From NCBI GenBank assembly GCA_947462095.1, contig CANHNQ010000012.1:1-49590 (forward strand): a DNA stretch of 49,590 nucleotides, read 5' to 3'. Of this stretch, positions 1 to 49,590 are shown piece after piece. The notes under the pieces are model-generated. The model made no database searches. It was not told the DNA's origin and saw only the letters and a program-made list of their open reading frames with translations. How positions within the stretch are numbered: position 1 is the stretch's first letter; each line of letters opens with the position of its first letter. Position numbers and translations under genes: made by a program. The stretch is from Gemmatimonadota bacterium. GTDB taxonomy: Bacteria > Gemmatimonadota > Gemmatimonadetes > Gemmatimonadales > Gemmatimonadaceae.

Positions 1-1
1 G

Positions 2-679
2 AACACCGTGCTCACCGGCCGCACCATTACGTGGAGCAGTTCGAACACGGCGGTGGCCACGGTGAACAGCAGCGGCGTGGTGACCACCCTCACCGCCGGC
101 ACCACGACGATTACGGCCACGAGTGAAGGGCAGAGCGGCACCGCGGACCTGACCGTGATCGCGCCGGTGGCGACCGTGTCGGTCACGCTCACGCCCACCT
201 CTATCACCGCAGGCGCGACGTCGCAGGCCAGCGCCGTCACGCGCGATGCGTCGAACACCGTGCTCACCGGCCGCACCATTACGTGGAGCAGCTCGAACAC
301 AGCCGTCGCCACGGTGAACAGCAGTGGCCTGATTACCACCCTCACCGCCGGCACCACCACGATCACCGCCACGAGTGAAGGGCAGAGTGGCACGGCCGAG
401 CTCACGGTGACCGCGCCCGTGGCGCCAGTCGCAACCGTGTCGGTCACGCTTACGCCTGCTTCGGTCGCCGTGGGCGCCACTTCGCAAGCCAGCGCGGTCA
501 CACGCGATGCGTCGAACACCGTGCTCACCGGCCGCACCATTACGTGGAGCAGCTCGAACACAGCCGTCGCCACGGTGAACAGCAGCGGCGTGGTGACCAC
601 CCTCACCGCCGGCACCACCACGATCACCGCCACCAGTGAAGGGCGGAGCGGCACGGCGGACCTCACGGTGACACCATGA
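2..679 (+). CDS. Big2-domain repeat protein (5' end outside window)
   Basis: The reading frame is open at the left edge, so this is the C-terminal part of a larger protein (about 225 residues visible). It consists of near-identical bacterial Ig-like (Big2) domains. Each has a WSSSNTAVATV core, a GTTTITATSEG strand and a TVSVTLTP domain start. Such domains usually form rigid stalks of surface or secreted proteins. The protein ends straight after the last domain, with no anchor or sorting signal. Its TGA overlaps the ATG of the next gene as ATGA, so the two are probably translationally coupled. The repeats are also near-identical at DNA level (see the repeat entry). The function beyond a structural or adhesive role cannot be read, and the N-terminus is not visible. 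Confidence 0.85.
   Translation, partial: NTVLTGRTITWSSSNTAVATVNSSGVVTTLTAGTTTITATSEGQSGTADLTVIAPVATVSVTLTPTSITAGATSQASAVTRDASNTVLTGRTITWSSSNTAVATVNSSGLITTLTAGTTTITATSEGQSGTAELTVTAPVAPVATVSVTLTPASVAVGATSQASAVTRDASNTVLTGRTITWSSSNTAVATVNSSGVVTTLTAGTTTITATSEGRSGTADLTVTP
2..679 (+). repeat. Tandem 252-261 bp DNA repeats encoding Big2 domains
   Basis: The block beginning gaacaccgtgctcaccgg occurs at 1, 253 and 514, giving periods of 252 and 261 bp (84 and 87 codons). The longer unit has an extra APV-type linker. Copies 2 and 3 are identical over more than 80 consecutive bases, from about 244 and 505. This points to recent duplication or gene conversion rather than ancient domain duplication. The array probably continues left of the window. 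Confidence 0.85.
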
Positions 680-2301
680 CCATCAGGTATCGGCTCAGTC
701 GTCCGCTCACACGTCTGTGCGTGGCCGGCGCCCTCATGGTGCTGGCCTGCGCGGAACCGATCGTCGGTGATCCGTCCGTTGCGTCGGTCGAGCTCACCCC
801 CCCGTCGCCGACGCTTCGGGCCGGTGCGACGGTCGTGCTGAGTGCGCGCGCCCTCGATGCCAATGGCAATGCGGTCCCCGTCTCGCCGCTCGCCTGGTCA
901 AGCAGCGACGCGTCGGTGGCCACGGTGTCAGCAACTGGCGTGGTCACCGCGACGGCGCCCGGGGCGGCACGGATCGCCGTGAGCGCCCGTGGCGTGAGCG
1001 CCACGACCACCGTCACCGTAACGCAGCGACCGGTGGCCTCCCTGGTCGTCACGCCGGCCATCGCCGCCGTCCGCGTCGGGGGGACGGTGCTGGTTCGCGC
1101 GCAGCCACTCGACGCCGACAACGTGGCGCTCGTGGGACGACGCATTACCTGGTCGAGCAGTGACCCCACGGTCGCGCGTGTCGACGCCGAGGGAATCGTG
1201 ACCGGTGTTGCCCCCGGTGCGGCCACCATTGCCGCGACCTGTGAGGGGCGCACGGCGCAAGCCGCCGTGACGATCACACTGCCCCCCATTCAGTCGGTCT
1301 CGATCACGCCCGGGTTGGATACGTTGACCGTGGGTACCGATCGCCAGTTTACGGCCACGCTGCGCGACGCCGCGGGCGCGGTGTTGCTCGGTCGCGTGGT
1401 GGCGTGGAGCTCGAGCGCCGTCACGGTGGCGGCCGTGACGGCCACCGGCAATGTCATCGCCTTGCAGCCGGGATCCACCACGATTTCCGCGTCGAGTGAG
1501 GGGCGCGTCGGGACGGTAACCGTCGTTGTGCGAGCACGGGCCGCCGGTGCGGTCTCGCTCACGCCCAGCGTCTCCACGCTCACGGTTGGATCGCTGCTCA
1601 CGTTGCAAACGCAAATCACGGACAACAACGGCAACGTCCTGACCAACCGCCCGGTCACCTTTGCGAGCGACGCGCCAGCCGTGGCGTCCGTGACGGCGGC
1701 CGGCGTGGTCACCGCGCTTGCGCCGGGGAACGCGCGCATCACGGCGGCAAGCGAGGGAAAGACCGGTCTGGCCAGCGTACAGGTCGTGCCCCTGCCGATC
1801 GCCGCGTTGGAGATCACCCCCGCGTCGGCGTCGCTGTCCGTCGGCGAGGTCCAATCGTTTTCGGTCGTGGCGCGGGCCGCCAACGGCGCGCAGCTCACCG
1901 GACGCAGTATCGCGTGGCGCAGCGGGGCGACCAGCGTCCTCACCGTCAGCCAAACGGGTGTCGTGACCGGCGTGGCACCCGGCGTGGCGTTGGTCGTCGC
2001 CGAGAGTGAAGGGATTTCCACGACGAGTACCGTGACCGTCAGCGTGCCAGCCGTTGCATCGATCACGATCGCACCGGTCAATTCGCTGATCGGGCAAAAC
2101 AGTAGCGTCCAGTTGGTGGCATCGCTCCGCGATGCGTCGGGGGCACCGCTGTCCGGCCGCACCATCACCTGGCGGAGCTCCAACGAGAATGTGGCGTTCG
2201 TGTCGAGCACCGGCGTCGTGGTCGGCGTCCGGAGCGGCACCGCCATCATCACCGCGACTTCCGAGGGCATCAGTGCATCAATCTCGATCACGGTTCGCTG
2301 A
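676..2301 (+). CDS. Lipoprotein with about six Big2 domains
   Basis: This 541-residue protein starts at an ATG that overlaps the previous stop (ATGA). A short basic N-terminus, a hydrophobic stretch and the lipobox VLAC near residues 22-25 indicate a lipoprotein signal. The mature part is a string of about six Big2 domains, starting near residues 30, 118, 205, 290, 378 and 460. Each opens with an xVxxTP motif and carries a WSSS/WRSS core. Unlike the upstream gene, the domains have diverged in sequence. It is likely an outer-membrane-anchored, surface-exposed stalk or binding protein. No catalytic domain is visible. The TPR gene that follows starts two bases after the stop, so the three genes probably form one operon. 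Confidence 0.85.
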   Translation: MTIRYRLSRPLTRLCVAGALMVLACAEPIVGDPSVASVELTPPSPTLRAGATVVLSARALDANGNAVPVSPLAWSSSDASVATVSATGVVTATAPGAARIAVSARGVSATTTVTVTQRPVASLVVTPAIAAVRVGGTVLVRAQPLDADNVALVGRRITWSSSDPTVARVDAEGIVTGVAPGAATIAATCEGRTAQAAVTITLPPIQSVSITPGLDTLTVGTDRQFTATLRDAAGAVLLGRVVAWSSSAVTVAAVTATGNVIALQPGSTTISASSEGRVGTVTVVVRARAAGAVSLTPSVSTLTVGSLLTLQTQITDNNGNVLTNRPVTFASDAPAVASVTAAGVVTALAPGNARITAASEGKTGLASVQVVPLPIAALEITPASASLSVGEVQSFSVVARAANGAQLTGRSIAWRSGATSVLTVSQTGVVTGVAPGVALVVAESEGISTTSTVTVSVPAVASITIAPVNSLIGQNSSVQLVASLRDASGAPLSGRTITWRSSNENVAFVSSTGVVVGVRSGTAIITATSEGISASISITVR

Positions 2302-2302
2302 G

Positions 2303-3463
2303 GTGCGCGTGCTGGCGCGCCTGACGCGACGCATGGCGCGACGCCTCGCCGGAACGCTCGTCGGCATCGCCGTGTGTGGGGCGCCGATCCGGGCCCAGAG
2401 CAGCGCGCCGAGCCTGACGGCAAAGCGTACGCTGACCACGGGCGCGGCTCCTGGCTGTGCACTGCCCGTGATCGGGCAGGCGCAGGCCGTCAGACGCGAC
2501 AACGCCGAGGCACGTCGTCTCGCCGCGGCAGGGCAGGAAGCCGCGCTGATCGGCGACCAGACGGCCGCTCGCGACGCGTTTGCCCGCGCGGCGGTACTCA
2601 ATCCGGGTGATGAGCGCATCGCGTACGACCTCGGCCGCGCGCACGAGGAACTCGCCGACTCGGCGAAAGCCATCGCGGAGTTCTGTCGATACCTCTCGCT
2701 GTCGCCGGCCGGACGCGAAGCCGTCGATGTGCGTGATCGCCTGCAACGGATCGTGCCGGCGGCCGCGCAACGCCGGGCGGCCGATGTGCAGGTAGCCTTT
2801 CGTCTTGGCCTCGCCCTCTTCGATGACGGCAGCTACGAGGCGGCCATCCGGGCGTTCGACGATGTGGTGCGCGACGCGCCGACGGCGTCAGAGGGATACT
2901 TCAATCGTGGGTTGGCCCGCGCCGCCAACGGATCGCGCGCCAGCGCGCTGCAGGATCTTGAGCTCTATCGTGCCAATGCGCCGACGGTCGACGATCGCGT
3001 CGAAGTCGGGCGTGCCATCGAAGTGCTGCGCCGCCCCGTGTACCGGCCGGGCGTTGCCTTCCTGCGCAGCCTCCTGCCGGGCTTTGGGCAGTTCTACACC
3101 GGCCATCCGGTGCGCGGCGTGCTCGTCCTCGCCGCGGCTGGCGGCGCGACCGGACTCGCGTTCACGCCACAAACCACGACGGCCACCATCGCATATGTGG
3201 ACCCGAACGGGGCCCCCGCGCCGTACACGCGAACCACACAGGAGCGCGCGTTCTTCACGGTCGGCGTGGGCGCCGCGGCCGCCGTCACCGTCATCGGCCT
3301 GATTGACGCGGTGGTGTCGGCCAATCGCTCGCAGCGCGGCGCGACGATCGTGGCGCGCCGATCACGGAGCACGAGCCTCGGCAGTGCCGCGTCCGCCGTG
3401 GCCGTCGCGCCCTGGTTCGATCGGCGCGGCCCCGCCGGGGTCACGGTCGCGCTTCGCTTCTAA
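2303..3463 (+). CDS. Secreted/membrane TPR protein with C-terminal hydrophobic module
   Basis: I chose the GTG at 2303, just after the upstream stop. An ATG at 2333 is an alternative. Both give a basic, hydrophobic signal peptide ending near AQS. Residues of about 60-250 contain alpha-helical TPR-like repeats with A-F-x-x-A patterns such as RDAFARAAVLNPGDERIAY and EAAIRAFDDVV. The C-terminal third has SLLPGFGQFYTGHPVRG followed by two hydrophobic segments. This resembles DUF5683-type modules, by recognition of the LLPGxGQFYxG pattern only. It is probably a membrane-associated assembly or scaffolding protein working with the Big2 proteins upstream. The stop overlaps the convergent hydratase stop by three bases (3461-3463 against 3460-3462). 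Confidence 0.7.
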   Translation: MRVLARLTRRMARRLAGTLVGIAVCGAPIRAQSSAPSLTAKRTLTTGAAPGCALPVIGQAQAVRRDNAEARRLAAAGQEAALIGDQTAARDAFARAAVLNPGDERIAYDLGRAHEELADSAKAIAEFCRYLSLSPAGREAVDVRDRLQRIVPAAAQRRAADVQVAFRLGLALFDDGSYEAAIRAFDDVVRDAPTASEGYFNRGLARAANGSRASALQDLELYRANAPTVDDRVEVGRAIEVLRRPVYRPGVAFLRSLLPGFGQFYTGHPVRGVLVLAAAGGATGLAFTPQTTTATIAYVDPNGAPAPYTRTTQERAFFTVGVGAAAAVTVIGLIDAVVSANRSQRGATIVARRSRSTSLGSAASAVAVAPWFDRRGPAGVTVALRF

Positions 3464-4245
3464 CGGGACTTGAAGGCGCCGATCGCGTTCCGGGTGAACT
3501 CGGACAGCACCAGCGTGCCACTCATCGACGCGCGCTCGGCAAGCAGTGCATCCCACGTGTCCGTGCCCGCCCAGAAGACGCGTTTGAGCATCGCCATCGC
3601 CTCCGGATTGGAGGCGGCGAGCGTAGTCGCCAGTGCGGTGACGGCGTCATCCATGGCGGCGACATCGTCGAACAGCTTCGCGTACAGGCCGTGCCGTTCG
3701 CCCCACGCCGCGTCGCGCCAGTCGGCGTCAACCGACATCGCGCCGAAGGCCGCCAGTCCGATCTTCTTCTCGATCACCGGACCGACCACGAATGGACCGA
3801 TGCCAACCGCCAGCTCGCTCAGCTTGGCCGACGCTTTGGTGACCGCCATGCTGAAGTCGGAGGCGGCGATGAGTCCGACCGCGCCCCCCGCCGCTTTGCC
3901 GTGCACGCGGCTGATCACGAACTTCGGAGCACGGATCATGGCGAGGATCACACGGGCAAACCCGCTGAAGAACTCCTGACCCTGCTCCGGCGTGGCAATC
4001 GCGGTGAGTTCGTCGAATGACGCACCCGCGCAGAACGGGCCGGTGCCACCGCTCTGCAGTACGATCACACGCGCAGCCGGGTCGGCGCCGACCGCCGTGA
4101 CGGCCGCTGCGAGATCGCGTAAGATCGCACTCGGTAGCGCGTTGCTCTTCGGATGAAAGAATTCGATGCGGCCGATACCGTCGGCAATGTCAGTTCGGAC
4201 GTAGCCGTCCGGACTGTTGGCGGGGAGGGGAGCGTCTGTGGTCAT
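3460..4245 (-). CDS. Enoyl-CoA hydratase/isomerase family protein (PaaF-like role possible)
   Basis: This 261-residue crotonase-fold protein has the [10 protein letters not shown] oxyanion-loop motif and the central [10 protein letters not shown] motif. In classical enoyl-CoA hydratases the first catalytic Glu follows GGG. Here that position is not Glu (GGAVGL), but the second Glu is kept in [12 protein letters not shown]. It could therefore be a hydratase, an isomerase or a hydrolase. It is divergent from paaA with 62 bp between starts. In the PaaF role it would hydrate 2,3-dehydroadipyl-CoA. This is the only hydratase candidate for that step in the window, since the other crotonase is PaaG. 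A TATTTT box sits six bases before its ATG. Confidence 0.8.
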
Positions 4246-4251
4246 CGCTGC

Positions 4252-4257
4252 AAAATA
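4252..4257 (-). promoter_or_regulatory. Putative -10 box, leaderless start of the hydratase gene
   Basis: TATTTT reads on the minus strand and ends six bases before the ATG at 4245, so transcription would begin at or next to the start codon. No Shine-Dalgarno sequence lies in the six-base gap. TCGACA lies about 15 bp further upstream as a poor -35 candidate. Confidence 0.45.
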
Positions 4258-4271
4258 GCGTCGCGTTCCGA

Positions 4272-4301
4272 TTGTCGAACCCCGTTTGCGGTGGGTACAT
4301 T
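4272..4301 (+). promoter_or_regulatory. Putative leaderless promoter of paaABCD
   Basis: TTGTCG (4272-4277) and TACATT (4296-4301) are separated by 18 bp. The -10-like hexamer ends six bases before the paaA ATG at 4308, which predicts a transcript starting at the A of the ATG. The intergenic region is only 62 bp and also holds the divergent hydratase promoter, so the two transcription units could be co-regulated. Confidence 0.45.
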
Positions 4302-4307
4302 CCGAAC

Positions 4308-5279
4308 ATGGACCAGAACCTGCCCGTCCCCACCGAGGATCCGGCCCTCCTGGCTGCCTTCGAAGCTCGCATCGCCGCTGGCGAAAGCATCGAGCCGAAG
4401 GACTGGATGCCGGAGCGCTATCGTAAGCAGTTGACGCGCATGATGTCGCAGCATGCGCACTCCGAAATCGTCGGCATGTTGCCCGAGGGCAACTGGATCA
4501 CGCGCGCGCCCTCGTTGCGCCGCAAGATGTCGCTCATCGCCAAGGTGCAGGACGAAGCCGGGCATGGACTGTACATCTACTGCGGCGCCGAAACGCTCGG
4601 TGTCGATCGGCATGACCTCGTCGAAGCGCTCCTCGACGGGCGCGCGAAGTACTCGAGCATCTTCAACTATCCCACGCTGTCCTGGGCGGATATGGGCGTG
4701 ATCGGGTGGCTCGTGGATGGCGCCGCGATCGTGAACCAGACCGTGCTGGCGAAGGCGTCGTATGGCCCGTACGCCCGCGCGATGGTGCGCATCTGCAAGG
4801 AAGAGAACTTCCACAAGCGTCAGGGCTACGAGATCTGCTCGGTGCTGGCCAATGGCACGCCGGAACAGAAGGCGATGGTGCAGGAAGCGTTCAACCGCTT
4901 CTGGTGGCCGTCGCTCATGATGTTCGGTCCGAGCGATACCGATTCGCCGAACAGCGCCGAGCTGCTCAAGTGGCGCGTGAAGCGGAAAACGAACGACGAA
5001 CTGCGCCAGCGCTTCGTGAATCTCACCGTGCCGCAGGCGATTGCCATCGGCATCACCGTGCCGGATCCGGATCTGCATCTCGACCCGGCCACCGGCAACT
5101 GGGTGTTCGGGGAGATCGATTGGAGCGAGTTCTTCGAAGTCCTGAAGGGCAACGGTCCGTGCAATCGCGAACGGCTCGAGGCACGTCGGAAGGCGCACGA
5201 AGACGGCGCATGGGTGCGGGCGGCGGCCACGGCATATGCCGAGAAGCAGCAGGCGCGTTCCTCCACGGCTGCGGCCTGA
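4308..5279 (+). CDS. paaA: Phenylacetyl-CoA 1,2-epoxidase, catalytic subunit PaaA
   Basis: This 323-residue di-iron monooxygenase subunit matches the PaaA family in length. With its partners it converts phenylacetyl-CoA, O2 and NADPH into ring-1,2-epoxyphenylacetyl-CoA in the cytoplasm. Ferritin-like metal-binding ExxH motifs are visible as DEAGHG (Glu83, His86) and [11 protein letters not shown] further on. The family signatures MLPEGNWI and FGPSDTDSP are present. I chose the ATG at 4308 over an in-frame TTG at 4272, because homology starts at MDQN and a -10-like box lies just before it. It heads paaABCD, with paaB starting 16 bp after its stop. Confidence 0.96.
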
Positions 5280-5295
5280 TCACCGGATCCCGATC

Positions 5296-5583
5296 ATGGC
5301 AGACAATCAGTGGCCCCTCTGGGAAGTGTTTACGCAGCCCAACAAGGGTGAACCGTTCGAACACGCCGGCAGCGTGCACGCCCCCGATGGCGAGCTCGCG
5401 CTGCAGAACGCGCGCGACGTGTATGCGCGTCGCGGCGAAGCGGTGAATCTGTGGGTGGTGCCGAGCGCCGCGATCGTGGCGTCGGCGCCGTCGGATGCCG
5501 GCCCGTTCTTCGATCCGGGCAACGACAAGCCGTATCGTCATCCGCAGTTCTATATCGCGCCGCGTGGCGTGCGCATCTTCTGA
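5296..5583 (+). CDS. paaB: Phenylacetyl-CoA epoxidase subunit PaaB
   Basis: This is a 95-residue protein of typical PaaB length. The family opening WPLWEVFTQPNKGEPFEHAG and the end YRHPQFYIAPRGVRIF are recognisable. PaaB is a small non-catalytic subunit that bridges PaaAC heterodimers in the epoxidase complex. The ATG at 5296 follows the paaA stop by 16 bp. paaC begins seven bases after its own stop, so the subunits are made from one message. No unusual feature was seen. Confidence 0.95.
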   Translation: MADNQWPLWEVFTQPNKGEPFEHAGSVHAPDGELALQNARDVYARRGEAVNLWVVPSAAIVASAPSDAGPFFDPGNDKPYRHPQFYIAPRGVRIF

Positions 5584-5590
5584 GTCGCTG

Positions 5591-6391
5591 ATGACCGAAC
5601 CGTCGTTCCAGGTGGCCGCACCGCGCCGTACGCCGGTCGCCAATCCGTTGTTCGAGTACCTGCTGCGTCTGGGCGACGATCGCCTCGTGCTCGGGCACCG
5701 GCTGTCGGAGTGGTGTGGCCATGGGCCGATCCTCGAAGAGGACATTGCACTGTCCAACATCGCCCTCGATCTGATCGGGCACGCCAGCTCCCTGCTCGCG
5801 CTGGCCGGCGATCTTGAAGGGGAGGGACGCGATGCCGACAAGCTCGCGTACTTCCGCGACGCCGTGGCGTATCGCAACGCGCTGTTGGTGGAAGTTCCCA
5901 ACGGCGATTTCGCCGTCACGATGGTGCGGCAGTTTCTGTTCGACGCCTACAGCGTGCTGCTGTGGGACGCGCTCTCGCGCTGCGAGCACGAAGGGCTCGC
6001 AGCGATCGCCGTGAAGTCGCTCAAGGAAGACAAGTACCACCTGCGCCACAGCAGCGAGTGGGTGGTGCGGTTGGGCGACGGTACCCAAGAGAGCCAGCAG
6101 CGTGCGCAGCAGGCGCTCGATTCGCTCTGGCGCTACACCGGTGAACTGTTCGATCACGATGCCGTTGATGACGCCGTCGCGGCCGAAGCCTTCATCGCGA
6201 TCGATCACGACGCCCTGCATTCGTTGTGGCTGACGATGGTGAAGGACGTGGTGCAGCGCGCCACGCTGACGCTCCCCACCGACCCGGCCATGCGCCGCGG
6301 CGGACGGCGCGGTTTTCACACCGAATCACTGGGGCATATGCTGGCGGCCATGCAGATCGTGGCGCGCTCGCATCCTGGCGCCTCCTGGTAG
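5591..6391 (+). CDS. paaC: Phenylacetyl-CoA epoxidase structural subunit PaaC
   Basis: This 266-residue protein has a ferritin-like fold related to PaaA and partners it in the epoxidase. Family blocks visible are RLGDDRLVLGHRLSEWCGHG, EDIALSNIALDLIGHA and KEDKYHLRHSSEWVVRLGDG. In characterised complexes PaaC has lost metal binding and stabilises PaaA. It starts at the ATG at 5591, close behind paaB. It ends 10 bp before paaD, and no strong ribosome-binding site precedes it, which is consistent with translational re-initiation within the operon. Confidence 0.95.
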   Translation: MTEPSFQVAAPRRTPVANPLFEYLLRLGDDRLVLGHRLSEWCGHGPILEEDIALSNIALDLIGHASSLLALAGDLEGEGRDADKLAYFRDAVAYRNALLVEVPNGDFAVTMVRQFLFDAYSVLLWDALSRCEHEGLAAIAVKSLKEDKYHLRHSSEWVVRLGDGTQESQQRAQQALDSLWRYTGELFDHDAVDDAVAAEAFIAIDHDALHSLWLTMVKDVVQRATLTLPTDPAMRRGGRRGFHTESLGHMLAAMQIVARSHPGASW

Positions 6392-6401
6392 GCGGCCCCC
6401 C

Positions 6402-6890
6402 ATGCTGAGCCCAGACGAGGTATACGGGGTCCTCAACACGGTGATGGACCCCGAGGTGCCGGTCATCAGCGTGGTCGAGCTGGGCATCGTACGTGACGTC
6501 GCCATTCAGAACGACGCGGTCACGATCACGATCACCCCGACGTACTCGGGGTGCCCGGCCATGCGCGAGATCGAAGCCGACATCCGCACCGCGCTGCTCG
6601 AGCGCGGCGTGCGTGACGTGCAGGTGAAGCTGGTGCTGTCCCCTGCCTGGACCACCGACTGGATCGGCCCCGACGCCCGCGAGAAGCTTCGTGCCTACGG
6701 CATCGCGCCGCCGGGGCGCGCCGAACCTCAGGGGCTGATCACGCTCACCCGCGCCCGCGTGGCGGTGCCCTGTCCCTTCTGCGGTTCGAGCGACACACGA
6801 TTGCAAAGCGAATTCGGCAGCACGGCGTGCAAGGCGATCCACGTATGCAATGCGTGTAGGCAGCCGTTTGATGAGTTCAAGGCGCTGTAA
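6402..6890 (+). CDS. paaD: Epoxidase maturation protein PaaD (MIP18 plus zinc ribbon)
   Basis: This 162-residue protein has an N-terminal MIP18/DUF59 domain (VMDPEVPVISVVELGIVRDV, then PTYSGCPAM with its conserved Cys). The C-terminal ribbon has CPFCGS and CNAC cysteine pairs. PaaD is needed for active epoxidase and is thought to aid assembly of the Fe-S centre of the reductase PaaE or of the metal sites. Its usual partner PaaE is not next to it: after the stop comes a long hairpin and then minus-strand genes. The TAA stop lies at the very base of that hairpin. Confidence 0.93.
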   Translation: MLSPDEVYGVLNTVMDPEVPVISVVELGIVRDVAIQNDAVTITITPTYSGCPAMREIEADIRTALLERGVRDVQVKLVLSPAWTTDWIGPDAREKLRAYGIAPPGRAEPQGLITLTRARVAVPCPFCGSSDTRLQSEFGSTACKAIHVCNACRQPFDEFKAL

Positions 6891-7017
6891 ACTGCCAACG
6901 GCTTAGGGGGCAGGGAGGAGGGTGTCAGGGAGGAGGATGCAGCAACCGCTTGCGCGGTACACCTGCATCCTCCTCCCTTTTTCTCTCCTTCCCTGCCCCC
7001 TAAGCCGTTGGCAGTTT
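6889..7017 (+). terminator. 129-bp nested hairpin after paaD; bidirectional terminator or repeat element
   Basis: The outer arms 6889-6916 and 6990-7017 are perfect 28-base reverse complements. The inner arms 6927-6942 and 6963-6978 are perfect over 16 bases. The tip has a 5-bp stem (6945-6949 with 6954-6958) and a TTGC loop. Polypurine and polypyrimidine runs make up much of the arms, including a short T run at 6978-6982. The left arm starts within the paaD stop codon, and the right arm ends about 20 bp before the stop of the convergent OmpA-like gene. It is far larger than a normal intrinsic terminator, so a MITE- or REP-like mobile repeat is an alternative. Confidence 0.75.
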
Positions 7018-7037
7018 CAAACTGTCAGCACCAAGCC

Positions 7038-8618
7038 TTACTTGAGATCACCAAACGGCATGTGACCGGCGCGCTCTTCCGCCGAGCGGCACGCAGTCGG
7101 TGCTCCCTTGCCGTCCAACAGCTGCCAGATCTCCACGCGACGGTTCGGCGCCTGCGCGGCCTTGTTGGACTTCGAGACGCGGGGACGCGGCGGGCCGGGG
7201 TCGGCGTCGCCATTCGGCGCGATGATGCACTGTTCGCCGAAGCTCGACGACACGATGCGATCCTTGATCGATGCGGCGTCCTTGCCAGCCAGCTTCAGCA
7301 ACCGTGCCATGACCGCGGCGGCGCGGGTCTTGGCCAGCTTGTTGTTGTACGCCTCATCGCCATACCAGTCGGTGTGTCCTTCCACCGACACGCGCAGCGT
7401 CGGCATGCGCATCATGGCGTCGAGCACCACCTTGAGCGTATCCATCCCCGACTTCAGCACGATCGCCTTGTCGAAGTCGAACAACGTTTCGTCGAGGGCG
7501 ACACGCGCCGCGGCAACGGCCTTGCATTCCACCGTGGCCGACTTGGACTGCGAGCTGCCGTAGGCCGTCTTCGCGGCCGTGATCGAGGTCGAGCCGGCGG
7601 CGTGGCACGTCGCGGTGCCATTGCTGACCGACGCGATCGAGGCGTTGGCCGAGCTCCACGTCACCGCACCGAGATCGACGTTGTCCGCGTCAACGGCCTT
7701 CGCCGTGAACGGCAGCGTCATACCCACATCGGTGGAACCGCTGGCCGGCGTGAGCGTCAGGGTCCACGCCGGAGGCGGCACCGTGACCGTGCTCGAAGCC
7801 GAGCGCTCGATCTTCTTCACGATCCCCTTGCAGGTGATCGTCGCCGTGCCGTACTTCACGGCGGTAACCTTCGCGCTGTTGTCGACCGTGGCGACCGCGG
7901 CATCGCTCGACGAGCACGTCAGGTTCATCACCTTCCGCATCTCGATCGGACGCGCCTTCATGTCGGCGGCGGACAGCGCGAACTGCCGGTTGCTGCCACG
8001 CGTGATCGTGGCCGTGGCCGGATCGATCTTGAGCGCCCAATCGAACTGTTCGACGGTCGCGCAACCACCGCGGAGCGCGTACGTCACACCGGCGCGGAGG
8101 CCGAGGTTCCGCGACGTGCCTTCGAGATTCTGCTCGTTCGGCGACGGGTTGTTGTCGACAATACCGTCGATGCGTGCGCCCCACCGGCCGCTCGAGCACA
8201 GCTTCAGGCCCACAAGACCCGTCATGCCGTCTTCGTATTCGTTCGGCGTGCTGCGACCCGCGTACACCGAGTTCAGATAACCGGCGCCAAGCACCAGCGC
8301 GGCCTTCTTCGACGGAACGAATGGGACGGTCAGCGTGGCCAGACCGCGGAACGGGCGGTACGTGATGTTCTCGCTGGGCGCGCGGTTGGCCTTGGTGCTG
8401 CCAACCTGGATGTCGCCCTCGACACCAAGCCACTTGTACACCGAGAGATCCGCACGCGCGCCGATGCCGGCCACGTTATCGATGCGAATGTTGTCGTCGA
8501 TCTTGGTGTACTGCCCGAAGGCGCCCACTTCGATGCGCTGGCCGAGGCTCTGAGCCTGAACCGCGGGGACCGCTACGATCGCCGACAGCAGCGAGAGACC
8601 GATCAGTCGTTTTGTCAT
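7038..8618 (-). CDS. OmpA-family outer membrane protein with inserted Big2-like domains
   Basis: I chose the ATG at 8618, giving a 526-residue protein with a signal peptide ending at AVQAQS. An upstream GTG start has no signal-peptide logic. Residues of about 22-190 look like a beta-barrel (alternating hydrophobic strands, GAFGQYTKIDDN). Next come about two Big2-like domains, recognised by LTCSSSDAAVATVDNS and VTWSSANASIASVSN, with several cysteines. Last is an OmpA peptidoglycan-binding domain: FDFDKAIVLKSG, VSVEGHTDWYGDEAYN and NKLAKTRA. It probably anchors the outer membrane to peptidoglycan. It lies between the paa blocks but is transcribed against them, so a role in phenylacetate metabolism is unlikely. 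Confidence 0.85.
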   Translation of the reverse strand: MTKRLIGLSLLSAIVAVPAVQAQSLGQRIEVGAFGQYTKIDDNIRIDNVAGIGARADLSVYKWLGVEGDIQVGSTKANRAPSENITYRPFRGLATLTVPFVPSKKAALVLGAGYLNSVYAGRSTPNEYEDGMTGLVGLKLCSSGRWGARIDGIVDNNPSPNEQNLEGTSRNLGLRAGVTYALRGGCATVEQFDWALKIDPATATITRGSNRQFALSAADMKARPIEMRKVMNLTCSSSDAAVATVDNSAKVTAVKYGTATITCKGIVKKIERSASSTVTVPPPAWTLTLTPASGSTDVGMTLPFTAKAVDADNVDLGAVTWSSANASIASVSNGTATCHAAGSTSITAAKTAYGSSQSKSATVECKAVAAARVALDETLFDFDKAIVLKSGMDTLKVVLDAMMRMPTLRVSVEGHTDWYGDEAYNNKLAKTRAAAVMARLLKLAGKDAASIKDRIVSSSFGEQCIIAPNGDADPGPPRPRVSKSNKAAQAPNRRVEIWQLLDGKGAPTACRSAEERAGHMPFGDLK

Positions 8619-8631
8619 AGAATCCTGTGCG

Positions 8632-8637
8632 AAAGTA
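8632..8637 (-). promoter_or_regulatory. Putative -10 box of the OmpA-like gene
   Basis: TACTTT on the minus strand lies 13 bases before the ATG at 8618. A weak AGGA Shine-Dalgarno-like sequence sits in that gap. The predicted leader is only a few bases long. The -35 region is not convincing. Confidence 0.35.
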
Positions 8638-8810
8638 CCAAAGACCGGGCGTAGCATTGGCCCGGACGCCCGCCCGGGAATGGTCCGGACGGGGCGCTTG
8701 TATCGTAAGTCAATTCGGGTCGGTGCGATATATCACAACGGGTCCGGCCGGTCACATATCGCGAGACCAGAGGCGTCATTGCTGGGGTCGTCAGGTGACG
8801 CCTGCCGTTG

Positions 8811-10949
8811 CTACACCGAGAGGAGCGCCTCGATCTCGGCCCGGATCGATTCCACGCCCGGCACGACCGCTTCCAGCAAGACCGTGTGATACGGCACCGG
8901 GATGTCCATTGGGGCGAGGCGGCGGACCGGCGCATCGAGGTGCCAGAATGCCTCCTGCGCCAGCACACCGGCGATCTCGGCCCCGAACCCGGCCGTCATG
9001 TTGTCCTCGTGCACGATCAGGCAGCGCCCGGTCTTCCGCACGGACGCCAGTACGGTCTCCCGGTCCCACGGTGAGATGGTCCGGAGGTCGATCACTTCCA
9101 CCTGATCGCCGAACGCCTCGGCCGCCTCGTGGCAGCGATGCAGCATCGCGCTCCACGACACCACCGTGAGGTCTGTCCCTTCGCGCACCACCCGCGCCTT
9201 CCCGAACGGCAGCACGTAGTCGTCACCCGGGTAGCGGGCGCTGCCGTCGCCGGTCATCAGCAACGAGCGGTGTTCGAAGAAGATGGTGGGGTTGGGGCTG
9301 CGCATCGCGGCGCGCAGCAATCCCACGGCATCGGCCGCATTCGATGGCATCGCCACCTGCCAGCCGTAGGCATGCGCAAAGCGGACCTCGTCGCTCAGGC
9401 TGTGCCACGGATCGCCCACATCCTTGCCGAATCCGCCCGGCATGCGCACCACGATCGGGGCCGCGAACCGGTTGGCCGTGCGCCACCGCATGGTGCCGGT
9501 GTTGTTGAGCTGCTCCGTGGCCGGATCGGCGTATTTGCGGAACTGAATCTCGGCCACCGGCATCAGGCCGCTGATGGCCATCGCGACGGCCCGACCGATG
9601 ATCCCTTCCTCAGACAAGCTGGTGTCGAACACCCGCGCGTTACCGAACTGCTTCTGCAGCCCTTCGGTCACCAGGTGTACGCCGCCTTTGCGCCCCACGT
9701 CTTCGCCGAACACCACCACCTTGGGATTCACCGCGAGTTCGTGGTGCAACGTGCGGCGGATGGCTTCCGCGTACCGCAGCAGTTCCCCCTCGTCGCTCGG
9801 CGTGTCCGTGCCGGACAGCGCCGCGCGTTCGGCGCGCGACAATCCCCCCATCGCCTCGGCGACGTCGGGGGACTCGTCGGCCATCACATGCTGGGCGATC
9901 GTGGCGGGATTCGGGATGGCGCGCGCACGCGCTTCCTCGAGTCCGGCCGCGATGTCACGCGCGACCTCCGCCTCGAGCTCCGCCCACTCCGCGGACGACA
10001 TGAGGGCGGGCACGAGATAGTCGCGCAGCCGCGGCAACGGATCGCGCGCCTGGTCGGCGGCGATCTCGGCGTCCGTGCGGTAGCCTTTCTGGTTGTCCGG
10101 TCCCGAATGACTGCTCAGGCGCGGCACCGTGAGCCGTACCAATGCGGGGCCCTCGCCGCTGCGCACATGCGCGACGGCCTCCTGCAGAAGGCCGGCCGCC
10201 TCATGGGGGTCCGTGCCGCTGCCGTTGCGAAGAAACAAATTGCCGAACGCCGCGAGATTGCGCGCAATGTCGCCGCCCGGCGTCTGCATGTCGCCCCGCA
10301 CACTGATGCCGAGATCGTTGTCCTCGATGTAGAACAGCATCGGCAACTTGAGCGTGGTCGCCATCGTGAGCGCGGCCCAGAACCCGCTCGTGGCCACGGA
10401 GGCGTCGCCACCCAATGCCACACTCATGCAGCCGGCGTAGCTCGCGTTGCCCAGGCTATCGCGATGATACGTGATCGACTGCGCCCAGCCGGCGGCTGGC
10501 GTGTACTGGGAGCCGACATCGCCAGACATCGGCAACACGGTACACCCGGCGCGATTCGGGAGGTTGCACACGACGCCGATGTCGCGACCGTCGCTGAATC
10601 CACCGGCACGGCCCAGCGGACTGCCGAACGCATCGGGAATGGACAAGCCGACCGACAGCAGGAACGGCCGCGAACGGTAGTACGCCCCCGCGCCATCGTG
10701 GAGGCCATCGATGAGAGAACCCAGAATCACCTGGGCCATGTCGTGGCCGCGCGCCGAGAACTGGTACAACACCAGATGCTCGCGTGGCACCGAATTGCGC
10801 AGGCGGTTGGTCGTTTCTTCGACGTCGTCGAGCGAGCGCGAGACGAGCGTGTGGTAGGCGATGCGACGCCAGTCGAACCCGGGGCGGGGAGTCGTCGGTG
10901 CAGCAGACGGGGCGCGGGTGGCTGGCCGGACAGCGGGCTTGGCAGGCAT
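8811..10949 (-). CDS. 2-oxoacid dehydrogenase E1 component, fused alpha and beta subunits
   Basis: This 712-residue protein fuses E1-alpha (about residues 20-330) and E1-beta (about 400-712) of the branched-chain or pyruvate dehydrogenase type. The alpha part has the thiamine-diphosphate motif GGDASVATSGFW ending near EDNDLGISV. The beta part has VVVFGEDVGRKGGVH and MAISGLMPVAEIQFRKYADP. It would decarboxylate a 2-oxoacid and pass the acyl group to a lipoylated E2, but no E2 or E3 gene is adjacent. It sits between paaABCD and paaGHIJYZ on the opposite strand. Substrate class cannot be read from sequence: branched-chain 2-oxoacids, pyruvate or phenylpyruvate are possible. The ATG at 10949 is preferred over a GTG at 10973. 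Confidence 0.9.
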   Translation of the reverse strand: MPAKPAVRPATRAPSAAPTTPRPGFDWRRIAYHTLVSRSLDDVEETTNRLRNSVPREHLVLYQFSARGHDMAQVILGSLIDGLHDGAGAYYRSRPFLLSVGLSIPDAFGSPLGRAGGFSDGRDIGVVCNLPNRAGCTVLPMSGDVGSQYTPAAGWAQSITYHRDSLGNASYAGCMSVALGGDASVATSGFWAALTMATTLKLPMLFYIEDNDLGISVRGDMQTPGGDIARNLAAFGNLFLRNGSGTDPHEAAGLLQEAVAHVRSGEGPALVRLTVPRLSSHSGPDNQKGYRTDAEIAADQARDPLPRLRDYLVPALMSSAEWAELEAEVARDIAAGLEEARARAIPNPATIAQHVMADESPDVAEAMGGLSRAERAALSGTDTPSDEGELLRYAEAIRRTLHHELAVNPKVVVFGEDVGRKGGVHLVTEGLQKQFGNARVFDTSLSEEGIIGRAVAMAISGLMPVAEIQFRKYADPATEQLNNTGTMRWRTANRFAAPIVVRMPGGFGKDVGDPWHSLSDEVRFAHAYGWQVAMPSNAADAVGLLRAAMRSPNPTIFFEHRSLLMTGDGSARYPGDDYVLPFGKARVVREGTDLTVVSWSAMLHRCHEAAEAFGDQVEVIDLRTISPWDRETVLASVRKTGRCLIVHEDNMTAGFGAEIAGVLAQEAFWHLDAPVRRLAPMDIPVPYHTVLLEAVVPGVESIRAEIEALLSV

Positions 10950-11235
10950 ATCCGAGTAATCTGCTGGAAGCACCCCGATATCGGGAGCGGACCCGCCATC
11001 ATTGCGTCGAGACGGCGAGCCCCGGAATCACGCCGCGCCTCCCCAGCATGGCCACCCGCGCTCCTGACGTGATCATCGGTATACCCGCTCGGCCGTTGAG
11101 GGTCCCGAACGTGTCGCCACGCACGACGGTATCGCCTTACACGCCGCGTGGCGAGTGCCGGACGTGTCATTCCGAGGACGAAGGTACCAGTCGCATTGTT
11201 GGCCCTCGCGCGCGGGGAGAATGGTATTTTTATAT
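10950..11235. promoter_or_regulatory. 286-bp divergent intergenic region between E1 gene and paaG
   Basis: This is the longest gene-free stretch in the window and must hold the promoters of the E1 gene (minus) and the paaGHIJYZ operon (plus). An 8-bp palindrome, GGTATACC, is at 11078-11085. A purine run, GGGGAGA, at 11214-11220 is too far (15 bases) from the ATG to be an ideal ribosome-binding site. I could not recognise a known PaaX or PaaR operator, and no regulator gene is nearby. Confidence 0.5.
11225..11230 (+). promoter_or_regulatory. Putative -10 box, leaderless start of paaG
   Basis: TATTTT ends five bases before the paaG ATG at 11236, within a markedly AT-rich patch in otherwise GC-rich DNA. 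This predicts transcription starting at or beside the start codon. It is the third paa transcription unit here with this arrangement. Confidence 0.45.
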
Positions 11236-12033
11236 ATGTCCTCATCTACTCCCTCCCTGCTCGTCGATCAGCGCGACGGTGTCCTGACCCTGACGCTGCA
11301 TCGCCCCGATGTCCTCAACAGCTTCAATCGCGAGATGGCGGCTGCGCTGCTGGCGGCGCTCAACGCGGCCGCGGCCGATACCGCCGTGCGGGCGATCGTG
11401 TTGACCGGTGCCGGCCGCGGATTTTGCGCCGGGCAGGATCTGGCGGAAGCGCTGCCGCAGGGCGACGGGCCGATGCCGGACATCGGTGAGATCGTGAAGA
11501 GCTGCTATAACCCGATCATCCGCGCGATTCGCACCATCGAGAAGCCGGTGTTGTGCGCCGTCAACGGCATCGCCGCCGGCGCCGGTGCGAACTTGGCCTT
11601 CGCCTGCGACCTCACGATCGCGGCCGACGACGTCAGCTTCGTGGAGAGCTTCGCGAAACTCGGGCTCATCCCCGACACGAGCGGCACGTTCTTCGTGCCG
11701 CGACTGGTGGGGACGCAGCGTGCGACGGGCATGTTCTTCCTCGCCGAGAAAATGCCGGCGGTGAAAGCGAAAGAGTGGGGACTGATCTGGGACGTCGCGC
11801 CCAAAGCCGACCTGATGGCGACGGTGCAAGGGATGGCCGCGTCGCTCGCCACGCAGGCCACGCGCGGCTTCGGTCTCACGAAGCGCGCCATGAATGCGAG
11901 CTTCGCGAATTCACTCGACGAACAGCTCGAGGTCGAAGCGCAGGCGATGCATGAAGCGGGTCGGACGGCCGACTACGAAGAAGGGGTGCGCGCCTTTCTC
12001 GAGAAGCGGGCGCCCGTGTACCGCGGAGCATGA
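11236..12033 (+). CDS. paaG: 1,2-epoxyphenylacetyl-CoA isomerase PaaG
   Basis: This 265-residue crotonase-fold enzyme has typical PaaG length and motifs: RGFCAGQDLAE, GIAAGAGANLAFACDL, and LGLIPDTSGTFFVPR with the catalytic-type Asp (Asp147) of the PaaG family in place of the hydratase Glu pair. It isomerises the ring epoxide to oxepin-CoA and also shifts a double bond later in the pathway. The ATG at 11236 is chosen because homology begins there and a -10-like box lies just upstream. Its stop overlaps the paaH start as ATGA, heading a tightly coupled operon. Confidence 0.93.
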   Translation: MSSSTPSLLVDQRDGVLTLTLHRPDVLNSFNREMAAALLAALNAAAADTAVRAIVLTGAGRGFCAGQDLAEALPQGDGPMPDIGEIVKSCYNPIIRAIRTIEKPVLCAVNGIAAGAGANLAFACDLTIAADDVSFVESFAKLGLIPDTSGTFFVPRLVGTQRATGMFFLAEKMPAVKAKEWGLIWDVAPKADLMATVQGMAASLATQATRGFGLTKRAMNASFANSLDEQLEVEAQAMHEAGRTADYEEGVRAFLEKRAPVYRGA

Positions 12034-13259
12034 GCCCCGTGACGACGCTCGAAGTGGGTGGCATGGCGAAGATCGCCGTAGGCGTGGTCGGTGCCGGTGC
12101 CATGGGGGCCGGCATCGCGCAGGTGGCGGCGGCGCATGGGCACGTGGTGGTGTTGGCCGACGCGCAGCCGGCGTCGATAGCGCGCGCGCGCACAGGGCAT
12201 GCGAAGGCGCTGTCGCGCGATGTGGAGAAGGGACGTCTGACGCGCGAGCAGGCCGACGCGGTGCTGGCGCGCATCACGTACGTGGATGGCGTGAGCGCCG
12301 AACAGCTGGCCGCGTTCACCCCATGCGGTATCGTGATCGAGGCCATCGTCGAGCAGCTCGCCGCGAAGCAACAGCTGTTGCGCGCGCTCGAATCGATCGT
12401 GGCCCCCACGGCCATGCTGGCGTCGAACACCTCCTCACTCTCGATTGCCGCGCTGGCCGGCTCGTGCGCGCATTCGGAGCGCGTGGTGGGTGTGCATTTC
12501 TTCAATCCGGCGCCGATCATGCCGCTGGTGGAGATCATCCCCGCCATCACCACGTCCGAGGCGGTGATCGCCGACGCGCGGGCGCTCGCGACCGCGTGGG
12601 GCAAGATCACGGTCCTCGCGGCCGACACGCCGGGCTTTCTCGTGAATCGCGTGGCGCGCTCGTTCTACGGTGAGTCGCTGCGCATTCGTGAAGAGGGGCT
12701 CGCCGATTGCGCCACCATCGACTGGGCGCTGCGCACCATCGGCGGCTTCCGCATGGGGCCGTTCGAGCTCATGGACTTCATCGGGCTCGACGTGAACTTC
12801 GCGGTCACGCGCTCGGTGTTCGAGGGCATGTTTTTCGATCCGCGCTACCGGCCGTCGCACGCCCAGCAGCGCCTGGTGGAAGCCGGGTGGCTGGGCCGCA
12901 AAAGCCAGCGCGGATTCTACGACTACCGCGAGGGGACCGTGCCGCCGGTGCCGCATGACGATCCGGCACTGGGACAGCGGATCGTGGACCGCGTGCTGGC
13001 CATGCTCGTGAATGAGGCGGTGGATGCCGTGCATCTGCAACTCGCGTCGGTGCAGGATATCGAACTCGCCATGACCACCGGGGTGAACTATCCGCGCGGT
13101 CTCCTGCAGTGGGGTGATGAGATCGGCGCGCCCAACGTGCTGGCCATGCTGCAGGCGCTGCAGTCGGAAACGGGCGACGATCGCTATCGGCCCAGCATGC
13201 GACTGCGTCGCGCGGTGCAGGCGGGAGCGTCGCTGCTCGATCCGCGGCGCTACTCGTGA
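12030..13259 (+). CDS. paaH: 3-hydroxyacyl-CoA dehydrogenase PaaH
   Basis: This 409-residue NAD-dependent dehydrogenase oxidises 3-hydroxyadipyl-CoA to 3-oxoadipyl-CoA. The Rossmann motif GVVGAGAMGAGIAQ is at the N-terminus, and the family signature HFFNPAPIMPLVEIIP follows. The 3HCDH C-terminal domain is present (ADTPGFLVNRVARSFYGES), and a second C-terminal helical copy follows (MLVNEAVDAVHLQLAS, then TTGVNYPRGLLQWGDE). It is shorter than the roughly 475-residue E. coli PaaH, mainly because the segment between the two C-terminal copies is reduced. The start overlaps paaG (ATGA); an ATG at 12063 is possible. It overlaps paaI by four bases. Confidence 0.92.
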   Translation: MSPVTTLEVGGMAKIAVGVVGAGAMGAGIAQVAAAHGHVVVLADAQPASIARARTGHAKALSRDVEKGRLTREQADAVLARITYVDGVSAEQLAAFTPCGIVIEAIVEQLAAKQQLLRALESIVAPTAMLASNTSSLSIAALAGSCAHSERVVGVHFFNPAPIMPLVEIIPAITTSEAVIADARALATAWGKITVLAADTPGFLVNRVARSFYGESLRIREEGLADCATIDWALRTIGGFRMGPFELMDFIGLDVNFAVTRSVFEGMFFDPRYRPSHAQQRLVEAGWLGRKSQRGFYDYREGTVPPVPHDDPALGQRIVDRVLAMLVNEAVDAVHLQLASVQDIELAMTTGVNYPRGLLQWGDEIGAPNVLAMLQALQSETGDDRYRPSMRLRRAVQAGASLLDPRRYS

Positions 13260-13723
13260 GCGCGCCCGACAACGCGGCGGCCGGCGCCGTTCCGCCGGAC
13301 ACCGGGGCGCCCCCGGCGGCGGAGGCACTGGTGACGGCACTCATGACGCGCGACCGCTTTTCGCAGTGGCTCGGCATCGAGGTGCTCGAGGCGGCGGTCG
13401 GACGCGCTGTCCTGCGCATGACGATCCGCGACGACATGGTCAACGGCTTCGGCACCTCACACGGCGGCATTCTGTTTTCGCTCGCCGACAGCGCGTTCGC
13501 CTTCGCGACCAACGCCGGCGGCCTGCTGAGCGTCGCCATCGACTGCTCCGTGAGTTTTCCGGTGGCGGTGCGTCCCGGTGACGTGCTCACCGCCATCGCG
13601 ATCGAGCAGAGTACAACCAAGCGGCTGGCGTTCTGCGACGTGACGGTGCGCAATCAGGACGACGTGATCGCCGGTCATTTCCGCGGCACGGTCTATCGGA
13701 CGGCCATTCCCCATCAGCTGTGA
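13256..13723 (+). CDS. paaI: Hotdog-fold acyl-CoA thioesterase PaaI
   Basis: This 155-residue hotdog thioesterase has the signature NGFGTSHGGILFSLADSAFA, containing the family's catalytic Asn/Asp region. PaaI hydrolyses ring-hydroxylated or dead-end phenylacetyl-CoA derivatives and so frees trapped CoA. The GTG start at 13256 overlaps the paaH stop (GTGA). The first 20 or so residues are Ala/Pro-rich and outside the fold, so an internal start is conceivable, but none is a better candidate. paaJ starts 10 bp downstream. Confidence 0.92.
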   Translation: MSAPDNAAAGAVPPDTGAPPAAEALVTALMTRDRFSQWLGIEVLEAAVGRAVLRMTIRDDMVNGFGTSHGGILFSLADSAFAFATNAGGLLSVAIDCSVSFPVAVRPGDVLTAIAIEQSTTKRLAFCDVTVRNQDDVIAGHFRGTVYRTAIPHQL

Positions 13724-13733
13724 CCCAGACACC

Positions 13734-14957
13734 ATGAACGACGCCTTTATCATCGAAGGAGTGCGCACGCCGATCGGCAACATCGGTGGTGCCCTGAGTC
13801 ACGTGCGCGCCGATGATCTGGCCGCGCACGCGATCGCCTCGCTGCTCGCGCGCGTCGCCGAGACGTCCCCCACCTTCGATCCGGCGCAGATCGCCGATGT
13901 CATTCTCGGCTGCGCGAATCAGGCGGGCGACGACAATCGCAACGTGGCGCGCATGGCGTCGCTGCTGGCCGGATTGCCGGTCACGGTGCCCGGGGAAACG
14001 GTGAATCGGTTGTGCGCCTCGGGACTGAACGCCGTCGCCAGCGCTGCGCGCGCCATCAAGGCCGGCGAAGGTGACCTCTACGTGGCCGGCGGTGTGGAGA
14101 GCATGACCCGCGCGCCGTACGTCATGTCGAAGGGGGCCACCCCGTTCGCGCGTGATGTGCAACTGTTCGACACGAGCCTCGGCTGGCGCTTCGTGAATCC
14201 GCGCATGAAGCAGTTGCACGGCACCGACTCCATGGGGGAGACCGCGGAGAACGTAGCGGCGCAGTACGGCGTGTCACGCGACGATCAGGATGCCTTCGCG
14301 GTGCGTTCGCAGCAAAAGGCCGCCGCCGCGCAGCGCGAGGGAAGGCTCGCCGAAGAGATCGTGCCGGTGTCGATCCCGCAGCGAAAGGGCGATGCGATGC
14401 TGGTGTCGCAGGATGAATTCCTGCGCCCCGACACGACCATGCAGACGCTCGCCAAGCTGAAGCCGGCGTTCCGCCACGACGGGAACGGCTCCGTGACGGC
14501 GGGTAACGCCAGCGGGCTGAATGACGGTGCCGCCGCGTTGCTGATCGCGTCGGGGCATGCCGCGTCGCAGCATGGACTGACGCCGATGGCGCGCATCGTG
14601 TCGAGTGCGGCCGCCGGCGTGGAGCCGCGCATCATGGGGATGGGCCCGGTGCCTGCGTCGCGGCTGGCCCTCGCGCGGGCGGGACTTACGCTGGCGCAGA
14701 TGGACGTCATCGAACTGAACGAAGCCTTCGCGGCACAGGGCTTGGCGTGTCTGCGCGAACTCGGTATTGCCGACGACGATGCGCGGGTGAATCCGAACGG
14801 CGGCGCCATCGCGCTGGGTCACCCGCTCGGCATGAGCGGCGCCCGCCTCGCGCTCACCGCCGCGCGTGAGCTGCGCCGTCGCAACGGCCGCTACGCGCTG
14901 TGCACCATGTGCATCGGTGTGGGGCAGGGGTTCGCCATGATCATCGAGCGGGTCTGA
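13734..14957 (+). CDS. paaJ: Beta-ketoadipyl-CoA thiolase PaaJ
   Basis: This 407-residue thiolase has typical length. Cys94 in NRLCASGLNA is the nucleophile. GGVESMTRAPYVM, then NGGAIALGHPLGMSGAR and CIGVGQGFAMI, form the other conserved thiolase blocks. In the pathway it cleaves 3-oxoadipyl-CoA to succinyl-CoA and acetyl-CoA, and also the earlier C8 intermediate 3-oxo-5,6-dehydrosuberyl-CoA. Sequence alone does not separate it from acetyl-CoA acetyltransferases, but its place between paaI and paaY makes PaaJ the best call. Confidence 0.92.
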   Translation: MNDAFIIEGVRTPIGNIGGALSHVRADDLAAHAIASLLARVAETSPTFDPAQIADVILGCANQAGDDNRNVARMASLLAGLPVTVPGETVNRLCASGLNAVASAARAIKAGEGDLYVAGGVESMTRAPYVMSKGATPFARDVQLFDTSLGWRFVNPRMKQLHGTDSMGETAENVAAQYGVSRDDQDAFAVRSQQKAAAAQREGRLAEEIVPVSIPQRKGDAMLVSQDEFLRPDTTMQTLAKLKPAFRHDGNGSVTAGNASGLNDGAAALLIASGHAASQHGLTPMARIVSSAAAGVEPRIMGMGPVPASRLALARAGLTLAQMDVIELNEAFAAQGLACLRELGIADDDARVNPNGGAIALGHPLGMSGARLALTAARELRRRNGRYALCTMCIGVGQGFAMIIERV

Positions 14958-14962
14958 GCGCC

Positions 14963-15568
14963 GTGATCTACGCATTTGATGGCTTCATTCCGGTGGTGCA
15001 TGAATCGGCGTTTGTGCATCCACAGGCGTCGGTCACGGGTAACGTGATCATCGGTCGCGACGTGTACGTGGGCCCCGGTGCGGCCATCCGTGGCGACTGG
15101 GGCGGTATCGTGATCGAGGACGGCTGCAACGTGCAGGAGAACTGCACGATTCACATGTTCCCCGGGGTGGTGGTGCGGCTCGAGGCCAGCGCGCACATCG
15201 GACACGGAGCCATCGTGCATGGCGCACACATCGGCGCCAACGCCCTGATCGGCATGAATGCCGTGATCATGGACAACGCTGTGGTCGGTGCGGGGTGCGT
15301 GGTCGGTGCGTTGTGCTTCGTGCCTACCGGCATGGAGATTCCGCCGCGCAAAGTGGTGGTCGGGAATCCCGCCAAGATCGTGAAGGACGTGACCGACGAC
15401 ATGCTGGACTGGAAGACGTCGGGCACGCAGTTGTATCAGCAGTTGCCGGCGGCGATGCGCGCGAGTTGGCGCGTGGTTGAGCCGTTGCGCGAAATCCCCG
15501 TTGATCGCCCCACGCAATCGAGCGTGTTGAAGAACTGGAAGGACACCCGCGAGGGAGGAACTACGTGA
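14963..15568 (+). CDS. paaY: Hexapeptide-repeat thioesterase PaaY
   Basis: This 201-residue left-handed beta-helix protein belongs to the gamma-carbonic-anhydrase-like family. It opens with VHPQASVTGNVIIGRDVYVGP and has hexapeptide repeats and metal-site histidines (CTIHMFPG, AHIGHGAIVHGA). PaaY acts as a thioesterase that clears inhibitory CoA adducts arising from the reactive Paa intermediates. The GTG at 14963 lies five bases after the paaJ stop and gives the expected N-terminus. Its stop overlaps the start of paaZ (TGATG). Confidence 0.9.
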   Translation: MIYAFDGFIPVVHESAFVHPQASVTGNVIIGRDVYVGPGAAIRGDWGGIVIEDGCNVQENCTIHMFPGVVVRLEASAHIGHGAIVHGAHIGANALIGMNAVIMDNAVVGAGCVVGALCFVPTGMEIPPRKVVVGNPAKIVKDVTDDMLDWKTSGTQLYQQLPAAMRASWRVVEPLREIPVDRPTQSSVLKNWKDTREGGTT

Positions 15569-17607
15569 TGTACCTGCTCAAGAACTATGCGATGGGTCAG
15601 TGGGTCGAAGGCACCGGCCGCAAAGCCGACCTGTTCGACGCCGTCACCGGCGAGAAGATCGGCGAGTCGTCCAGCGACGGGCTCGATTTCAAGGCGATGA
15701 TGCACTACGCCCGCTCGGTGGGCGGCCCCAGCATGCGCGCCCTCACGTTCCATCAGCGCGCCGCCATGCTCAAGGCGATCGCCAAGGTGCTGATGGAGCG
15801 CAAGGATGACTTCTACGCCCTCTCGTATCTCACCGGCGCCACCAAGACCGACTCGTGGGTGGACATCGAAGGCGGCATCGGCACCTTCTTTGCCTACTCG
15901 AGCCGCGGCCGTCGCGAGTTTCCCAACGAGTGCTTCCACGTGGAAGGGCCCACCGAGCCGTTGTCGAAGAACGGCACCTTCGTGGGGCGCCATATCCTGG
16001 TGCCCATCGAAGGCGTGGCGGTGCACATCAACGCCTTCAACTTCCCCGTATGGGGCATGCTCGAAAAGCTGGCACCGGCGCTGTTGGCCGGCGTGCCATG
16101 CATCGTGAAGCCGGCCACCGCGGGCAGTCATCTCGCCGAGGCGGTGTTCCGCACCATCGTGGACACGGGCATTCTTCCCACCGGTGCCATTCAACTGGTG
16201 TGCGGCAGTGCCGGCGACATGCTGGACCACCTCGAGGAGCAAGATGTAGTGGCGTTCACCGGGTCGGCCGCCACCGGACAGAAGCTCAAGAGTGCCGCCG
16301 CGGTGGTGAAGAACTCCGTGCGCTTCAACATGGAAGCCGACTCGCTCAACTGCTCCATCCTGGGCCCCGACGCCGTGCCGGGCACCGAGGAGTTCGATCT
16401 GTTCATCAAGGAAGTCACGCGCGAGATGACGACCAAGGCCGGGCAGAAGTGCACCGCCATCCGTCGCTCGATCGTGCCGGCCGGGCTTGAGGAGGACGTG
16501 ATCAAAGCGCTCTCCAAGCGACTGGCGTCCACCACGATCGGCGCCCCGACCGCCGAAGGCGTGCGGATGGGCCCGCTGGCCAGCCGCGCGCAGGTGAACG
16601 CGGTGCGGTCGGCCGCCGAGATGATCCGTCATGGCGCGGAGTTGGTGTACGGCGGCGGCGATTTCGACGTGGTCGGCGCCGATCGCGAGAAGGGATCCTT
16701 CTTCGCGCCTATGCTCATGGTGTGCGACAATCCGCTCACGCGTCTCGAAGCACATGACATCGAAGCGTTCGGCCCGGTGAACACGGTCATGCCGTATCAC
16801 TCGATCGAGGAAGCGGTGCAGTTGGCACGCATGGGCAAGGGTTCGCTCGTGGGGTCGCTGGTGACCGCCGATCCACACGTCGCGCGCAGCGTCATCCTCG
16901 GCACGGCCGCATTCCACGGCCGCATGCTGGTGCTCGATCGGACCAGCGCGAAGGAGAGCACCGGGCATGGATCGCCGCTGCCGCAGCTGGTACACGGCGG
17001 ACCGGGACGTGCGGGCGGGGGTGAGGAAATGGGTGGTGCGCGCGGCGTGACGCACTACATGCAGCGCGTGGCGTTGCAGGGCAGTCCGAGCATGATCACC
17101 GCGATCACGCGCGAATGGACGAAGGGGGCCGAGGAGCACAGCGACGCCGTGCATCCCTTCCGCAAAACGTTCAACGAGCTGGAGATCGGCGACACGCTCA
17201 TCACGAAGTCGCGCACGATCACGCTGGCGGATATCGAGGCGTTCGCGAATCTCAGCGGCGACACGTTCTATGCGCACATGAGCGACGACGATGCGCGCAG
17301 CAACGGTGTGTTCGAGGGGCGCGTGGCACATGGCTATTTCATCGTGTCGGCGGCGGCCGGTCTGTTCGTAGAACCGTCGCTCGGTCCGGTGCTGGCGAAC
17401 TACGGCATGGAGAAGCTGCGCTTCACCAAGCCGGTGTATCCGGGCGACACCATTCACGTGCGCCTCACGGTCAAGCAGAAGACCGCCAAGGATACGCCAG
17501 AGGGCGGTATCCCGCAGGGCGTGGTGGAGTGGGATGTCGAGGTGATGAATCAGGACAACGAGGCTGTGGCGGTGTACTCGATTCTCACGCTGGTGCGGCG
17601 CGCCTGA
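15568..17607 (+). CDS. paaZ: Bifunctional oxepin-CoA hydrolase / semialdehyde dehydrogenase PaaZ
   Basis: This 679-residue fusion has an N-terminal aldehyde dehydrogenase (residues of about 1-520) and a C-terminal MaoC-like hydratase (about 535-679). Glu256 in RFNMEADSL and Cys295 in TKAGQKCTAIRRS match the catalytic positions known for E. coli PaaZ. The hydratase part has NLSGDTFYAHMSDDDAR (Asp near 565) and RVAHGYF. It opens the oxepin-CoA ring and oxidises the resulting aldehyde. GGGAGGA at 15553-15559 is a good ribosome-binding site for the ATG at 15568, and a GTG lies just before it. It is the last paa gene here. Confidence 0.96.
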   Translation: MYLLKNYAMGQWVEGTGRKADLFDAVTGEKIGESSSDGLDFKAMMHYARSVGGPSMRALTFHQRAAMLKAIAKVLMERKDDFYALSYLTGATKTDSWVDIEGGIGTFFAYSSRGRREFPNECFHVEGPTEPLSKNGTFVGRHILVPIEGVAVHINAFNFPVWGMLEKLAPALLAGVPCIVKPATAGSHLAEAVFRTIVDTGILPTGAIQLVCGSAGDMLDHLEEQDVVAFTGSAATGQKLKSAAAVVKNSVRFNMEADSLNCSILGPDAVPGTEEFDLFIKEVTREMTTKAGQKCTAIRRSIVPAGLEEDVIKALSKRLASTTIGAPTAEGVRMGPLASRAQVNAVRSAAEMIRHGAELVYGGGDFDVVGADREKGSFFAPMLMVCDNPLTRLEAHDIEAFGPVNTVMPYHSIEEAVQLARMGKGSLVGSLVTADPHVARSVILGTAAFHGRMLVLDRTSAKESTGHGSPLPQLVHGGPGRAGGGEEMGGARGVTHYMQRVALQGSPSMITAITREWTKGAEEHSDAVHPFRKTFNELEIGDTLITKSRTITLADIEAFANLSGDTFYAHMSDDDARSNGVFEGRVAHGYFIVSAAAGLFVEPSLGPVLANYGMEKLRFTKPVYPGDTIHVRLTVKQKTAKDTPEGGIPQGVVEWDVEVMNQDNEAVAVYSILTLVRRA

Positions 17608-17642
17608 CGACCTGGGGGTCACTGGTTCACGTCACGAGGTTC

Positions 17643-17648
17643 TATCTT
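17643..17648 (+). promoter_or_regulatory. Putative -10 box, leaderless start of the binding lipoprotein gene
   Basis: TATCTT ends six bases before the ATG at 17655, and only Ts and Cs lie in between. No Shine-Dalgarno sequence is present. This suggests the gene has its own promoter although it follows paaZ by 47 bp. Confidence 0.45.
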
Positions 17649-17654
17649 TCCCCC

Positions 17655-18959
17655 ATGTCTATGCCTATCACCGCTCTATCGGTCGGCGCCGTCCGAGGCG
17701 CATGTCGTGTCCTGCCGTCGCGCGCACGCCGCGCGAGCGCCGCGTTGTGCCTGCTGCTCAGCGCCGGTGTCGTGTCAGCTTGCGACGGGTCCAGCGCGGC
17801 CCCGGCCGCGACCACCACGATCACCATCGGCGGGGTCTTCTCCGTCTCCGGGAACTGGGCCACGCTGGGAGTGACCAGCAAGGCCGCGATGGAGGTGGGC
17901 ATCGAGGACGTGAATCAGTCGCTCGCAGCCTCCGGCAGTGGGCTGCGTTTCGCCGCCGACATCATCGACACCAAGCTGGACACCGCGCTCACGCTTGCCG
18001 CCGTGCGCGCGCTGAAGGCGAAGCAGGTGGAGGTGGTGCTGGGTCCGCAGTCGAGCGCCGAGGTGGCGGCGCTCAAGGCGTTCGTCGATGCGAACGGCAT
18101 GCTTGTTGTGAGTCCGTCCAGTACGGCTGGCACGCTGGCGATCGCCAACGACAACATCTTCCGCCTCACGCCGTCGGACACGCTGGAAGCCGTTGCGCTC
18201 GTGGCCCTCATGAAGGCTGACGGTGTGAAGACGGTGATCCCGTTCTGGCGCAAGGATGCCGGCAACGTGGGGCTGCAGGTCGCCACGCGGGCGCTTTTTG
18301 CCGCGGCCGGCACCGTGAAGCCCGGCGTCGAGTACGCCGCGACCACCACCGACTACGCGGCTGCGGTGGCCGCGCTCAAAACGCAGGTGCAGGCGGCCAT
18401 TGCTGAGCGCGGCGGCACCGCCGGCGTCGCGATTGCGCACGCCGGATTCGACGAGGTGGTGGACATTTTCAACCTCACCTCGGGCGATCCTGTGCTGTCG
18501 GCGGTACGCTGGTATGGCACCGACGGCACCGCGCTGAGCGAGCCGCTGCGCAGCTACACCAAGGCGGCGGCGTTCGCGAAGCAGGTGAACTTCTGGGCGC
18601 CCGTGCCGGGTGTAGACGACGCGGCGAGCGCGCGTTGGCAGCCCGTGGCCACGCGGATCGCGGCGGTGGCCAAGGCGCAACCGGACGCCTTCGCCCTGGC
18701 GGTCTACGATGCCGTGTGGCTCACCGCGCAGGCGTATCAGACCACGGGTGGTCGGGGCAATCCTGCGGCGCTCAAGGCCGCGTTCGTGACGGCGGCCGGT
18801 AACTACTACGGCACCACTGGATGGACGAAGCTCAACCCGGCCGGCGACCGGCAGTTCGGCAACTTCGACTTTTTCGCGATCACGCAGCCCACGACGGCCT
18901 ATCGCTGGGATCTGGCAGCGCAGTACAACACCCAGAGCGGCGTGCTCACCCGACGCTAG
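17655..18959 (+). CDS. ABC-transporter type-1 periplasmic binding lipoprotein
   Basis: This 434-residue protein has a long basic N-region and a lipobox (VSAC, followed by DGSS), then a type-1 periplasmic binding fold of the Leu/Ile/Val- or amide-binding kind. Recognisable blocks are ITIGGVFSVSGNWATLG, the helix VRALKAKQVEVVLGPQSSAEV and a late FALAVYDAVWLTAQAY. No permease or ATPase gene is adjacent, so it is an orphan binding protein. It may use a distant transporter or act as a sensor partner. Location just after paaZ hints at aromatic or amino-acid ligands, but this is only inference. A second ATG two codons later is also possible. Confidence 0.85.
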   Translation: MSMPITALSVGAVRGACRVLPSRARRASAALCLLLSAGVVSACDGSSAAPAATTTITIGGVFSVSGNWATLGVTSKAAMEVGIEDVNQSLAASGSGLRFAADIIDTKLDTALTLAAVRALKAKQVEVVLGPQSSAEVAALKAFVDANGMLVVSPSSTAGTLAIANDNIFRLTPSDTLEAVALVALMKADGVKTVIPFWRKDAGNVGLQVATRALFAAAGTVKPGVEYAATTTDYAAAVAALKTQVQAAIAERGGTAGVAIAHAGFDEVVDIFNLTSGDPVLSAVRWYGTDGTALSEPLRSYTKAAAFAKQVNFWAPVPGVDDAASARWQPVATRIAAVAKAQPDAFALAVYDAVWLTAQAYQTTGGRGNPAALKAAFVTAAGNYYGTTGWTKLNPAGDRQFGNFDFFAITQPTTAYRWDLAAQYNTQSGVLTRR

Positions 18960-18984
18960 CACGCCGGTGGTCGCGCGCGCGCGG

Positions 18985-19722
18985 TCAGCGGCGGCACTCC
19001 AGCATGATGACCGGCGGGGCGGCGAGAAAGACGTCCCACTCGCCCGCTGGCATCGCCGCCATACCTTCCGGTGACACCTGCAACGTATGCCACTGGATGT
19101 CACGTAAGCCGGCGGCTCGCATCGCGGTCTCGTGCGCCTCGACCCCGAGGCAGTAGTTCTCGAGGGAAAACGAGCCGTCGGGGAGGTGGAAGGTCCACGT
19201 GAGTGGCGCCCCCTCACCGGCGGCGCCCGTCAGCGCGGTCTCGAACCCGTAGCGCCGGTACGATGGGGCGCCGGCGAAGTCGAGCGCCGGGTTGGTGTTC
19301 ACCGTGACGAAGCGACCGCCCGGCTTCAGATAGCGCGCGATCGCCTCGTACATCGTGCGTAACTCGGCGCCGTCGCGAGCGTAATTGAGCAGATAGGCGG
19401 CCACCACGAGATCGCACGCGCCGTGCAATGGCACCTGACGCGCATCGCCAACCTGATACTCGATGCCGAGCCGATGCTCGGCCTCCTGCGCACGGGCCAG
19501 GGCGATCATGGCAGCGGACAGGTCGACGCCGACGACCCGGGCGGCACCGCGCTGCCGCAGCAATCGTGAGTAGAACCCTTCGCCGCATGCGAGGTCCAGT
19601 ACCTGCAGGCCGGCGGGATCACCGATCAACGCGAGCAGGCTGGGGGATTCGAGATATCCGCGCCAAGGCTGCTGCTTTGCCCGCCGGTAGTGCTCGGCGA
19701 TCGGATCGTAGTCGGTGGTCAT
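18985..19722 (-). CDS. Class I SAM-dependent methyltransferase
   Basis: This 245-residue protein has the Rossmann-like SAM-binding motif VLDLACGEGFYSRLL, followed by the acidic ribose-binding end of strand 2 (VVGVDLSAAM) and YQVGDARQVP. A post-motif block, LKPGGRFVTVNTNP, is typical of small-molecule methyltransferases. The substrate cannot be read. It is cytoplasmic with no signal peptide. It converges with the binding-lipoprotein gene and lies downstream of the di-heme peroxidase gene on the same strand, about 146 bp away. Confidence 0.88.
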   Translation of the reverse strand: MTTDYDPIAEHYRRAKQQPWRGYLESPSLLALIGDPAGLQVLDLACGEGFYSRLLRQRGAARVVGVDLSAAMIALARAQEAEHRLGIEYQVGDARQVPLHGACDLVVAAYLLNYARDGAELRTMYEAIARYLKPGGRFVTVNTNPALDFAGAPSYRRYGFETALTGAAGEGAPLTWTFHLPDGSFSLENYCLGVEAHETAMRAAGLRDIQWHTLQVSPEGMAAMPAGEWDVFLAAPPVIMLECRR

Positions 19723-19726
19723 GGCC

Positions 19727-19732
19727 AGCGTA
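19727..19732 (-). promoter_or_regulatory. Putative -10 box of the methyltransferase gene
   Basis: TACGCT on the minus strand ends four bases before the ATG at 19722. This fits the TANNNT-near-ATG pattern of other genes here. The next bases upstream form a small palindrome around TTAAG (19730-19746). Confidence 0.3.
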
Positions 19733-19868
19733 CCTTAAGGCGGTACGGGAGCCGAAGCCAGCCTGGCCGCGAGCACGCTTCCACTCGGCATCGTGCCGTC
19801 GTGGTCAGAAGCCGCCGCCGCGTACGACACGAGCCTCGTCGAGGGCGTCGATCTGGCCACGCGGCACC

Positions 19869-21251
19869 TCAGCGCTTGTGCGTGTCGCGCAGCAACGACG
19901 GGGGCACGGGATCGCCGGTCAACGTCAGCAGGAACGCCTTGAGCTGCGCGCGCTCGTCGCCCGTCAGGTGCAGCGGGCGGATCTCGGCGGGCCCGCCCAG
20001 GAAGGTGCCGGCCGGATCACCGCCGCGGTCGTAGAACGCGATGACCTCCTCCAGTGTGGCCGCCTGCCCGTTGCGGAAATACGGCGCCGTCTGCGCCACC
20101 TGACGCAGCGCTTTCGTGCGCCACAGCCCGGGGGGAATGGTGCGTGAGCAGAACGTGCGATCGTGCGCGACGGTGGTGTCGTCGCTGAAATGCCCGTTCA
20201 CGCGAAAGTCGCCACCGGCTACGGTGCTGTCGCAGATGAGCGCCTGATTGAAGGCGAGCCCCACTTCCGCCGGATCGGCGTGCGGCGAGCGGGCGGTGTC
20301 CACGCGCAGCCCGATCACGTGAAAGTCGTCGTCGGAGAACAACGGCGTGTTGTGGCATCGTACGCACCCGGCCTTGCCGATGAACAGGGCGAGTCCCCGC
20401 TTCGCCTCCGCACTGATGGCCGCCGCCTCGCCGGCCACGTAGCGGTCGAACGGCGCGTTGCGGCTCACGAGCGTCCGCAGGTACGCCTCCATCGCTTTGC
20501 CGTAGTTCACCAGCACGCGGTTGACGAGCTCCCGGTCGGACGCGGACAGGCGGTTCCAGTTGGCCGTGTCCGTGTAAGGCGACCCGGTGGACGGGAACCG
20601 CACCGTGTCGCTCAGCGCGCGGTCGAGCGGCCACTCGGGAAACGCCGCCGTATACTCGGCGCGGTAGTGGCGCTCAATCAGGTGCACGAGTTGCAGTCGG
20701 CTGCCGTTTTGTACGGGCGGTCCTTCCGGCTCGCTCTGCGCATCGAACCACTCGGAATTCGAATACCCGTCGTTCTCGCGCCAGTGCGCCTGCGTGCGCG
20801 GATTCACATAGAAGACGGTGTTGACGATGCTGCTCGCATTACGCGTCATCCACTTCGAGCCCAGCGACGTGGCGTGCGGCACCGGTCCGCCATTGTCGGA
20901 TCGCGTGTCGATGAGCCACACCGACTCCGGCATGTGACAGTTCCGGCAGGCGATCTTCCCCGTCTCACCGATCGCCCCCAGCTGCCCCTCGCGCGGTGTG
21001 CCCGCCTGAATCGGGCCGGAGAGGCGCGCGTCGAAGAACAGCTGCTGCCCGAGTGCCGCCGCCGCCGGCACGTCGCGATACCGGTTGGTGGTATTCACCG
21101 GGAGCGCCGGGAGCGGGGAGAGTGACCGGATCACCACCCACTCTTCGCTGGAGAACCCATCGCGCGACCCGCACGCCATGGCCGCGGACAGCGCGACGAG
21201 CGCGAGGCCGGACCGACCGAACCAACCGAGGTGCCGCAGCGGAGTATGCAT
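19869..21251 (-). CDS. Di-heme cytochrome c peroxidase/MauG family lipoprotein
   Basis: This 460-residue protein has a lipoprotein-type N-terminus (SAAMACGS) and two CxxCH c-type heme sites: CRNCH near residue 104 and CVRCH near 303. The architecture matches bacterial cytochrome c peroxidases and MauG-like oxidases, with family features such as LGQQLFFDARLS and the late APYFRNGQAATLEEVIAFYDRGGD. It would act in the periplasm, reducing peroxide or oxidising a protein or quinol partner. No electron-donor gene is adjacent. A TAGCTT box lies six bases before its ATG. Confidence 0.88.
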   Translation of the reverse strand: MHTPLRHLGWFGRSGLALVALSAAMACGSRDGFSSEEWVVIRSLSPLPALPVNTTNRYRDVPAAAALGQQLFFDARLSGPIQAGTPREGQLGAIGETGKIACRNCHMPESVWLIDTRSDNGGPVPHATSLGSKWMTRNASSIVNTVFYVNPRTQAHWRENDGYSNSEWFDAQSEPEGPPVQNGSRLQLVHLIERHYRAEYTAAFPEWPLDRALSDTVRFPSTGSPYTDTANWNRLSASDRELVNRVLVNYGKAMEAYLRTLVSRNAPFDRYVAGEAAAISAEAKRGLALFIGKAGCVRCHNTPLFSDDDFHVIGLRVDTARSPHADPAEVGLAFNQALICDSTVAGGDFRVNGHFSDDTTVAHDRTFCSRTIPPGLWRTKALRQVAQTAPYFRNGQAATLEEVIAFYDRGGDPAGTFLGGPAEIRPLHLTGDERAQLKAFLLTLTGDPVPPSLLRDTHKR

Positions 21252-21257
21252 ACGGTC

Positions 21258-21263
21258 AAGCTA
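21258..21263 (-). promoter_or_regulatory. Putative -10 box, leaderless start of the di-heme peroxidase gene
   Basis: TAGCTT on the minus strand ends six bases before the ATG at 21251. There is no room for a ribosome-binding site. The surrounding DNA is very GC-rich, so the hexamer stands out. Confidence 0.4.
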
Positions 21264-21295
21264 CCGCCGCCGCGGCGATACTGCCTGCGCCGTGA

Positions 21296-22774
21296 TCAGC
21301 CTTGCGCGATGCGCGGTGCGGGTGACGGCCGCGCGATCCGTTGACCGCGCATCAGGATCCCATACAGCAGGGCACTGAGTGCGAACGTGACGAACCACGC
21401 GTACGCGTACAGGGTGTCGAGCAGCCCCGGGTTGGCCACGATGCCGCCGGGGGTCGTGGCCGCCCGCAGAAAGCCGGGTACCACGGGCAGCACGCCCGCC
21501 ACAAGGGCGACCACCGCGCGCGGGTTCACCCCGTGCCAGTAGCGATACGCGCCGTCTGGGCGGAACAGATCATCCACCAGCAGCTGCTGGCGGCGGATGA
21601 TCCAGTAGTCGACGATCAGGATGCCACCGAGCGCGCCCATCAAGCTGGAGTACCCCAACAGCCACGTGAAGATGTACGCGGCGGCGTCGGCATAGAGCCG
21701 CCACGGCATCATCAACACGCCGATCACGGCGGTGATGAGCCCGCCCGTGACGTAGCTGATCCGACGCGGGTGGAGATTCGAAAAATCGTTGGAGGGCGAC
21801 ACCACGTTGGCCGCCATGTTCGTCGTGAGCTGCGCGGCCAGAACGATCAGCGTGGCGAAGACGACCACGCCGGTGCCGCCAAGCCGCGTCACCAGCACGA
21901 TGGGATCCCAGATGGGTTCCCCGAACACGCCGATCGTGGCGCTCGTGACGGCCACGCCGATGAAGGCGAACGCCGTCATCGTTGTGGGCAATCCGAGCGC
22001 CTGCCCGAGCATTTGCGACCGCTGATTTCGGGCGTAGCGCGTGAAGTCGGGAATGTTCAGGCTGAGGGTGGCCCAGTAGCCCACGTTCGCGGTCAGCGCG
22101 GCGGGGAAGATGGTCCAGAAGCGGGCGTGGCTTTTCGTGAGCGCCGTGGACTGCGCCAGCACGGCGCCGAGTCCCCCGCCCGCGCGGACGGCCCAGAGCA
22201 ACAGCAGGGCGCCGCCTGCCAGCAACAGCGGGGCCGACCAGGCCTCGAGCCGCTTGATCCCGTCGGTCCCCTTGAGGATGATCGCGACCTGCACCAGCCA
22301 GAACGCCGCGAAGGCGACGGCGGTGTGTGCGTCGATCCGGCTCCAGCCGCTCCACAGCGCCGACACCAGCGTGTCGAGCGCCAGCGCTCCGATCCATGTC
22401 TGGATGCCGAACCAGCCGCACGCGACCGCTGCGCGCAGCAGCGCCGGCACGTTCGCGCCGCGCACGCCGAAACTGGCGCGGCACAGCACGGGAAAGCTCA
22501 CCCCGTACTTGGTGCCGGCGTGCGCGTTCAGGATCATCGGAATCAGCACGATCACGTTCCCCAACAGAATCGTGAGCATCGCCTGCCACCACGTCATCCC
22601 CTGCGCCATGAGTCCCGACGCGAGGGTGTACGTGGTGATCACGACACTCATCCCGATCCACAGGGCCGCGATGTGGTACGTGCTCCACGTTCGCGTCGTG
22701 GGCGTGGTCGGCGCGAGGTCCGCGTTCCAGAGCGGACTGTCGGCGAGCGGCGTGGGGGTAGGTGGCATCGACAT
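21296..22774 (-). CDS. NCS1-family nucleobase/hydantoin-type transporter
   Basis: This 492-residue, strongly hydrophobic protein has about 12 predicted membrane segments. It shows NCS1 hallmarks: the N-terminal ADLAPTTPTTRTWSTYHI region, then GTKYGVSFPVLCRASFG, the central GYWATLSLNIPDFTRYA and the late SLMGALGGILIVDYWIIRR. NCS1 carriers take up cytosine, uracil, allantoin, hydantoins or thiamine precursors with a cation. The exact substrate is not readable. The ATG at 22774 overlaps the TGA of the STAS-kinase gene (TGATG), so the transporter is translated after it and may be functionally tied to it. Confidence 0.9.
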   Translation of the reverse strand: MSMPPTPTPLADSPLWNADLAPTTPTTRTWSTYHIAALWIGMSVVITTYTLASGLMAQGMTWWQAMLTILLGNVIVLIPMILNAHAGTKYGVSFPVLCRASFGVRGANVPALLRAAVACGWFGIQTWIGALALDTLVSALWSGWSRIDAHTAVAFAAFWLVQVAIILKGTDGIKRLEAWSAPLLLAGGALLLLWAVRAGGGLGAVLAQSTALTKSHARFWTIFPAALTANVGYWATLSLNIPDFTRYARNQRSQMLGQALGLPTTMTAFAFIGVAVTSATIGVFGEPIWDPIVLVTRLGGTGVVVFATLIVLAAQLTTNMAANVVSPSNDFSNLHPRRISYVTGGLITAVIGVLMMPWRLYADAAAYIFTWLLGYSSLMGALGGILIVDYWIIRRQQLLVDDLFRPDGAYRYWHGVNPRAVVALVAGVLPVVPGFLRAATTPGGIVANPGLLDTLYAYAWFVTFALSALLYGILMRGQRIARPSPAPRIAQG

Positions 22775-23976
22775 CACGCGTCGGAGGGGGGAGCGAGGTC
22801 GGCGCCCACCCCAGATGCCGCATATTCCCGCCGAATGCGGGGCATCAGCGTGTCGCGGATCATCTGCACGCAGGCGTCCCGCATCTTCGGCAGGAAGGTC
22901 ACGGTGTAGATCAGCCGCAGCGACGCGAGAAAGGCGCGGTTCTGGTCGAAAAACGCGTACTCCTCCGGCGTCTTGTCGGCGAAGTAGTGCGCCACGAAAC
23001 GTTCCCACAGCGCCAGCCCCAGCTCGTTGGGGATCTTCGTGGCCAGTTCGCTGATCCCGAGTTCCGGCACACCGTAAATGGTGCACAGCAGACCGACATC
23101 GAACAGGTAGCTGCCGCGCGAGAAGTCACCCATGTCGATGATGACCGGCTCGCCATCACGGATCATGATGTTGCTGGAGTGGATGTCGAAGTGCACACAG
23201 GTGTCCGCCTCCGGGATACCGGCCAGCCGCTCGTGCAGCATGGCGATATCCTCGGCCGACAGGAAGAAATCCATCTGATCGATGTAGCCCCGGAAGCGCG
23301 CCTTCAGATCGGGGAACACCGCCGGATCCGCCGGCGTGGCGTGGATCGTCTGCGCCACCCGTGCCAGCGTGGACGCATGGCGGTCGAGGTGATCCGGGGC
23401 GGCGCGGATCACCGCGCTGAACAGCTCCGCATCGAGCATTTCGTACACGATGCCCGTGCGGGTGCCGCACGAGACGACGTCATACGAGATGGCCGTGGGC
23501 ACGCCGAGCACGAAGGCCGCCTTGGCGAACGCCTTCTCCTGCGCGGCGATCTCGGGGGCGACCCCTTCGTGATACAGCTTCACGATCGTCTCATCGTCCA
23601 GGCGATAGCACTCGCCGCACACCCCGGCCGACATGAGCGCGAGTCCGTCGATGCTGATCTCCCGCACCTTGGGACGGATGGACAGCATGCTCGAGAGCCC
23701 CGTGAGCTCGAAGATGTGCTGCACCTCACGGCTCACGTTCGCGACCTCGACGCGGCCCTGGCGCGCGGAGAGGCGCTTCTGCGCGCGCAGCACCTCGCGC
23801 AGGCCGGCGCTCGACACGTAGGCGCAGGCGTCGAGGTCGAGCACGAGCGTCAGGACGCCCTCATCCTGCAACACCGCGTCGAGCGCCTCCGTGAACCCGG
23901 CGCTGGTCGTTCCATCCAGACGGCCCGACAGGGCAAGCGTGAGCCTGTCGTCGATCCGGTGCGTGACGATCTGCAT
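22774..23976 (-). CDS. STAS domain fused to an APH/choline-kinase-like phosphotransferase
   Basis: This is a 400-residue cytoplasmic fusion. Residues of about 1-100 form an anti-sigma-antagonist-type STAS domain (LALSGRLDGTTSAGF, LDLDACAYVSSAGLREVL with the conserved SSAGL where antagonists are phosphorylated). Residues of about 115-400 form a small-molecule-kinase-like domain: the phosphate-loop-like CYRLDDETIVKLYH, the Brenner-type HFDIHSSNIM and the metal-binding IDMGDFSRG. The substrate is unknown. The gene is translationally coupled to the NCS1 transporter, so nucleobase or vitamin handling is an attractive guess. The ATG at 23976 is chosen because the STAS fold begins there. Confidence 0.85.
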   Translation of the reverse strand: MQIVTHRIDDRLTLALSGRLDGTTSAGFTEALDAVLQDEGVLTLVLDLDACAYVSSAGLREVLRAQKRLSARQGRVEVANVSREVQHIFELTGLSSMLSIRPKVREISIDGLALMSAGVCGECYRLDDETIVKLYHEGVAPEIAAQEKAFAKAAFVLGVPTAISYDVVSCGTRTGIVYEMLDAELFSAVIRAAPDHLDRHASTLARVAQTIHATPADPAVFPDLKARFRGYIDQMDFFLSAEDIAMLHERLAGIPEADTCVHFDIHSSNIMIRDGEPVIIDMGDFSRGSYLFDVGLLCTIYGVPELGISELATKIPNELGLALWERFVAHYFADKTPEEYAFFDQNRAFLASLRLIYTVTFLPKMRDACVQMIRDTLMPRIRREYAASGVGADLAPPSDA

Positions 23977-24173
23977 GGCGGTGGGCGGTGAGAGGGGACG
24001 CGGGCAACGATGGGGACGACGGGCCGAGCAAGTATACGCGGCCGGTTCGATATGGCGAACCCGACTGACACTGCCCATACTTCCGGTCGCTCCGATCGCC
24101 GCGTAGTCACCGGGCGGTCGCGCGTCTTGCTGCCACAGGGGCGCGCATTCGATCTCGACGCCGGGACTTGCTG

Positions 24174-26483
24174 ATGATCACCCCACTTCGCCGAGCGCTG
24201 TCGCTGCTCGCCCCGCTCCTGCTGAGCACCGCCTGCGGGCCGGATACGCCATCGACCACCGCCACCCCCCCGACTGGCGCGACGCCGGCGAAGTCGACGC
24301 AAATGTCTTCCACCGCGGATCTGAACGGTAAGCGCCTCGGCGTGATCCTCGGCTCCGTGTACGACAAGTTCGCCACCACGACCTATCCCGCCGCCACCGT
24401 CCTCACCTTCGACGCCGGCACGGACCTCCAGCAAGCGGTGCTCTCGGGGAAGGTGGATGCCGCGCTCACCGACGAGGAGGGGCTGCTCGAGATGTTCGGC
24501 ACCTCCGGGGAGCTGGCCATTCTTGGCGAGCCGATCCTCCGGCTGCCGCTCGGGGTCGGCTTTCGCAAGGACAACACCGCGCTGCTCGCCGCCTTCAATC
24601 GCTTCCTGCGCGATATCCGGGCGAACGGCGTGTACGCCGACATGGTGAATCGCTGGGTCGTGCGGCACGAAACGCAGATGCCGACGATTGCGGGCGCGGA
24701 CCCGTCGTCGGGCACCATCACCGTGGGCGTGGCCGGCGGTGGATTGCCCTTCGGCGGCATCCAGAACGGCGTCTACGTGGGTTTCGACGCCGAGTTGGCG
24801 CAGCGGTTCGCCGCGTCACAGGGGAAGCGCGTCACGTTTGCCCAGATGCCGTTCGGTGGACTGATTGCCGCCAACGCGAGCGGCAAGATCGACATGATCG
24901 TCGCCGGTATGTTCATCACCGAGGAGCGCAAACAGCGGATCTCGTTTTCCGATCCGTACTTCGAAACCAACGGTCGCGCCTATGCCCGCACGGCCAATAT
25001 CGCGCCCGCCAACGCGTCGGCGCCCGGCGCCACCACCGCGCGCGCGAAGTTCACCACCACCGATGACCTGAACGGCACGCGCATCGGTGTGCAGCTGGGC
25101 ACCGTGTACGATAGGTACGCCACGACGACCTATCCGCGCGCCACCGTGGTGCAGTTCCCCACGTATCAGGACATGACGCTGGCGGTGAGCGCCGGCAAAG
25201 TGGACGCCGGGCTCAGCGATGTGGAGACGCTGGCCGAGTTGATGCTGACCAACCCCGCCTTGGCGCCGTTCGGTCAGCCGCTGTTCTCGTCGCCGGTCGG
25301 TGCCGGCTTTGCCAAGACGAGCACCGCGCTGCGCCGCGACTTCAATGCATTCCTCGCGCAGATCCGGGCCAACGGGGTGTACGACGACATGGTCAACCGC
25401 TGGATGAAGACGCACAGCCGGACCATGCCGACGCTGCCCACCGCGGCGCCCAACGGCGTGCTGGTGGTCGGGCTCGCGAGCGGCGGGTTTCCGTTCGCGG
25501 CGGTGCAGAACAACGAACTGGCCGGTTTCGACATCGAACTCGCGCGGCGCTTCGGTGCCTCGCTGGGCAAGGAGGTCCGCTTCGCCGATCAGGAGTTCGG
25601 CGGGCTGATTGCCGCGCTGATGAGCGGCAAGGTGGATGTGATCATCGCCGACATGTACATCACCGAGGAACGGCAGAAGAGTATCGACTTCTCCGATGCG
25701 TATTTCGCGCAGGCGAACGTCGCGTTCACCAACAAGGCCAACACCGTCGCGCCGGGCGCCGCCGCGCCGACCGCCGCCGACCGCGGCACCTGGGTCGATC
25801 GGGTGGTCGCCAGCTTCCAGAGCAACATCATCCAGGAGAAGCGCTACCTGCTTATCCTGGATGGCCTGGCCACGACGGCCATGCTGGCCGTGCTGTCAGC
25901 GCTCTTCGGCACCACGCTCGGCGCACTCATCTGCTTTATGCGCCTCTCGTCACGCGCCGTGTTGCGGCGGCCGGCGCAGGCGTTCATCGCCGTGCTGCGT
26001 GGCACCCCCGTGGTCGTGCTGCTCATGATCATGTTCTACGTCGTCTTCGGCTCGGTGAACATCAATCCGGTGTTCGTTGCCGTGATTGCGTTCGGCATGA
26101 ACTTCGCGGCGTATGTGGCGGAGATCTTCCGGTCGGGGATCGAAGGGATCGATGCGGGGCAGTCGGAGGCCGGTACGGCCATGGGGTTCACCCGCGTGCA
26201 AACGTTCCGCTTCGTGATCCTGCCGCAGATGATCCAGCGCATTCTGCCCGTGTACAAGGGCGAGTGTATCTCGATGGTGAAGATGACCTCCATCGTGGGA
26301 TACATCGCGGTGCAGGACCTCACGAAGGCCAGCGACATCATCCGCAGCCGCACCTTCGATGCGTTCTTCCCGCTGGTCATGGTGGCCGTGCTGTACTTCA
26401 TCATTGCCGGCATACTCATGCAGGCGTTGGGTGCCGTGGAGCGCGGCACCGACCCGCGCCGGCGTCGGGCGGGCGGGCGCTGA
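24174..26483 (+). CDS. Amino-acid ABC importer: two permuted solute-binding domains fused to permease
   Basis: This 769-residue protein has a lipobox (LSTAC, Cys21), two substrate-binding units and a HisMQ-type permease (about 545-757, with an EAA-like loop around EAGTAMGFTRVQTF). The order of lobes is odd. The first segment after the signal (48-165, DLNGKRLGVILGS) is the second half of a type-2 binding fold. The first half (180-270, with FITEERKQRISFSDPY) follows it. The same order repeats at 298-412 and 427-515. Amino-acid-binding signatures are kept: Arg in TEER and Asp in LTD/LSD. No ATPase gene is adjacent. The ATG at 24174 gives a clean lipoprotein signal. Confidence 0.85.
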   Translation: MITPLRRALSLLAPLLLSTACGPDTPSTTATPPTGATPAKSTQMSSTADLNGKRLGVILGSVYDKFATTTYPAATVLTFDAGTDLQQAVLSGKVDAALTDEEGLLEMFGTSGELAILGEPILRLPLGVGFRKDNTALLAAFNRFLRDIRANGVYADMVNRWVVRHETQMPTIAGADPSSGTITVGVAGGGLPFGGIQNGVYVGFDAELAQRFAASQGKRVTFAQMPFGGLIAANASGKIDMIVAGMFITEERKQRISFSDPYFETNGRAYARTANIAPANASAPGATTARAKFTTTDDLNGTRIGVQLGTVYDRYATTTYPRATVVQFPTYQDMTLAVSAGKVDAGLSDVETLAELMLTNPALAPFGQPLFSSPVGAGFAKTSTALRRDFNAFLAQIRANGVYDDMVNRWMKTHSRTMPTLPTAAPNGVLVVGLASGGFPFAAVQNNELAGFDIELARRFGASLGKEVRFADQEFGGLIAALMSGKVDVIIADMYITEERQKSIDFSDAYFAQANVAFTNKANTVAPGAAAPTAADRGTWVDRVVASFQSNIIQEKRYLLILDGLATTAMLAVLSALFGTTLGALICFMRLSSRAVLRRPAQAFIAVLRGTPVVVLLMIMFYVVFGSVNINPVFVAVIAFGMNFAAYVAEIFRSGIEGIDAGQSEAGTAMGFTRVQTFRFVILPQMIQRILPVYKGECISMVKMTSIVGYIAVQDLTKASDIIRSRTFDAFFPLVMVAVLYFIIAGILMQALGAVERGTDPRRRRAGGR

Positions 26484-26534
26484 CGGCCGGCGCACCCCGG
26501 CCACTCCCCCACACGCCGCGGCCCGCCGCCGGCG

Positions 26535-27353
26535 CTAGCCGCGCTTGGCGGCGCGCCCGTTGGTGGTCCAGATGACGATCACGCCGCAGCCGGCATTGGC
26601 ACCGGCGAATTCGCCGGGCACATCGCTGGCGCCGGTATAGACCTCGACGGCCTGGATGTCGCGCACCGGCACGAGCGGGCCGAAGCTGTTGTCCACCCGC
26701 TCATCGACCACGTAGTCGGGGGAGCACCCCAGCGGCGCACGGGCCATCTGGACGAGACAGGTCGAGCCGGCGCACGAGTAGCGCACACCGCGCAGCGGGC
26801 GCAGCGCATCCTGTAGCGTCCCGAACTGCCCCTCTTCGAGTTGGGTGCGAGTGAGGTACTGCCCACGCCCGGTGGTACGGCGGCGCTCGAAATCGGCAAA
26901 CCGTCGCCCCGCCGACATCGGCGCCGTCACCGGCACGGTGGGGAGCGCCTGGACTTTGGCGCTATCGGCGGCAGAGAGCACCAGACCGACCGGATCGAGC
27001 TCGAGGTCCCGCTCCATGACCTCCCGCTGCGCGAAGGCGAGGGTGACCGCGCCCCGATTGTAGCCCGCGGCGCTGACGAGGAAGCGGTGAATCCCGGCCT
27101 TGAGGCCGTCGATCCGGTACCGGCCGGCCGAATCCGTCCGCACGCTGGCCCCGGTCGTGGTGGCGGCCACGGTGGCGTCGATCAGCGGCACGCCCGACAC
27201 GGCGTCGAGGATCCGGCCGCGGAGCGTCGCCGTCTGGGCGCCGAGCGGTGTGGCCATGTGGGCGGCCAGCGCGAGGCCGATGGCGGCCCGCCAGAGCGCA
27301 GCCGGCCGCGGCCGTGTGCCGTCGTGGTGATGATCAGATCGGAGAGCCGACAT
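26535..27353 (-). CDS. Carboxypeptidase-regulatory plus TonB-plug-like protein without barrel
   Basis: This 272-residue exported protein has a signal peptide ending near PLGAQT. Residues of about 32-110 are a carboxypeptidase-regulatory-like beta-sandwich (LRGRILDAVSGVPLIDATV, DSAGRYRIDGLKAG). The C-terminal part resembles a TonB-receptor plug (LQDALRPLRGVRYS, YVVDERVDNSFGPL, IQAVEVYTGASDVP) but stops before any barrel. Four cysteines in the plug-like part may form disulfides. It is divergent from the SusC gene. It could be a complete periplasmic accessory protein or a truncated receptor; the clean stop and intact frame favour the former. Confidence 0.78.
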   Translation of the reverse strand: MSALRSDHHHDGTRPRPAALWRAAIGLALAAHMATPLGAQTATLRGRILDAVSGVPLIDATVAATTTGASVRTDSAGRYRIDGLKAGIHRFLVSAAGYNRGAVTLAFAQREVMERDLELDPVGLVLSAADSAKVQALPTVPVTAPMSAGRRFADFERRRTTGRGQYLTRTQLEEGQFGTLQDALRPLRGVRYSCAGSTCLVQMARAPLGCSPDYVVDERVDNSFGPLVPVRDIQAVEVYTGASDVPGEFAGANAGCGVIVIWTTNGRAAKRG

Positions 27354-27419
27354 TCGTGGTCCCGGAGTGGGGGGGCGAACCGAGGAAGTACACCTGATCG
27401 CGGAAAATGATCCAAAATC

Positions 27420-27448
27420 TTTACGCAAGGGCCCGCCTCTCCTAAGTT
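27420..27448 (+). promoter_or_regulatory. Putative promoter of the SusC/SusD operon
   Basis: TTTACG (27420-27425) and TAAGTT (27443-27448) are separated by 17 bp. This places a start near 27455 and gives a leader of about 70 bases. Unlike several other genes in the window, this transcript would have a real leader and a Shine-Dalgarno sequence. Confidence 0.35.
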
Positions 27449-27465
27449 AGCACGGTGGTTCCCGA

Positions 27466-27488
27466 CGTCTTGTCCCCCGGACAAGACG
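27466..27488 (+). promoter_or_regulatory. Perfect 10-bp inverted repeat in the SusC leader
   Basis: The arms 27466-27475 (cgtcttgtcc) and 27479-27488 (ggacaagacg) are separated by ccc. The element lies just after the predicted transcription start and 38 bp before the SusC ATG. It could be an operator or an RNA hairpin. It lacks a T run, so it is not a typical terminator. Confidence 0.6.
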
Positions 27489-27526
27489 CACCCCGCTGGG
27501 ACGAACTCCAAAGGCCAGGAGCTGGA

Positions 27527-30500
27527 ATGCATCACGTCACGCGGCGGATCGTCGCCGCCGCCTCATTGTTCTTCTTACTCAAACCCGACGCCGCGCAGGC
27601 CCAGGCGACGATGGTCATCACGGGTCGCGTGACCTCGAACGGCCAGCCGCTGGGCGGGACGCAGGTTGGCATCGTCGAGCTCGCCGCCGGCGGGGTCACC
27701 GACCAGCAGGGGCGCTACTCGTTTACGGTCGACCCGTCGCGGGCGAGCCGACCGGTCAGCCTGCTGGCGCGCACCATCGGGTACCGTCCGATCCGACGCT
27801 CGATCACGCTGGCGGCCGGACGCAGCGAGCAGAACTTTGAGCTCGAGAAGGACGTGCTGAATCTGGAAACCGTCGTCACGACCGGCGTATCGGACGCGAC
27901 GTCGCAGAAGAAGACCACGTTCGCGGTGGCCGCGGTCGACAATGCGCAGATCAAGGAAGCCCCGGCCTCCTCGCCGCTCGGCGCGATCAGCGGCCGCGTG
28001 GCCGGTGCCAGCGTGACGGCGGTCAACGGCGAGCCCGGCTCGGCGCCGCGCATCCGTCTCCGTGGTCCGACGTCGCTCACGGGCAGCCAGGATCCGCTCA
28101 TCATTGTCGATGGCACGATTTCGCGCCTGTCGCTCGCGGACATCAACTCGGAAGACATCGAGCGCATCGAAGTCATCAAGGGTGCCGCCGCCAGCTCGCT
28201 CTACGGCTCCGACGCCGCCAACGGCGTGGTGCAGATCTTCACGAAGCGCGGCGCGGCGCTGGCCGCCGGCCAGACGAGCGTGACGGTGCGCAACGAGATG
28301 GGCAGCAACAATCTCCGCAGGACCATCCCGAACAACCTCTCGCATCCGTACAAGGTCACGGCCACGGGCGAGTTCGCGCGCGATGCCAACGGCAACCGCA
28401 TTCAGGAAGACGACAAGATCTCGGACAACTCGTACCCGAAGGTCTTCGACCAGCTCGGCGAGGTCTTCCGCCCGGGGCAGTTCATGACGAACTACATCTC
28501 GGTCGGACAGCGCAACGAGAAGTCCAACTTCAACGCCTCGTTCCAGAACACGAAGGATCAGGGCATCGCGAATCTGCTCAGCGGTTACAACCGCCAGAAT
28601 TTCCGCATGAACCTCGATCTCGAGCTGCATCCGAAGCTCGACCTGCAGACGGGCGCGTTCTACGGGCAGTCCAAGGCCGATCAGGCCGACGACAGCTCCG
28701 GCGATGCATTTTTCGGCCTCCGGTTCCTCGAGCCGAACATCGACCTGCTGGAGAACAATCCGAACGGCACGCCCTACAAGGCGGCCATTCGCCAGACGCC
28801 GGCGTCGGGCAACGTGAGCAACCCGCTGTACAATTGGGCGAACATCCAGAACATGAACGACCGCAGCCGCTTTACGGGCACGCTCAAGCTGCGCTACCGC
28901 CCGTTCCAGTGGCTCACGTACGAAGCCAATACGAACTTCGATCGTGGCTCGCGTGAACTCCGCTCGTACACGCCGCTCGGCTACATCGGCTCTACGGGCA
29001 CGGTGAGCAAGGGCAGCATCTCGAGCAACGTCGACCAGACGAAGGCCTACAACCTCGGCAGCACGCTGACGGCCACCAAGTCCACGTCGTGGTTCACGAA
29101 TACCACGAAGCTGGCGTGGGTGTACGAAGACCAGAACAACACCGGTACGAGCGTGTTCGCATCGTCCCTTACGGTGCCGCGCGTGACCGAGTTCTCGGCC
29201 GCCTCCCGCGATCCCGACAGCCCGATCATCCCGGGGTCCTACACGCAGCCGATCCGCAACCAGAACTTCTTCGCGATCACCACGTTCGACATCAAGGACA
29301 AGATCATCGTCGACGGTCTCATTCGTCGCGACGAGTCCTCGCTGTTCGGCGCCGATCAGCGCTCGAAGCTCTTCAAGCGCCTCTCGGGTGCCTATCGCGT
29401 CTCGGAAGATGTCAAGCTCCCGGGCGTCGACGAACTCAAGCTGCGCATGTCCTACGGCGAGGCGGGTCTCCGCCCGGTGTTCGATGCGCAGTATGAGCAG
29501 TTCGCCATTCAGGGCGGCAGCCCGGTCAAGATCACGCTCGGCAACCCGAATCTCCGTCCGGCCTTCTCGCGTGAAATCGAAGCCGGCTTCAACGTGAACT
29601 TCCTCAAGAACTTCACGTTCGAGTACAGCTACTCCAGCAAGATCACCGACGACCAGATCCTGAACGTGCCGGTGTCGGCCGCCACGGGATTCCAGTCGCA
29701 GTGGCTCAACGCCGGCTCGCTTGGCGGCAAGACGCATGAAGTGCTGCTGGGCGCAGTACTGGCCAGCAAGAAGGATTTCCTGTGGCGTGTGAACGTCGCC
29801 GGTGACCGCACGCGTCAGGTGGTGCGCAGCCTCGACGTGCCGCCGTATCTGGTGGGACCGGTGTCCAACACCACGATCTTCCGTCTCGCCTCGGGCCAGC
29901 CGTTCGGCATCGTGTACGGCAGCAAGTGGCTCCGCTCGGCCGATCAGGTCAACGAGATGATCGCGTCGAAGCGCCTGTCGGGCACCGCTGCTGACTACGT
30001 GCAGAACGAAGAAGGCTTCTACGTGGCCAAGTCGGCCTGGCGCACCGGTGCCGAGCGTCCGATCAAGTTCGCCGACGCCACGGGCAACACGCTGTTCCAG
30101 ATCGGCGACGTGAACCCCGACTTCAACCTGAACTTCAACACCCAGATGAACTGGAAGAAGTTCTCGGTCACGGCGGTGGTGAACTGGGTGCAGGGCGGGG
30201 ACATCTACAACTACACGCGCCAGTGGCCGTTCTTCGACCAGCGCGACCCGGCCTTCGATCAGCGCGGCAAGCCGGACGTCGAGAAGAAGCCGACGACCTA
30301 CTACGCCACGTTCTACAACAATTTCGACGCCAACGACTACTTCGTGGAAAACGGCAGCTACGTGCGTCTGCGCGAACTCGCCGTGAACTACCAGCTCCCG
30401 GCGTCGTTGGTGAAGCACGTGGGCATCGGCGACGGCCGGACGGCGCGCCTCGGTATCGTCGGCCGTAACCTGTTCACCTCCACGAAGTACTCCGGTTACG

Positions 30501-30607
30501 ATCCGGACGTCTCGGGCGGCGGTGCCAACCCGTTCGCGTACCGCGTCGACTACTTCACGTATCCGATCTTCAAGACGTTCACGTTCATGCTGGAGCTCGG
30601 ACTGTGA
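27527..30607 (+). CDS. SusC/RagA-family TonB-linked outer membrane transporter
   Basis: This 1026-residue protein has a signal peptide ending near AAQAQA. A carboxypeptidase-regulatory-like domain follows (about 25-110, VITGRVTSNGQPLGGTQVG), then a plug (about 115-240, with PLIIVDGTISRLSLADI and IERIEVIKGAAASSLYGSDA) and a long 22-strand barrel. It imports oligosaccharides, peptides or similar ligands across the outer membrane with a SusD partner. The ATG at 27527 has an AGGAG ribosome-binding site (27517-27521). It overlaps or abuts the SusD gene. No glycoside hydrolase is nearby, whereas several peptidases are, so a peptide ligand is plausible but unproven. Confidence 0.93.
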   Translation: MHHVTRRIVAAASLFFLLKPDAAQAQATMVITGRVTSNGQPLGGTQVGIVELAAGGVTDQQGRYSFTVDPSRASRPVSLLARTIGYRPIRRSITLAAGRSEQNFELEKDVLNLETVVTTGVSDATSQKKTTFAVAAVDNAQIKEAPASSPLGAISGRVAGASVTAVNGEPGSAPRIRLRGPTSLTGSQDPLIIVDGTISRLSLADINSEDIERIEVIKGAAASSLYGSDAANGVVQIFTKRGAALAAGQTSVTVRNEMGSNNLRRTIPNNLSHPYKVTATGEFARDANGNRIQEDDKISDNSYPKVFDQLGEVFRPGQFMTNYISVGQRNEKSNFNASFQNTKDQGIANLLSGYNRQNFRMNLDLELHPKLDLQTGAFYGQSKADQADDSSGDAFFGLRFLEPNIDLLENNPNGTPYKAAIRQTPASGNVSNPLYNWANIQNMNDRSRFTGTLKLRYRPFQWLTYEANTNFDRGSRELRSYTPLGYIGSTGTVSKGSISSNVDQTKAYNLGSTLTATKSTSWFTNTTKLAWVYEDQNNTGTSVFASSLTVPRVTEFSAASRDPDSPIIPGSYTQPIRNQNFFAITTFDIKDKIIVDGLIRRDESSLFGADQRSKLFKRLSGAYRVSEDVKLPGVDELKLRMSYGEAGLRPVFDAQYEQFAIQGGSPVKITLGNPNLRPAFSREIEAGFNVNFLKNFTFEYSYSSKITDDQILNVPVSAATGFQSQWLNAGSLGGKTHEVLLGAVLASKKDFLWRVNVAGDRTRQVVRSLDVPPYLVGPVSNTTIFRLASGQPFGIVYGSKWLRSADQVNEMIASKRLSGTAADYVQNEEGFYVAKSAWRTGAERPIKFADATGNTLFQIGDVNPDFNLNFNTQMNWKKFSVTAVVNWVQGGDIYNYTRQWPFFDQRDPAFDQRGKPDVEKKPTTYYATFYNNFDANDYFVENGSYVRLRELAVNYQLPASLVKHVGIGDGRTARLGIVGRNLFTSTKYSGYDPDVSGGGANPFAYRVDYFTYPIFKTFTFMLELGL

Positions 30608-30633
30608 GCGCCGCCAACCGGAGTATTGAATTC

Positions 30634-32202
30634 ATGCGAAATCGCACCCTCGCGGTCGGCATGGGAGCGCTGTTCCTCGCCGGCTGCAACACGCTCGACG
30701 TCGAGAACCCGAACGCGCCCGATGCTAAGCGCGCGCTCGCCGATCCCGCCGCGATCGAAGCGGTGGCCGGCGGCACCTTGCGCTCGTGGTTCAACACGTA
30801 CGACGGCATGGAAGGCGGCGGACCGCTCGTCACGATGGCCCAGACGTATTCGGCCTCGTGGAACAACTACAACATGAACTTCTACTCGTCGATCGATCCC
30901 GACGGCACGCGCAACACGCGCGCGTATCAGAACGATCTGGCGTCGGCCGGTCGTTCGACGATGATCGGCTACTGGCAGGGCTACTACACCACCCTGTCGT
31001 CGGCGGTGGACGTGCTCACGGCCATCCGCAAGAACAAGCTCGTGATCACGAACGCGGCCAATACCAAGCGGGCCGAGACGATCGCGCAGCTGATGCGTGG
31101 CGCGTCGCTGATGGGCATCGCGCTCAACTACGACAAGGGGTACGTGATCGATGAGAACACGGATCTGAACACGCTGGAGTACAAGACGCGCAAGCAGGTG
31201 CGTGATGCGGCGGTCGCCTCGTTCGCCGAGGCGGCGTCGCTGGCGACGGCGAACGTGTTTACCACGCCCAGTGGCTGGACCAACGGCACGTCGTACACCA
31301 ACGTCCAGATCGCGCAGCTGGCGAAGACGATGGCGGCCATGACGCTCGCCTACTATCCGCGGACGCCGGAAGAGAATACGGCGGTCGATTGGGCGGCCGT
31401 GTCGGCGCTCGCCGCGGGCGGCATTTCGTCGGGGGCGAAGTTCGATTTCAACTTCACCGGCGACGGCTGCAGCTCGTGGTGTCACGAAATCCTGTACTGG
31501 TTCAACGCGTTCGATGGCGGCCGTGTGCACACGCGCGTGGCGAACCTGCTCGATCCGGTGACGCAGAAGACGCCGTATCCGAACGGCGGCAACGCCCGTC
31601 CCAACTCCGCCGACCGGCGGTTGGGAGACGGCTCCTTCGGTCCGGACGACGAAGACTTCGCCGGCTACTTTGGCGTCGTGCCGAAGACGGCGCGTGGCGG
31701 CTCGGACTTCGTGTACTCCACCGAAGAAATCTTCCGCCCCGATCGCGGCATGTACCATCAGTCGAACATCGGCCACGTCCGCTACGACCGCTCGGGCGAG
31801 CAGTCGCCGAATGCGATCTACGGCGGCTACGGCGTGGCGCCGGTCATCAGTCGCAACCAGAACGATCTGCTCTGGGCGGAAGCGGAACTGCGTCGCTCGG
31901 GTGGCAACCTCGCCACGGCGGCGAACCTGATCAACAACACACGCGTCGATCGCGGTGGGCTCTCGGCGGCCACCGCCGGCGAAGGCCAGGCCGCCCTGCT
32001 GCAGAAGCTGATCTACGAGCAGGAAATCGAACTGCTCGGACTCGGTCCGGTGTCGTACTACCAGCGCCGTCGCGTGACCGGTGGTCTGCTCGCGGGTACA
32101 CCGCGCGAGATGCCGGTGCCGGCGAAGGAACTCGCCGTGAAGAACCAGGAGTTCTACACGTTCGGCGGCACGGGGACCGCCAACAGCCCGACCCCGCCGT
32201 GA
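30634..32202 (+). CDS. SusD/RagB-family outer membrane lipoprotein
   Basis: The ATG at 30634 gives a 522-residue lipoprotein with lipobox FLAGCN. A GTG at 30604 that overlaps the SusC stop (GTGA) is an alternative, but it adds ten residues before the signal. The start TLDVENPNAP and the late block NNTRVDRGGLSAATAGEG, followed by LIYEQEIELLGLGPVSYYQRRR, are typical of SusD-like ligand-capturing lids with TPR helices. It pairs with SusC at the cell surface. A hairpin terminator follows at 32248, closing the two-gene unit. Confidence 0.92.
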   Translation: MRNRTLAVGMGALFLAGCNTLDVENPNAPDAKRALADPAAIEAVAGGTLRSWFNTYDGMEGGGPLVTMAQTYSASWNNYNMNFYSSIDPDGTRNTRAYQNDLASAGRSTMIGYWQGYYTTLSSAVDVLTAIRKNKLVITNAANTKRAETIAQLMRGASLMGIALNYDKGYVIDENTDLNTLEYKTRKQVRDAAVASFAEAASLATANVFTTPSGWTNGTSYTNVQIAQLAKTMAAMTLAYYPRTPEENTAVDWAAVSALAAGGISSGAKFDFNFTGDGCSSWCHEILYWFNAFDGGRVHTRVANLLDPVTQKTPYPNGGNARPNSADRRLGDGSFGPDDEDFAGYFGVVPKTARGGSDFVYSTEEIFRPDRGMYHQSNIGHVRYDRSGEQSPNAIYGGYGVAPVISRNQNDLLWAEAELRRSGGNLATAANLINNTRVDRGGLSAATAGEGQAALLQKLIYEQEIELLGLGPVSYYQRRRVTGGLLAGTPREMPVPAKELAVKNQEFYTFGGTGTANSPTPP

Positions 32203-32247
32203 TCCATCGGGTTCGCCCAATGGTCGTGGCCTGACATTGCAGGGACG

Positions 32248-32279
32248 GAGAGGCCGAGCGCAGACGCGTTCGGCCTCTC
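32248..32279 (+). terminator. Hairpin terminator after SusD gene
   Basis: A perfect 10-bp stem (32248-32257 with 32270-32279) encloses a 12-base loop, 46 bp after the SusD stop. Only a weak T-rich tail (TGGTTATT) follows. It separates the SusC/SusD unit from the next lipoprotein gene. Confidence 0.65.
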
Positions 32280-32308
32280 TGGTTATTCCGGTGCCTTCTC
32301 AGTTTCTT

Positions 32309-33328
32309 ATGCGCATGCCACTCCGTTCTCGTTCTCGCGCCGTCCGTGTGCATGCGGCCCTCGCGTGTTGTACGGTACTCGCCGCCTGTCGGGAAGGTGT
32401 TCCCGCGGTGGCTCGAACGGCGTCTGATGCATCGTCGCCGGTGATGCCGTCCGCGCTTGCCCTCACGGTGGTCGCCACGCCGGGTCGGTGGGAAGGCCGT
32501 GCCGATGGCGACAGCGCCATACGCCTGTTGGTCACGCCGCGTGGCGATGACCGCATGACCGCGCGCCTCTGCGGACATCTGGTCACACGCAGCGTCGCGG
32601 CGGCGGCGATTCCCTTCGGGTTGCCCACCGATACCACGATGCCTCCGTTGGCGGTCCGTTTAGTCGATGGCGACAGCGTGAGCGGGATTCGCTACCTCGT
32701 GCCCGGTGCGCAGGGGTACTACCGATTCGAGGGGGTATCGCATGACGGGTCACGTCGTGTCAGCCTGCGCTGGCCGATCCGCTCCGACCCCGACCGTCCC
32801 ATCCCGGCGGGTGCCGCGGATTCGCTGATCGAAGCGGCCGTGACACCGAATCCGTTCATGCTTGATCGCGCCATGCGCTCCATGCGGCTCGGGACGAGCG
32901 CGATCCAGCGGGACCTGGGTGCCTTACCTCCCGCTGATTCGGCGCGTGCGGTGGCGATGCCGCTCGTTCGGGATTTTCCGGACCAACCGATTCTGCTCAG
33001 TGATGCCTGTCCGCAGGCGACCATCCTGTTGCCCGTGCTGGCTCGCGTCGATCAGAAATTGCGCGTGCCGGTGCGTCCCGGCGATCGGATCAGCGCGCGA
33101 GCGTTGCAGGGCGAGGGCACCGTACAGCTGTCCTTCGACGAAGCGCCGCCCGCCTTGACACCCCCCGCGCCGCGCGAAGCAGTTCCCGAGGCGTCGTTCA
33201 CGGCGTCCGGCAGCGGACGCGTCACCGTGCGGGTGCGTGTCCAGGTCGTGCCGCGCGTGCAGCAAGCGGAGCAGAGCCTCGTGATCTCGGTCGGCCGCAC
33301 GTCAGCGAGGCGCCACGGCGGGACGTAG
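32309..33328 (+). CDS. Unrecognised lipoprotein
   Basis: This 339-residue protein has a basic N-region and a lipobox (VLAACR, Cys27), so it is probably membrane-anchored in the periplasm or outer membrane. The mature part is rich in beta-type sequence with short charged turns. Two cysteines (one in ARLCGHL, one in SDACPQA) might pair. The C-terminus is basic. I recognise no family. It lies between the SusD terminator and an S9 peptidase gene, same strand, with a small hairpin just after its stop. The ATG at 32309 is chosen as the only start giving a lipoprotein signal. Confidence 0.7.
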   Translation: MRMPLRSRSRAVRVHAALACCTVLAACREGVPAVARTASDASSPVMPSALALTVVATPGRWEGRADGDSAIRLLVTPRGDDRMTARLCGHLVTRSVAAAAIPFGLPTDTTMPPLAVRLVDGDSVSGIRYLVPGAQGYYRFEGVSHDGSRRVSLRWPIRSDPDRPIPAGAADSLIEAAVTPNPFMLDRAMRSMRLGTSAIQRDLGALPPADSARAVAMPLVRDFPDQPILLSDACPQATILLPVLARVDQKLRVPVRPGDRISARALQGEGTVQLSFDEAPPALTPPAPREAVPEASFTASGSGRVTVRVRVQVVPRVQQAEQSLVISVGRTSARRHGGT

Positions 33329-33332
33329 TTTC

Positions 33333-33349
33333 GGGTAGACCTTCTACCC
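33333..33349 (+). promoter_or_regulatory. 7-bp perfect hairpin just before the S9 peptidase start
   Basis: GGGTAGA (33333-33339) and TCTACCC (33343-33349) with loop CCT end eight bases before the ATG at 33358, where a ribosome-binding site would normally lie. No Shine-Dalgarno sequence is visible. It may be a short terminator for the upstream lipoprotein gene, an operator or a translational control element. Confidence 0.5.
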
Positions 33350-33357
33350 ACCTGTCC

Positions 33358-35691
33358 ATGACATTCGCGCGTTCGCACACTCGCACACTTCGCGGTGCGC
33401 TCATCCTCGGTGCACTGGCGAGTCCGGCGCTCGCGTGGCCGGTGCTGGCCGGCGCGCAGGGCGCCGGCAAGGCGACCATCGAGCAGTTCATGTCGCCAGC
33501 CTCGCCGCTCACACTGGCGTCGTCCGCGAAAGCGGACCGCATTGCGTGGATGGTCTACGATCGCGGCCTGCGCAACGTGTACACCGCGGCGGCGCCCGAT
33601 TTTCGTGCCGTGCGTGTGACCAGCTTTCTCAAGGACGACGGCACCGACCTCTCGGATGTCGAACTGTCCGACGACGGCAGCATTATCGTGTTCGTGCGCG
33701 GTTCCGCGCCCAATCGATACGGATGGGTCGCCAATCCATCGCACGATCCGAATGGGGCCGAACGCGCCATCTGGGCGGTGCGATCCACCGGTGGACCGGC
33801 GTGGCGCGTAGCGCAGGGCGCCGCACCGGAACTGTCTCCAGATGGCCGTACAGTGCTGTTTACGCGCGATGGGCAGATCTACCGCGCGCGCGTGATGCGC
33901 GGCGCGCCGGTGACCGCGATAGATACCGGCGGCGTGCCGTTCATTCAGGCGTGGGGACGCAACGGCGCACCCAAGTGGTCGCCTGATGGTAAGCGCGTCG
34001 CGTTCGTGAGCGACCGCGAGAATCACGCGTTCATCGCCGTGTACGACGTGGCCACGCGCACGGTGACGTACATCGCGCCGAGTGTGGACTGCGACGGAGG
34101 CCCCACGTGGTCGCCCGACAGCAAGCGCCTGGCGTTCTATCGCCGGCCGGGCACGCCGTTCGGCAACCAACAGCAACGGGGCACCGGCGGTATCGGCAAT
34201 CCGGCTGGCCCGGCGGCCAATCCGAATGCCGCCCCCGTGGTGGGCAATCCGTCGGGCGGTTGCGCTGCTGGACCCGGTGGTGGTGGTGGCGGCGCGGCTC
34301 GCGCCGGGACCGAGGGGCGTCAGGATTCGGCCCGCGCAGGACTGCGAGGTTCACCCGGCTTCTACTCGGCCACCTTCGCGGCGGGACATACGCTGGAGCT
34401 GATGATCGCCGACGTGACGACGGGGGAGGCGAAGCGGGTGTGGCGCAATGCCCCGCGCGACAGCGTGTTCACCTCGCTCACCAACATGGCGTGGGCGGGC
34501 AGCAGCGTGATCTTCCCGGTGAACGTGCCGAAGGACGAATGGGATCGCTGGTACAGCATTCCGGTAACCGGCGGCACGCCCACGTTGCTCACCACGACCG
34601 ACGGCATGATCGAAGATGCGACGTCGGTGGCGTTGTCGAAGGACGGCGGCAGGACGCTGTACTACAGCACGAACGCCACGGATATCGAGCGTCGGCATAT
34701 CTGGGCGGTGCCCACGTCGGGCGGTACGCCGCGTCGCGTGTCGAGCGGCGAAGGTATCGAGACGTATCCGCAGCCGCTGGCCAGTGGCAAGTCGCTGGCG
34801 GTGATCTATTTCGATGCGAAGACGCCGGCATCGATCGCGATCGTCCCGTCGGCCGGTGGTGCGCCGAAGCGCGTGTTCCCCACGCTCGCCGCGAGCTTCC
34901 CGACGGCGTCGCATGTGGTGCCGGAAATCGTGAAGACGAAAGCGGCCGACGGCCTCGAGATCAGCAACACGCTGTTCATGCCGAAAGATATGAAGCCCGG
35001 CGAGAAGCGCCCCGCGCTGATCTTCGTGCATGGCGGTCCACGCCGGCAGATGATGCCCGGCTATCACTACATGCAGTTCTACCACTGGGCGTACGCCGTG
35101 AACCAGTGGCTGGCCGATCAAGGCTATGTGGTGCTGTCCATCAACTACCGCAGCGGCGTGGGCTACGGCAAGAGCTTCGCCAACGCGCCGAATACGCAGG
35201 GGCGCGGCAACTCCGAGTATCAGGACGTCGTGGCCGGCGCGAAGTATCTGCAGGGGCGGGCCGACGTCGATCCCACGCGCGTGGGTATCTGGGGGCTGTC
35301 GTACGGCGGCCTGCTCACGTCGCAGGCGCTGGCGCGAAACTCCGACATCTTCGTGGCCGGTGCCGATCTTGCCGGCGTGCATCTGTACGGCAACGTGATC
35401 GACACGGCCAATCTCGCGTTCAGATCGAGCGCCGTCGGGGCCATCGACAGCTGGAAGTCACCGGTGTTTCTGGTGCATGGTGACGATGACCGCAACGTGG
35501 ACTTCGCGCAGACCGTCGGACTCGTGCAGTTGCTGCGGGCCCGCGATGTGTATCACGAGCTCATCGTGGTGCCCGATGACCTGCACGAGTCGATGCTGCA
35601 CCGGAACTGGATCGACACCTTCGACCGCATGGGCGTATTCCTCAAGCGGTTCGTGTGGAACAAGGAGAAGGCGCCGAGCATGAAGCAGTAG
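33358..35691 (+). CDS. Secreted S9-family prolyl oligopeptidase-like peptidase
   Basis: This 777-residue exported enzyme has a signal peptide ending near AGAQGA. The N-terminal half is a beta-propeller made of WD40-like/TolB-like blades (ELSDDGSIIVFVRG, GAPKWSPDGKRVAFVSDREN, TWSPDSKRLAFYRRPG). A Gly/Ala/Asn-rich insertion at about 265-325 interrupts it. The C-terminal alpha/beta-hydrolase has the nucleophile elbow GLSYGG (Ser648), HGDDDRN (Asp710) and DLHESM (His743), a complete triad. It should cleave short peptides in the periplasm. Neighbouring M28, S41 and gamma-glutamyl enzymes suggest a peptide-scavenging set. Confidence 0.92.
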   Translation: MTFARSHTRTLRGALILGALASPALAWPVLAGAQGAGKATIEQFMSPASPLTLASSAKADRIAWMVYDRGLRNVYTAAAPDFRAVRVTSFLKDDGTDLSDVELSDDGSIIVFVRGSAPNRYGWVANPSHDPNGAERAIWAVRSTGGPAWRVAQGAAPELSPDGRTVLFTRDGQIYRARVMRGAPVTAIDTGGVPFIQAWGRNGAPKWSPDGKRVAFVSDRENHAFIAVYDVATRTVTYIAPSVDCDGGPTWSPDSKRLAFYRRPGTPFGNQQQRGTGGIGNPAGPAANPNAAPVVGNPSGGCAAGPGGGGGGAARAGTEGRQDSARAGLRGSPGFYSATFAAGHTLELMIADVTTGEAKRVWRNAPRDSVFTSLTNMAWAGSSVIFPVNVPKDEWDRWYSIPVTGGTPTLLTTTDGMIEDATSVALSKDGGRTLYYSTNATDIERRHIWAVPTSGGTPRRVSSGEGIETYPQPLASGKSLAVIYFDAKTPASIAIVPSAGGAPKRVFPTLAASFPTASHVVPEIVKTKAADGLEISNTLFMPKDMKPGEKRPALIFVHGGPRRQMMPGYHYMQFYHWAYAVNQWLADQGYVVLSINYRSGVGYGKSFANAPNTQGRGNSEYQDVVAGAKYLQGRADVDPTRVGIWGLSYGGLLTSQALARNSDIFVAGADLAGVHLYGNVIDTANLAFRSSAVGAIDSWKSPVFLVHGDDDRNVDFAQTVGLVQLLRARDVYHELIVVPDDLHESMLHRNWIDTFDRMGVFLKRFVWNKEKAPSMKQ

Positions 35692-35698
35692 GCGAGCC

Positions 35699-35715
35699 GT
35701 AGGCGGCGCGCCTAC
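35699..35715. terminator. Short hairpin between convergent stops
   Basis: A perfect 7-bp inverted repeat (35699-35705 with 35709-35715, loop gcg) spans the gap between the S9 peptidase stop and the stop of the convergent fusion gene. No T run follows, so it is only a weak bidirectional terminator candidate. Confidence 0.35.
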
Positions 35716-38660
35716 TTGTTGGTGCCCGTGATCGCACCAGCCGCGCCGGCCCGTCTCGGGTCGGCGCCGGCGGTGACCACCTTGCCATCCATGCGCACCG
35801 CGGCGCCATAGCCTTCCCGCAGTTCACCGGGCAGCGACACGAAGTTGATGTCGTAGCCGAGCGCGCGCAGGCGCGCGATCACCGTGGGGGAGAAGCCGTC
35901 TTCGAGTTGGAGCGTGTAGGGCACCGCTGCGGCGGGCGTCGTACCCGCTGCACCACCGGCGCCACCGCCGCCGCCCGGCAGATAGCGCGGCAACTCGAGT
36001 GCGGCCTGCGGCCCCAGGTTGTAGTCGAGCACACCGAGCAGTGTCTGATACACCGCCGACGTGATCCAGGCGTTGCCGGCGGCCCCCACCGCAACGAAGG
36101 GCTTGCCGTTCTTGTAGGCGATCGTAGGGGCAAGCGTGCTGCCATGTCGCGCGAACGGCAGCCGCGAGCCGTACTGCGTGGCGTCGGTGCCGTAGCTCGT
36201 AAGCTTGTCGTTGCTCAGAAAGCCGAGTCCCGGCGTGACGTAGAAGTTGCCGCCCCACGTGCCGAGGGTCTGCGTGACCGACACCGCATTGCCCTCGTTG
36301 TCGGCCACGGCAAACGACGTCGTGCCGGCCGCGTGGCACACGGTCATCTCGGCGGCGTGTTCGTCGCCGCAGGGCGATTCGGCGGCGGCGACGTCGCGCG
36401 GTGAGGTGGCCGGCTTGGCCGGTGTCACCGCGGGCGTCGCTTTCGGCAAGCAGGGCAGTGTGTCACCACGCACGGAGGCCGGCGTGAGCGCCTTGTTGGC
36501 ATCGAAGCAGCGCCAGCGCAGGCGGGCCGTGTCCTTGTCCACGATGGGCGCCACATCGATCGGCCACATGGCCGGATCGGCGATGCGATTGCGCGACGAC
36601 GGCACGAGGAACCACGCCGAGAGCGCGGCGTGCAGCGACGCCGGGTCGTCGGTGTAACGTTTGGCCCTCAGCGACGGGGCAGGTGACTGCTCGAGCAGAT
36701 TGAGTCGCGCCACCAGTTCAGCGCCACCGCTCACCGGCGGCGCACTCGAGTAGATCGTGTAGTTGCGATAGGTGCCGCTGATCGATTCACGCTCGGGTGC
36801 GAAGTAGCGCGCGAGATCGGACAGCTTCATGGCGTTGCCCTTGCCACGGAGGTCGGTCACCCACTTGGTGGCCACCTCGCCTTTGTAGAAGCCGTCGGCC
36901 CCCTTGGTGGCGATCTGCTCGAGCACCCAGGCGAGATCGGGATTCTTGAGCGTATCACCGGCCACCAGCGGCTCCCCGTTGCGGAAGAACAGCGCGCGGC
37001 TGCCTTCGTACTTCGCGAAGTGCTCGCGTTCGGTGGCGAGGGTGGTGGCGAGTCCCTGACTGACCACATAGCCGTTGCGCGCCGCGCGAATGGCGGGCGC
37101 CAGCAGGTCCGCCCACGGCACCTTCTTGCTGCCGTACTTCTGCCAGGCGGTGTACATACCGGCCACGGTGCCCGGCACGTTCACGAGCACCGGGCCGTCG
37201 CTCGGATAACGACCGTTCACCAGCAGCGACGTGTTCGTCAGTCCACCCTCTTCGGGCACGCGGCTCATGAACTCGATCACGGTGGGCGTGGTGCGGCCCT
37301 TGAGCGCGATCACCATCTCGCCGTAGCCGGCGATACCACTCGCGTCGGGCTCCACCACGCCAAGGGCAAAACTGACGGCCACGGCGGCATCGATCACATT
37401 GCCGCCGCGACGCAGCATCTCGAGCCCGGCGTCGGTGGAGACCGGATGCGCGCTCGATACCGCCGCGCGTCCGGTCGCATCGGCGCGCAGCGGCGGTCGC
37501 GCTTGCTGTGTGTCGTACAGCACCTGCTGCAGCACACTGTCGTTCGCAGCGGCCAACGCACGCGGGCGCTGCGTGGCGCGCACCGCATCCCACTGCGTGC
37601 GCCGGACGGTGGCGTCAGCGCCGCTGAAGTACGTGCGCGCGAGCCGCTCCCACAGCCGATCGAACGCGGCGGCATTGCGTACCGCACGGCCGTCAGGGAG
37701 CGACGTGGCCGCGGCGACCCGTCCCGCATCCGGCGCGGCCGGCGCGTGCACGCGGATCATCGCGTCCCCCTTCGCCGGCGCAGCGGTGGCCCCGCTGAAC
37801 CGCTCGACGGCGCTGCGATCGAGACCGCGATCGGGATCGCCGTTGTAGCTGACCACCACCTCCGCGTACTCGGCAATCGTGATGAACAGCCCGTCGGCCG
37901 ACCAGTCCACATCGCCGTGCGTCTTCGAGACCAGTGCGCTGAACGAGCCATCGGCGGCCACGGCGTACACGCCGCTCCGCGTCGACACGGCGAGGCGACC
38001 GTCGGGGGACCAATCCACCGATTCCACCGTTGCATCGCTGCTGGCGGTCGTACCGGCGGTCGATGCTGCGCCGCTCTCCACGGCCCGGACGATCACACGC
38101 CGGCCCGCTTCGTTGATCACGATCAACGCAATGCGCGAGCCGTCGAGTGACAACCGCGGCGCACGCTCCGTCTGCTCGGTGCTGGACAGACGCCGCTCCG
38201 TACCATCGGCGTTGCGGATCCACACGCGCGTCGCCCCACCGCTGCCGCGCACGAAGGCTACGCGCCCATCCGGACCAACGCTCGGCGATGTCTCATGCGC
38301 GGCGCTGCTGGTGAGCCGCGTCACGGCGCCACTCTGCACGCTCCCGGTGCCGGTGGTGTTCACCGGCATCTGCCACAAGTCGTAGTTGCCCAGTGAGTCA
38401 GCGGCGAACACGATCGCACGGCCGTCCGCCGTGAACGTGGGATCGCGATGCCAGGCCGAGCCGTTGGTGATGCGCACCGCCGCCGTGCCGTTGCGGTGTT
38501 GTAGGTACAGCTGCCCGTCATGGGCGAAGACCAACGCCCCATTCACTGAGGTGGCTGGCTGCCGTGCCCCGCGCAACGCCGCCGTGTCAGACTGTACACC
38601 ACCGTGTGCGGCGAGCGTGGCCGCGATCAGCAGCGGAGGGAGCAGAGGCATGAGAATCAC
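35712..38660 (-). CDS. Beta-propeller fused to gamma-glutamyltransferase
   Basis: This 982-residue exported protein has a hydrophobic N-terminus. Residues of about 30-330 form a TolB/PD40-like propeller (DPTFTADGRAIVFAADS, ETSPSVGPDGRVAFVRG). Residues of about 400-982 form a gamma-glutamyltransferase-type Ntn hydrolase (VSTDAGLEMLRRGGNVIDAAVA, then VNVPGTVAGMYTAWQKYG). The GTTSF motif supplies the autocleavage Thr (about 780), followed by DNEGNAVSVTQTL. It could hydrolyse gamma-glutamyl compounds such as glutathione. The propeller is an unusual addition. The GTG at 38660 overlaps the preceding stop (GTGA); an ATG at 38651 is nearly as good. Confidence 0.85.
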   Translation of the reverse strand: MILMPLLPPLLIAATLAAHGGVQSDTAALRGARQPATSVNGALVFAHDGQLYLQHRNGTAAVRITNGSAWHRDPTFTADGRAIVFAADSLGNYDLWQMPVNTTGTGSVQSGAVTRLTSSAAHETSPSVGPDGRVAFVRGSGGATRVWIRNADGTERRLSSTEQTERAPRLSLDGSRIALIVINEAGRRVIVRAVESGAASTAGTTASSDATVESVDWSPDGRLAVSTRSGVYAVAADGSFSALVSKTHGDVDWSADGLFITIAEYAEVVVSYNGDPDRGLDRSAVERFSGATAAPAKGDAMIRVHAPAAPDAGRVAAATSLPDGRAVRNAAAFDRLWERLARTYFSGADATVRRTQWDAVRATQRPRALAAANDSVLQQVLYDTQQARPPLRADATGRAAVSSAHPVSTDAGLEMLRRGGNVIDAAVAVSFALGVVEPDASGIAGYGEMVIALKGRTTPTVIEFMSRVPEEGGLTNTSLLVNGRYPSDGPVLVNVPGTVAGMYTAWQKYGSKKVPWADLLAPAIRAARNGYVVSQGLATTLATEREHFAKYEGSRALFFRNGEPLVAGDTLKNPDLAWVLEQIATKGADGFYKGEVATKWVTDLRGKGNAMKLSDLARYFAPERESISGTYRNYTIYSSAPPVSGGAELVARLNLLEQSPAPSLRAKRYTDDPASLHAALSAWFLVPSSRNRIADPAMWPIDVAPIVDKDTARLRWRCFDANKALTPASVRGDTLPCLPKATPAVTPAKPATSPRDVAAAESPCGDEHAAEMTVCHAAGTTSFAVADNEGNAVSVTQTLGTWGGNFYVTPGLGFLSNDKLTSYGTDATQYGSRLPFARHGSTLAPTIAYKNGKPFVAVGAAGNAWITSAVYQTLLGVLDYNLGPQAALELPRYLPGGGGGAGGAAGTTPAAAVPYTLQLEDGFSPTVIARLRALGYDINFVSLPGELREGYGAAVRMDGKVVTAGADPRRAGAAGAITGTNK

Positions 38661-40579
38661 GGGCGGCGAGGAGCTGAGGTGGTGGCACGGCGCACGACGA
38701 TCGACTCGATCACGTCGCCTTCCTGCACGCGATCGATCAGGTCGAGGCCACGTGTGACGTTGGCGAACACGGTGTAATCGTGGTCGAGTCGGAAGTTGTT
38801 CACGAGGTTCACGTAGATCTGCCCGTCGCCGGTGTCGCGGCCACGCGTGCTGATGCCGAAGCTGCCGCGCGCGTTGCGGGCGAGGCCGACTTCATCGCGC
38901 ATGAAGCTGTCGGTGATCGGGTCGTACTCGTCCGCGCCCGGGCTGCCCCCCTGAATTACGAAATTGGGGACGATGCGATGGAAGGTGAGGCCATTGAACG
39001 AGCCGGCGCTGGCCAGTGTGACGAACGTATGCACGGCCATCGGCGCAGCCTCGAAGCGGAGCGCCAGTTCCACCTCGCCGAGGCCTCGGAGGCGCATGGT
39101 GGCCGTCGCCCCGTCGAGACCAGCCAACTGCGCCGCGGTCGGAAAGGCGGCGGGTTCGTAGCGCGTGGTGGTCGGTGCCACCGCGCTGCCGGTGATCGTG
39201 GTGAGATACTGTGCGGCCGCGCTCGCGATGGCCGGATCCGGATCTCGCAGTCGCTCACGCAGCCATACGGTGCTCGGAGCGTCGGCCGCTTCGCCGATCC
39301 GCGCCAGCAGCGCCGCGCGCGGATCGCGCAAACTCACCCGCTGCATCGCGGTAAACCGGTCGAAGGCGGCGCGCAGCTGCGGCGCGATGCCTGCGAGATC
39401 CCTGTCACCCTTGAGCTGCGTGGCCGCCGCGAGTACGAGGCCGGCATGGTCGCTCGTGAGCGCCCGCATGGCCTGCTCGCGTGTGGTCATGGCGGCAATG
39501 GCCACATTCGGCTCCTTGTCTCCCGCCAACGTGCGCAGCGTGGCGCTGTCCTTCAGCAGCTTGGCGGCGTTGGCGGCATAGACGCGCGCCTGCCACGTGG
39601 TCGACGCGGCCAGCTGCAACACCACCGCGGCCGCACGGGCCGGCGCCACCTTCGCCAGCGACACCGCCGCATGCGCCTGGTGACGCCACTCGGCGCCGGC
39701 ACGGCTCTCGCGGTCGAGCGCCGTCAGTGCCGCCGCGTCGGTGCATGTGAGTTCTCCGAGCAGGTCGATGGCCAAGAGGGCCACGTGCTCGCTGCTGTCG
39801 CGCACGTGCGACGCGGCGCGCGCGCAGGTACCCGCCACCCGGAGCGCCTGCCAGCGCACCATCGGCGCGGGGTCGTTCACCCAGATTCGGCCAAGAGCCA
39901 CCGCCGCCCGGCGCACTTCGGCGCTCGTGTCGCGCAGCGCCACCGCGACCGTCGCGGAATCGCGATCGTTCGCGGCGGTCAGTGCCAGCAGCACGAGCTG
40001 CCGTGTCTCCGAGGCGCCGTTGCGTGTTACCGCCTCGCGAAGCGCTCGCAGCGTCGCGGCGCTCGGCGCCGCCGTGCGCGCGGTGCGGCGCATCAGGGAC
40101 TCGAGGCCGCGGGCGGCACCCGACCGCACCGCTGGACGGCTGTCGCGCAGTCCATCGGTGAGTATTGGCGCCGTGGTCGCCGCGCTGTTCGGATTGCGGC
40201 CGAGCGTTTCATAGATCACCGCACGAACGGTCGCGTCCTGTTCGCTGGTGAGCAGGTTGGCCAAGGCATAGCGCGAACGCATCTGTCCGAGCGCATTCAC
40301 CGCCTCCCGTCGCACCGACGCGGACCTCGCCGTAAGGAGCGGGATCACCTTCGATTCGAAGGCATTCTGCTCAAACCGTCCGACCGCCCGTACGGCGAGC
40401 GTCTGGCGCACGGGATCGCCACTCACGAGCGCCGCGTCAATCGCACGCATGTCCGTGCCGCGTGTATGCTCCGCCCGCAGCAACTCGTAGGTCGTGGCCG
40501 GAATCGGTGTCTGAGCAGACAGCGGAGCACTCGGCCAAGTGCTCGCCGCCACGAGAAGGAACGGGATGAAAAACCGCAT
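38657..40579 (-). CDS. HEAT-repeat protein with C-terminal cyclophilin-type peptidyl-prolyl isomerase
   Basis: This 640-residue exported protein has a signal peptide ending near PLSAQT. Residues of about 60-450 are HEAT-like alpha repeats (SVRREAVNALGQMRS, AVRSGAARGLESLM, EVRRAAVALGRIW). The last 160 residues are a cyclophilin (FNGLTFHRIVPNFVIQGG, SFGISTRGRDTGDGQIYVNL, YTVFANVTRGLDLIDRV). It probably assists folding of periplasmic or outer-membrane proteins, with the HEAT part binding clients. The ATG at 40579 fits the signal peptide. Its stop overlaps the start of the propeller/GGT gene, so the two are likely co-translated. Confidence 0.88.
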   Translation of the reverse strand: MRFFIPFLLVAASTWPSAPLSAQTPIPATTYELLRAEHTRGTDMRAIDAALVSGDPVRQTLAVRAVGRFEQNAFESKVIPLLTARSASVRREAVNALGQMRSRYALANLLTSEQDATVRAVIYETLGRNPNSAATTAPILTDGLRDSRPAVRSGAARGLESLMRRTARTAAPSAATLRALREAVTRNGASETRQLVLLALTAANDRDSATVAVALRDTSAEVRRAAVALGRIWVNDPAPMVRWQALRVAGTCARAASHVRDSSEHVALLAIDLLGELTCTDAAALTALDRESRAGAEWRHQAHAAVSLAKVAPARAAAVVLQLAASTTWQARVYAANAAKLLKDSATLRTLAGDKEPNVAIAAMTTREQAMRALTSDHAGLVLAAATQLKGDRDLAGIAPQLRAAFDRFTAMQRVSLRDPRAALLARIGEAADAPSTVWLRERLRDPDPAIASAAAQYLTTITGSAVAPTTTRYEPAAFPTAAQLAGLDGATATMRLRGLGEVELALRFEAAPMAVHTFVTLASAGSFNGLTFHRIVPNFVIQGGSPGADEYDPITDSFMRDEVGLARNARGSFGISTRGRDTGDGQIYVNLVNNFRLDHDYTVFANVTRGLDLIDRVQEGDVIESIVVRRATTSAPRRP

Positions 40580-40653
40580 ACACAGGTCCGGGAAGGGGTC
40601 GACGCCCAATATGGCCCGTGGGCAGCCCTCCCGCCTCTCCGGTCTGGATCGCG

Positions 40654-40683
40654 TGAACACTGTGTGCGTTCCTCACGTATCCT
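40654..40683 (+). promoter_or_regulatory. Weak putative promoter of the M28 peptidase gene
   Basis: TGAACA (40654-40659) and TATCCT (40678-40683) are separated by 18 bp, giving a leader of about 35 bases. GGAG (40717-40720) five bases before the ATG is a proper ribosome-binding site. Confidence 0.3.
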
Positions 40684-40725
40684 TCAAGAAGTCCCGCCCT
40701 CCCTCAACTCTCCCCTGGAGCAACC

Positions 40726-42534
40726 ATGCGAACCTTCGGGCTCGCCCGCTTGTCCCTCGCTGCGTCCATTGCCGGCTTGGTCGCCCTACCCGCGCTGCTG
40801 TCCGCGCAGGGGGCCGCCAAGACCAACCAGTACGGCAATCCTGCCACGATGAAGCCGGCGCCGACCAAGTCCGCCATCGACGTGCGCGACCTGCAGATCC
40901 GGCTGTACCAGTTCGCCGATGACTCCATGCTTGGCCGTCAGGTGGGTCGGGTCGGCAACAAGAAGGGCACCGACCTGATCGCCGCCGAGGTGAAGCGCCT
41001 CGGGCTGCTGCCGGCGGGCGACAACGGCACGTATTTCCAGACGCTGCCGTACCACCTGCGCAAGTTCACCGACCATTCACGGATGACGGTCGACGGGAAC
41101 CCGATCGAGTGGAACACGGGCTTCGTGGCCGTGCCGGGGCAGCGCGCCCCGCGCCCCATTGCCGGGGCCGAGGTGGTGTTCGGCGGCACGCAGGGTGACT
41201 CCACCACGCAGATTTCCGCCGCCGATGCCGCCGGCAAATTCGTGGTGTTGCTCCCCAATCCGAACGGCGCTCGCGGCGGTCAGGGACAGGCCTTCGCCGT
41301 ACGCGGCGGCGCCGCGCCGGCGCGCTCCCGCTTCGACGAGGCCGTGGCGGTCGCCACGATCGACCTCGACGCCCTCACGCCGGCGCAGCGCGTCGCGCTC
41401 AACGAGCCCATCGTGGCCACGTCGAGCGCACCGGGACGTGCCGCTCCCGCCGCCGCGCGCGGGCCGGTGGATTCCATCGCGCTACTCAAGGCGCAGCTCG
41501 CCGCCCTGCAACCGCAGGCCACGATCCGGCTCACGCGCGATGCCGCCGCGCGCTTGTTCAAGCGCAGCAACATCGATGGACTCTCGGCCGGACTGAAGGG
41601 CGGCACCGTGACGGCGTCACTCGACTTCGTGGAAACGCCCACCGATTGGGCGCGCAACGTGGTGGCGGTCGTGCCGGGCAGCGATCCGGTACTCAAGTAC
41701 CAGTACGTCGCCATCGGGGCCCACAATGATCACGTGGGCATTACCGCGCCGGTCGACAAGGACTCGATCCGCGCCTTCAACATCGAGAAAAACAAGCTCC
41801 TGCTCGCCAACAACATGCAGGGGCTGGGACCAGAGATCCTGACCACGATTCGCGTGAACATGGACAGCATCCGCAAGGTGCATCCCAAGGCGCGTCTCGA
41901 CTCGATTAACAACGGCGCCGACGATGACGGCTCGGGCTCGATGGGGGTGCTGGAGATCGCCGAGGCCATGATGGCGATGCCGGTGAAGCCCAAGCGCTCT
42001 ACGTTGTTCATCTGGCACACCGGCGAGGAAGGCGGCTTGGTGGGATCGGCGTTTTTCACGCGTAATCCCACGGTGCCCATCGACTCGGTCGTCGCGCAGC
42101 TCAACGTGGACATGATCGGCCGTGGTCGCGCCGAGGACCTGCCCGGTGGTGGACCCGATTATGTGGGCGTGGTCGGCTCGTTCTTCGACTCGAAGGACCT
42201 GGGCGAAACGGTGCAGTCGGTGAATAAGAAGCAGGCCCAGCCGCTCACCTTCGACTACAAGTTCGACGAGCCGATCGCGTGGAGCGGCTACAACAACATC
42301 TACGGTCGCAGCGATCACTTCAATTACGCGCAGCAGGGCGTGCCGATCGCGTTCTTCTTTACCGGATTGCACGGCGATTACCATCAGCGCAGCGACGAGC
42401 CGGAGTTCATCGACTATCCGCACTACGCCAAGATCGCGAACTACATCAAGGATCTCGTGGTGGAAGTCGGCAACGGCCCGCGTCCGCGGTTGAACGGCAC
42501 GAAGCCCGCGAAGCCCCGGGTGATCGTTCCGTAA
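40726..42534 (+). CDS. Secreted M28-family zinc aminopeptidase
   Basis: This 602-residue exported enzyme has a signal peptide ending near LLSAQG. A PA-like insert lies within the N-terminal half (about 140-250, around AADAAGKFVVLLPNPNG). The M28 catalytic domain has metal ligands and base in order: AHNDHVG, NNGADDDGSGSMG, WHTGEEGGLVGS, LNVDMIGRG and the last His in LHGDYH. It should remove N-terminal residues from peptides in the periplasm. GGAG precedes the ATG by five bases. A strong bidirectional terminator follows. Confidence 0.93.
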   Translation: MRTFGLARLSLAASIAGLVALPALLSAQGAAKTNQYGNPATMKPAPTKSAIDVRDLQIRLYQFADDSMLGRQVGRVGNKKGTDLIAAEVKRLGLLPAGDNGTYFQTLPYHLRKFTDHSRMTVDGNPIEWNTGFVAVPGQRAPRPIAGAEVVFGGTQGDSTTQISAADAAGKFVVLLPNPNGARGGQGQAFAVRGGAAPARSRFDEAVAVATIDLDALTPAQRVALNEPIVATSSAPGRAAPAAARGPVDSIALLKAQLAALQPQATIRLTRDAAARLFKRSNIDGLSAGLKGGTVTASLDFVETPTDWARNVVAVVPGSDPVLKYQYVAIGAHNDHVGITAPVDKDSIRAFNIEKNKLLLANNMQGLGPEILTTIRVNMDSIRKVHPKARLDSINNGADDDGSGSMGVLEIAEAMMAMPVKPKRSTLFIWHTGEEGGLVGSAFFTRNPTVPIDSVVAQLNVDMIGRGRAEDLPGGGPDYVGVVGSFFDSKDLGETVQSVNKKQAQPLTFDYKFDEPIAWSGYNNIYGRSDHFNYAQQGVPIAFFFTGLHGDYHQRSDEPEFIDYPHYAKIANYIKDLVVEVGNGPRPRLNGTKPAKPRVIVP

Positions 42535-42564
42535 GCGAACGGGGCACAGCACGGTGAAATGCAC

Positions 42565-42596
42565 AGCGGGGCCCGGAGTGATTTCCGGGCCCCGCT
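42565..42596. terminator. Strong bidirectional hairpin terminator
   Basis: A perfect 13-bp GC-rich stem (42565-42577 with 42584-42596) encloses a six-base loop. It lies between the convergent stops of the M28 peptidase and the PagL-like gene, so it can serve both. Short T-containing tails follow on each side. Confidence 0.8.
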
Positions 42597-42599
42597 CGT

Positions 42600-43283
42600 T
42601 CATCGCCGCGTCGACACCCGCACCGAGAAAATGTGTGAGTTCATGCCGGGATTCGCGCCGCCCATGCTGGCATTCGACAAATGATGCAACTGATATCCAA
42701 CGGCCATGGCCTGTCGGTTCCCGACGCGCCGCTCCAGAAAGAGCCCCGGCGCCACGGTGAAGTTGGCCTGCGTGGCCTTGCCGTAGGGGACGACGCGTGA
42801 GAACCAGGCCACGCCCGACGTGACGTTGAACAGCAGGTGCGTATTCGCGTTGAGCGACCACGCGCTCTCGGCCCCGAGCGGCGCAAACCCCACGCCGAAG
42901 GCATCGCGCACCTGATAACGCGCCAGTCGCCGCGGGTCATTCGCCTCGGTGGGGTCCGTGGCCGGCGTCGGCACACGATTCGGCGGTGCCCCGGCGGTCA
43001 CCAGCATCGCCGGCATGACCTCCCCTAACCACGCCACGTGCACACCGCGCACCGTGAACAGCGGGCGGGACACCTGGACGGCCAGCGTGCGGAATGCGCC
43101 ATCGATCGTCTCGTTGTGCGACGCCGTGCGGGTATCCACCGCCCCGCTGAGCATCACGCTGACGTGCGGCCGCCGAGCGGCGCCTTGTGCCGCGACGGTC
43201 GGACCTGCAAACGTGAAGGCGAACGCGGACGGCACCGCGGTGAGCAAGAGGCGCCGCAGGGCGCGACGATCGGCAACGACCAT
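42600..43283 (-). CDS. Acyloxyacyl hydrolase / PagL-like outer membrane protein
   Basis: This 227-residue exported protein has a signal peptide ending near TVAAQG and a small beta-barrel pattern. Near the C-terminus the motif YQLHHLSNASMGGANPGMNSH resembles the H-x-S-N active-site region of lipid A 3-O-deacylase PagL. PagL's Glu lies 12 residues after the Ser; here that position is Asn, as I also recall for many acyloxyacyl-hydrolase-annotated relatives, so activity is uncertain. It would trim lipid A acyl chains in the outer membrane. The ATG at 43283 has an AGGAG-like site upstream. Confidence 0.7.
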   Translation of the reverse strand: MVVADRRALRRLLLTAVPSAFAFTFAGPTVAAQGAARRPHVSVMLSGAVDTRTASHNETIDGAFRTLAVQVSRPLFTVRGVHVAWLGEVMPAMLVTAGAPPNRVPTPATDPTEANDPRRLARYQVRDAFGVGFAPLGAESAWSLNANTHLLFNVTSGVAWFSRVVPYGKATQANFTVAPGLFLERRVGNRQAMAVGYQLHHLSNASMGGANPGMNSHIFSVRVSTRR

Positions 43284-43392
43284 TCCGGTGGGGCTCCTGG
43301 AGGTGATGGCGGGGCAGCATTCCAGAGGGGAATGATCATACGGCGCGCGGCGGTGAGGGAAGGTCTCGGTGGGATCCATTCCCGTCGCTCGG

Positions 43393-43398
43393 TACTTT
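43393..43398 (+). promoter_or_regulatory. Putative -10 box, leaderless start of the TonB receptor gene
   Basis: TACTTT ends six bases before the ATG at 43405, and no ribosome-binding site fits between. It is the same arrangement as at paaA, the hydratase, the binding lipoprotein and the di-heme peroxidase. Confidence 0.45.
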
Positions 43399-43404
43399 AT
43401 CAGC

Positions 43405-45762
43405 ATGAGCACACTGACCATCGTCGTTTCCCGAGCGCAGCGCCTCATGCGCGTCCTGCTCGCCCTTGGCGTTGTCGCACCGTCCGCGCTTGCCGCACAG
43501 TCCACGGGGACGATCCTCGGTCGCGTGGTCAACGCCACCACGCGGGAGGCCATTGCCGGCGTTGCGATCCGCCGTCCATCCAGCGATACGGGGCGTGGGC
43601 TCACGACCGTGTCCGATGCGGTGGGTGGCTTCGTGCTTCGCAACGTCCCCGTTGGCGTGACCCGTCTCGAAGTGCGCCGGCTCGGTTTCGCGCCCGTGGT
43701 CCGCAGCGACATCGTGGTGAGCACGGCGAGAAGCACCGAGGTGGTCATCGAACTCACGCCGGCGGCCACCGAGCTGGCCGCCGTGACCGTGGCGCCCACG
43801 TATTTTCCGCCGCTGCCACCGGCGTCGTTCCCGGTCTCCACGCAGCGGTTTGGCGCCGAGGAGGTGCGGCGCGCGCCTGGCGTCCAGGAAGACGTGGTGC
43901 GCGCGGTGAGCGTGCTCCCCGGTGTGGGCGTCACGACGGCGGGGCGCAACGATCTCGTGGTACGCGGCGGGGCGCCGTTCGAGAATCTGTTCACGGTCGA
44001 CGGCATCGAAGTGCCGAACATCAATCACTTCGGGACGCAGGGGTCCACCGGCGGTCCGCTGTCGCTCATCAACGTGGCCTTCGTGGAAGACGCGGCGCTC
44101 TCGGCCGGCGGCTTCGGCGTGCGCTACGGGGACCGCACCGCCAGTGTCACGGCGATCCGGTTGCGCGAAGGCTCGCGCGATCGCGTGAGCGGATCGGTCA
44201 ACATTTCCGCCACCGGCGGTGGGGCATACGTGGAGGGGCCGCTCGGCGAGCGCGGGTCCTTCCTGCTCGGCGTGCGTCGCAGCTATCTCGATTTCATCTT
44301 CAAGGCCGCCGGCTTCGGCTTCATTCCGAGCTACCGTGACCTCACGGGCAAGGCGGTCTGGCGCCCGTCGTCGCGCGATCAGCTCTCGGCCGTGCTCATC
44401 GGGGCGCAGGGCACGGTCACGTTCAACAACGACACGGACGAGAACCGCTTCGAGAACTCGCGCGTGGTGGCGCCGCAGCAGGATCAGTATTTCTCCGGAC
44501 TGATCTGGCAGCGCACGCTCTCCAAGGGGCTGCTGACCACCACGCTGGGTCGCACCTTCACGCAGTACACCACCACGCAGAACGACTCCGGCGGTCCGGG
44601 GCGCCCACCCGCCATGGTCTTCGCGGCCAATACCACCGAAGGCGAGCAGTCGCTGCGCACCGATCTGCAGTGGCAGCTCCGGCCGCGGGTGGCGCTCGAG
44701 AGCGGGGTCGTTGCCAAGTACGGCTCCGACCTGCGCTACGATCTCACCGTACCGGGGGCGTTCCGTCGCGATGCCGCGTTTGTGGCGCAGCCGCTGCGGC
44801 GCGACACGTCGTTCACCGCCACGCGCGGCGCGCTGTACGCACAGGCCACGTCGCGTGTCGGTGAGCGGCTGCGGCTCACACTCGGGATACGCGGCGACTG
44901 GTATGGCTATCTCGCGAACGCCGTTCGTACGGCACCGCGGGCGAGTGCGGTGTGGCAGCAGGATGCGCGCACCACGGCCTCGGTATCGGTGGGGCGGTAC
45001 TGGCAGCCGCCGCAGCTGATCTGGCTGGTGGGCGACAGCTCGAACGCGTCACTCAGGCCCTTTGCCGCCGATCAGGTCATCGCCGGTATCACGCGCACAT
45101 TGCGCGACGATGTGAAGGTGCAGGTCGAGGTGTATGGCAAGCGCTATCGGCAGTATCCCGCCCGACGCTTCCGCCCGCAGGCCGTATTGCAGCCGTCGGG
45201 CTTCGACGATGCCACGAACGACATTCCCTTCGGTCTCGAGCCGCTGGCGAATCGTGGGCGCGGTACGGTACTCGGTGCCGAGCTGCTGGTGCAGAAGAAG
45301 CTCTCGCAGGTGCCGGTGTACGGACTGCTCACGATCAGCGCCAATCGTACGCGGTTCGCTGCCGTGGATGGCGTGGAGCGCCCCGGCGCCTTCGACGCCC
45401 CGATGGTGGGCAACGTGCTGCTCGGCTGGCGTCCCAACGCCCAATGGGAGCTGTCCACACGCATGCGCACGGCCACGGGCTTGCCCACCACGCCGTTCGT
45501 GAGCACGGGCGTGCGGGAAGGGACGCTGGATTTCACGCGGTACAATGCCGGCGCACGGTTGCCGCAGTTCTTCTCGCTCGACGCACGCCTCGATCGGCGC
45601 TGGCAGATCGGGAAGTCGCTGCTGATCACCTACCTCGACGTGCAGAACGCCACGGCGCGTCAGAACGTGAGCGCGGTAGCGTGGAACACCCGCCTGCGCG
45701 CGCCCGAGCGCCAAACGTCCATCGGCGTGCTGCCAAGCATCGGGATCGACTGGACGTTCTAA
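43405..45762 (+). CDS. TonB-dependent outer membrane receptor with N-terminal CPR domain
   Basis: This 785-residue receptor has a signal peptide ending near ALAAQS. A carboxypeptidase-regulatory-like domain follows (about 33-110, TILGRVVNATTREAIAG), then a plug (about 130-240, with VVRAVSVLPGVGVTTAGRND, LFTVDGIEVPNINHFG and GGFGVRYGDRTASV) and a barrel ending in the outer-membrane-type terminal IGIDWTF. Its ligand is unknown. It has no SusD partner, so it belongs to a different receptor class from the SusC gene. The ATG at 43405 is preferred to a GTG at 43369, because a -10-like box lies between the two. Confidence 0.88.
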   Translation: MSTLTIVVSRAQRLMRVLLALGVVAPSALAAQSTGTILGRVVNATTREAIAGVAIRRPSSDTGRGLTTVSDAVGGFVLRNVPVGVTRLEVRRLGFAPVVRSDIVVSTARSTEVVIELTPAATELAAVTVAPTYFPPLPPASFPVSTQRFGAEEVRRAPGVQEDVVRAVSVLPGVGVTTAGRNDLVVRGGAPFENLFTVDGIEVPNINHFGTQGSTGGPLSLINVAFVEDAALSAGGFGVRYGDRTASVTAIRLREGSRDRVSGSVNISATGGGAYVEGPLGERGSFLLGVRRSYLDFIFKAAGFGFIPSYRDLTGKAVWRPSSRDQLSAVLIGAQGTVTFNNDTDENRFENSRVVAPQQDQYFSGLIWQRTLSKGLLTTTLGRTFTQYTTTQNDSGGPGRPPAMVFAANTTEGEQSLRTDLQWQLRPRVALESGVVAKYGSDLRYDLTVPGAFRRDAAFVAQPLRRDTSFTATRGALYAQATSRVGERLRLTLGIRGDWYGYLANAVRTAPRASAVWQQDARTTASVSVGRYWQPPQLIWLVGDSSNASLRPFAADQVIAGITRTLRDDVKVQVEVYGKRYRQYPARRFRPQAVLQPSGFDDATNDIPFGLEPLANRGRGTVLGAELLVQKKLSQVPVYGLLTISANRTRFAAVDGVERPGAFDAPMVGNVLLGWRPNAQWELSTRMRTATGLPTTPFVSTGVREGTLDFTRYNAGARLPQFFSLDARLDRRWQIGKSLLITYLDVQNATARQNVSAVAWNTRLRAPERQTSIGVLPSIGIDWTF

Positions 45763-45789
45763 GTTTGGCGCGTTGATCTTGGACCCGTG

Positions 45790-45893
45790 AAAGGAGCACA
45801 CGGAGGTGCAGAGCGCGCAGGGTATGCAGAGAAATGCCAGACCGTTCTTGAACGCTGCGCCTCTCCGCTCTCTGCGCCTCTGCGTGATCTTTT
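45790..45893. repeat. Imperfect inverted repeat with cgcagag-type arms
   Basis: A purine-rich left arm (about 45790-45830, containing gaggtgcagagcgcgcag) faces a pyrimidine-rich right arm (about 45857-45893, containing ctctgcgcctctgcgtgatc). They are imperfect reverse complements with a loop of about 25 bases. The motif looks like dispersed intergenic hairpin elements seen in some GC-rich genomes. It may act as terminator for the receptor gene. Confidence 0.5.
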
Positions 45894-46012
45894 CTGCAAT
45901 CTCAGGTCTACCTGCAGGGGCGTGGCGCTGGCGCGCAGATCCCCACGTTGAAGGCGTGATTAGTTTCCGGTACACCACACAGATCCACGTGCGCTCACGA
46001 GCGCTTTCCGAG

Positions 46013-46477
46013 ATGCGTATGACCGACCAGAATGCCGAGTTCGCTGACGAGGTGCCGTCGTCTCATATCGAGGTGCCGGTGGCGACCGCGACTGACCTGC
46101 GGCGGCTCGATGCGGTGCGGAACGACCTCCTGCGCGTGCACCGCGGCCTGCTCGAGGCCGAGCGGAACCGGTACGAGAAGCAGCACGGCCGCATTGCCAA
46201 CAACAGCGCCTTCCTGCAGCTCGTGATCAACGATCCCTGGTTCGATTGGCTTCGTCCGATGGGGCAGATGGTCTTGCTGATCGATGAGCGCACGTCGGAC
46301 AAGAAGCAGCCGCTCGGCACGGTCGAGGCAACGGCGCTCTTCGAGCAGTCGCTGGCGCTGCTCAAGGCCGATGCCGACGGAGACGCGTTCCAACGACTGT
46401 TCTTCCAGGCGATTCAGAGCTCGCCTGAGCTCGCCGTGCTGGTCCGTCAGGTCGCCAAGGGGATCTTCGGCGGCTGA
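46013..46477 (+). CDS. Small unrecognised cytoplasmic protein
   Basis: This protein has 154 residues from the ATG at 46013; a second ATG at 46019 is equally possible. It has no signal peptide or membrane segment. The middle is strongly helical (LRRLDAVRNDLLRVHRGLLE) and the sequence has a conserved look (NSAFLQLVINDPWFDWLRPMG, followed by MVLLIDERT). Longer in-frame starts exist upstream but run through the inverted-repeat region and are unlikely. I cannot name a family. It lies between a receptor gene and an S41 peptidase gene. Confidence 0.7.
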   Translation: MRMTDQNAEFADEVPSSHIEVPVATATDLRRLDAVRNDLLRVHRGLLEAERNRYEKQHGRIANNSAFLQLVINDPWFDWLRPMGQMVLLIDERTSDKKQPLGTVEATALFEQSLALLKADADGDAFQRLFFQAIQSSPELAVLVRQVAKGIFGG

Positions 46478-46564
46478 GCCGGGTACGGATCGCCTATGGC
46501 GATTCTAGGGACGAACCGCGCACGTGTGCTGGACCTCGCAGCGTGCTGGCTCCATCGTCCATGC

Positions 46565-47689
46565 ATGCAACGTGCAGGGCAGTGGACCCGATGGCTGGCG
46601 CTCTGCGCGGTCGCGTCGAGCGTCGCGTGCGTTGTCCCTTCGCTCCGCCGTGAGGGAAAGGCCGCGATGCCGCCGGCCCCGTCTCGCCCGTTCCTCGACC
46701 AGTTCGATACGCTCTGGACGCGATTCGACGAGGTATACCCGTCGTTCGCGTACAAGCACGTGGACTGGCGGGCCCAACGCGCCACGTATCGCCCCCGCGC
46801 GCAGCGGGCGCGCTCGCAGGACGAGTTGATCGCCGTGCTTGTCGACATGCTCATGCCGTTGCGGGACTTGCACGTCTGGCTCGTCGACCCGCGAGGGCAG
46901 GTCGTGCCCACGTTCCGTCCCGCCGTGCTCGCAAACTTCGAGCGCGCACGTTGGGAGTCGGCGATGCGTGACGCAAGTTATCTCGCGCACTCCCGGGATT
47001 TCGGCGAGGGCACGGTCGGTGGCTACGCGTACCTGTACATCGGATCGTGGAAGGATCCGGTGAGTCAGGATGCGCTCGAACTTGCCCTCGCGCGCATGCG
47101 CGATGCCCAGGGGTTGATCATCGACGTGCGGAATAACGCCGGTGGCACCGATCAGACCGCGCTCACCTTCGCCGGCCGCTTCACCACGCGCGCCTTCACC
47201 GCGTCCTACGTGGAGATCCGCACCGACGCGCTGGTGAAGGACATCGAGATGCCGCTGGCCCGCACGATCACGCCGCGCGGGGACTGGCAGTTTACCCGTC
47301 CGGTCGTGGTGCTCTCCGGGCGTGGCGGCTTCAGCGCCACGGAGAGCTTCGTCGCGGCCATGCGGACCTTGCCGCAGGTGACGGTGGTGGGCGATACGAC
47401 CGGCGGCGCGTCGGGCAATCCGACCACCTTCCCGCTCGGCAACGGGTGGACGTTCAGCGTGCCGCGCTGGCTGGAATTCGGCCCTGACAGGCAGCCCATC
47501 GAAGGCCGCGGCGTGGCACCGCATCTGGTCATGGCTTGGGATCCGGCCAACTACGACGGTGCGCGGGACCCGCTGATCGACGCGGCCGTGGGATTGCTCG
47601 GTGAGCGGAACGGCCTGTACCGGATGGCTCCCGCCACGTCGCGCGAGACGCGCCTCGAGCGCACCACGGGCAGCGCCTCGCGGCGCTAG
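46565..47689 (+). CDS. S41-family peptidase lipoprotein
   Basis: This 374-residue protein has a lipobox (SSVACV) and the S41 (C-terminal processing/tricorn-like) catalytic fold. DLHVWLVD carries the His seen in tricorn-type members. LIIDVRNNAGGTDQTA is the family block, and GGFSATESFVAAM carries the nucleophile Ser. The Lys of the CtpA-type Ser-Lys dyad is not evident: the VGDTTGGASG segment has Thr there, which fits tricorn/IRBP-like members. No PDZ domain is present. I chose the ATG at 46565 because it gives a proper lipoprotein signal; an in-frame ATG at 46496 lies further upstream. Confidence 0.8.
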   Translation: MQRAGQWTRWLALCAVASSVACVVPSLRREGKAAMPPAPSRPFLDQFDTLWTRFDEVYPSFAYKHVDWRAQRATYRPRAQRARSQDELIAVLVDMLMPLRDLHVWLVDPRGQVVPTFRPAVLANFERARWESAMRDASYLAHSRDFGEGTVGGYAYLYIGSWKDPVSQDALELALARMRDAQGLIIDVRNNAGGTDQTALTFAGRFTTRAFTASYVEIRTDALVKDIEMPLARTITPRGDWQFTRPVVVLSGRGGFSATESFVAAMRTLPQVTVVGDTTGGASGNPTTFPLGNGWTFSVPRWLEFGPDRQPIEGRGVAPHLVMAWDPANYDGARDPLIDAAVGLLGERNGLYRMAPATSRETRLERTTGSASRR

Positions 47690-47728
47690 CGGTCGTGACC
47701 GGACACGTTGTTCACGGACCGCAGCCGA

Positions 47729-47746
47729 CGGGGCTAGATTGCCCCG
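47729..47746 (+). promoter_or_regulatory. 6-bp hairpin enclosing a TAGATT box before 47750
   Basis: CGGGGC (47729-47734) and GCCCCG (47741-47746) flank TAGATT (47735-47740), a possible -10 hexamer sitting exactly in the loop. The ATG at 47750 is nine bases after the hexamer. Either a promoter or a terminator of the S41 gene is possible. Confidence 0.4.
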
Positions 47747-47749
47747 CTG

Positions 47750-48652
47750 ATGCCGACTCTTTTCTCTGCCGTCATGATCCCTGCCGTCCGTCGATTGGCG
47801 GCGGCGCTCACGTTGAGCGCCGCGTCCGGCGCGGTTGTGGCGCTGTCCGCACAGGCGACCGGCGGCACCGGGCCGAAGTCCGCCGCGGTACCAACGCCGC
47901 CCGCGCAGAAGCTCCCGGCCTTCACCAAGGTGCCCACGACCTTCGAAGGGGTGTTCGCCGAGCGCGAGTCCCGCGCGGTGGATGTCATCGGGTACCTGCG
48001 TTGCCTCGAGGCCACCGTGAACGCGCTGCGCGCCGGGGCGCTCGGCGGTGTCGAACGGGGGTGGTCGCTCACCTGCATCAAGCAGAAAGGCGAGTGGCGC
48101 GGCATCTTCGGTGAACTGATCGACGCGCCGCCGGGGATGCGGGTGCGGGTGCAGTTCGCGCTCCGTAATCCGGGGCCGACTCCCCAAACGCGCAGCGGGA
48201 TGGTGGTGCGCGACCCGGTCGATACCGCGCTGGCCAGTGGCACCGCGCGCGCCTTGCTGCGCGGGCTCGCGGCGCCCACGCCGGGCAATGGACTCGGGCA
48301 GTTCGTACCGGTCACGCTGTCGCAGAAGAATTTTACCGAGGTGTGGTTCGTGCCATCGGCGAACAGCCCGGAGCGCGCCGTGATCGGCGGCGACTCGCTC
48401 ATTCAGATGTCGGCCGACGGCATGCGCGAACTCGGCCACGCGTCGAGCACGCCGAAAATGCGGGTCGTCTCCATCCCGGTGGGCGGCTCGACCTATACGC
48501 TCGAGAGTAATGAATCCACCATCCCGCTGCTCACGGAGTTGATGTTGGCCCATCTCGCGATCGACGTCTTGCCGGAGGTCCGGGTGCGTACGCGCGAGTA
48601 CGACGCGATCCTCACGCGCTCCACCAGAAAGTGGACCTTCGTGAAGCGATGA
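47750..48652 (+). CDS. Unrecognised secreted protein
   Basis: This protein has 300 residues from the ATG at 47750; an ATG at 47774 gives a tidier signal peptide (MIPAVRRLAAALTLSA) ending near LSAQA. The mature part has two cysteines (one in YLRCLEA, one in LTCIKQ) near the start, a beta-rich middle and a basic end (RSTRKWTFVKR). I recognise no family. Its stop overlaps the ATG of the DUF1499 gene (ATGA), so the two are probably translated together. Confidence 0.7.
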   Translation: MPTLFSAVMIPAVRRLAAALTLSAASGAVVALSAQATGGTGPKSAAVPTPPAQKLPAFTKVPTTFEGVFAERESRAVDVIGYLRCLEATVNALRAGALGGVERGWSLTCIKQKGEWRGIFGELIDAPPGMRVRVQFALRNPGPTPQTRSGMVVRDPVDTALASGTARALLRGLAAPTPGNGLGQFVPVTLSQKNFTEVWFVPSANSPERAVIGGDSLIQMSADGMRELGHASSTPKMRVVSIPVGGSTYTLESNESTIPLLTELMLAHLAIDVLPEVRVRTREYDAILTRSTRKWTFVKR

Positions 48653-49098
48653 TGCGTCCCCTTGTTCTGGCCTCGCTCGTGGCCTCCCTCATCGCGATAA
48701 CGACGCATCCTGCTCGGCGTGCCGGTGATGACCCGATGTTGCCCCCCTGTCCTGATACGCCGAATTGCGTGTCCACCGAGGCGACGCGTGCTTCGCAGCG
48801 GGTGCCAACGGTGCCGTTCCGTGAGGCGCCGGCGGCGGCGCTCGCACGCGCCAAGGCGGCGCTGCTCGCGGAATCCCGCACGACGCTCACGATGGAGCGC
48901 GACGGTCAGCTGCACGCCGAGTGCCGAAGCTTCCTGTTCCGCTTCGTCGATGATGTCGACATTGTGGTCGATCCCGTGGCGCACGTGTACCGCTTCCGGT
49001 CTGCCTCCCGCGTGGGGCGCAGCGATCTCGGGGTGAACCGTAAGCGCATCGCACGGATCTCGGCGCGTCTCGCGCCACCCCCCGCCCCTTTGGACTGA
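48649..49098 (+). CDS. DUF1499 domain protein
   Basis: This 149-residue exported protein has a hydrophobic N-terminus followed by the DUF1499 signatures: CPDTPNCVSTEA, then HAECRSFLFRFVDDVD and FRSASRVGRSDLGVNRKRI. The molecular function of the family is not known; members occur in many bacteria and plants. It starts at the ATG at 48649, overlapping the previous stop (ATGA), with a second Met directly after. It ends 14 bp before the acetyltransferase gene. Confidence 0.88.
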   Translation: MMRPLVLASLVASLIAITTHPARRAGDDPMLPPCPDTPNCVSTEATRASQRVPTVPFREAPAAALARAKAALLAESRTTLTMERDGQLHAECRSFLFRFVDDVDIVVDPVAHVYRFRSASRVGRSDLGVNRKRIARISARLAPPPAPLD

Positions 49099-49112
49099 CG
49101 GAGACGCGACCG

Positions 49113-49590
49113 ATGTCGCTGGTACTGCGCGCCGCTACGCCGGCGGACGTTCCCGTGATCCGGGAACTGATTGAAGGGCTGGCCGACTACGAGCAGCTGC
49201 GTCACGAGTGTGTTGCTACCGATGCCTTACTCGATGCGGCGCTGTTCGGTGCGCGACCCTACGCGGAGGTCGTGATCGCCGAGTGGAACGGCGCATCGGC
49301 CGGCTTCGCGTTGTTCTTTCACAACTTCTCGACGTTTCTGGCGCGCCCGGGGATTTATCTCGAGGATCTCTTCGTCCGCCCGGCCCTTCGCGGACACGGG
49401 ATCGGTACAGCGCTGCTGCGGTACCTCGCGCAGCAGGCCGTCGCGCGCGATTGCGGACGCCTCGAGTGGTCGGTGCTCGACTGGAATGTGGATGCCATCG
49501 GCTTCTACGAGAAACTCGGGGCGCGCCCGCAGGATGAGTGGACCGTCTACCGGGTGACGGGAGACTCCCTGACACATCTCGCCAACGGAA
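49113..49590 (+). CDS. GNAT acetyltransferase, SSAT-like (3' end outside window)
   Basis: About 159 residues are visible and the frame is open at the window end. The N-acetyltransferase fold has the acetyl-CoA-binding block LEDLFVRPALRGHGIGTALL and the later WSVLDWNVDAIGFYEKLGA. The sequence resembles diamine (spermidine/spermine-type) or thialysine N-acetyltransferases, as in LFFHNFSTFLARPGIYLED. The substrate is not readable. A GGAG-like site lies about nine bases before the ATG at 49113. Only a few C-terminal residues are probably missing. Confidence 0.87.
   Translation, partial: MSLVLRAATPADVPVIRELIEGLADYEQLRHECVATDALLDAALFGARPYAEVVIAEWNGASAGFALFFHNFSTFLARPGIYLEDLFVRPALRGHGIGTALLRYLAQQAVARDCGRLEWSVLDWNVDAIGFYEKLGARPQDEWTVYRVTGDSLTHLANG

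Follow-up and report, generated by a model that had tools for sequence, protein, structure and literature searches.

A gene of a Gemmatimonadota bacterium, located within the 49,590-nucleotide stretch of DNA analyzed here (contig CANHNQ010000012.1, referred to below as the window), raises the question of how a solute-binding receptor can be built when its two lobes are encoded in reverse order. Two answers had been proposed in the initial annotation: either both binding units are circular permutants, or an ancestral first lobe has been lost and the lobes pair across units. We conclude with high confidence that the gene product is the membrane subunit of a polar amino acid ABC importer, in which a tandem pair of circularly permuted type II binding domains stands N-terminal to the permease; the partner ATPase is probably supplied by a paralogous locus of the same genome (contig C127). 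The ligand, uptake and regulation of this importer are untested.

Domain organization of the window protein

The open reading frame 24174-26483 (+ strand) starts with ATG at 24174, ends with a stop codon at 26483 and encodes 769 amino acids in an uninterrupted frame. Scans with our own profiles and Pfam identified a lipoprotein signal followed by lobe 2, lobe 1, lobe 2, lobe 1 and a polar amino acid permease (Table 1), which together with alignments to solved structures bears out the order first proposed. The SBP_bac_3 family (PF00497) matches the protein with 211 bits against a cut-off of 26.4, and this match and those to PDB entries indicate that both lobes are homologous to type II amino-acid-binding proteins. 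In the alignments to solved structures, the order within these domains is swapped rather than lobe 1-lobe 2: residues 9-99 of AncQR align with query residues 179-268, and residues 108-231 with query residues 43-162. The two units share 53% identity over 234 positions and thus represent a true tandem duplication. Both Pfam and NCBIfam conceal the lobe order, because their best stretches (182-412 and 178-411, respectively) are colinear and fuse lobe 1 of unit 1 with lobe 2 of unit 2. No single permuted SBP_bac_3 domain was found among solved chains in the best 60 of 481 sequence matches, and the colinear span on 6h30 is due to the two tandem standard domains of that chain. The permease domain was recognized by PF00528 (BPD_transp_1, 61.7 bits, cut-off 26.4) and HEQRo_perm_3TM (66.3 bits, cut-off 42.2).

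Table 1. Features of the window gene and its divergent neighbor (window coordinates).
Feature	Position	Strand	Basis
Predicted lipoprotein signal peptide, Cys21 lipidation site (LSTAC), residues 1-21	24174..24236	+	sequence itself
Unit 1 lobe 2 and C-terminal helices, residues 43-166, ligand Asp100	24300..24671	+	own-profile/Pfam scans, solved-structure alignment
Unit 1 lobe 1, residues 177-279, ligand Arg252	24702..25010	+	own-profile/Pfam scans, solved-structure alignment
Inter-unit linker, Ala/Pro-rich, residues 280-292, low model confidence	25011..25049	+	model and sequence
Unit 2 lobe 2 and C-terminal helices, residues 293-415, ligand Asp349	25050..25418	+	own-profile/Pfam scans
Unit 2 lobe 1, residues 425-525, ligand Arg500	25446..25748	+	own-profile/Pfam scans
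Linker before permease, residues 526-544, low confidence in part	25749..25805	+	model
Polar amino acid ABC permease domain, residues 545-767	25806..26474	+	PF00528, TIGR01726 above cut-off; model fit to 4yms_C
STAS fused to APH-type phosphotransferase, divergent, candidate regulator	22774-24078	-	PF01740, PF01636

Relatives with one to four permuted units

Relatives of the window protein were collected from a scan of species genomes and from whole-genome searches, and were counted after removal of duplicates. Permease fusions of the type (lobe 2-lobe 1)n-permease carry one unit in 18 proteins, two in 13, three in 10 and four in 2. Another 30 open reading frames consist of a single lobe 2-lobe 1 unit without a permease; they are mostly ~260 residues long with a lipobox (LSGC or LAGC in stand-alone relatives), and a few of them may be fragments. 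Many of the stand-alone genes directly precede a permease gene without a binding domain, and one such unit (L003, contig C126) is encoded in the window's own genome. The lobe order is kept in fusions with one to four units and in many phyla, which answers the check on homologues suggested initially. Since a free protein of ~260 residues contains only lobe 2 and lobe 1, its binding site must come from these two lobes, and one unit must be self-sufficient; nothing suggests the alternative that the site is formed by swapping in a dimer. A protein from the same genus as the window (L037) corresponds to the window protein but lacks unit 1. Lobe 2 and lobe 1 of the one unit that it has are 83% and 96% identical, respectively, to those of window unit 2, compared with 54% and 50% for window unit 1.

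Two further arrangements were observed in this set. In L208:298-3060(-), a permuted unit, a permease, an ABC ATPase and an RsbW-like tail are joined in one polypeptide of 921 residues. In L183, L187 and L188, permeases with three units and with one unit adjoin and have a single ATPase in common, which suggests heterodimeric transporters with unequal receptor numbers.

Structure models and pairing of the lobes

The AlphaFold2 model of the stand-alone protein L003 is a confident two-lobed domain (pLDDT 88, pTM 0.80). Foldseek, a sequential aligner, gave no order-preserving fit with a model-normalised TM above 0.5 among its best 50, despite the overwhelming sequence similarity of L003 to type II SBPs. 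In VIA-align comparisons, the C-terminal lobe of the model fits the N-terminal lobes of ArgBP with 42-43% identity at 2.0-2.6 Å. Fits of the whole domain cover about 155-209 residues at 3.1-5.1 Å with an identity of only ~10%, because the lobes are swapped. We read these whole-domain fits as a pseudo-symmetric fold in which lobe 2 is superimposed on lobe 1 and lobe 1 on lobe 2; the model would then represent a flytrap arrangement in swapped order.

The full-length model of the window protein (pLDDT 81.5) has a pTM of 0.40, which is expected for flexibly linked domains, but the arrangement of the domains is not proven. Its confident receptor blocks span residues of about 40-279 and 290-527, and the low-confidence breaks (280-289 and 528-537) sit between the units and ahead of the permease. 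Each of the two segments 40-280 and 290-527 can be fitted to complete binding proteins at ~3.3 Å, whereas residues 177-371, a colinear lobe 1-lobe 2 segment with 37% identity to ArgBP, fit it at 13.4 Å. This difference means that the full-length model, as a prediction, pairs the lobes inside the units, with pairing read from alignment ranges and rmsd and without a permuted superposition. The permease domain of the same model fits 4yms_C over 209 residues (Z 20.6, 3.6 Å, 34% identity).

Evolutionary distances point the same way as the models. In 40 neighboring unit pairs, the distance matrices of lobe 2 and lobe 1 correlate with r of 0.90 and 0.87 within units, compared with 0.49 for lobe 1 and lobe 2 of the next unit and 0.46 for the outer lobe pair. 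Part of this co-divergence reflects co-duplication of neighboring segments and not contact alone, and we take it as support, not as proof.

Pairing across the units would create a middle domain of standard order from lobe 1 of unit 1 and lobe 2 of unit 2, with the outer lobes pairing with each other or being vestigial. It is compatible with the colinearity of residues 177-415 with standard-order SBPs (182-412, 178-411) and with inter-unit linkers that are on average not longer than those inside units (15.7 ± 5.0 and 16.5 ± 1.9 residues, respectively), although mean linker length does not discriminate between the pairings and only the spread differs. We regard this arrangement as very improbable, since neither single-unit fusions nor stand-alone units offer a second unit for pairing, co-divergence is found within units, and the colinear segment deviates from canonical domains by 13-19 Å rmsd in the full-length model. 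A model with standard lobe order had been named at the outset as a result that would refute the permutation; in the model obtained, the colinear segment does not come together as a binding domain. Still harder to defend is decay or an annotation artefact, with an N-terminal first lobe either lost or overlooked because of a wrong start or a sequencing error. Lobe loss does happen in this genome, where the paralogue L002:613-2673 (G000:C127) has lost ~100 residues in frame relative to L044; the missing part is the core of the second lobe 2, with the hinge strand, the C-terminal helices and lobe 1 remaining. However, proteins from independent genomes of many phyla all start with a signal peptide followed by lobe 2, upstream of the window gene lies the divergent STAS-APH gene and no lobe 1, and an extra N-terminal lobe 1 was seen in none of about 75 family proteins inspected. 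The only lobe 1-first exceptions, L129 and L205, have a 5' end cut by a contig or locus edge.

Of the two answers proposed initially, the loss of an ancestral first lobe with cross-unit pairing thus finds no support in the N-terminal regions of relatives or in the model, and the circular permutation of both units is upheld by the stand-alone units, the fusions with one to four units, the co-divergence and the structure models. At the level of sequence, the order and independence of the units can be considered demonstrated, and each unit is predicted by modelling to be one complete Venus flytrap. The chain of a permuted unit runs through lobe 2, the C-terminal helices, a short linker and lobe 1, with the original termini joined and the new ends placed at the hinge.

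Ligand site

All units compared (113/113) retain the carboxylate-binding Arg, and the Thr of the ITxER motif is nearly invariant. The amino-binding Asp (equivalent to Asp157) is kept in 72/113 units, including both units of the window, and is missing in 41/113. Conservation of the Arg of TEER and the Asp of LTD/LSD in both units had been noticed initially, and Arg252/Arg500 and Asp100/Asp349 are indeed present, the Asp residues being assigned by reading the sequence. Phe247 and Tyr495 of the window units replace the Thr preceding the Arg motif of AncQR (GMTITEER), and Gly is found here in place of the aromatic residue of canonical GlnH and ArgBP pockets. With a pocket that is not fully canonical and an Asp equivalent absent in 41 units, it is uncertain which ligand is bound and even whether every unit binds one. 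The ligand is likely amino-acid-like, but which one is not known in the absence of binding data.

By inference, the lipid-anchored units of the window protein would trap this ligand in the cleft of their two lobes, with the conserved Arg and Asp as contacts, and then pass it on to the permease in a GlnP-like manner. Simple arithmetic gives four receptors for a homodimer and eight in the case of relatives with four units.

ATPase with an RsbW-like tail

No ABC ATPase open reading frame was found in the window. The absence of an adjacent ATPase gene had been pointed out initially, and this is correct for the window, but a family ATPase is encoded elsewhere in the same genome (82% complete), where a paralogous permease gene on contig C127 is followed by a gene for a GlnQ-type ATPase. 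The window transporter would probably obtain its ATPase from elsewhere, most likely from this locus. In the family, the ATPase gene adjoins the permuted permease in 38/48 loci, and 37 of the 38 adjacent ATPases carry an RsbW-like tail, with the remaining one (L049) cut by a contig end. Such a tail was found in 0/54 control loci, which encode mostly standard-order binding proteins and are mostly from Pseudomonas; the loci are not independent.

The C-terminal domain of the C127 ATPase is homologous to HATPase_c_2/RsbW, with a Pfam match (E 1.8e-4) below the family cut-off and an hhalign comparison of the tail family with neighboring kinases giving a probability of 98.1 (E 1.1e-13). The N-box Asn is kept in 3/41 tails, compared with 11/11 separate kinases, and the DxG Asp, also present in 11/11 separate kinases, is not among the five commonest residues in the tails. 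Given the loss of these residues in most tails, the domain looks like a pseudokinase, to judge from its motifs.

STAS, SpoIIE and kinase genes near permuted permeases

STAS proteins are encoded near 20/48 permuted loci, SpoIIE phosphatases near 13/48 (mostly with a dCache sensor) and separate HATPase_c_2 kinases near 10/48, compared with 0/54 control loci for each of them. The Ser-Ser motif of the STAS proteins is invariant (20/20). A recurrent operon encodes an NMT1-type SBP, a dCache-SpoIIE protein, a stand-alone permuted SBP, a permuted array-permease, the ATPase with its tail, a STAS protein and a kinase. STAS with the conserved Ser, HATPase_c_2 kinase and SpoIIE phosphatase occur together in relatives such as L048, L054, L183 and L191, and the sole neighbor of this kind beside the window gene is the STAS-APH protein, which is also found at L034 and L035.

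STAS domains fused to APH, or to TCAD9 and APH, are encoded divergently beside permuted permeases at L037:2961-5252(-), L215:4078-6474(-) and in the window (22774-24078(-)), and such neighbors occur in Gemmatimonadota and Bacillota. An NCS1-type cytosine/purine/allantoin permease is encoded near the permuted permease both in the window (21296-22780(-)) and at L039:11020-12630, which may hint at a shared pathway. On the other side of the window gene, a carboxypeptidase-regulatory-domain protein (26535-27428(-)) adjoins a SusC/SusD-like pair (27455-32202), the latter recognized only by reading the sequence.

Partner switching is known from RsbU-RsbV-RsbW of Bacillus subtilis. The permuted loci resemble this system in having a SpoIIE-type phosphatase, a STAS protein with an invariant Ser and an HATPase_c_2 kinase, and differ in that no sigma factor was noticed and the presumed client is the tail of the ABC ATPase. 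Partner switching probably controls import in this family, an inference from gene content only, with the regulation itself untested. The STAS protein would act on a C127-type ATPase through the degenerate RsbW-like tail, as suggested by the operons of relatives, and would likely shuttle between the kinase and the pseudokinase tail depending on its own phosphorylation. In its full form, the proposal describes a class of importers with permuted receptor arrays in which the dCache-SpoIIE phosphatase and RsbW-like kinase set STAS phosphorylation, and free STAS docks on the ATPase tail and switches import on or off. We put this forward tentatively, as slightly more open to doubt than to belief.

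The clustering of STAS, SpoIIE and RsbW-like genes with the permuted permease, and the resemblance of fused receptor arrays to sensor flytrap tandems such as BvgS, could also mean that the assembly is mainly a sensor, whose ligand state is read by STAS proteins via the ATPase and its tail for control of something else. This seems unlikely, though it cannot be dismissed as readily as cross-unit pairing: the GlnQ-type ATPase and the canonical PAAT permease are retained, and the operons already hold a separate dCache-SpoIIE sensor.

Distribution and origin

Permuted type II units occur in Bacteroidota, Bacillota, Gemmatimonadota, Pseudomonadota, Acidobacteriota and Verrucomicrobiota. In samples of the phyla of L048 (Bacteroidota) and L053 (Bacillota), the family was found in 26/247 and 4/249 genomes, respectively. 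It was also found in 3/274 genomes from the class of Methylovulum and in 5/298 Gemmatimonadota genomes, all five of the window's genus; thresholds differ between the samples, and the genomes on which they were centered are included. In a quick tree, permuted and standard-order permeases are split by one branch (SH-aLRT 97). With the permuted permeases on one side of this branch, a single origin is possible, and their patchiness and nesting suggest horizontal transfer. L039 and L051 are from MAGs titled Klebsiella pneumoniae, and their permeases group with those of uncultured Gammaproteobacteria and Gemmatimonadota; these labels look wrong.

Comparison with known systems

The closest known architecture is that of GlnP in Lactococcus lactis GlnPQ, a tandem SBD-permease fusion (PMC8025302). 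Like the window protein, GlnP has two tandem type II amino-acid-binding domains N-terminal to a PAAT permease, with four receptors per transporter. However, its units have the order lobe 1-lobe 2, and the relatives of the window protein reach four units and include stand-alone permuted units. The amino acid ABC transporter 4yms shares the fold of the permease domain, but its C chain (4yms_C, 214 residues) has no fused binding domain.

The one well-described natural permutation of an ABC binding protein that we found in a search of open-access papers is type I and glucose-binding: TpMglB-2 (Tp0684) of Treponema pallidum, a naturally permuted lipoprotein of an ABC importer proposed as 'type Ic' (PMC4990184). 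In contrast to the window units, this lipoprotein is single, is not fused to a permease and is permuted elsewhere, with strands of the N-lobe moved to the C-terminus. Membership of the window units in the 'type Ic' group was rejected, as they match SBP_bac_3, a type II family, and not the type I sugar-binding fold. Regulation of an ABC ATPase by a STAS protein has a precedent in MlaB, which acts on MlaF (PMC7367683). The ATPase of the permuted family differs in its degenerate HATPase domain, and a kinase and a SpoIIE phosphatase are encoded in the operons of relatives; an interaction with STAS is inferred. Searches of open-access PMC papers turned up nothing that describes permuted type II amino-acid-binding units, their arrays or amino acid ABC operons linked to STAS/RsbW or SpoIIE.

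Thus, the window protein belongs to a real family with an inferred GlnP-like mode of working, a non-standard topology and an unexplored regulatory side. Current domain annotation mis-splits these proteins, with Pfam joining the wrong halves (182-412). A role of partner switching in controlling the importer post-translationally is suggested by the linked STAS, SpoIIE and RsbW genes and by the pseudokinase tail; we did not find such a role described in open-access papers. The type II permutation extends across several phyla, with the permuted unit multiplied up to four times per chain, and these arrays make the effect of receptor number and topology on docking and transport testable.
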